Source of the DNA: a virus
Direction: 5' to 3' (one strand)
DNA: 21,918 nt
IMG/VR virus record: IMGVR_UViG_3300020443_000005
Location: 1 to 21,918 of that record
Below the pieces are notes generated by a model, which had not been told where the DNA came from, ran no database searches, and saw only the letters and a program-made list of their open reading frames with translations. The translations under genes and the position numbers were made by a program. This document shows, one piece after another, positions 1-21,918 of the stretch; positions within the stretch are counted from its first letter, which is position 1; every line of letters begins with the position of its first letter.

Positions 1-81
1 ATATTTCCTTTTGTCGTTATTTTGTGCCGAAAAAAATTTTCAAGGAGCCATTTTCAGAAAAAATACCGCGAAATTTAAAGG

Positions 82-117
82 CCAGCCTTTGGACAGGCGG
101 CTGTTCGGCTGGTTTTT
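82..117. terminator. Hairpin terminator, probably for the minus-strand structural operon
   Basis: A two-step hairpin is visible: CCAGCC (82-87) pairs with GGCTGG (107-112), and inside it GGACAG (91-96) pairs with CTGTTC (101-106) with one G-U pair around the loop GCGG. On the plus strand it is followed by TTTTTATT, the classic U-tract; on the minus strand by CCTTTAAATTT. It lies just past the stop of the 806-residue gene, so it may end transcription from both sides. Bases 1-81 hold no gene I can support. Confidence 0.7.
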
Positions 118-133
118 ATTCCGTGTTGGGCTC

Positions 134-2554
134 CTATTTTATATTACTGGTATTTAGGCTAGGCAATTTATCCACATCAAATGGTGGTATCGTGGGTAAT
201 TTGGACCTAGTATTTACATTCTTTTTGTTAGTGAATTTCCCATATGATTGGATTTGTTTTTTTGCATTAGTGGACCCTGCTTGTCCTTTCTTACACACCC
301 ATTCACCATTAGCATCCTCACAAACCTGTTTAGACTTAGCATTTTTTATATCTGCTTTCTGACTTCCTCCAGATACCCCCTTTATTGCTCCTGTAATAGT
401 AATCCATCTACCTGAATGTTTTAGACAGGTCTCCTTACCAGGTTCAAAGGGATCGACTATAGTAGCTCCATATTTCGCCATTATTACTACTTCAACTGAT
501 TGGTAAATCAGTCCATCATCACCGACTATATATTCGCCTGTCTCTGCCAATTCTGCGGCGTCTACCTTAGCTATTAATGTATCCGTATAATTAGATTGAT
601 CGACTAATCGATATCCATCTGGAAAGGTCAATCCAGTAAAATCACAAGTACCTACTTCTTTGGCGTCCGCCACCGCAATTATGGGTTGACACCCGCAAGT
701 ATCTACTTGACTCCAGTCTCCCGTTTGCATTGCTCGTTCTACTACTTCTCTGGACATATCATATTCAGATATATCTCCACCTATATTGGATTTTTGTGCT
801 GAAGTATCTGAGGGCAGGGTAGCACCTGTAGTAACTCTGTATGTACCGGGTAATATACCTAACCCCTGTTGAACATATGTCGGCACAGCAAAGGGTTTTG
901 GATCGTTTGGATCTGCACTAGAATGGAGCCCTGCTGGACCCATCTTGGATAATATAGGATCATTCATCGCTGGGCTTATAGGGATAACTTTATTAGGATA
1001 TCCCCAAGTTCCGTAAAAGGAACCCGTTTGTTCTAAAGGATCACGATCTTTAGTGACTACCATAGCTCTTGCGGCTGGTGAAGCTAGTGATGGTGGAATG
1101 TCCCGAGCTTTAGGAGTAACCACAGGTTTCTTTTTGAGTGCAGAAGAAGGACTGGATGGAGGAGGACCTTCTACGTATTCCGGGAAAGTATCTTCTAGAG
1201 TCTTTGCTACAGGACCCATAGCGGCTTCTACTGAACCAGCTATTTGTACCTCATTATCAGTCATCTCCTTTTCGTGCCAATCACCATCAGTCGCTTTACA
1301 TCCTGCTTCATCTCTATTGGATCCGCCTCCTTGACCACCTGTACACCATCCTACTTTATGTACTTTAGCGACTTTAGTCTTGTCTTCGGCTACTGCTTTG
1401 TATTCTACGTCCTTTACGTTAGCGGTGAATTTCTCATTCTTATCGGAAAATGGAGTCTCCCCCTTCTCTAATCCTTTTGAAAAATCTGATTTTGCTTCCC
1501 CTTCATACTCTGGATCAGTTGGTGTTACCCATCCTACTCCTGGCTGGTATTGAGGGGGTGTAGAATCATATCCACCAGTAGGAGATTCCGCCTGTTGAGC
1601 CGCTACTACTCCTGTTCCTGTTGGCTGACTATCTGAAACTTGTTGTACTGTAGTGCCGCCCTCAAAGGGAGCTTGTCTATGCTTAGGTACATCAGCTATT
1701 GTTCCGGGAGGTTTTACTAATTCATCTCCAAGAGATGGAGCTTCGGTAGGAGCTTCAGTCTGACCAGTAGCTGCCGCGTATAACGTCATAATGTCTTGCA
1801 TCACTGGACCTGTTACATTCTCCAACATTCGATTAGAGTTGACTAATGCACAGGGGTCGGAAGTGGCTAACTTAGCAAAAGCGGCCCATTGAGCTAGTTT
1901 ATTCAGTACGGATGCTAGAGCGGCGAGGTCTTCTCCAATGAGATCATTGATCTTTCCCATCAACTCAGAACACATATTATTGAAATCGGATGTCAGACCA
2001 CGTATTGTTTCACACTCTGCTAATAGATTAGATGCGGCTGAAGCGTTGGTGATACCCTTAATGAGCTTTTTAGAACGTGTATTTAACTGTGGTAGGTCAC
2101 CCATTCCATTGGCATCATCTATCGCCCCCTCAGATTCTAGAAGAGTAGCGAACCCGGAAGCACACTCCAGAGCTTCATCAAATTGTCCCAATGCTTTAGC
2201 TAGTTCACGTCCTGCTTGCTGAATACCGGAGTTACGTATGAAGTCACGGGTAGCGGCAAGAAAGGCATCTTGCAGAAAGTCCCCACAGGAAGTAAACGCA
2301 TCGGAAACACCCTGAACTTCTTGGAGCGTATCCCATATCTCTTCACCCTCTGGACCAGGATAAGCCGCTTTGACGGCGACCTCATTCATACCCTCTTCAC
2401 CAGTAATGTCAAGGGATTTGCCGTCGGCTTTCATTTTCTTTGCTTTGGGAGACGATGGTGATTCGAGCATCCCACCGACACCACCCATCGCTTCCGCGGG
2501 ATTAGCAAACGTCCCTGTACCTGTTGCTCCTGATATTACGCTACTTGGATTCAT
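134..2554 (-). CDS. Large unrecognised virion protein (806 aa) with three C-x4-G-x-W motifs
   Basis: I do not recognise this protein. It is the last gene of a baseplate operon, directly after gp5-like, so a structural (tail or baseplate) role is inferred. Visible layout: low-complexity Gly/Ser/Ala start (1-45); a helical Ala/Leu-rich region (about 70-265); a Pro/Thr/Gln-rich linker (about 265-350); a Cys-containing segment near 404-426; another Pro/Ser linker (about 463-495); a mixed region to about 700; and a Lys-rich C-terminus. Three sites share the exact spacing C-x4-G-x-W: C419-G424-W426, C710-G715-W717 and C745-G750-W752. There is no signal peptide or membrane segment. The start at 2554 is the first ATG; its leader is an A-rich run (11 T on the plus strand at 2583-2593) without a clear Shine-Dalgarno site, so initiation may be weak or coupled. 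Confidence 0.8.
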   Translation of the reverse strand: MNPSSVISGATGTGTFANPAEAMGGVGGMLESPSSPKAKKMKADGKSLDITGEEGMNEVAVKAAYPGPEGEEIWDTLQEVQGVSDAFTSCGDFLQDAFLAATRDFIRNSGIQQAGRELAKALGQFDEALECASGFATLLESEGAIDDANGMGDLPQLNTRSKKLIKGITNASAASNLLAECETIRGLTSDFNNMCSELMGKINDLIGEDLAALASVLNKLAQWAAFAKLATSDPCALVNSNRMLENVTGPVMQDIMTLYAAATGQTEAPTEAPSLGDELVKPPGTIADVPKHRQAPFEGGTTVQQVSDSQPTGTGVVAAQQAESPTGGYDSTPPQYQPGVGWVTPTDPEYEGEAKSDFSKGLEKGETPFSDKNEKFTANVKDVEYKAVAEDKTKVAKVHKVGWCTGGQGGGSNRDEAGCKATDGDWHEKEMTDNEVQIAGSVEAAMGPVAKTLEDTFPEYVEGPPPSSPSSALKKKPVVTPKARDIPPSLASPAARAMVVTKDRDPLEQTGSFYGTWGYPNKVIPISPAMNDPILSKMGPAGLHSSADPNDPKPFAVPTYVQQGLGILPGTYRVTTGATLPSDTSAQKSNIGGDISEYDMSREVVERAMQTGDWSQVDTCGCQPIIAVADAKEVGTCDFTGLTFPDGYRLVDQSNYTDTLIAKVDAAELAETGEYIVGDDGLIYQSVEVVIMAKYGATIVDPFEPGKETCLKHSGRWITITGAIKGVSGGSQKADIKNAKSKQVCEDANGEWVCKKGQAGSTNAKKQIQSYGKFTNKKNVNTRSKLPTIPPFDVDKLPSLNTSNIK

Positions 2555-2624
2555 TTTTTTCGTTTCTGACAGTGGTTATTTCTTTTTTTTTTTCGTAAAA
2601 AACGCGGTTTTTAGCGGTTTTCGG

Positions 2625-3524
2625 TTAATTCAGCTTCAGGCCTGCACCTTTGACCCAATTAATGGCTCCAGCCTCTGTGGTTATACCAGCTCCAGAGGTG
2701 ATTGTGCAATCATCAGTCGAATCTATATTACAAGCTCCACCAGCATCTATGTTTACATCTTTTCCGCTCTTGAAAGTCAACTCTCCCTTGGCGTCAAAGG
2801 TTATGTTATCTGCTTTAATATTGAGATCCCCGGTGACTTCAATTCCCATTTCACCCGCTACAAGTGTGTAATTGTCCATCTGTACGTTCACGGTGCGTGT
2901 CCCGTCTGGTCCAATTTCTTCCCACGTACCTGCTTTGTGATACCTCATTAATCGTTCTGCACCAGGGGTATCGTCCCATTCTTCTACGTGACCACTCTCT
3001 GATGATCTTACGTGATTAAATGGATACTGGGCGGCGTAGTTGTCCATTGGTAATCCTTCTTCAACCTTAGATGCACCACCTCCCACATCCGGTGGTCCTT
3101 CGAAATCCACTACTGCTCTGCGGTGAGTATCTGGTTCTCCGAGATGGGTGGCTTTTGGGTAGATCCCATTTGGATCGTTGAATCCAGATGCGGCTGGCGG
3201 CTTAGTCGGATATCCCCCCAGCGTTCCCATCATAATAGGTTCTTGACAATTCTTTCCATCCCTGAAGAATCCTACTACCCACGTTCCTTCTACTGGACCA
3301 AGTGGAGTAGTTCCAATTCCATTCATAGCGGCTGAAGTAATTGGTTGCATTGGATGAGCCCAGGGTAGGTCTGTGGTCGGAATACCCTCATCGACACCTA
3401 GCTCCATTTTGTCTGTATGGAGACCCGCTATTCGTACTTTACATCTTCCCAGTCTCATTGGATCACGTCTATCCTCTACGACACCCGTGAACCAGATGAA
3501 ACCATCAAATCCCATAAATTGCAT
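2625..3524 (-). CDS. 5: gp5-like baseplate hub/spike protein lacking the lysozyme domain
   Basis: This is the central spike of the baseplate hub that carries the puncturing needle. Residues 1 to about 110 read as the gp5 N-terminal OB-fold: a short beta-rich segment with RLGRCKVRI near 24-32, WAHP at 55-58, and GTWVVGFFRDG at 80-90. Residues about 215-299 are short beta-strand repeats rich in V, I, D and G, as in the gp5 triple-stranded beta-helix. T4 gp5 is 575 aa with a lysozyme domain between these two parts; here the linker (about 110-215) is too short and shows no lysozyme catalytic pattern. It follows the gp27-like gene by 6 nt, and in T4 gp27 and gp5 form one complex. The start at 3524 has GAGAG about 10 nt upstream; a second in-frame ATG lies at 3515. 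Confidence 0.85.
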   Translation of the reverse strand: MQFMGFDGFIWFTGVVEDRRDPMRLGRCKVRIAGLHTDKMELGVDEGIPTTDLPWAHPMQPITSAAMNGIGTTPLGPVEGTWVVGFFRDGKNCQEPIMMGTLGGYPTKPPAASGFNDPNGIYPKATHLGEPDTHRRAVVDFEGPPDVGGGASKVEEGLPMDNYAAQYPFNHVRSSESGHVEEWDDTPGAERLMRYHKAGTWEEIGPDGTRTVNVQMDNYTLVAGEMGIEVTGDLNIKADNITFDAKGELTFKSGKDVNIDAGGACNIDSTDDCTITSGAGITTEAGAINWVKGAGLKLN

Positions 3525-3530
3525 AATGTT

Positions 3531-4835
3531 TTACTCTCGTTCTGCTATTACTTTATCTGGATCCCCGAAGAACCCGTCTTTCATACACTCTAATGTCATC
3601 ACGTAACCCGTGCTATTAATCTTATGATGAATAGCGGTGACCAACCATTTTCCTGTCATATACTGATCCTCAGGTATATCGTGAGTGCGAAGATTAGTCG
3701 GTATTCGGAGTAACACGACATCACCAGCCCACGTATTAGAATCACCAGGGACATCAAATTTGATGGTGTTGCACCTCAATTCCGTCTTCTTCATATCATA
3801 ATGCGGATAATGACTCTTTTCTCCTTTATCGTGGAAACCATAAAGACCGTTTGCACTCATAAAACCACTATGTTGATGTACATTATAATCCACATACTGA
3901 CCATCTTTCGGTCCGTTCAAGCCAATTCCCTCAGCCATTACCTTATCTTTATCACCGTCGTATTCCACTTCATAAGTCTCTAGCGACTTTTCAAGGATAT
4001 TATGAACCAATATAGAAGCCCCGTACTGTCCATTTACCTGTCCGGCTGTTATATTAAATCGTTTTTGCTCTGAATATTGTTCGATCATTCCATAATCAAT
4101 TGTGTATCCTTCTGGACCCTCGACAATTTGTGTGGGCATATTTTTGAGCGTGAAGGCACGCATTATGTCCCCGTCTTTTAGTTCGTCTACTGTCATAAAC
4201 TTGAAGCCGTCGTTATTCTCGAAAAAGAGATAATTGGATTCTCCCTTTGCAGATACGGAGTTTCTAGCAAGAAAATTCATTAGCTGGAAAGGATTCCAAT
4301 TAGGTACCACCATATTCTTTTCGTGCAGAGAAGGAGATACCGTGAAGTCAGTCCATAGAAACGAACCAAATTCCATAATAGTCACACCCACATATTCTGC
4401 TATCTCTGATGCCGTCATCTTCTGAAATGAACGACTTATTTTTGTCTGATTATTGACAAAGGCGTAAGGAGATGATATTCCTATATTATATTTGATGATT
4501 TTTGTGTCTTTTGCTCCTCCGCTTATAGAATCAATTTTGAATTCCTTTTCGAGATTAGAAGTTTTCGCCGATGATGTATTCGGTGTAAGTATCTCGAAAT
4601 GAAATTCTTCTAGACCAGAGCCGACAATGCCATTAGCCTCTACCAAACCAGTACCATCTTCTATCGCAATATTACCGAACATACAATTATTGTAAATACT
4701 CTCGTATATGCTCATTTGGGCGATAATACCAGACAATTCTTCACTATCTCCTCTGTAGTTAGTGAACTCACAATGCCAATCAGAGGTAGTTTTTGGATCT
4801 AATGTCTCAAAGGTGGATTCAAGTTCTTCACTCAT
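3531..4835 (-). CDS. 27: gp27-like baseplate hub protein
   Basis: This is probably the ring-forming hub protein that sits between gp5 and the tail tube. The 434-residue protein (T4 gp27 is 391 aa) has the expected opening, with a beta-rich domain containing an F-x-N-I-x-I-x-D-G segment (about 53-60) and later mixed alpha/beta domains such as those of hub proteins that mimic the tail-tube fold. The C-terminus holds VLLRIPTNL and a W-L-V-T-A-I-H-H segment typical of phage hub proteins. The assignment rests on this general resemblance plus position: it lies directly upstream of gp5-like and downstream of gp53-like. A CAGGAG site lies just before the ATG at 4835, overlapping the end of the preceding gene's stop region. 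There are no Cys-rich or membrane segments. Confidence 0.75.
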   Translation of the reverse strand: MSEELESTFETLDPKTTSDWHCEFTNYRGDSEELSGIIAQMSIYESIYNNCMFGNIAIEDGTGLVEANGIVGSGLEEFHFEILTPNTSSAKTSNLEKEFKIDSISGGAKDTKIIKYNIGISSPYAFVNNQTKISRSFQKMTASEIAEYVGVTIMEFGSFLWTDFTVSPSLHEKNMVVPNWNPFQLMNFLARNSVSAKGESNYLFFENNDGFKFMTVDELKDGDIMRAFTLKNMPTQIVEGPEGYTIDYGMIEQYSEQKRFNITAGQVNGQYGASILVHNILEKSLETYEVEYDGDKDKVMAEGIGLNGPKDGQYVDYNVHQHSGFMSANGLYGFHDKGEKSHYPHYDMKKTELRCNTIKFDVPGDSNTWAGDVVLLRIPTNLRTHDIPEDQYMTGKWLVTAIHHKINSTGYVMTLECMKDGFFGDPDKVIAERE

Positions 4836-4844
4836 AATCTCTTA

Positions 4845-5348
4845 TTACTCCTGAACTTGTTGTTTAGTATTTTTCATCCATTTCATAAATTCTTCCGCTA
4901 TCTTTGGAATGTGTTCAGCCTTGAGTAACATAATATGCCTCATTTTATCGTTTAGATGCAATTCCCATTCTATATTAGTAACAGGTACTCTGTCCTCTTC
5001 TATACTGTTTGTCGGATATTGAATAAACTCAGCATCTTCCCAATGATGAATTTCATCTTGGTCGTCATAAATTTTGTCCACATAAGCATAGACTTCGGTT
5101 TCTCTCATTACCCAGTCATAGAATGGATCAATGACCTTATTAATTGCACATACAATCCACCAATAGTCTGAAGTTCCATAATACTGTTCAGCCACTTTTT
5201 CTGGAGTAGCAGTTTCGTCTATTGTCACGGAATAATACATTGTTGCATATTTTTCTACTGTTTTGAGCATATCTAACCTGTGTGTGATATCAGTAATACT
5301 TACTCCATTATAAGACAGTTGTGGAAGTATTTTTGTATATTTAGCCAT
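4845..5348 (-). CDS. 53: gp53-like baseplate wedge protein
   Basis: This 167-residue protein (T4 gp53 is 196 aa) matches the baseplate wedge component that helps join wedges to the hub. The diagnostic stretch is near residues 53-80: VAEQYYGTSDYWWIVCAINK followed by a D-P-F segment. That is the LysM-like pattern in which a polymerised tail protein carries Y-G-x-x-x-Y-W-W-x-I. The start codon overlaps the gp48-like stop as TAATG, and a strong AGGAGG lies 7-12 nt upstream (plus strand 5355-5360), so translation is both coupled and independently primed. Its place next to gp48-like and gp27-like agrees with a baseplate assembly operon. Confidence 0.85.
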   Translation of the reverse strand: MAKYTKILPQLSYNGVSITDITHRLDMLKTVEKYATMYYSVTIDETATPEKVAEQYYGTSDYWWIVCAINKVIDPFYDWVMRETEVYAYVDKIYDDQDEIHHWEDAEFIQYPTNSIEEDRVPVTNIEWELHLNDKMRHIMLLKAEHIPKIAEEFMKWMKNTKQQVQE

Positions 5349-6394
5349 TAGAAACCTCCTACTTCCATCAAATCATTTGCAGTAACGATAGAATTTTCTT
5401 TAAGGGCTACTGTCAATTGAGTTTCAATTGGAGCACCATCTTCATAAGCATTCCACACGCCGGTTGGTGTGTAGTTAACTGTTACTGACTGGATAAAAGA
5501 ATCTTTTATTTGAAATAAATGTTTATTCCGATGGGCTCCAAACCAGAATTCTACACCGACTGTTACAGGTATACCCAATCTACCTATACTTGACAAAGCA
5601 TCTTCTATCTCATCAAGCATATTAGATGGTTCACTTGTATCTGCTCCTGCCTTCTCTACATCATTTACGGCAGCTTGTTGGGCTTTGGAAGAAGAAGTAA
5701 CATTAAGCTCTCCTCCGGCGACACCCTTAAGGACAGGAGACGAGAATCTTTTAAAAGCCAAACAAATTGTTTCTATCGCTCTTTGTTCTTCTCTATCTTT
5801 TGGTATCATTCTCCAAGCTAAAGTGTGTGACCTTAGTGTCGCACCATCATACACTAATCCCATTTGATTGTTTATGATTGAACCCTTTGACATTGCACCT
5901 GAACTATTTGCGTTCATTACTTTTGAAACGCCGCTTTGTATCTCACTCATCACACCCGTGAGTATGTTGGACCCAATTTGGAGTGTACCCTCTCCAGTAG
6001 TGGCATCAACTCCCGAAGTTGCCGTCATATGTTCTGCATCTGAATAGTTCTGATTATATGCAGTTTCAAGAGCTAGTGGCATAGGTAGCCAAATATTAGC
6101 AATGGAATCTTTATCCAGTCCACCTCCCTGTCCTGCTACGCCTCCTTGTGGCCGAGTGGTAGGTACCCAAGTATTGATTATTAGTCTTGTCCAAAAATTT
6201 CCTGCGGATACATCATCTAAAGGAAATTTAAATATTTTAGCGCCGTTGGACGCCTTGACAATATCTGAGGGGTCGGGTTTAAACGTGAACGACCTATCTC
6301 CAGATTCATTCAGACTACTACTGACATCATCTACTGCTATTGCTGTTCCGTGTGAACCTATATTTTTACCGGATCTTCCTCTTTTTGCTGGCAT
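5348..6394 (-). CDS. 48: gp48-like baseplate tail-tube cap protein
   Basis: First gene of the minus-strand structural operon. The 348-residue product is close to T4 gp48 (364 aa), the cap that seats the tail tube on the baseplate. The N-terminal third is Gly/Ser-rich and followed by W-L-P-M-P-L-A-L-E (about 101-109), which I associate with gp48-type proteins. The C-terminal part reads as the tube-like fold: G-V-E-F-W-F-G-A-H-R-N-K-H-L, then V-T-V-N-Y-T-P-T-G, then Q-L-T-V-A-L. gp54 is a less likely alternative because it shares the fold. A good Shine-Dalgarno site (GAGAGGG) precedes the ATG, and a late promoter box (6428-6435 on the minus strand) lies 33 nt upstream, predicting a leader of about 27 nt. 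Confidence 0.75.
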   Translation of the reverse strand: MPAKRGRSGKNIGSHGTAIAVDDVSSSLNESGDRSFTFKPDPSDIVKASNGAKIFKFPLDDVSAGNFWTRLIINTWVPTTRPQGGVAGQGGGLDKDSIANIWLPMPLALETAYNQNYSDAEHMTATSGVDATTGEGTLQIGSNILTGVMSEIQSGVSKVMNANSSGAMSKGSIINNQMGLVYDGATLRSHTLAWRMIPKDREEQRAIETICLAFKRFSSPVLKGVAGGELNVTSSSKAQQAAVNDVEKAGADTSEPSNMLDEIEDALSSIGRLGIPVTVGVEFWFGAHRNKHLFQIKDSFIQSVTVNYTPTGVWNAYEDGAPIETQLTVALKENSIVTANDLMEVGGF

Positions 6395-6424
6395 TTGCCC
6401 TCTCTACGTGATAAAAAGTATTTA

Positions 6425-6444
6425 AACTATTTATATAAATAGTT
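6425..6444. promoter_or_regulatory. Bidirectional T4-type late promoter in a 20-bp perfect palindrome
   Basis: AACTATTTATATAAATAGTT is a perfect 20-bp palindrome in the gap between two divergent operons. It contains TATAAATA on the plus strand (6434-6441) and on the minus strand (6428-6435), each followed by G. TATAAATA is the -10 element recognised by the T4 late sigma factor gp55 on sliding-clamp-activated RNA polymerase. The two boxes overlap by two bases, so only one polymerase could probably bind at a time. The minus box serves gp48-like; the plus box serves gp4-like. Confidence 0.85.
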
Positions 6445-6447
6445 GAG

Positions 6448-6888
6448 ATGGCTTATAAGGGAAAATATAAAGTAAAGAATCGCTCAAAATACGTAGGGGC
6501 AGTAGATAATGTTGTGTATCGTTCATCTTGGGAAAGACGTTTTATGGTATATGCAGACACTAATCCCAATGTAGTGAAATGGAATAGTGAAGAACTTGTC
6601 ATCCCATATGTCAGTCCTGTCGATGGGAAAGTTCATCGATACTTTCCTGATTTCTGGATTGAAGTAAAAGGTGAAGGAGGAAAGATTAATCATATGGTAA
6701 TAGAAGTTAAGCCGAAGACACAAGTCGGACCACCAAAGATGGGGAAGACCCCTAAGTCTAAATATCGCTATGCAAAAGCAATGAAGACGTGGAAGGTGAA
6801 TGAAGCGAAGTTTGAAATGGCTAGAGAATTTTGTGATGACAGGAAGTGGCAGTTTAAAATACTAACAGAGGATCATTTAGTAAAGTAA
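6448..6888 (+). CDS. 4: gp4-like head-completion nuclease
   Basis: This is the T4 gp4 (also called gp50) head-completion family, 146 aa here against 150 in T4. The N-terminus MAYKGKYKVKNRSKYVG and V-V-Y-R-S-S-W-E-R (22-30) are characteristic. The protein looks like a TnsA-type PD-(D/E)xK endonuclease: E29, P67-D68, then E86-V-K88 after a beta hairpin. The family acts at the head-tail neck, probably trimming or processing the packaged DNA end before tail joining. It opens the plus-strand late operon and is followed one nucleotide later by the next gene. The ATG lies only six bases past the late box, so a transcript starting at the usual position would have almost no leader, and no normal Shine-Dalgarno site is present. 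Confidence 0.9.
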   Translation: MAYKGKYKVKNRSKYVGAVDNVVYRSSWERRFMVYADTNPNVVKWNSEELVIPYVSPVDGKVHRYFPDFWIEVKGEGGKINHMVIEVKPKTQVGPPKMGKTPKSKYRYAKAMKTWKVNEAKFEMAREFCDDRKWQFKILTEDHLVK

Positions 6889-6889
6889 T

Positions 6890-7576
6890 ATGGCTAAAGT
6901 CTCAAAGAAATTAACCAGTGTCGATATAGGTACTGAGAGAGTCGCCTCTGATGGACGCAAGTATCGTTGGTTGGGAGGACAATGGGGTAGAGTAGCAAAG
7001 TCTGGTAAGACAAGTCAGATGGCACGAAAGGCTATTGGTGCCGAATTAACTGCTTCAGCATTGTCTGGTAAAAAAGGATCAAAAGCTAAACAAGCAAAGA
7101 AATCTGTAGCGTGGTTTAAGCAGAAAGTTGGAGAATCTGCAAAAGGATTCAAAAAGAAAGCAAAACTGATGCCTGGAAAGATGTTTACGTTTGGATATGA
7201 CGCTAAATTTAAAGCAATCCTCCCTTACTGGGATAAATTTCCTCTTATTATTGTGCTTGATGTGTATAAGGATGGCTTTATGGGACTTAACTTTCATTAC
7301 TTACATCCTGTAGAAAGAAATAAATTTCTAACAAAAATAATGAAATTTGCTACTCAAAAGGGCGAACCAGAAGATATGACGGACAAAGCAAGATTCAATG
7401 TCTCTTGGGATGCAATACGAAATATTAAGAATGCTGACAAGATGATACATAAATACTTATATGGACACGTAAGAACAAGTCTACTGGAAGCACCACCAAA
7501 TGAATGGGAGAATGCTATATTTCTACCATATCAGAGATTTGTCGGTGCCACTGCTAAATCAGTTTGGAGTAAATAA
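6890..7576 (+). CDS. Conserved T4-like late protein, possible gp2-type DNA end protector
   Basis: The 228-residue protein starts with a basic, Lys/Gly-rich half (1 to about 95, many K, K-K and G-K pairs) suited to nucleic acid contact. A more ordered domain follows with M-P-G-K-M-F-T-F-G-Y-D, L-P-Y-W-D-K-F-P-L-I, then D-G-F-M-G-L-N-F-H-Y-L-H-P. I recall this L-P-Y-x-D-x-F-P ... G-L-N-x-H-Y-L pattern from marine T4-like phages in proteins annotated as DNA end protector (gp2). T4 gp2 (274 aa) binds the DNA ends in the head and lies beside gene 4, as this gene does. The function is therefore a hypothesis from context plus a partly remembered annotation. The gene overlaps the next start as TAATG. 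Confidence 0.85.
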   Translation: MAKVSKKLTSVDIGTERVASDGRKYRWLGGQWGRVAKSGKTSQMARKAIGAELTASALSGKKGSKAKQAKKSVAWFKQKVGESAKGFKKKAKLMPGKMFTFGYDAKFKAILPYWDKFPLIIVLDVYKDGFMGLNFHYLHPVERNKFLTKIMKFATQKGEPEDMTDKARFNVSWDAIRNIKNADKMIHKYLYGHVRTSLLEAPPNEWENAIFLPYQRFVGATAKSVWSK

Positions 7577-8334
7577 TGCAAGTATCAGATTTTAACCAGG
7601 TAATAGGGGGAGAAGATTTCGCTAGAAATAATATGTATTCTATCGAAATTTATATGCCACGTGGTCACGACGGAATGGGGATGACGGACAATAAAGAGCC
7701 AGGACTCTTAGGAAAATTCTATACTGGAGCAGACGAAGAAAAGGGAGGAGCTAAATTTCTTTCATATAAAGCAAAACAAGTATCAATTCCTGGTAAAACT
7801 TTAGGTACAATAGATGCCAAGCGATTTGGTCCTATCTTTAAAGTAGCAAATGATTTGATCATAGACACAACGACTATGACATTTATGTGTGGAGAGGATT
7901 ATGCAGAACATAGATTTTTTGATGGATGGATATCTTCTGTTATAGGACAAGTTAAACACGGTACTGGAGTATCTGATTTAAGTCCTAAAGTTGATCATAG
8001 ACAAGTATATACCTTAAGTTATTATAACGATTATGTTGGAATGGTTAGAATTATTCCTCTCGATAGACAAGGTGGAGCTATTGCGAATATTGCATTAATA
8101 GAAGCATATCCATCAAATGTTGGACCAATAGAATATATTTGGGGAAGTGAAGGAGAGATAGCACAATTTACTGTAACTTGGGTATATAGAGATTGGAATC
8201 ATACTGATCCAGAAAACGGATATTGGGCTGATTCATATACGGATACACCACAGGGATCGGAACTGCCGGAACTGAAACCGAAACCGAAACCACCAAAACC
8301 CCCACCCGAGGAGCTCACAGAAGGGGCACAATAA
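7576..8334 (+). CDS. Tail-tube-fold protein, gp54-like tube initiator or gp19-like
   Basis: The 252-residue product begins with M-Q-V-S-D-F-N-Q and then D-F-A-R-N-N-M-Y-S-I-E-I. This closely parallels the start of T4 gp54 (F-N ... D-F-Q-R-N-N-M-F-S) and the matching part of the tube protein gp19 (D-F-A-R-P-N-L-F-Q-V-E-I). The body has the expected order: K-A-K-Q-V-S-I-P-G-K-T-L (about 70-81), F-D-G-W-I, a Y-x-N-D-Y-V-G-M-V-R segment, and a closing E-A-Y-P-S-N-V-G-P-I ... F-T-V-T-W-V-Y-R-D-W as in gp19 (W-P-T-N-V-G ... F-E-V-T-L). gp54 starts tube polymerisation on gp48. The last 25 residues are a Pro/Lys/Glu tail encoded by short AAACCG-like repeats, absent from T4 proteins. Confidence 0.8.
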   Translation: MQVSDFNQVIGGEDFARNNMYSIEIYMPRGHDGMGMTDNKEPGLLGKFYTGADEEKGGAKFLSYKAKQVSIPGKTLGTIDAKRFGPIFKVANDLIIDTTTMTFMCGEDYAEHRFFDGWISSVIGQVKHGTGVSDLSPKVDHRQVYTLSYYNDYVGMVRIIPLDRQGGAIANIALIEAYPSNVGPIEYIWGSEGEIAQFTVTWVYRDWNHTDPENGYWADSYTDTPQGSELPELKPKPKPPKPPPEELTEGAQ

Positions 8335-8338
8335 ATAA

Positions 8339-8360
8339 GGGGAATAATCGTTTATTCCCC
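8339..8360 (+). terminator. Perfect 9-bp hairpin between tube and gp26 genes (terminator or mRNA-processing hairpin)
   Basis: GGGGAATAA (8339-8347) pairs perfectly with TTATTCCCC (8352-8360) around the four-base loop TCGT. On the plus strand no U-tract follows (GCATTGATAAT), so it is a poor rho-independent terminator in the direction of the operon and may instead stabilise or attenuate the mRNA upstream of gp26-like. Read on the minus strand it is followed by TTATTTATT. AATAAATA at 8330-8337 is one base off a late box, but its start point would fall inside the hairpin. Confidence 0.5.
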
Positions 8361-8396
8361 GCATTGATAATATAATTGTTAATAGGAGATAATATT

Positions 8397-9152
8397 ATGG
8401 CATTACCAAAGTTAGAAACACCGATATATAGTTTAAAATTACCATCGGATAATAAACAGACTGTGTCCTATAGACCATTTCTGGTGAAAGAAGAAAAGAT
8501 TCTTTTGACAGCAATGGAAGGAGCCAAAGCAAAAAAGGGAGATGAGTTTCAGAATGCAGTAAGAGATGTGATTTTAAGAATCATTGCAAACTGTACTGAA
8601 GGAAAGATAGACGGAGCTAAATTACCTGCTTTTGATATTGATTATTTATTCTTAAATATTAGAGCAAAAAGTAGAGGAGAAGTGATTGAACCATCTTTTA
8701 CTTGTAATCAACCAGGGACAGACGGAAAGCCTTGTGGACACGTAGACAAATATTCAATTAAGATTGATGAAATCAAAATTGATTTTCCTGATAAAGATTA
8801 CTCAAAGATAATGGTAAAGGATGATGTTGGAATTCAATTAAAGTTTTTGTCTGCTGAAGAAATGAAAGTTCACGATGGTGAGACTGATAGCATCGAAAAG
8901 ATGTTTAAAATTATCGTTGATTCAATAGATTATGTATTTGATGCCGAGAATATTTATAAAGGTAAAGAAACATCAAAGGCTGAGATGTCCACATTTGTGG
9001 AGGCTATGACAGAAGATGTCTTTGATAAAATCAAAGAATTTTTTGGTAATCAACCAAAATTAAGACACGAGGTTGATTATAAATGTTCAAAATGTGGTCA
9101 TAAAGAACCAGTCCTTCTGGAGGGGCTGGAAGATTTTTTCGGCTTTGCATAA
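8397..9152 (+). CDS. 26: gp26-like baseplate hub assembly protein (zero-frame product of a frameshift pair)
   Basis: The 251-residue protein reads as the T4 gp26 baseplate-hub family (T4 gp26 is 208 aa). Its early part Y-R-P-F-L-V-K-E-E-K-I-L-L-T-A and L-P-A-F-D-I-D-Y-L-F-L-N-I-R-A-K-S-R-G are characteristic. Two Cys pairs, C103/C113-G-H115 and C230-x2-C233-G-H235, look like one zinc site that clamps the fold. The start is the ATG at 8397, with AGGAGA 8-13 nt upstream; an upstream in-frame TTG at 8376 is rejected because it lies before that site. The zero frame ends at 9150-9152, but just before the stop lies T TTT TTC (9134-9140), where a -1 slip would extend the protein with a gp51-like segment to about 309 residues. 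Confidence 0.85.
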   Translation: MALPKLETPIYSLKLPSDNKQTVSYRPFLVKEEKILLTAMEGAKAKKGDEFQNAVRDVILRIIANCTEGKIDGAKLPAFDIDYLFLNIRAKSRGEVIEPSFTCNQPGTDGKPCGHVDKYSIKIDEIKIDFPDKDYSKIMVKDDVGIQLKFLSAEEMKVHDGETDSIEKMFKIIVDSIDYVFDAENIYKGKETSKAEMSTFVEAMTEDVFDKIKEFFGNQPKLRHEVDYKCSKCGHKEPVLLEGLEDFFGFA

Positions 9153-9202
9153 GTCACGATACGTTGGTCAATCATTACAAGACTAACTTCCAGCTTATGC
9201 AA
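9119..9202 (+). promoter_or_regulatory. Candidate programmed -1 ribosomal frameshift signal
   Basis: Three parts are visible in order. GGAGGGG (9119-9125) is a Shine-Dalgarno-like run 8 nt before the slip site, as in bacterial dnaX. T TTT TTC (9134-9140) is a canonical X XXY YYZ heptamer in the gp26 reading frame (GAT TTT TTC). Four bases later begins a perfect 9-bp stem, TTGCATAAG (9145-9153) with CTTATGCAA (9194-9202). The loop of this stem holds a second stem, GTTGGTC (9163-9169) with GACTAAC (9181-9187), including one G-U pair. After a slip, reading resumes at 9140 in the -1 frame and continues to 9325. This frame has no ATG before 9197. Confidence 0.75.
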
Positions 9203-9325
9203 CACCACAATTATAGTTTGGCTGATTTAGAGAATATGCTACCGTATGAAAGGGAGATTTACGTTTCGCTTTTATCGGATTGGCTTCAAGAAGAAAAAGA
9301 CAGACACGAGCAAAATAGAAGATAA
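9140..9325 (+). CDS. 51: gp51-like segment, read by -1 frameshift from gp26
   Basis: This open frame encodes about 61 residues after the slip site, including H-D-T-L-V-N-H-Y-K-T-N-F, Q-H-H-N-Y-S-L-A-D-L-E-N-M-L-P-Y and E-R-E-I-Y-V-S-L-L, then a charged helix ending at TAA 9323-9325. The core (N-Y-S-L-x-x-L-E-N-M-x-P-x-E-R-x-I-Y) is what I know from gp51-like baseplate-hub assembly proteins of marine T4-like phages. T4 gp51 is needed to assemble the hub. As a separate gene it would need a TTG start at 9164 (53 aa) without any Shine-Dalgarno site, or the ATG at 9197, which would cut off the conserved start. The sequence upstream is open and blends into the gp26 frame at the slippery heptamer, so I read it as the C-terminal part of a gp26-gp51 fusion. 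Confidence 0.75.
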   Translation, partial: RLCISHDTLVNHYKTNFQLMQHHNYSLADLENMLPYEREIYVSLLSDWLQEEKDRHEQNRR

Positions 9326-9329
9326 CGGA

Positions 9330-9602
9330 ATGGCAATCCCAGCAAAAAAGAAAGAACCGATAGATGTAAATAGATTTATATTGTTATTGAAACAGACGAA
9401 ATTGGTTCCAGCACCAAAGATTAATGAGGTGAAAACAATAGTTAAAAAAATTAACAAGGGGGCGAGACTCAATGTTAAACAGCAAAAAATTTATGGTGAT
9501 ATAGCAACAAAAGCCTCAATAGATCCATTGACACATAATATGGCTATAACAATGTTAACAAAACAGCATTTGAAAAAAATGAAAGAAAAAGCTGGAAAAT
9601 GA
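9330..9602 (+). CDS. Small conserved basic phage protein (90 aa)
   Basis: No function is known to me. The 90-residue product is rich in Lys and helix-forming: D-V-N-R-F-I-L-L-L-K-Q-T-K near 10-22, then P-K-I-N-E-V-K, then N-V-K-Q-Q-K-I-Y-G-D-I-A-T-K-A-S. Similar small genes sit beside gp26/gp51 in marine T4-like genomes as I remember them. The ATG at 9330 is chosen over an upstream in-frame start at 9246 because the latter would overlap most of the gp51-like frame and add an unlikely basic tail. The Shine-Dalgarno site is weak (AGAAG about 8 nt upstream), so coupling to the gp51 stop at 9325 is likely. Its stop overlaps the next gene as ATGA. Confidence 0.75.
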   Translation: MAIPAKKKEPIDVNRFILLLKQTKLVPAPKINEVKTIVKKINKGARLNVKQQKIYGDIATKASIDPLTHNMAITMLTKQHLKKMKEKAGK

Positions 9603-9964
9603 TTAGTTTAACAGATATAGCCGCGAAAAACTTTAAAAGAATTCGAGAGGATGAAGAATTGTCTGAAGATGTCCCACTCCGAGTAGCCGTTAAGGGCGGA
9701 GGATGTGCTGGTTATGAGTATACTTTAACATTTGGAGAACCAGCAAAGAAAGATTTAATGTTTGAATCAAAAGGACTACCCATAGTGATAGACCGAAAGA
9801 GTCATATAGTAGTAGATGGACTAGAGATAGATTGGTCACAAGACCTATCTGCTCCTGGTCCCCGTTTTGAAAACCCTAGAGCAGTTTCCACGTGTGGTTG
9901 TTCTACGAGTTTTTCAATCAAACCTCCTGAAGATGAGGTTGATAAACCTGTTTGGATGAATTAA
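9599..9964 (+). CDS. IscA/HesB/ErpA-type iron-sulfur cluster carrier
   Basis: The 121-residue protein shows the whole A-type carrier signature: C36 in V-K-G-G-G-C-A-G-Y-E-Y, and C99-G-C101 in S-T-C-G-C-S-T-S-F near the C-terminus. In the family these three Cys bind an iron-sulfur cluster or iron and pass it to client enzymes. The length is normal (about 107-120 aa). The early segment I-S-L-T-D-I-A-A-K-N-F-K matches the family's usual opening helix. It overlaps the preceding gene by 4 nt (ATGA) and ends one base before the probable tape-measure start, so it is co-transcribed with late tail genes. HesB-like genes occur in marine myoviruses; whether this one loads a virion protein or a host enzyme is unknown. 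The last 15 residues are acidic and Pro-rich. Confidence 0.9.
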   Translation: MISLTDIAAKNFKRIREDEELSEDVPLRVAVKGGGCAGYEYTLTFGEPAKKDLMFESKGLPIVIDRKSHIVVDGLEIDWSQDLSAPGPRFENPRAVSTCGCSTSFSIKPPEDEVDKPVWMN

Positions 9965-9965
9965 A

Positions 9966-12900
9966 ATGCCTGCACAATCATCGTTAGAAGGTCTAGCTAA
10001 GTTAATGGCCGCAAAGGCTATGATTGGCGGTGCCGCTGGAAAAATCAAAGATTTCGCTACAGGAGATGCAAGAGCGGAAAAGAGATTGAAGAAGCGGACG
10101 GCCAAAGAGAAACTTGAAAAAGCCAAAAAGAGACTTAAGGAAGAAGACGCGGCCCACGCTGAGTGGTTACGTGAAAACGGAAGTTATATTCAAGCAATAA
10201 AAGATAGAATGTTTAACTCCCGTAAAATTTTGAGTGCAGAGAAACAGGGATGGGCCGACGGAGATAAGAGAAGGGCACAAGAGGCTGCGGACGCAAAACA
10301 AGAAGCCAAGATTAAGAAGGCTGCCTGGATTTCCGGGAAGTCAAGAGGAGAAATGGCTAGCCAGTTAGCCCACGATGATAATGTTGAGCGTGAAAAAGAA
10401 ATGGCAGAAAAGAAAGAACTGCACGAAAGGGAGACTGAACAGAGGCATTCCGCACTTGCACTCCAACTAAAGAAGCAGGCGGAGTTTGCGGACTTAGAGA
10501 AATCTCAAATAATCGATATGATTAAAAGAGATGAACAGGCTAAGGAGTTGAATGAATTAAAAGCTACCGAAATAGCGAATGAGAAACAATACTTAGGTGG
10601 GATGGAGACCGTTAAACCTGACGATCTTCAGGGATCTGATGATCTTTCAGGGGGTGGAGGTAGTGGTGGTGATATAGTAACCAAACTAGACGAACAAACC
10701 TGGGAAATAGAAGAAATTAAAAATATTTTAGGAAAAGGTATATTAATAGATGAAGCAATTCTGAAGAAAGATACAGAACAAGCTAATCTCTTAATACAAG
10801 GTTTAGGATTACATTCGCCCCCCTTCTTAGAAACACTTACAAAGGACGAAGGCTCTCCCTCAATTGTTCCAGAATCTATAGGTGCTGATTCAGCACCAGA
10901 TGTTAGTGCTTCTCCTGACGTTTCTATGGAGACAATGCTGGATGGTGAGCCAATGCCAGTACAGTCTGATCAATTTGAAGAACTTCTTGTAATTGAACGA
11001 GAAGAACTTGATTTTGACAGGCGTAGAGAAGCAAGAGAAATTAAAGAAGCCAGAATGGCATTGGAAGACCGAAGAGACAAAAAAATGTCTAAAGGTAAAA
11101 AACTCGGTTTAGGAGGAAAGAAGCCCGACAAAAAGAAAAAGGATAATAGTAGTTTACTGTCTACTCTTTTCAAGTTTGGAGGTAGATATCTATTGCCTAT
11201 GGTAAGTGGTTGGTTGGGTCTTAAAACTGTTCTTGGACTAAGCACGAAAGCTGATGATGCCGCTAGGGCCGCAAAGGCGGCAAAGAATGCTTCAATGCTC
11301 GCCGATGAGGCCTCTACAATTACAAAAAATATAAGCACAAAAGCTGATGATGTCGGAAGAGCATTAGGTCATACTGATGAAATAGGAAAGGTAGTTACTA
11401 AAGTTGATGATGCCGCTAAAGCTGGATCGAAAAGTGCAAAATTAATTACTGTTGGTGATGATGTTGTCGATGTTGCTACTAAAGCTACAAAATTAGCAGA
11501 CGGTGTTCCTTCTACTAATCTAGGTACAGTTACTGGTAAAGTTGATGAAGCCGCAAAGGGCATCACAAAAGTTACTGGATCCGTTGATGAAGTCGGAAAG
11601 GGAGTAAAAGGAGTAGGTAGTAAATTAGAGACGGTGACAAAGATGATAAAGGGTATTCCTGCCGCAACGTCAAAGGCTGTCGCCGCTGTCAAGACCGTCC
11701 CAGCGGTAACTAAAACGGCTGCCGCTCTGGGAAAAGTCATTCCATCAGGTGCGCCAACACTAAATAAAGGTCCTGTTCCTGTTGGTGGTGCTGATGATGC
11801 AGGCAAAGTTACAAAATTAGTAACCAAGGTTGGTACTGAAGCTATTAAACCTGTAACGGCGACTGTTCAAAAGATAGTGACGGTCACCAAGGGAGCAGGA
11901 AAACTTGCTACTACAGTCGGTAAATATCTCGCTCCTTTAGACCTTATTAATAAAATGGGGCAAGGACAAGGCTTCTGGGAGTCTATTGGTAATATGGGAT
12001 TGGAAATTGGAAATTTAGTCGCTGGTGCTGGTGAATTTCAAGTGGAGCAAATGCAGAAACTATCGAAGATGGCGGGACTGGATTTGGGTGAGGGAGGATT
12101 TAGCGAAAAATCTGCAATGGATATTGCATTTCAAGAGGCCGATATCCTGGGTAATAAAGAGAAATGGCAAACATCTTATCTTGAACAAGGAATTAATAAA
12201 GGTGTTGAAGTGTTCACTGGTCATAAAATTGCTAATAAGAAAGAATATACAGAAGAACAAGAGAAACTAGCATTTGCCGCCGAAAACGATGCTGGTGCAG
12301 TTGATATTGGATTTGGTCAAGGTGAGATTGAAGATTTACAAGCACTTTCCCTATTGGATGAAAAAACTTTAGAGGCTCTTCTCGCATATGAAGTCTTTTC
12401 GGATGACGACCAGAAGCAGATAGAGGACTTGTTAGAAGCAAAGAAGATGGGTCTAAAAGCTACATATGATGATGGTGGCTGGTTGGGAGGAGAAAAAATT
12501 ACTTATGGTCCGGAACAGGGACAGACAGAAGAGCAAAAAGCCTATGCGGCGAGTCTAGATCCGACTAAGCGGCCGGATATGGAAGAATATGTGCCGGAAG
12601 GAGAAGGTATGTTCGCTGGTATGTGGGATAAATTTGCGTCTTTCTTTGAGCATACTCCAGATGTAGCTTCAGCAGATAAAATGGCGCAGACAACCACTAT
12701 AATGGCGGAGCAAGCTACTACTCCAGGTTCTATATTTACTCACGACACTCATTTAGAACAGACATTATGGAACATTTGGGCAGAAGAAAAATCATTTTTT
12801 GATCCTAAAACAATGGGAACTGGAGCAACCGTTACTGAAGGTGACAGTACCGCCCCTACAACCCAATTAACTCCGCTTGATAATCAAGAATTAATGGCGC

Positions 12901-13157
12901 CAGTACCAGTAATTGATGTCTCTCCTAATGCTCCTGCAATGGGAACTGGAGCAATGATACCTAGTGAACTTTTAGCACAAGTAATTTCTCAAATTTCAGC
13001 GATGGAGAAACAAGCGGGTACCGCCCCAGGTGGAGGCGCAACAATGGTAAATACAAACACATCTATAGATAATAGTGTGCGATCAAATAATATGCCGGCT
13101 TCTACTGCTTTTGCTCCAGCATCGGCAATGCCTGCTGGTATCGGTCAAGGAGCGTAA
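9966..13157 (+). CDS. Probable tail tape-measure / gp29-like hub protein (1063 aa)
   Basis: No single motif names this protein; the call comes from size, composition and place. It is the longest gene here and follows the gp26/gp51 frameshift pair, where tailed phages place the tape-measure gene. Residues about 40-215 are a charged coiled-coil rich in K, E and A. Residues about 395-425 are hydrophobic (L-L-S-T-L-F-K-F-G-G-R-Y-L-L-P and on). Residues about 425-620 contain a degenerate repeat around T-K-x-D-D-x-x-K/R. A second glycine-rich hydrophobic stretch lies near 650-690. The C-terminus is Pro/Thr/Asn-rich with N-T-S-I-D-N-S-V. T4 gp29 is 590 aa, so this would specify a longer tail if it acts as the ruler. 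An injected internal virion protein is an alternative. Confidence 0.7.
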   Translation: MPAQSSLEGLAKLMAAKAMIGGAAGKIKDFATGDARAEKRLKKRTAKEKLEKAKKRLKEEDAAHAEWLRENGSYIQAIKDRMFNSRKILSAEKQGWADGDKRRAQEAADAKQEAKIKKAAWISGKSRGEMASQLAHDDNVEREKEMAEKKELHERETEQRHSALALQLKKQAEFADLEKSQIIDMIKRDEQAKELNELKATEIANEKQYLGGMETVKPDDLQGSDDLSGGGGSGGDIVTKLDEQTWEIEEIKNILGKGILIDEAILKKDTEQANLLIQGLGLHSPPFLETLTKDEGSPSIVPESIGADSAPDVSASPDVSMETMLDGEPMPVQSDQFEELLVIEREELDFDRRREAREIKEARMALEDRRDKKMSKGKKLGLGGKKPDKKKKDNSSLLSTLFKFGGRYLLPMVSGWLGLKTVLGLSTKADDAARAAKAAKNASMLADEASTITKNISTKADDVGRALGHTDEIGKVVTKVDDAAKAGSKSAKLITVGDDVVDVATKATKLADGVPSTNLGTVTGKVDEAAKGITKVTGSVDEVGKGVKGVGSKLETVTKMIKGIPAATSKAVAAVKTVPAVTKTAAALGKVIPSGAPTLNKGPVPVGGADDAGKVTKLVTKVGTEAIKPVTATVQKIVTVTKGAGKLATTVGKYLAPLDLINKMGQGQGFWESIGNMGLEIGNLVAGAGEFQVEQMQKLSKMAGLDLGEGGFSEKSAMDIAFQEADILGNKEKWQTSYLEQGINKGVEVFTGHKIANKKEYTEEQEKLAFAAENDAGAVDIGFGQGEIEDLQALSLLDEKTLEALLAYEVFSDDDQKQIEDLLEAKKMGLKATYDDGGWLGGEKITYGPEQGQTEEQKAYAASLDPTKRPDMEEYVPEGEGMFAGMWDKFASFFEHTPDVASADKMAQTTTIMAEQATTPGSIFTHDTHLEQTLWNIWAEEKSFFDPKTMGTGATVTEGDSTAPTTQLTPLDNQELMAPVPVIDVSPNAPAMGTGAMIPSELLAQVISQISAMEKQAGTAPGGGATMVNTNTSIDNSVRSNNMPASTAFAPASAMPAGIGQGA

Positions 13158-13172
13158 GTAAATAAAAATTAT

Positions 13173-13180
13173 TATAAATA
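13173..13180 (+). promoter_or_regulatory. T4-type late promoter box
   Basis: TATAAATA followed by G in the 52-nt gap before the 291-residue gene. Start of transcription at the usual distance would be near 13186, giving a leader of about 24 nt that includes AAAGGAA (13199-13205) as ribosome-binding site. Confidence 0.8.
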
Positions 13181-13209
13181 GTATAAAAGAAAGTTATCAA
13201 AGGAACATA

Positions 13210-14085
13210 ATGGAAAATGAAGAAAAATTAATTCTGGAAGAAACCCACAATGATGATATAGGAACTGCCGATTTTAGTTTTGATAAACTTATCAAGACTT
13301 TTGAAGAATTGTCTTCAAATTCTCTAATTAGAGAAATCGCGGCGACTGTTCCTATGAAATATTCAACGGGAAAAATAGTCAATATTCACAAACAAGCGGC
13401 TAATGATTCTTTTGAAACTGTATCAGCAAATCTAACAGTAAATACAGCAACATCGGATCCGATTCAGACGGGACTTTCATTAGAAGCAGTAACAGACCTT
13501 AAGAATCAATACGGTCTAGATGGATATACTGTAGCGGCAAATCTGTTAAAAGGAATTGTAGATGCGGCTGAAAATACCGCCTTTATGACATTTCTAGATT
13601 CCAATTCATTAGCTACGCCAGTATTAACTCTGAGTGATGCTAATTCCGCTGAACCATCTTTGTTTGAACTTACACAACGGGTTCAAGAACTCGTTATTAA
13701 GATGAATACTCCTAATTTCAGGACATTTAATGCTTTTGCTGTTCTTCCTTATAAGAATGCGGCCAGTATCTCTGCACTTAGTCAATATGCTCGTGGTGAT
13801 GAAGAAACTAAAAAACAATTAGTTATGAGTACGATTGGTCAAACGAAATACTACGTTAATCCAGACACTACAACAACAACAGCATATGTAGGATTAAAGT
13901 CTGATGATAAGAAATCTATGGGAGCATCTTCTGTTATTATGGGTACGTTTGCTCAAGAAATTCTGAGATCAACTCACGTTGAATCTTTCCAAGCTAAGGT
14001 AGGAATATTAAATAGGTATGCTACTGCGGTGAATCCACTATCTGTTAGTGGTGCCGAAATGCTAATGTCCTTTGTTGTAGCGTAA
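13210..14085 (+). CDS. Unrecognised late protein, possible capsid-fold structural protein (291 aa)
   Basis: I cannot name this protein. It has its own late promoter and a good ribosome-binding site, which fits a product made in quantity. The sequence opens with an acidic stretch and a helix (F-D-K-L-I-K-T-F-E-E-L), then V-P-M-K-Y-S-T-G-K-I-V, a charged-poor central part, Q-E-L-V-I-K-M-N-T-P-N-F-R-T, and ends S-F-Q-A-K-V-G-I-L-N-R-Y-A-T-A-V-N-P-L. The order helix, P-M-x-x-x-T-G, then a closing Y-A-x-x-x-N-P-L loosely recalls capsid proteins of the gp23/gp24 type, but the match is too weak to claim. No cysteine, signal peptide or membrane segment is present. It is followed one base later by a 76-residue gene. 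Confidence 0.8.
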   Translation: MENEEKLILEETHNDDIGTADFSFDKLIKTFEELSSNSLIREIAATVPMKYSTGKIVNIHKQAANDSFETVSANLTVNTATSDPIQTGLSLEAVTDLKNQYGLDGYTVAANLLKGIVDAAENTAFMTFLDSNSLATPVLTLSDANSAEPSLFELTQRVQELVIKMNTPNFRTFNAFAVLPYKNAASISALSQYARGDEETKKQLVMSTIGQTKYYVNPDTTTTTAYVGLKSDDKKSMGASSVIMGTFAQEILRSTHVESFQAKVGILNRYATAVNPLSVSGAEMLMSFVVA

Positions 14086-14086
14086 T

Positions 14087-14317
14087 ATGAAAAAGTTAGA
14101 GGAAGCGGCCGAAGAAATTTTATCAGAAATAGCAATAAGTACTCCTAAATCGGAGAAAGCTAAAACATTTATGCTGAAAGCTATTGATAAGGTAGATGAC
14201 TCTTTGAGTATTAAAGATTTTGCTCTTGCCGTAACAAGTATTGTTATTAACGAATACGGCTCTCATTTGTATGATGATTTCAAGAGTATAGTAAGAGTAA
14301 AATTGAAATCAAAATGA
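14087..14317 (+). CDS. Small helical protein of unknown function (76 aa)
   Basis: Not recognised. It is a mostly helical, charged protein (E-E-A-A-E-E-I-L-S-E-I-A near the start, V-K-L-K-S-K at the end) with no cysteines. The ATG follows the preceding stop by one base (TAATATG), so translation is probably coupled to the 291-residue protein and the two may work together. It is the last plus-strand gene of the late operon. Only one base separates its stop from the stop of the convergent minus-strand gene, and no terminator hairpin is seen at the junction. Confidence 0.7.
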   Translation: MKKLEEAAEEILSEIAISTPKSEKAKTFMLKAIDKVDDSLSIKDFALAVTSIVINEYGSHLYDDFKSIVRVKLKSK

Positions 14318-14318
14318 T

Positions 14319-14570
14319 TTAAGACCGCTCACACGTAAGCCATATAAGTTTATTTGTCTGAGGGTCTACAAAGAGTCTTATGGGGTACTCAGCACCCGCT
14401 TTCTTGAAGTGATAATCTTTGGTGATTGGTTTGTTCTGATGATCATTAAGTTGTTTACCGAATGAGTGATCACCAGCGTAGTACTCCCAACAGGCTTTTT
14501 CTGAAGAAAATTCTTTAACTACAGTTGCATTCAATGATCCAGTAAGCAATAGTATAGCAACCCATTCCAT
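14319..14570 (-). CDS. Small probably secreted protein (83 aa)
   Basis: Function unknown. The N-terminus M-E-W-V-A-I-L-L-L-T-G-S-L-N-A looks like a short signal peptide with possible cleavage after A15, though it lacks a basic n-region. The mature part has two cysteines (C27 and C80) that could form one disulfide, and aromatic residues W-E-Y-Y. This suggests export to the periplasm or membrane. It is the last gene of the minus-strand small-gene operon; its ATG follows the preceding TAA by one base (TAAAATG), so it is translationally coupled. Confidence 0.7.
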   Translation of the reverse strand: MEWVAILLLTGSLNATVVKEFSSEKACWEYYAGDHSFGKQLNDHQNKPITKDYHFKKAGAEYPIRLFVDPQTNKLIWLTCERS

Positions 14571-14571
14571 T

Positions 14572-14829
14572 TTACTCTGGGAATTGTAATCCCTTTTCTT
14601 CCATTATATCAAACATAAAGTCATTAAGACCTTCTATTACTCCTTCTCCATCATAAGACATCGGGGAATTTTGCTCACCCTCTGCATCATAACAGATTTC
14701 GATCTCTTTTTTCATTCTGACTAATTCTTGATTCATACTCCAAGCAAGAAGTGCCCAGTCCATTGCCTTGAATGCTACGTTAAATTGTTCCTGATCTTCA
14801 GGTAAATTAAATTCTATATTTGCTTTCAT
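14572..14829 (-). CDS. Conserved small acidic phage protein (85 aa)
   Basis: The 85-residue product starts M-K-A-N-I-E-F-N-L-P-E-D-Q-E-Q-F and continues with a helical W-A-L-L-A-W-S-M-N-Q-E-L segment. I recall this F-N-L-P-E-D-x-E-x-F opening from a conserved hypothetical of T4-like cyanophages, where it is encoded among small genes; no biochemical role is known to me. The protein is acidic with a single Cys (C46). The ATG lies one base after the preceding stop. No promoter is seen directly upstream, so it is expressed with the rest of the small-gene operon. Confidence 0.8.
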   Translation of the reverse strand: MKANIEFNLPEDQEQFNVAFKAMDWALLAWSMNQELVRMKKEIEICYDAEGEQNSPMSYDGEGVIEGLNDFMFDIMEEKGLQFPE

Positions 14830-14830
14830 A

Positions 14831-15010
14831 TTAATCCCATAAATCTTGGTCCCAATGTTTTTTGAAATGCCCTTTATTTTTTACTTTTTGATTCTTCTCA
14901 TTTTTTAATCCGGCACGTTTACGTTTTTCTTCATCCGAAATTGGTACGTGTCTTCTATTGCTACCAAAACCGATGGTATCGTAATCTCTCGGATTGTAAA
15001 ATTTACTCAT
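14831..15010 (-). CDS. Small basic protein of unknown function (59 aa)
   Basis: The 59-residue product (M-S-K-F-Y-N-P-R-D-Y-D-T-I-G-F-G) is strongly basic in its second half (E-K-R-K-R-A-G-L-K-N-E-K-N-Q-K-V-K) and ends with W-D-Q-D-L-W-D. No family is recognised. The ATG at 15010 is preferred to in-frame starts farther upstream because GGAG lies 7 nt before it. It overlaps the upstream gene's end by 8 nt (ATGAGTAA). The basic patch could bind nucleic acid; this is inference from charge only. Confidence 0.7.
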   Translation of the reverse strand: MSKFYNPRDYDTIGFGSNRRHVPISDEEKRKRAGLKNEKNQKVKNKGHFKKHWDQDLWD

Positions 15011-15428
15011 CATCTTCTCCTGCATCATCTACTATTTTATCTAATACATCACCCATAGTGATTTCATCCGTTAAAAAACTATTTTTTTGACGAACCATTG
15101 TTTCAAAAATCTGCCACAGCTTCCACATTCTTGTTTCGTGTAATTCGCTTATCCCAATCAAAACATTTGAAATTTGATCTCTTGACATAAACACCGTGTC
15201 CTCCATAATTCTTTCTGTTACAGCATCCAAATCTTGTTTAGTTTGCCATACAGTCTGAATTTGCTCTTCTAAATCAAATCTATCCATTTTTTTATTTGTC
15301 GGCCAGTTTGTACAATACGGATGATCAGGATCGTGTCTCTGTTCGTATCCTTCTAGTTGTTCTTTTTGTTTAATAGATTTATCAATATTTCTAGTAATTC
15401 TATTATTATCCGTTACAGTATCACTCAT
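15003..15428 (-). CDS. Conserved small helical T4-like protein (141 aa)
   Basis: This acidic, helical protein has a core F-D-L-E-E-Q-I-Q-T-V-W (about 50-60) followed by D-L-D-A-V-T-E and I-S-N-V-L-I-G-I-S-E-L-H-E. I recall a similar F-D-L-E-x-x-I-x-x-x-W ... I-S-N-x-L-x-G pattern in conserved hypothetical proteins of marine T4-like phages; its role is unknown. The start is set at the ATG 15428, not the GTG at 15509, because a separate 35-residue gene fills 15431-15538 and ends two bases before this ATG. The region before the ATG has no strong ribosome-binding site, so it is probably coupled to that short gene. The C-terminus is strongly acidic (D-D-A-G-E-D-D-E). Confidence 0.8.
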   Translation of the reverse strand: MSDTVTDNNRITRNIDKSIKQKEQLEGYEQRHDPDHPYCTNWPTNKKMDRFDLEEQIQTVWQTKQDLDAVTERIMEDTVFMSRDQISNVLIGISELHETRMWKLWQIFETMVRQKNSFLTDEITMGDVLDKIVDDAGEDDE

Positions 15429-15430
15429 AG

Positions 15431-15538
15431 TTAAAATCCGTGCGGTTGTCCCCAATGGGCGATGATCTGTCCAGTGATACAAATCCAAATCAGATTCTTC
15501 CAAAACCACGTTACGTAATATGCTTCTAATACTCCCAT
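15431..15538 (-). CDS. 35-residue hydrophobic microprotein
   Basis: A short gene hidden between two others. The ATG at 15538 overlaps the preceding stop as TAATG, and its own TAA (15431-15433) lies two bases before the next ATG (15428), so all three would be translated as a chain. The peptide reads Y-Y-V-T-W-F-W-K-N-L-I-W-I-C-I-T-G-Q-I-I-A-H-W in its middle: one Trp-rich hydrophobic helix, probably membrane-inserted, with a short polar end. The perfect fit between neighbours argues that it is real; the alternative is that this DNA is an N-terminal extension of the 141-residue protein from GTG 15509. Confidence 0.6.
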   Translation of the reverse strand: MGVLEAYYVTWFWKNLIWICITGQIIAHWGQPHGF

Positions 15539-15687
15539 TATTTTCCTTGACCTCGATATTTTTTCCAGATTCGTCTTTTGTGTTTGTTCTTCGGTCTGGA
15601 ATTTTTTGAACTTCCGATAGAAGTTCGCTTAGGCGTTGTTTTTGACTTTTTTACTTGTGTTAATCCAAATGCTGATCTTCTAGCCAT
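15538..15687 (-). CDS. 49-residue basic protein, conserved in marine T4-like phages
   Basis: The product begins M-A-R-R-S-A-F-G-L, contains K-R-T-S-I-G-S-S-K-N-S-R-P-K-N-K and ends W-K-K-Y-R-G-Q-G-K. I recall the R-P-K-N-K-H-K-R-R ... K-K-Y-R-G-Q-G tail from small proteins in cyanomyophage genomes, without a known role. The high Lys/Arg content (more than a third of residues) suggests RNA or DNA binding. The start codon sits only three bases past a late promoter box (15691-15698), so transcripts from that box at its usual start point would miss the ATG; read-through from the sigma70 promoter at 15983-16012 could supply the message. The stop overlaps the next gene's ATG. Confidence 0.75.
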   Translation of the reverse strand: MARRSAFGLTQVKKSKTTPKRTSIGSSKNSRPKNKHKRRIWKKYRGQGK

Positions 15688-15690
15688 TAC

Positions 15691-15698
15691 TATTTATA
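15691..15698 (-). promoter_or_regulatory. T4-type late promoter box
   Basis: TATAAATAG on the minus strand, in the gap between tRNA-Ile and the 49-residue gene. The box ends three bases before the ATG, unusually close; the standard start point would fall on the third base of that ATG. It may instead serve the genes farther downstream, or produce a leaderless message. Confidence 0.7.
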
Positions 15699-15727
15699 TT
15701 TTTGAGTTTACATAAATCTTGCGACAT

Positions 15728-15804
15728 TGGTAGGCGAGGTTGGAATTGAACCAACGACCTCCACCGTATCAGAGTGGTATTCTAACCTGCTGAACTACTC
15801 GCCT
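15728..15804 (-). tRNA. tRNA-Ile (anticodon GAT)
   Basis: Complete cloverleaf: acceptor AGGCGAG/CTCGCCT, D-stem GTTC/GAAT, anticodon stem CCACT/GGTGG with loop CTGATAC, T-arm GTTGG-TTCAATT-CCAAC, discriminator A and an encoded CCA. The anticodon GAT reads AUC and AUU. It lies one base from tRNA-Tyr and is likely made from the same transcript. Confidence 0.93.
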
Positions 15805-15805
15805 A

Positions 15806-15890
15806 TGGTGGGGAGGGATGGAGTCGAACCATCACAGTCTCAGACGGCTGATTTACAGTCAGTTGGGCTCGCCACTTGCTCAGCCTCCCC
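15806..15890 (-). tRNA. tRNA-Tyr (anticodon GTA)
   Basis: Acceptor GGGGAGG/CCTCCCC, anticodon loop CTGTAAA (anticodon GTA), a long class II variable arm, T-arm GATGG-TTCGACT-CCATC, discriminator A and encoded CCA. The outer pair of the anticodon stem appears mismatched (A opposite C), which does not affect identity. One base separates it from tRNA-Ile. Confidence 0.93.
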
Positions 15891-15893
15891 ATT

Positions 15894-15974
15894 TTATAAA
15901 CCATTTATTACCATATATGCGTATCCTCCTACAAATACTAATATGAATAACCAAATTAAAATTGTTTGAATCAT
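15894..15974 (-). CDS. 26-residue single-helix membrane microprotein
   Basis: A short frame between a strong promoter and tRNA-Tyr encodes 26 residues: M-I-Q-T-I-L-I-W-L-F-I-L-V-F-V-G-G-Y-A-Y, then a short tail ending N-G-L. It is almost wholly hydrophobic, consistent with one membrane helix. The ATG at 15974 is the first in the predicted transcript, only a few bases past the -10 box, with no clear Shine-Dalgarno site. The composition is unlike random AT-rich DNA only in being free of charged residues, so its reality is not proven. Confidence 0.45.
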   Translation of the reverse strand: MIQTILIWLFILVFVGGYAYMVINGL

Positions 15975-15982
15975 TTTCTAGT

Positions 15983-16012
15983 ATTGTAACACGATTTGAG
16001 GGTAAATGTCAA
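15983..16012 (-). promoter_or_regulatory. Sigma70-type early promoter for the tRNA/small-gene operon
   Basis: On the minus strand: TTGACA (16007-16012), 18-bp spacer, TACAAT (15983-15988). The -35 is perfect and the -10 is one base off consensus. The -35 overlaps the last codons of the halogenase gene. It would drive the 26-residue gene, tRNA-Tyr, tRNA-Ile and the small genes down to 14319. Confidence 0.8.
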
Positions 16013-17706
16013 GCGTTTTTGTGAATGCTATCTTTTGAATATTGATAGGGACTTGGAAAATCTTTGATTTCTTCATTCCACATCCTTTTTCTTTCTTCAG
16101 TATGTTGTATAAACTTTTCAGTCCATTCTTTAACTAACTGGGAGTATTCTAACTTTTTCCCGTTGCTGTCAAGAACATAAGAGAAAAAGTCGGCTTTATT
16201 ATCTTTTTGATTGTCCAGTAATGGTTCTAATTTATCTATAGGGTACCAATTCATACCAGCCGCTACGGCGTGAATACCAGCTCCCGTAAGATCAATCTGA
16301 AAGTTTTTGCTAACGTATTCACGATGAAAACCTTTAGAAATTCCAGTTGAAATATTGGTAAACATATCTTCGGGATAATCTCGGTTTAGAATGTCTCTCC
16401 AATATTCTGTATCATCTCTGTGAGAAAGTACGTAGGTAAATGCAACAACGTGGGCACATTCATAAAAATCATCGTGACATTTAGCAGTATACTCTCTCCT
16501 ATCCCATTCACTTATACGACCTCTTTTTAATGTTTTAACCAAATTAAATAGAAATTGATATATACTCTGTAATCCATTAGATTGTAATGGTTCTATAAAC
16601 CCAGCAGATAATCCAATTGCTAAAGTATTTTTAACCCACAATTTCGATTGAACACCACACCTCATTGGAATTAAATGATAATCTAAATCTTCGACATTTT
16701 CATAGCCCTTTTTTAGTAGATTGTATTTAAATTCTCGTAATGCGGCGTCCGTTGAAATAAACTTATCTGAAAATACATATCCTGAGCCCATTCTAGACCA
16801 TAACGGGATTTCCCATATCCAACCATTTTCAATCGCAGTACAATTTGTATAATTTACAATTTGTGTTTCTGGATCTGTATAAGGTATTTTAGTCGCCCAG
16901 GCATAATTGTTTGGAATGATATCTGATATGGGTATAAATGGAACTTCAAAGGCTTTAGTCAATAATAAAGATTTGAATCCAGTACAGTCTATAAACAAAT
17001 CTGCTTCTAGTTTTTGACCATTGTCCAATACAAGATATTTAATTCCATCTTCATCCAAAGGAATTTCTTTTACTTCTGCCTGAATATGAGTGAATCTATC
17101 AGCATACTTAGCCTTACAATAATTGTCCCTTAACCATATTCCAAATTTAGTAGCATCAAATTGATAAGCCCATCCGAACCTCCCATCATTTCTATTTTTT
17201 GGGTCTGACAGGTCAATTGAATGAAGTGCTTTATTTTGATTTACTAAAGCCATTACTGGCCAAAAAGTATCAGCAAAATCACTTGCTGGAGTTTCAGGAT
17301 AAAATAATTTTTTGTGTTGCCAGTCAAATGCTGTATACGGCATTTGAGAAGAGTTTTCATACTCTGTTGATTGTTTAGATAAAGTCGGCGTACCAAATGG
17401 ATAATGAAAATGACCTGAATCTTCACGATACCAATTTTCAAATCTAATACTTAGTTTATGGATGGCATCACAATGGTGCATCCAATCAGAGTCTTTGATC
17501 TCTAGCAATTTTAACCAGGCTCCTATACCATTAAAACCACTTTGTTCGCCAGAGACCGTGCTTTCTCCTACTCCAATAGTAGGATGATTAGGAGATTCTA
17601 CAACTGTGATCTGTTTGTCGGGAAATTGATTTAATAATATAGTTGCAGACATCCATCCAGCTGATCCTCCACCCACTATTGTAATATTTTTTGTTTCCAT
17701 AATCAT
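16009..17706 (-). CDS. Flavin-dependent (tryptophan-type) halogenase
   Basis: The 565-residue enzyme has the marks of the flavin-dependent halogenase family, which uses FADH2, O2 and a halide to make hypohalous acid that halogenates an electron-rich substrate. Visible: dinucleotide-binding G-G-G-S-A-G-W (12-18); G-V-G-E-S-T (45-50); the catalytic Lys in H-K-L-S-I-R-F (K84, equivalent to PrnA K79); the family motif W-I-W-E-I-P (296-301), which keeps the flavin site from acting as a monooxygenase; and F-I-E-P-L-Q-S-N-G-L with E372, equivalent to the PrnA glutamate that orients the substrate. All key residues are present, so it should be active. A related cyanophage halogenase (VirX1) has been characterised and iodinates varied substrates. 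The start at 17706 (or the ATG at 17700) lies just after the tRNA-Asp CCA; no Shine-Dalgarno site is seen. Confidence 0.93.
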   Translation of the reverse strand: MIMETKNITIVGGGSAGWMSATILLNQFPDKQITVVESPNHPTIGVGESTVSGEQSGFNGIGAWLKLLEIKDSDWMHHCDAIHKLSIRFENWYREDSGHFHYPFGTPTLSKQSTEYENSSQMPYTAFDWQHKKLFYPETPASDFADTFWPVMALVNQNKALHSIDLSDPKNRNDGRFGWAYQFDATKFGIWLRDNYCKAKYADRFTHIQAEVKEIPLDEDGIKYLVLDNGQKLEADLFIDCTGFKSLLLTKAFEVPFIPISDIIPNNYAWATKIPYTDPETQIVNYTNCTAIENGWIWEIPLWSRMGSGYVFSDKFISTDAALREFKYNLLKKGYENVEDLDYHLIPMRCGVQSKLWVKNTLAIGLSAGFIEPLQSNGLQSIYQFLFNLVKTLKRGRISEWDRREYTAKCHDDFYECAHVVAFTYVLSHRDDTEYWRDILNRDYPEDMFTNISTGISKGFHREYVSKNFQIDLTGAGIHAVAAGMNWYPIDKLEPLLDNQKDNKADFFSYVLDSNGKKLEYSQLVKEWTEKFIQHTEERKRMWNEEIKDFPSPYQYSKDSIHKNA

Positions 17707-17717
17707 TTCATTTCATT

Positions 17718-17793
17718 TGGCGGTCCGTATGGGACTCGAACCCATAATACCGGCGTGACAGGCCAGCGTGATGACCTATTTCACTAACAGACC
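17718..17793 (-). tRNA. tRNA-Asp (anticodon GTC)
   Basis: Cloverleaf: acceptor GGTCTGT/ACGGACC (one G-U), D-stem GTGA/TCAC, anticodon stem CTGGC/GCCGG with loop CTGTCAC, T-arm ATGGG-TTCGAGT-CCCAT, discriminator G and encoded CCA. The CCA end lies 11 bases before the halogenase ATG, so 3' processing of the tRNA would create the 5' end of the halogenase message. Confidence 0.93.
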
Positions 17794-17802
17794 GTGGGGA
17801 AA

Positions 17803-17872
17803 GATGGACGTCTTACTCGCTCCGAGCCTCTGGGCGACCCCGTCTAATATGCTCTAGTATACCTAGTCCATC
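17803..17872 (-). ncRNA. Structured, possibly tRNA-like intergenic RNA segment, unidentified
   Basis: The minus strand has a perfect 7-bp closing stem, GATGGAC with GTCCATC (plus 17866-17872 and 17803-17809), around 56 bases that can form three short hairpins: CTAG/CTAG (17854-17866, competing by one base with the closing stem), GGG/CCC (17832-17840) and CTCG/CGAG (17816-17826). This resembles a cloverleaf outline but has no T-loop consensus and no CCA, so it is not a normal tRNA. A TATACT -10-like box (17856-17861) with a poor -35 lies inside. It may be a tRNA-Asp leader, a degenerate tRNA or a small RNA; the identity is unknown. Confidence 0.35.
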
Positions 17873-17907
17873 CTTGATAGAGGTAATTACTCCTCCCTAT
17901 TGGGCTT

Positions 17908-17932
17908 AAAAAGCCAGACTCGTTTGCCTGGC
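17908..17932 (-). terminator. Rho-independent terminator after the oxygenase-like pair
   Basis: Minus strand: GCCAGGC-AAACGA-GTCTGGC (17913-17932, 7 bp with one G-U) followed directly by TTTTTAA. It lies 26 bases past the stop of the 269-residue gene. The 3' arm can instead pair as GGCTT-TTT-AAGCC with downstream bases, which could weaken termination and allow read-through into tRNA-Asp and the halogenase. Confidence 0.8.
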
Positions 17933-17958
17933 GCAAATCCACTCCCGTTTAGCTTTTC

Positions 17959-18768
17959 TTACAGAAAAAATACTTGATTTATCCTATTATAATCTGTGAA
18001 CATTCCAAGGTCTATATCTGCTTTATGAAGAACATCGGACTGATATAAGACCATTCTATTATACACCATATCAGCCTCAAATTCAACAGTATATTGTTTG
18101 TTAATTTTGTCTTTAATATTTTTAAACTGTTGCTCTTCAGACATAGAAGTTAATACAGGCCCCTTGATATCATATGTTTCACACATATTTTGCCTCCACA
18201 ATTCTACTCTATTTGGAGGGATACTCATTTCACCGTTATAACTATATAAATTTGTTCCTCCGGCACATTCGTCCGGAGTATTTAAATAAACTACACTCCC
18301 AAATTGATATGTGGAAGCTGTCTCACCATTCCAATAATCTTGATGAGGTATTTCAGCTAAAGGATTCTTTTTTATAAAAGAATCATTAGTACAGTTGACC
18401 ATAAACCCTTGATTGTCCCAATTTCTGTTAAATTCGTCAATATCAAATGGTCTATTTTTTATACGTAATGGAATTCTAAAACTCCCATCTTCCAGTAATT
18501 GTGTTTTTTGAACTTTTGGTTTCCATAGTTTATTATCACATAGGTCTAAATATAGATTATATAATTTTTCCTTTACTTCGGGAGTACCTAAAGATGCTCT
18601 AATTCCAGGAAATCCTCCTTTTAATGCCTTGTCATCACCATACTTTAAAGATTTGGCAAGTTCTCTAACTTCATCAGGATCCCTATAGAAATCATCAACA
18701 ATGATGGCTGATCTTCTTTTAATATCTTTAAATGCTACAACCTTAGCATCTCCATTTAATTCAAACAT
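17959..18768 (-). CDS. Fe(II)/2-oxoglutarate oxygenase-like protein, copy 2 (269 aa)
   Basis: The second of two tandem paralogs. It starts M-F-E-L-N-G-D-A-K-V, then I-I-V-D-D-F-Y-R-D-P-D-E-V-R (22-35) and G-G-F-P-G-I-R-A (51-58). This opening resembles small proteins (DUF6445-like, as I recall) encoded beside bacterial tryptophan halogenases. The candidate metal and cosubstrate residues of a double-stranded beta-helix oxygenase are in the right order: H142-Q-D144 (I-P-H-Q-D-Y-W), distal H248 (Q-S-D-V-L-H) and R262. It differs from copy 1 mainly by about 22 extra residues near 84-105. It follows copy 1 after three bases, without its own ribosome-binding site, so it is coupled. The substrate is unknown. 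A P4H-like hydroxylase or a chaperone-like partner of the halogenase are both possible. Confidence 0.8.
   Translation of the reverse strand: MFELNGDAKVVAFKDIKRRSAIIVDDFYRDPDEVRELAKSLKYGDDKALKGGFPGIRASLGTPEVKEKLYNLYLDLCDNKLWKPKVQKTQLLEDGSFRIPLRIKNRPFDIDEFNRNWDNQGFMVNCTNDSFIKKNPLAEIPHQDYWNGETASTYQFGSVVYLNTPDECAGGTNLYSYNGEMSIPPNRVELWRQNMCETYDIKGPVLTSMSEEQQFKNIKDKINKQYTVEFEADMVYNRMVLYQSDVLHKADIDLGMFTDYNRINQVFFL
18225..18267. repeat. Identical 43-nt block shared with 19044-19086
   Basis: Inside the oxygenase-like paralogs, 43 consecutive bases here equal those at 19044-19086, although the proteins differ over much of their length. A second block of 49 identical bases is at 18520-18568 and 19279-19327. 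Confidence 0.9.
18520..18568. repeat. Identical 49-nt block shared with 19279-19327
   Basis: Forty-nine consecutive bases encoding L-Y-N-L-Y-L-D-L-C-D-N-K-L-W are identical in the two tandem genes, including third codon positions. This points to recent duplication or continuing gene conversion between the copies. Confidence 0.9.
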
Positions 18769-18771
18769 CTG

Positions 18772-19533
18772 TTACATAAAAAGGATTTGAACAAGCCGAT
18801 GTGCATTTGTAAACATACCAATGTCTACTTCCATACTATGAAGAACATCTGCTTGATATAAGAACATTCTATTATATTTCATTTCAGCTTCAAATTCAGT
18901 TTTATATAGGGTGTCTCCATCAAGTATGTCTTTAAGGTATTTAAACTTTTTTTCTTCTGACATAGAGGTTAATACCGGTCCCTTAATATCAACAATATCA
19001 GCGTGTCTTTGTAACCACTCTGGTTTCTTTTTTGGAGAAATAGTCATTTCACCGTTATAACTATATAAATTTGTTCCTCCGGCACACTCCTCTGGAGTAT
19101 TTAAATAAATTACACTTCCAAATTGGAGTTTCGGATTTTCGCTAGGCAAATCCTCCCAATAATCTTGATGGGGTATCATACCAAAAAAATTCTGTTTTAA
19201 AAAAGTATCATTAGTAGCATTGACCATAAATCCTTGTATATCCCAATTACTATTAAAGGCTTCAAGATTAAAAGGTCTTTTCCATAGTTTATTATCACAT
19301 AGGTCTAAATATAGATTATATAATTTTCCTTTTACTTCAGGAATCCTGAAATGCGAACTGCTTCTAATTCCAGGAAATCCTCCTTTCGCGGCTTCCCCAT
19401 CTCCATACTTTAAAGATAAAGCAAGTTCTCTAACTTCATCTGGATCCTTATAGACATCATCTACAATGATAGCGGATCGTCCATTAATATCTTTGAATGC
19501 TGTAACTTTTGCATCTCCATTAAGTTCAAACAC
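18772..19533 (-). CDS. Fe(II)/2-oxoglutarate oxygenase-like protein, copy 1 (253 aa)
   Basis: First of the tandem pair and shorter than copy 2. It shares the opening (M-F-E-L-N-G-D-A-K-V, then A-I-I-V-D-D-V-Y-K-D-P-D-E-V-R) and keeps the putative iron and cosubstrate set: H122-Q-D124 in I-P-H-Q-D-Y-W, H232 in Q-A-D-V-L-H, and R246. The region Y-L-N-T-P-E-E-C-A-G-G-T-N-L-Y (143-157) is a typical strand before the distal half of the fold. The start is a GTG at 19533 that shares its first base with the preceding stop (TAGTG), with CAGGGA upstream as ribosome-binding site, so it is translationally coupled to the 101-residue gene. Both copies appear intact, so they may act on different substrates or as a heterodimer. 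Confidence 0.8.
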   Translation of the reverse strand: MFELNGDAKVTAFKDINGRSAIIVDDVYKDPDEVRELALSLKYGDGEAAKGGFPGIRSSSHFRIPEVKGKLYNLYLDLCDNKLWKRPFNLEAFNSNWDIQGFMVNATNDTFLKQNFFGMIPHQDYWEDLPSENPKLQFGSVIYLNTPEECAGGTNLYSYNGEMTISPKKKPEWLQRHADIVDIKGPVLTSMSEEKKFKYLKDILDGDTLYKTEFEAEMKYNRMFLYQADVLHSMEVDIGMFTNAHRLVQILFM

Positions 19534-19838
19534 TATCCCTGTTCAATCGATATGTCTTTTGTGTTTGGATCAAACTTTACTGTAAAGGTTACTTCTATTG
19601 GTTTAAGAGATCCATCTAAATTGACAATAGGTAATTTTCCGTCAACTACAGCCACCAATGCATCTTTAGCATTTGTGAATTCGTGTGCTGGATCAGCTTT
19701 GATAACTTTGTCTAATTCCTTTTTCGCAGTATCTGGAAGTAAATCATCAATCATACTTTCCACGTGTTCTACTGCTAAATCTTGTGCCTTGTCTACTACA
19801 AGGCCTGCAATTACATTAAATAATAATACGGGTAACAT
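19533..19838 (-). CDS. Small membrane-anchored or secreted protein (101 aa)
   Basis: Function unknown. Residues 1-15 (M-L-P-V-L-L-F-N-V-I-A-G-L-V-V) are hydrophobic and could anchor the protein or serve as a signal without a basic n-region. The rest is acidic and helical (D-K-A-Q-D-L-A-V-E-H-V-E-S-M-I-D-D-L), with a D-P-A-H-E-F-x-x-A segment I associate with conserved hypothetical proteins of T4-like marine phages, and ends in a beta-rich V-T-F-T-V-K-F. GGAGA lies 6-10 nt before the ATG. It opens the accessory operon, just after the gp32 terminator, and its stop overlaps the oxygenase-like gene. A holin-like role is possible but unsupported. Confidence 0.75.
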   Translation of the reverse strand: MLPVLLFNVIAGLVVDKAQDLAVEHVESMIDDLLPDTAKKELDKVIKADPAHEFTNAKDALVAVVDGKLPIVNLDGSLKPIEVTFTVKFDPNTKDISIEQG

Positions 19839-19860
19839 TTATTTCTCCATAATTTAAATT

Positions 19861-19882
19861 AAAAGGGCTCCTCTCGGAGCCC
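19861..19882 (-). terminator. Rho-independent terminator after gp32
   Basis: Minus strand: GGGCTCC-GAGA-GGAGCCC, a perfect 7-bp GC-rich stem with a GNRA-type loop, followed by TTTTAATTT. It lies 23 bases past the gp32 stop and insulates gp32 from the accessory genes downstream. Confidence 0.9.
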
Positions 19883-19905
19883 CCTTGAGAATAATCTCCG
19901 ATGAA

Positions 19906-20796
19906 TTATGCTTCAGCTAATTTGCTAAAGTAACTCATAGTATCATCTGTTGAACCTGGATCAGGATCTCCATCAAAAGGCAAGTCCTCAGATTCAGTCA
20001 TTGTAGATGTAGGTGCTGAAACTGATTCGGCTGTGAAAGCTGAAGTGTCGGTAGAAGCTCCGATTACTCGGGCAAACTTTTTCTTCAACTCTTCATAAGA
20101 CTTAAACTTATCTTCAGCAATCTCGGCTTCGAGTGAATAGAATCCATTATATAATGTCTCCATTTCTTCTTCAGTTTTCAACCATTGTGATGGCTCTTCA
20201 AAGCTGGATTTGTCATACTTCACAAAACCGTCTGCTTTGCGAGCCTTCAGTTTGAAGTTAGCTCCGTTAAATAGATTAAATACATTAACGGGAGATTCAT
20301 CTTCAAATTGCGGTTCACCAGCGGCCTGTATCATATCAAAAATAGACTTACCATACTTGAAGAGGAATACTTTCCCTTCATTTTCAGGATGGGCTTGATC
20401 TTGAACAACATAGATGTTGGAGATATACTGAAGCCTACGCTTCCTATCTCGTGCAATCTGCTTGTTGCTGTCAATACCAGAATTCCACAACTCTGAATTA
20501 GCTTCAGAAACTGGGTCCTGTTGACCAATAGTTGTGAGGGAATTCTCGATATACCATCCACCTTTACCTTTAAATCCGTGTGTATATATTTTTACAAACG
20601 GGAAGTCTTCCTTTTCTGGCGAATCAAGAAAACGAATAATAGCATATCCGTTACTTGACTTGTCACGTTCTAACTTCCAGTAACGGTCGTCTATGTATGA
20701 TTGGTTCGCACCACCACCGGCGGCGTTTAACTTTTCCATCATTGATCCTACGTCCTTTTTAGAATTAGAACGTTTCTTTAGAGCGGCAAAACTCAT
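19906..20796 (-). CDS. 32: gp32-like single-stranded-DNA-binding protein
   Basis: This is the T4 gp32 family (296 aa here, 301 in T4), which coats single-stranded DNA in replication, recombination and repair. The N-terminal basic segment (F-A-A-L-K-K-R-S-N-S-K-K) matches the cooperativity LAST motif region. The OB-fold core has Y-W-K-L-E-R-D, G-Y-A-I-I-R-F-L (51-58), H-G-F-K-G-K-G-G-W-Y-I-E-N-S (73-86) and N-I-Y-V-V-Q-D. The C-terminus is acidic and flexible (about 265-287), as needed to recruit replication proteins. In T4 gp32 a zinc ion is held by one His and three Cys; here H73 remains but the protein has no cysteine at all, as in other marine relatives I recall. AGGAG lies 9-13 nt before the ATG at 20796, and a terminator follows. 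Confidence 0.95.
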   Translation of the reverse strand: MSFAALKKRSNSKKDVGSMMEKLNAAGGGANQSYIDDRYWKLERDKSSNGYAIIRFLDSPEKEDFPFVKIYTHGFKGKGGWYIENSLTTIGQQDPVSEANSELWNSGIDSNKQIARDRKRRLQYISNIYVVQDQAHPENEGKVFLFKYGKSIFDMIQAAGEPQFEDESPVNVFNLFNGANFKLKARKADGFVKYDKSSFEEPSQWLKTEEEMETLYNGFYSLEAEIAEDKFKSYEELKKKFARVIGASTDTSAFTAESVSAPTSTMTESEDLPFDGDPDPGSTDDTMSYFSKLAEA

Positions 20797-20827
20797 AATT
20801 TACTCCTATTGTTTTGTTTAGATTAAA

Positions 20828-20856
20828 GGTGTGACTACACAATGCAATCACTTACC
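20828..20856 (-). promoter_or_regulatory. Possible gp32 leader hairpin (autoregulation candidate)
   Basis: In the 80-nt leader, GTGA/TCAC (20831-20834 with 20848-20851) and GGT/ACC (20828-20830 with 20854-20856) can form a stem with a two-base bulge; TGTG/CACA offers a competing hairpin. T4 gp32 represses its own translation by binding a leader pseudoknot and nearby unstructured RNA. The AT-rich stretch from here to the ATG would suit that, but no pseudoknot is shown. Confidence 0.3.
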
Positions 20857-20876
20857 TGATTTAGTTTTTATCCTGT

Positions 20877-21254
20877 CTACACAGGAGCAACGGGGTCAGT
20901 TTGTGCGGAGGGATCAGGAACAATCTTTAAATCTGCTCCTCCGGTTGGCGTTGCTACTGATTTAGCGATTTTGCTTTCGGGTGGTCTCTTAGAATTTGGA
21001 ATAGGAGACCCCTCGACTGGCTCAGGCGCTTCTGGCCCTTCCATAACAGACTTGATTGCTTGAGCAAATCCTGCTCTCGCCATTTCAAGTCGTTGGACTT
21101 CTTTATCAATCGCCACGAGATGTTCAATCGCTATCTTCGCCACGTTTGGTAATGATTCCACATTATAATCCGCGCCATCAATACGTACAGTAGATTTCTG
21201 TATATATGCGGGCTCGGTTGATTTTACTTTTTCTTCTTTCTTTTCTATTGCCAT
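20877..21254 (-). CDS. Conserved phage protein with helical core (125 aa)
   Basis: The 125-residue product begins Lys/Glu-rich, then T-V-R-I-D-G-A-D-Y-N-V-E-S-L-P-N-V-A-K, then a helix A-I-E-H-L-V-A-I-D-K-E-V-Q-R-L-E, and ends in a Pro/Thr/Ala-rich tail. A D-G-x-x-Y-x-V-E-S-L-P opening followed by a helix with Q-R-L recalls small proteins (DUF6447-like) in T4-like cyanophage genomes; the role is unknown. It is the first gene after the double promoter at 21297-21340. It lies 80 bases upstream of gp32 without a terminator between, so gp32 is probably on the same transcript. Confidence 0.8.
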   Translation of the reverse strand: MAIEKKEEKVKSTEPAYIQKSTVRIDGADYNVESLPNVAKIAIEHLVAIDKEVQRLEMARAGFAQAIKSVMEGPEAPEPVEGSPIPNSKRPPESKIAKSVATPTGGADLKIVPDPSAQTDPVAPV

Positions 21255-21296
21255 AATCTACTCTTTCTGGTATGGGATTAATGGTTATTCTCATTG

Positions 21297-21304
21297 TATT
21301 TATA
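21297..21304 (-). promoter_or_regulatory. T4-type late promoter box overlapping an early promoter
   Basis: TATAAATAC on the minus strand, 43 bases before the ATG at 21254. The box lies at the expected start point of the sigma70 promoter just upstream, so the same genes could be read early by host sigma70 and late by the phage sigma factor. Confidence 0.65.
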
Positions 21305-21323
21305 AAGTATTATTATACTTTAT
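21302..21323. repeat. Inverted repeat over the promoter -10 (operator candidate)
   Basis: ATAAAGTAT (21302-21310) and ATACTTTAT (21315-21323) are perfect 9-bp inverted arms around TATT. They cover the TATAAT box and the likely start site. Confidence 0.6.
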
Positions 21324-21340
21324 CCCTGACACTATGTCAA
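21312..21340 (-). promoter_or_regulatory. Perfect-consensus sigma70 promoter
   Basis: TTGACA (21335-21340), 17-bp spacer and TATAAT (21312-21317) on the minus strand, with no mismatch to the bacterial consensus. It is set up for strong host-driven early transcription of the 125-residue gene and gp32. A 5-bp inverted repeat, TGACA-CTA-TGTCA (21327-21339), overlaps the -35. Confidence 0.9.
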
Positions 21341-21348
21341 GTTTTTTT

Positions 21349-21621
21349 TCAAATTATTCGATTTTTTGCAAATCGTTTCAAATCACAATACACTTCCATT
21401 CCCTCTTGTAATAACGTGGGTGTATCAGAAACCATATCGATTAGCATTTGATAATCTTTCCGTGCTTCATCGGCGGTTTCATATTCAAATGATGTTTCTA
21501 TAATGACATCATCCAATTTGAATTTAACAGTAATTTCTTCATTACTATGGTAACTAATACCTTTCAAATTTTTTTTGGATAGATCGATTAAGGTGTGTTC
21601 GATATCATTCAGTTGTAGCAT
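21349..21621 (-). CDS. Small unrecognised protein (90 aa)
   Basis: Function unknown. The product is acidic and mixed alpha/beta: L-N-D-I-E-H-T-L-I-D-L, then I-T-V-K-F-K-L-D-D-V-I-I-E-T-S-F-E-Y-E-T, then a helix A-R-K-D-Y-Q-M-L-I-D. It has one Cys (C79). The ATG at 21621 is chosen because AAGGAG lies 7-12 nt upstream; a TTG one codon earlier is rejected. It overlaps the preceding gene by 17 nt. The next gene downstream has its own strong promoter. Confidence 0.7.
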   Translation of the reverse strand: MLQLNDIEHTLIDLSKKNLKGISYHSNEEITVKFKLDDVIIETSFEYETADEARKDYQMLIDMVSDTPTLLQEGMEVYCDLKRFAKNRII

Positions 21622-21918
21622 CAAAAATCTCCTTCATAATTTTAATATATTTATCACTTTCTAAATTCAAAAATTCTGCGTATCTGTCATATCTATATTG
21701 TTCGGATGGAAAAATATATGACTCTTTTATATCATTGGCAATTCTTTTACTGAATCCTAGAATTTTATCCATAATAATATAAGTTTCCACTTCAATCATT
21801 CTTTGCTGAACAAATCGAAAAATGATAGGATGGTCGTCTTCTTCGACATCAAATAATCTATCGAATTCTAATCCTCTTGCAATTAGAAATTCATTCACTT
21901 CTTTTAAGTCTTTCTCAA
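21605..21918 (-). CDS. Unrecognised acidic helical protein, probably partial at the window edge
   Basis: The frame is open to the edge of the window, so the true start may lie outside. A GTG at 21898 is possible but has no clear ribosome-binding site, and the residues before it (E-K-D-L-K-E) continue a helix. The visible part reads E-F-L-I-A-R-G-L-E-F-D-R-L-F-D, then D-H-P-I-I-F-R-F-V-Q-Q-R, then K-Y-I-K-I-M-K-E-I-F-D. No domain is recognised. It overlaps the next gene by 17 nt and is likely in one operon with it. Confidence 0.6.
   Translation of the reverse strand, partial: EKDLKEVNEFLIARGLEFDRLFDVEEDDHPIIFRFVQQRMIEVETYIIMDKILGFSKRIANDIKESYIFPSEQYRYDRYAEFLNLESDKYIKIMKEIFDATTE

Follow-up and report, generated by a model that had tools for sequence, protein, structure and literature searches.

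The window, a stretch of 21,918 nt of viral DNA, very probably belongs to an uncultured marine T4-like phage with a programmed −1 ribosomal frameshift in its tail assembly chaperone gene, as judged from the sequence and its relatives. Positions 8397-9152 on the plus strand encode a gp26-type short tail assembly chaperone (TAC-N) of 251 amino acids that ends at a TAA codon (9150-9152). The 3' end of this gene reads ...CTG GAG GGG CTG GAA GAT TTT TTC GGC TTT GCA TAA and contains the slippery heptamer T TTT TTC (9134-9140, plus strand), which has the form X XXY YYZ in the gp26 frame; the stop codon ends 12 nt further on. The −1 frame has no stop codon between 9104 and 9322, closing with TAA at 9323-9325, and the heptamer lies, in the zero frame, within the overlap of the two frames. 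After the shift, the −1 frame (gp51, or TAC-C; 9140-9325, plus strand) would add 61 residues (RLCISHDTLVNHYKTNFQLMQHHNYSLADLENMLPYEREIYVSLLSDWLQEEKDRHEQNRR), and the conceptual long form, TAC-NC, has a full length of 309 amino acids. In PHROGs this segment corresponds to phrog_634, 'baseplate hub assembly catalyst' (E 2.2e-26), with a second match to the end of phrog_150; no Pfam family matched it above the cut-off.

The initial annotation placed gp51 in the −1 register relative to gp26, and this is borne out in the window and in all 138 distinct loci with which it was compared. The comparison started from 160 IMG/VR loci, three phage records and the window, and 138 distinct sequences were left once identical regions had been merged and both L004, a copy of the window, and the locus of T4 had been set aside. 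Three of the 138 are truncated by a contig end (L110, L113 and L135). In the starting set, one locus, L090, has no gp51 match, its sequence stopping one base past the gp26 match. Without exception, gp51 lies in the −1 frame in these 138 sequences, and the 3' end of gp26 carries T TTT TTN in the zero frame. The gp51 query begins inside the heptamer codons, so the set found with it depends in part on the heptamer; 72 of the 138 loci first came to light through gp26 similarity only, independently of that query. The set is diverse, with 60 of its gp26 proteins falling into 23 single-linkage clusters at 50% identity. A single contig could not by itself exclude that the two frames reflect a sequencing or assembly error or a decayed gene, but the recurrence of the same −1 layout in 138 of 138 loci, from independent contigs and isolates, refutes this explanation, and we regard its probability as negligible.

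The heptamer is more strictly kept than its coding role alone would suggest when other Phe-Phe dipeptides of the same loci are considered, only 86 of 736 of which are written as T TTT TTN. At the end of gp26, TTTTTTC occurs in 100 loci, TTTTTTT in 31 and TTTTTTA in 7, and nucleotide entropy is zero at heptamer positions one to six. The codon before TTT always ends in T (GAT 53, AGT 52, TCT 16, GCT 8, AAT 8, GGT 1), while the residue that it encodes ahead of the two phenylalanines varies among D, S, A, N and G. Codon periodicity follows the gp26 frame before the heptamer and the −1 frame after it, and in none of the 138 does the third frame stay open for 50 codons. The gp26 stop codon ends 3, 6, 12 or 27 nt 3' of the heptamer. 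Among named single-gene phages, all 13 carry T TTT TTC or, in Rhizobium I9, T TTT TTG, and loci L181-L183 agree. Loss of the heptamer in relatives, which had been named as evidence against a frameshift, was thus never seen among those with a single gene.

Upstream of the heptamer, the window has an internal Shine-Dalgarno-like motif, GGAGGGG (9119-9125, plus strand; 8 nt ahead of the heptamer), which we suspect acts as a 5' stimulator of frameshifting. A Shine-Dalgarno core, defined as AGGA, GGAG or GAGG and scored 5-18 nt upstream (−18 to −5), precedes the heptamer in 101 of the 138 relatives, as compared with 766 of 9729 control positions. These cores are concentrated 12-15 nt 5' of the heptamer. 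A Glu-Gly pair just upstream of the heptamer is found in 88 of the 138 loci, and 66 of these 88 use GAG for the glutamate; elsewhere in gp26, GAA outnumbers GAG by 2157 to 788.

A hairpin at 9145-9202 (plus strand) could serve as a 3' stimulator in the window. Its 9-bp stem pairs TTGCATAAG (9145-9153) with CTTATGCAA (9194-9202), begins 4 nt 3' of the heptamer and encloses an inner stem of 7 bp with one G-U wobble; the coordinates first reported for both arms, for GGAGGGG and for TTTTTTC all agree with the sequence. The predicted folding energy of the 75 nt 3' of the heptamer is −21.5 kcal/mol, whereas shuffles average −8.3 (z −5.43), and none of 200 shuffles equalled it. In a clade of 28 sequences that includes the window, and that was picked through a pattern in the hairpin's 5' arm, the main stem is 97.8% paired, and the inner stem only 82%. 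In four sequences of this clade both sides of one stem pair have changed, from A-U to G-C, and in one sequence a different pair has gone from U-A to C-G. Tested against shuffles, the pairs with a two-sided change were no better (267/500), whereas the cells with a two-sided change were better (1/500).

Downstream structure is therefore found in the window and its clade of 28 sequences, but it is not general. A downstream fold with z below −2 occurs in 58 of the 138 loci, compared with 5.1% of 414 control stretches, and the remaining 80 loci have no such fold. Because no hairpin is predicted in many other loci, we consider the hairpin a putative clade-specific helper that is outside the core of the signal. 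The alignment of related phages that the initial annotation called for thus gave a divided answer: the heptamer and the −1 register are kept throughout, and the stem is kept only in some clades. Rfam had a single match, below threshold and on the opposite strand, which we took to be due to chance.

The T run itself raises another possibility, that transcriptional slippage adds a base, so that some of the mRNA would encode the fusion without any ribosomal frameshift. The run has six T (seven in 31 of the 138 loci), and one extra U would lead into the same reading frame. We think this very improbable. The run is short, and the X XXY YYZ phase is found in 138 of 138 loci, whereas the other T6 of gp26 (9039-9044) is out of that phase. 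Slippage would also leave unexplained the Shine-Dalgarno-like motif at its fixed spacing and the hairpin, both of which point to the ribosome.

An internal start is the other way in which gp51 could be made, as a separate small protein that begins at the ATG at 9196 or at a stop-start overlap, with the heptamer being incidental. An in-frame ATG lies at most 90 nt from the slip site in 134 of the 138 loci, and a separate gp51 start is annotated in several public records; in those of P-TIM40 and Syn33, gp51 begins at the ATG equivalent to the one in the window (9196-9198, plus strand, within the 3' arm of the stem). The initial annotation stated that the gp51 frame has no usable start codon. This ATG is present in the −1 frame, so the statement goes too far, but the ATG has no ribosome-binding site. 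A Shine-Dalgarno match of at least 4 nt precedes the first −1-frame ATG in none of 134 loci, as compared with 104 of the 137 gp26 starts that were scored. When any −1-frame start codon near the junction is allowed, such a match is found in one locus, and 137 of the 138 have no Shine-Dalgarno-matched start there; relatives with gp51 on an independent start and ribosome-binding site, the other observation that had been proposed to count against the frameshift, thus amount to a single case. Conservation of the −1 frame extends upstream of the internal ATG as far as the heptamer, and in T4 gp51 the same segment is fused to a gp26-like domain. We consider a separate gp51 start to be most unlikely on these grounds, and continue to favor the frameshift.

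Stop-start overlaps (TAATG or TGATG) between the gp26 stop and an ATG of the gp51 frame, which would also suit a separate start, do exist in relatives from Vibrio, Rhizobium and S-CRM01. They were seen in Vibrio nt-1, D480, L182, L183, Rhizobium I9, L181 and S-CRM01. The overlap lies just 3' of the conserved heptamer in L167, L173, L170, L175 and L181-L183. Judging by these sequences, reinitiation might be a second route to gp51 in the lineages concerned. It is ruled out in the window, where no overlapping ATG follows the gp26 TAA (9150-9152).

The identity of gp26 as a chaperone was approached by sequence and by fold. The protein belongs to PF12322 (E 1.6e-59) in Pfam and to phrog_150 (E 3.2e-64) in PHROGs, and its AlphaFold model has a pLDDT of 93. 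Residues 1-93 of the model align with the HK97 tail assembly chaperone (2ob9) over 89 residues with a VIA-align Z of 8.0, which is at the edge of the distinctive range of the tool, and an rmsd of 3.7, the next match having a Z of 4.7. The two proteins differ considerably, with 6% sequence identity and a solved chain of 107 residues in HK97 against 251 in gp26. Foldseek returned nothing for the gp26 model in the PDB at E ≤ 0.001, and a sequence search of the PDB turned up nothing convincing for either gp26 (best E 0.11) or T4 gp51. A model of T4-type gp51 matched T4-type baseplate hub proteins in a viral library; in the PDB it matched only weak, unrelated entries (top Z 5.0), with no tail assembly chaperone among them, a result that excludes nothing. 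The predicted fold of the gp26 N-terminus gives moderate backing to a chaperone identity, independently of the frameshift argument.

T4 itself offers a comparison in which the two products are separately encoded. Its gp26 (208 amino acids) consists of PF12322 alone, and in its gp51 (249 amino acids) PF12322 covers residues 1-201 and precedes a homologue of the window's −1 segment; the identity between that segment and the C-terminus of T4 gp51 is 32%. A two-sequence blastp comparison of T4 gp51 with the conceptual fusion from the window gives an alignment that spans the junction (123 columns, 26%, E 3e-7). The locus thus has a short form and a C-terminally extended long form, as expected of tail assembly chaperones, and T4 gp51 has the same architecture in one open reading frame. 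Given that T4 gp51 combines PF12322 with a window-like tail and that the fusion aligns across the junction, T4 gp26 and gp51 are, by sequence homology, the short and long forms carried on two divergent genes. T4 differs from the window in having these two genes and in the absence of the heptamer. The link between T4-type hub chaperones and tail chaperones that the initial annotation drew is supported by this alignment and by the HK97-like fold, and is not new.

The loss of the slippery site extends to other two-gene phages. An in-frame heptamer at the 3' end of gp26 was found in none of 15 of them (six named records and nine IMG/VR loci; a tenth locus, L186, could not be judged). The Phe-Phe pair is kept in 8 of the 15; in 7 it is written TTC TTT (T4, L184, L185, L187, L188, L192 and L193), several of these being close to T4, and PspYZU05 has GAA TTT TTT, which is outside the slippery phase. 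In T4, the 3' end of gp26 reads GAG TTC TTT GAG where frameshifting relatives have T TTT TTN. These phages amount to a natural experiment, in that none of those examined that encode the two forms separately has the slippery site. The frameshift arrangement is present in Vibrio nt-1 and Aeromonas AS-zj, which belong by record taxonomy to the Straboviridae, the family of T4, and because these two still have the frameshift, the split into two genes probably took place within that family.

From the perspective of evolution, we can sketch a fuller history, to which we give about even chances. The ancestor of T4 would have had a frameshifting single gene, and once it had been duplicated within the T4 family, the slippery site of the short gene would have disappeared, often through a synonymous change to TTC TTT. 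In the same scenario, different hairpins would have evolved in different clades, and in at least some of these hairpins the conserved LMQ coding stretch doubles as the 3' arm.

The initial proposal that gp26 and a gp26-gp51 fusion arise by −1 frameshifting finds support in the conservation of the heptamer, of the register, of the Shine-Dalgarno-like motif and, to some extent, of the structure downstream. In this scheme, most ribosomes would read gp26 to its stop codon and produce TAC-N, and a minority would slip back by one base on T TTT TTC, aided by the upstream GGAGGGG and, in the clade of the window, by the hairpin. The slipped ribosomes would then read the −1 frame to 9325 and produce TAC-NC. 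By analogy with lambda G/GT, many copies of TAC-N and few of TAC-NC may form a coat on the tape measure protein, and TAC-NC may recruit tail tube subunits through its C-terminal part. We infer the slip, its rate and the role in assembly from the sequence and from this analogy. Lambda G/GT resembles the window in having a short protein and a long −1 product from overlapping frames, and the lambda pair adjoins the tape measure gene. The likeness drawn here is one of scheme, and gp26 has extra domains beyond the 93-residue N-terminal part with the chaperone-like fold. The slippery heptamer of lambda also differs from T TTT TTC.

A frameshift scheme in T4-like phages has been known since 2022, according to the papers that cite it, and the window is a further example. 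Vladimirov, Gautam and Davidson (2022, Virology 566:9-15) are cited for the T4-like chaperone scheme in PMC10885494 and PMC12846349. The PRFect paper cites them for separate short and long chaperone genes in some T4-like phages (PMC10885494), and the Adele paper for poly-T frameshift signals in T4-like TAC-N genes (PMC12846349). As portrayed there, the 2022 systems share with the window a gp26-type TAC-N and, in some groups, a poly-T −1 frameshift that leads to TAC-NC, and T4 has one short and one long gene. In its passage on the subject, a 2016 review describes G-T frameshifting as widespread in long-tailed phages 'except T4' (PMC5009743). The chaperone locus of Vandenendeviridae and Andersonviridae, as described in PMC12846349, is similar to that of the window in that the 3' end of TAC-N carries a poly-T motif with a conserved −1 frameshift, and differs in the motif (GTTTTT) and in the phage families concerned. 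What sets the window apart from the T4-like systems as cited from 2022 is its origin in an uncultured marine phage; the Shine-Dalgarno-like motif and the clade-specific hairpin were measured here. Among the open papers listed by literature searches on this scheme in cyanophages, none has a title or listed abstract that describes frameshifting of gp26/gp51. The Shine-Dalgarno-like motif, the clade-specific hairpins and the loss of the heptamer in two-gene phages may be new relative to the 2022 work.

This large marine set supports regarding gp26 and gp51, the T4-type 'baseplate hub' proteins, as tail assembly chaperones, one short and one long, which in many relatives both come from one frameshifting gene. 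Several public records of 'gp51' (baseplate hub assembly catalyst) are truncated and mis-started; a −1 extension of gp26 is the better interpretation of them.

Further along the window, an open reading frame of 1063 amino acids (9966-13157, plus strand) is a candidate tape measure by position and size. No homologue was found in Pfam above the cut-off, in PHROGs or in 50,697 phage records. Two small open reading frames (9330-9602 and 9599-9964) separate it from the chaperone gene; from position alone, it is plausible that the chaperone gene lies ahead of the tape measure. The second of the two (plus strand), between the chaperone and the long frame, encodes an A-type iron-sulphur carrier (PF01521, E 2e-11; phrog_17776). 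Upstream of gp26, 6448-6888 (plus strand) encodes a head-closure gp4-type protein (phrog_218) with a match to a TnsA-like endonuclease N-terminal domain (PF08722, E 2e-25). At the other end of the window, a large open reading frame (16009-17706) appears by eye to be tryptophan halogenase-like, and beside it lie two adjacent minus-strand frames (17959-18768 and 18772-19533), whose translations look similar by eye, which suggests a tandem duplication.

Follow-up and report, generated by a model that had tools for sequence, protein, structure and literature searches.

A VirX1-type halogenase gene beside two predicted DUF6445 oxygenase genes in a viral genome fragment

VirX1 of cyanophage Syn10 (PDB 6qgm) is reported to have a broad, open active site and to halogenate numerous small aromatics. 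Its gene is one of two tandem halogenase genes whose neighbours encode mainly PF13759/PF13640 oxygenases, with one DUF6445 gene about 5 kb away. Cyanophage clusters of a halogenase, 2OG-Fe oxygenases and carbamoyltransferases have been predicted by Iyer et al. 2021 (PMC7824862), including the S-SSM6a/S-SSM7 cluster; in S-SSM7, two DUF6445 genes lie less than 6 kb from the halogenase gene.

We analysed a stretch of 21,918 nucleotides from a marine bacteriophage (positions 1 to 21,918 of IMG/VR record IMGVR_UViG_3300020443_000005; hereafter, the window; Table 1). Its halogenase shares motifs, fold and viral clade with VirX1 at about 34% identity, and both genes lie near 2OG genes. Unlike VirX1, however, the window halogenase is neighboured by two DUF6445 paralogs and lies by gp32 and tRNA genes. 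The S-SSM6a/S-SSM7 cluster likewise combines a phage halogenase (27% identity to that of the window) with 2OG-Fe oxygenases, whereas DUF6445 is adjacent and duplicated in the window, where no carbamoyltransferase or sugar gene was seen among the proteins scanned in this 21.9-kb fragment. The original prediction considered such a cassette undescribed in a phage. This holds for the exact pair of flavin-dependent halogenase (FDH) and DUF6445, which was not found in the literature searched, but not for the wider arrangement, as halogenase–2OG clusters had been predicted (PMC7824862) and the VirX1 gene already lies next to a 2OG array with a DUF6445 member.

Table 1. Features of the halogenase–DUF6445 region, with positions in the window
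Feature	Position	Strand	Basis
tRNA-Ile	15728..15804	(-)	ARAGORN
tRNA-Tyr, 3' side of halogenase	15806..15890	(-)	ARAGORN
Predicted flavin-dependent halogenase, VirX1-type viral clade, 565 aa	16009..17706	(-)	Intact ORF; PF04820, VirX1 match, motifs, model, tree
tRNA-Asp (gtc), between dufA and halogenase	17718..17793	(-)	ARAGORN; Rfam tRNA 63.1 bits
Conserved non-coding element, ~165 nt, between dufA and tRNA-Asp	17794..17958	(-)	Conservation in relatives
dufA, DUF6445 paralog A, 269 aa, predicted P4H-type Fe/2OG oxygenase fold	17959..18768	(-)	PF20043, motif, AF2 model
dufB, DUF6445 paralog B, 253 aa, GTG start	18772..19533	(-)	PF20043, identity to dufA, motif
orf101, unknown, directly upstream of dufB	19533..19838	(-)	Kept in all relatives of the locus
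gp32-like single-stranded DNA-binding protein, co-directional	19906..20796	(-)	PF08804 4.5e-43, PHROG 224 4.5e-102
orf125, at the head of the co-directional run ending in the cassette	20877..21254	(-)	ORF; kept in relatives
T4-type late promoter motif TATAAATA	21297..21304	(-)	Exact match

Enzyme families, catalytic residues and folds

The window halogenase matched PF04820 (1.4e-90, 304.9 bits; gathering cut-off 21), PHROG 2928 'tryptophan halogenase' (1e-119) and, as its best PDB sequence match, VirX1 (2.2e-76). Its family motif set is complete, with GGGSAG from residue 12, WIWEIP from residue 296, and K84 and E372 where the original prediction had placed them; K84, E372 and W296/W298/P301 were all invariant among 24 viral homologues. 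The predicted structure (pLDDT 85.2) superimposed on VirX1 with an rmsd of 2.2 across 503 residues. In the halogenase tree, a branch with support 100/92 separated 27 viral rows and one MAG contig from the rest, and the window protein grouped with these viral halogenases, apart from the bacterial ones, in a subclade with VirX1 (support 100/97). These data identify it as a flavin-dependent halogenase of the VirX1 clade with intact catalytic residues and a predicted halogenating activity. Its translation lacks (Y/H)YHG..YS, listed in a table of PMC8269204 as the C-terminal Trp-binding motif of free-tryptophan halogenases (PrnA/RebH/PyrH type), and carries the YPFG of class C, as does VirX1. Because the Trp-binding motif is missing, we rejected PrnA-type chlorination of free tryptophan for pyrrolnitrin, an assignment repeated in cyanophage papers.

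Both paralogs passed the gathering cut-off of PF20043 (DUF6445; 24 bits), dufA at 9.7e-15 (55.5 bits) and dufB at 1.2e-11 (45.4 bits), and they share 61% identity. The two intact H-x-D...H...R sets claimed at the outset are borne out: H142-x-D144, H248 and R262 in dufA, with the arginine 14 residues past the distal histidine, and H122-x-D124, H232 and R246 in dufB. All four positions were invariant in an alignment of 51 DUF6445 sequences, so the set is not a chance occurrence, and PHxD, the distal His, the Arg and a GGT/NR signature were kept, with few exceptions, across 67 diverse sequences. The halogenase gene (dN/dS about 0.3) and the DUF6445 genes (about 0.4–0.55) are under purifying selection.

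The AF2 model of dufA (pLDDT 91.5) is a double-stranded beta-helix, the fold on which the expectation of oxygenase-like partners depended. VIA-align placed it closest to OGFOD1 (Z 13.7), mimivirus L230 (12.8), LH3 (12.5), Trichoplax PHD (12.3), PHD2 (12.1) and PPHD–EF-Tu (12.0); the matches shown were all Fe/2OG enzymes and the best were mostly polypeptide (prolyl/lysyl) hydroxylases, with the small-molecule enzyme PolD in the same list. Such P4H/PLOD-type hydroxylases (OGFOD1, mimivirus L230, LH3, PHD2, P. putida PPHD) share the fold and the H-x-D...H...R set with DUF6445, at Z 12–13.7 across about 160–176 residues and 11–20% identity. Foldseek against the PDB was borderline only (E ~1e-3), whereas VIA-align was clear. 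Searching PDB sequences with the DUF6445 profile gave no significant match; the fold is therefore assigned from the predicted model, which makes DUF6445 a P4H-type Fe(II)/2OG oxygenase-like family by predicted chemistry. A plasmid collection contained no DUF6445 match, and no paper naming the family was found in the literature searched.

Locus layout and related phages

The halogenase gene, dufA and dufB are co-directional but do not form one tight operon, since tRNA-Asp and the non-coding element occupy the 252 bp that separate dufA from the halogenase gene. The element is 97.6% identical to that of L002 across 166 nt, is also found in L022 and L269, and matched no Rfam family; its consensus fold includes two compensatory pairs, and the dufA–halogenase spacer alone did not fold better than shuffled sequences (z -0.92). 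Upstream of the run, a sigma-70-like TTGACA/TATAAT pair precedes the late promoter motif TATAAATA, which is kept upstream of orf125 in six relatives. Four of the six exact late-promoter sites in the window lie just upstream of ORFs (expected 0.09). As the promoter region is both early-like and late-like, expression timing does not discriminate between the readings weighed below.

In keeping with the predicted co-occurrence in related phages, the DUF6445–DUF6445–halogenase order is also present in L002, and DUF6445–halogenase in L022; the related phage L269 has neither part and retains a DUF6445 deletion scar. The insertion sites differ, the halogenase lying at tRNA-Asp/tRNA-Tyr and DUF6445 at the element and orf101, the latter 69–100% identical in L002, L009, L011, L012, L022 and L269. 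DUF6445 occupies a third place in L010, and in L005–L007 close halogenases are flanked by a radical-SAM gene on one side and a further gene on the other, with no oxygenase gene nearby. The idea of a three-gene cassette as one unit is not supported: tRNA-Asp and the non-coding element lie between its parts, which occupy separate sites.

Genomic neighbourhoods in viruses and bacteria

Among 75 distinct viral halogenases, 48 had an immediate neighbour of the 2OG-oxygenase type. The share of such genes was 54% among immediate neighbours and 13% among ORFs at distances beyond five genes (odds 8.1), and 15 of 20 phage loci, from 17 phage genomes, had a 2OG gene less than 4 kb from the halogenase (expected 5.8). 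The pairing extends to bacteria, where the original prediction had placed it and where it could now be measured: 11 of 22 bacterial DUF6445 genes lay within 1.1 kb of a halogenase gene (expected 0.21). In bacterial loci with SapC and a TonB receptor, such as those of Colwellia (L254), Sphingorhabdus (L244) and Asticcacaulis (L262), FDH and DUF6445 are side by side as in the window; however, the halogenases of phages branch as a clade of their own, the viral DUF6445 profile relates only distantly to the bacterial proteins (E 1e-6 to 1e-16), and the window has neither SapC nor a TonB receptor. The tree does not support the view that the pair came recently from bacteria. No paper joining a halogenase with SapC, TonB or cupin was found in the literature searched.

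Most viral DUF6445 genes have genes for the baseplate or for tail-fibre assembly as neighbours, and a heptosyltransferase-like gene and a carbamoyltransferase gene are often nearby too. They lie between gp5 and homologues of the window protein encoded at 134-2554 in 15 contigs, and between tail-fibre-assembly-like genes and a GT9-like gene plus carbamoyltransferase in 38, the contigs of each set being related and not independent. The match of phrog_8954 to GT9 heptosyltransferases is weak (E 0.005–0.09) and found no support in a PDB profile search. That 69 of 117 DUF6445 genes have a virion gene nearby was rejected as proof, since such genomes are rich in virion genes and the raw count has no background control. 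Halogenase genes directly follow or adjoin fibre genes in phage isolates Sf-CH11, Sf-FR1, S-CREM1, S-RIM44, Sf-FP1, S-WAM1 and S-SRM01. Across the wider set of viruses surveyed, the non-oxygenase neighbours of halogenases are replication genes (DNA polymerase, UvsX, SbcD) as often as virion genes, and the window cassette lies in a gp32/tRNA region, not by a fibre gene.

Candidate targets of a halogenase–hydroxylase module

On these grounds we tentatively propose a module of two chemistries, halogenation and hydroxylation, whose target is most likely phage tail or baseplate proteins or their glycans, a reading with somewhat less than an even chance of being correct. The halogenase would use host-supplied FADH2, O2 and halide to form HOX, which K84 would pass to an electron-rich ring (a Trp or Tyr side chain, an indole or a phenol) activated by E372. 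The DUF6445 enzymes would bind Fe(II) with the H-x-D...H residues and 2-oxoglutarate with the distal Arg, and their reaction would be hydroxylation of an aliphatic C-H, either on the halogenase's target or on one next to it. This target would most likely be a phage product, such as a tail-fibre or baseplate protein or a glycan on it. In collagen, hydroxylation by lysyl hydroxylases creates a glycan anchor, and hydroxylation here may do likewise. We count in favour of this reading the enzyme families, residues and fold, the 2OG coupling, the bacterial pair, the joint absence in L269, the fibre contexts of DUF6445 and of halogenases in isolates, and a halogenase that lacks YHG..YS and groups with VirX1; against it stand the gp32/tRNA location, the replication-gene neighbours, the abundance of virion genes in T4-like genomes and the small-molecule enzymes among P4H-like folds.

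The enzymes may instead make or modify a halogenated metabolite (an antibiotic, a signal, or a host capsule or LPS precursor) to the benefit of the infected host or of the phage, which we regard as possible, if somewhat doubtful. Iyer et al. 2021 (PMC7824862) predict the same for the S-SSM6a/S-SSM7 cluster, with its carbamoyltransferases and HemK-like methylase; L077 and S-SSM7 combine FDH, 2OG, carbamoyltransferase and HldE-like kinase/nucleotidyltransferase genes; VirX1 is reported to act on many small aromatics; and TonB-dependent receptors and SapC accompany the bacterial pair. However, the scanned proteins of the window, a fragment, include nothing that would build a scaffold (no PKS, NRPS, aminotransferase or flavin reductase), and polypeptide hydroxylases dominate the DUF6445 fold list. 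It is unlikely that the halogenase and DUF6445 genes are separate accessory genes, without a common function, at a tRNA-rich plastic site. The tRNA-Asp gene and element between them, their different insertion sites, the third place in L010 and the L005–L007 halogenases would fit such co-location, but both parts occur in the window, L002 and L022 and neither in L269, viral halogenases adjoin 2OG genes far more often than background, and bacteria have the same pairing with a different halogenase clade.

The label of PHROG 1644, 'minor coat protein', filed as head and packaging, and the clustering of viral DUF6445 genes by baseplate and fibre genes would suit a mainly non-catalytic virion component, yet we find this very improbable for an Fe/2OG fold that keeps PHxD, the distal His, the Arg and GGT/NR in nearly all of the 67 diverse sequences, as a structural role does not need an invariant metal triad. 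Modification of nucleobases or DNA by these enzymes is suggested by the position of the run with gp32 and by some viral halogenases between DNA polymerase and UvsX genes; we give it hardly any chance, as the closest DUF6445 folds are P4H-type, not AlkB/TET-type, and such positions reflect T4-like core gene order.

Genome context and predicted fold tend to favour a substrate among phage tail proteins or their glycans. Extending the virion proposal, many marine tailed phages, the present one among them, might use electrophilic halogenation and Fe/2OG hydroxylation together to modify the proteins or glycans of their own tails, a generalization that is possible but doubtful; we know of no virus in which the two serve as post-translational virion chemistry. 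DUF6445, a Pfam family of unknown function, now has a predicted fold and a likely chemistry, and pairs with halogenases in bacteria as well as viruses. No natural substrate has been assigned to viral halogenases in the years since they became known; their 2OG neighbourhoods, together with those of DUF6445 among baseplate, fibre, heptosyltransferase-like and carbamoyltransferase genes, make the substrate question directly testable on virions of cultured phages. The recurrence in marine viruses suggests chemical decoration of something that viruses make, perhaps their own tail proteins; if so, it might serve to tune adsorption or resist receptor change.

Layout of the halogenase locus

The 21.9-kb window belongs to a T4-like phage and encodes a gp5 OB domain, a tail tube, a baseplate tail tube cap, a Gp23-like capsid protein and gp32. 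Its minus strand carries, in order, orf125, gp32, orf101, dufB, dufA, a non-coding element, tRNA-Asp, the halogenase gene, tRNA-Tyr and tRNA-Ile. Both duf products are DUF6445 proteins, 61% identical to each other. The observation behind the original prediction, a halogenase beside two intact oxygenase-like paralogs, was confirmed, while its interpretation was supported in part, with three corrections. The three genes are not a contiguous cassette, as the non-coding element and tRNA-Asp separate dufA from the halogenase gene.

Features of the locus and positions of the non-coding element in three related phages (L002, L022 and L269)
Feature	Source	Position	Strand	Assignment
dufB	window	18772-19533	-	DUF6445
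dufA	window	17959-18768	-	DUF6445
halogenase	window	16009-17706	-	PF04820
~165-nt non-coding element	window	17794-17958	-	
~165-nt non-coding element	L002	9820-9985		
~165-nt non-coding element	L022	5066-5227		
~165-nt non-coding element	L269	1989-2160	-	

The element, found in these four phages only, adjoins tRNA-Asp, or tRNA-Val in L002. It is 97.6% identical between the window and L002, though nearby proteins are only 57-66% identical; no Rfam family matched it, and its consensus fold is closed by a 10-bp helix that contains a compensatory pair. Upstream of orf125, six relatives share with the window a TTGACA/TATAAT pair resembling a sigma-70 promoter, together with the T4-type late motif TATAAATA. 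As 4 of the 6 exact TATAAATA sites in the window are just upstream of ORFs (0.09 in dinucleotide shuffles), this phage very likely uses late promoters of this type. A TTGACA/TACAAT promoter precedes tRNA-Tyr, its -35 box overlapping the stop codon of the halogenase gene (16009-16020, minus strand); this promoter is also present in L269, a relative without the halogenase. Elsewhere, an iron-sulphur cluster assembly gene (A-type carrier, PF01521; 9599-9964, plus strand) is flanked by phage structural genes.

The halogenase matched PF04820 (1.4e-90), and its closest solved protein by sequence is VirX1 of cyanophage Syn10 (2.2e-76), to which its AF2 model (pLDDT 85.2) aligned with an rmsd of 2.2 over 503 residues. 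The key residues originally named are correct and invariant across viral homologues. Its C-terminal part lacks the (Y/H)YHG..YS motif of free-tryptophan halogenases (PMC8269204) and has YPFG, as in the broad-scope class including VirX1 and BrvH. A maximum-likelihood tree placed it together with VirX1 in a viral clade separate from the bacterial enzymes. Syn10 carries two halogenase genes in tandem (113996-117101), of which VirX1 is one (CPUG_00131, annotated as hypothetical); P-TIM40, S-RIM44 and P-RSM6 have this tandem as well.

Association of halogenases with oxygenase genes

Halogenase and DUF6445 genes co-occur at the same locus in related phages, ordered DUF6445-DUF6445-halogenase in L002 and DUF6445-halogenase in L022. 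L269 retains orf101 together with the non-coding element and the tRNAs, with no halogenase between tRNA-Asp and tRNA-Tyr and both DUF6445 genes missing; at the DUF6445 site, a deletion scar (2178, minus strand) fuses the first DUF6445 codons (MFELNGDA) out of frame to the last (RMNQILFL stop). Among bacteria, 16 of 36 halogenase-bearing genomes hold DUF6445, and of the 22 strong DUF6445 genes, 11 have a halogenase no more than 1.1 kb away (0.21 expected), accompanied in example loci by SapC and TonB-receptor genes.

A 2-oxoglutarate oxygenase (2OG)-type gene immediately neighbours 48 of 75 distinct viral halogenases. Such genes make up 54% of immediate neighbours versus 13% of ORFs beyond the fifth gene (odds 8.1), the clusters counted including PHROG 274, labelled 'DNA endonuclease V'. 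That label looks wrong for at least the S-SSM7 member, the one scored (5438-5992, at the halogenase locus), since its sequence exceeds the 2OG-FeII_Oxy_3 cut-off. Of the 20 halogenase loci in 17 phage genomes, 15 lie no further than 4 kb from a 2OG gene (5.8 expected), and 2OG families top the PHROG and Pfam tallies of 138 viral halogenase neighbours. In Syn10, 2OG genes follow the VirX1 gene, one being DUF6445 at 49 bits. After these relatives, the halogenases most similar to the window's are those of L005, L006 and L007. They are flanked by a radical-SAM gene on one side and an unidentified gene on the other; capsid and tail-tube-like genes are nearby, and no oxygenase gene adjoins them.

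The arrangement had been thought undescribed in phages; its general kind, a halogenase accompanied by 2OG enzymes, had been predicted for cyanophages (Iyer et al. 2021, PMC7824862), and the DUF6445 variant appears new. Phage and bacterial halogenases neighbouring DUF6445 belong to different clades and their DUF6445 partners are only distantly similar; the association is therefore either old or arose more than once. The dN/dS ratio is about 0.3 for the halogenase and 0.4-0.55 for the DUF6445 genes, compared with 0.12 for gp32: the halogenase and DUF6445 genes are constrained, yet evolving faster than gp32.

Fold and likely target

Across 51 aligned viral DUF6445 homologues, H142, D144, H248, R262, N163, GGT (170-172) and N237-R238 are invariant. 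The AF2 model (pLDDT 91.5) is a double-stranded beta-helix, supporting the proposed P4H-type oxygenase. Foldseek matches were borderline on PDB and clear on viral models. VIA-align matched OGFOD1 (Z 13.7), mimivirus lysyl hydroxylase L230 (12.8), LH3 (12.5), Trichoplax prolyl hydroxylase (12.3), and PHD2 and P. putida EF-Tu prolyl hydroxylase (~12). These predicted similarities suggest, rather than prove, a polypeptide substrate, because the small-molecule enzyme PolD also scores 12.2.

Two settings are common for viral DUF6445 genes. In 15 contigs, gp5 lies on one side and a homologue of window protein 134-2554 on the other; in 38 contigs, a tail-fibre-assembly-like gene precedes DUF6445 and a GT9-like gene and a carbamoyltransferase follow it, frequently accompanied by HldE-like sugar genes (27 loci). 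In S-SSM7 and Sf-FS3, DUF6445 immediately precedes a giant fibre gene. Halogenases are directly after or beside fibre-type genes in seven cyanophage isolates, and that of S-SRM01 separates a tail-fibre region from a gp37-gp38 adhesin gene. Together with the fold, these fibre- and baseplate-type neighbourhoods favour tail proteins, or the glycans on them, as the target of decoration. One row in contig L077 (710-10736) combines tail genes, DUF6445, GT9-like, carbamoyltransferase, 2OG, two halogenases, nucleotidyltransferase and PfkB kinase, an arrangement that resembles a pathway for a halogenated or carbamoylated glycan next to tail genes.

Against tail decoration, the window's own genes sit in a gp32/tRNA region, other viral halogenases adjoin replication genes, the DUF6445 contigs counted are related, and virion-gene proximity is given as raw counts without a background rate. 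For these reasons, action of the halogenase cluster on a metabolite, as read by Iyer et al. 2021 (PMC7824862), remains a strong rival. A third reading is that unrelated accessory genes gathered at a tRNA-rich site. Under the favoured tail decoration, halogenase and DUF6445 would modify tail proteins or the glycans on them. Lysyl hydroxylases of the collagen type produce hydroxylysine that is then glycosylated; by this working analogy, hydroxylation by DUF6445 may likewise serve glycosylation.
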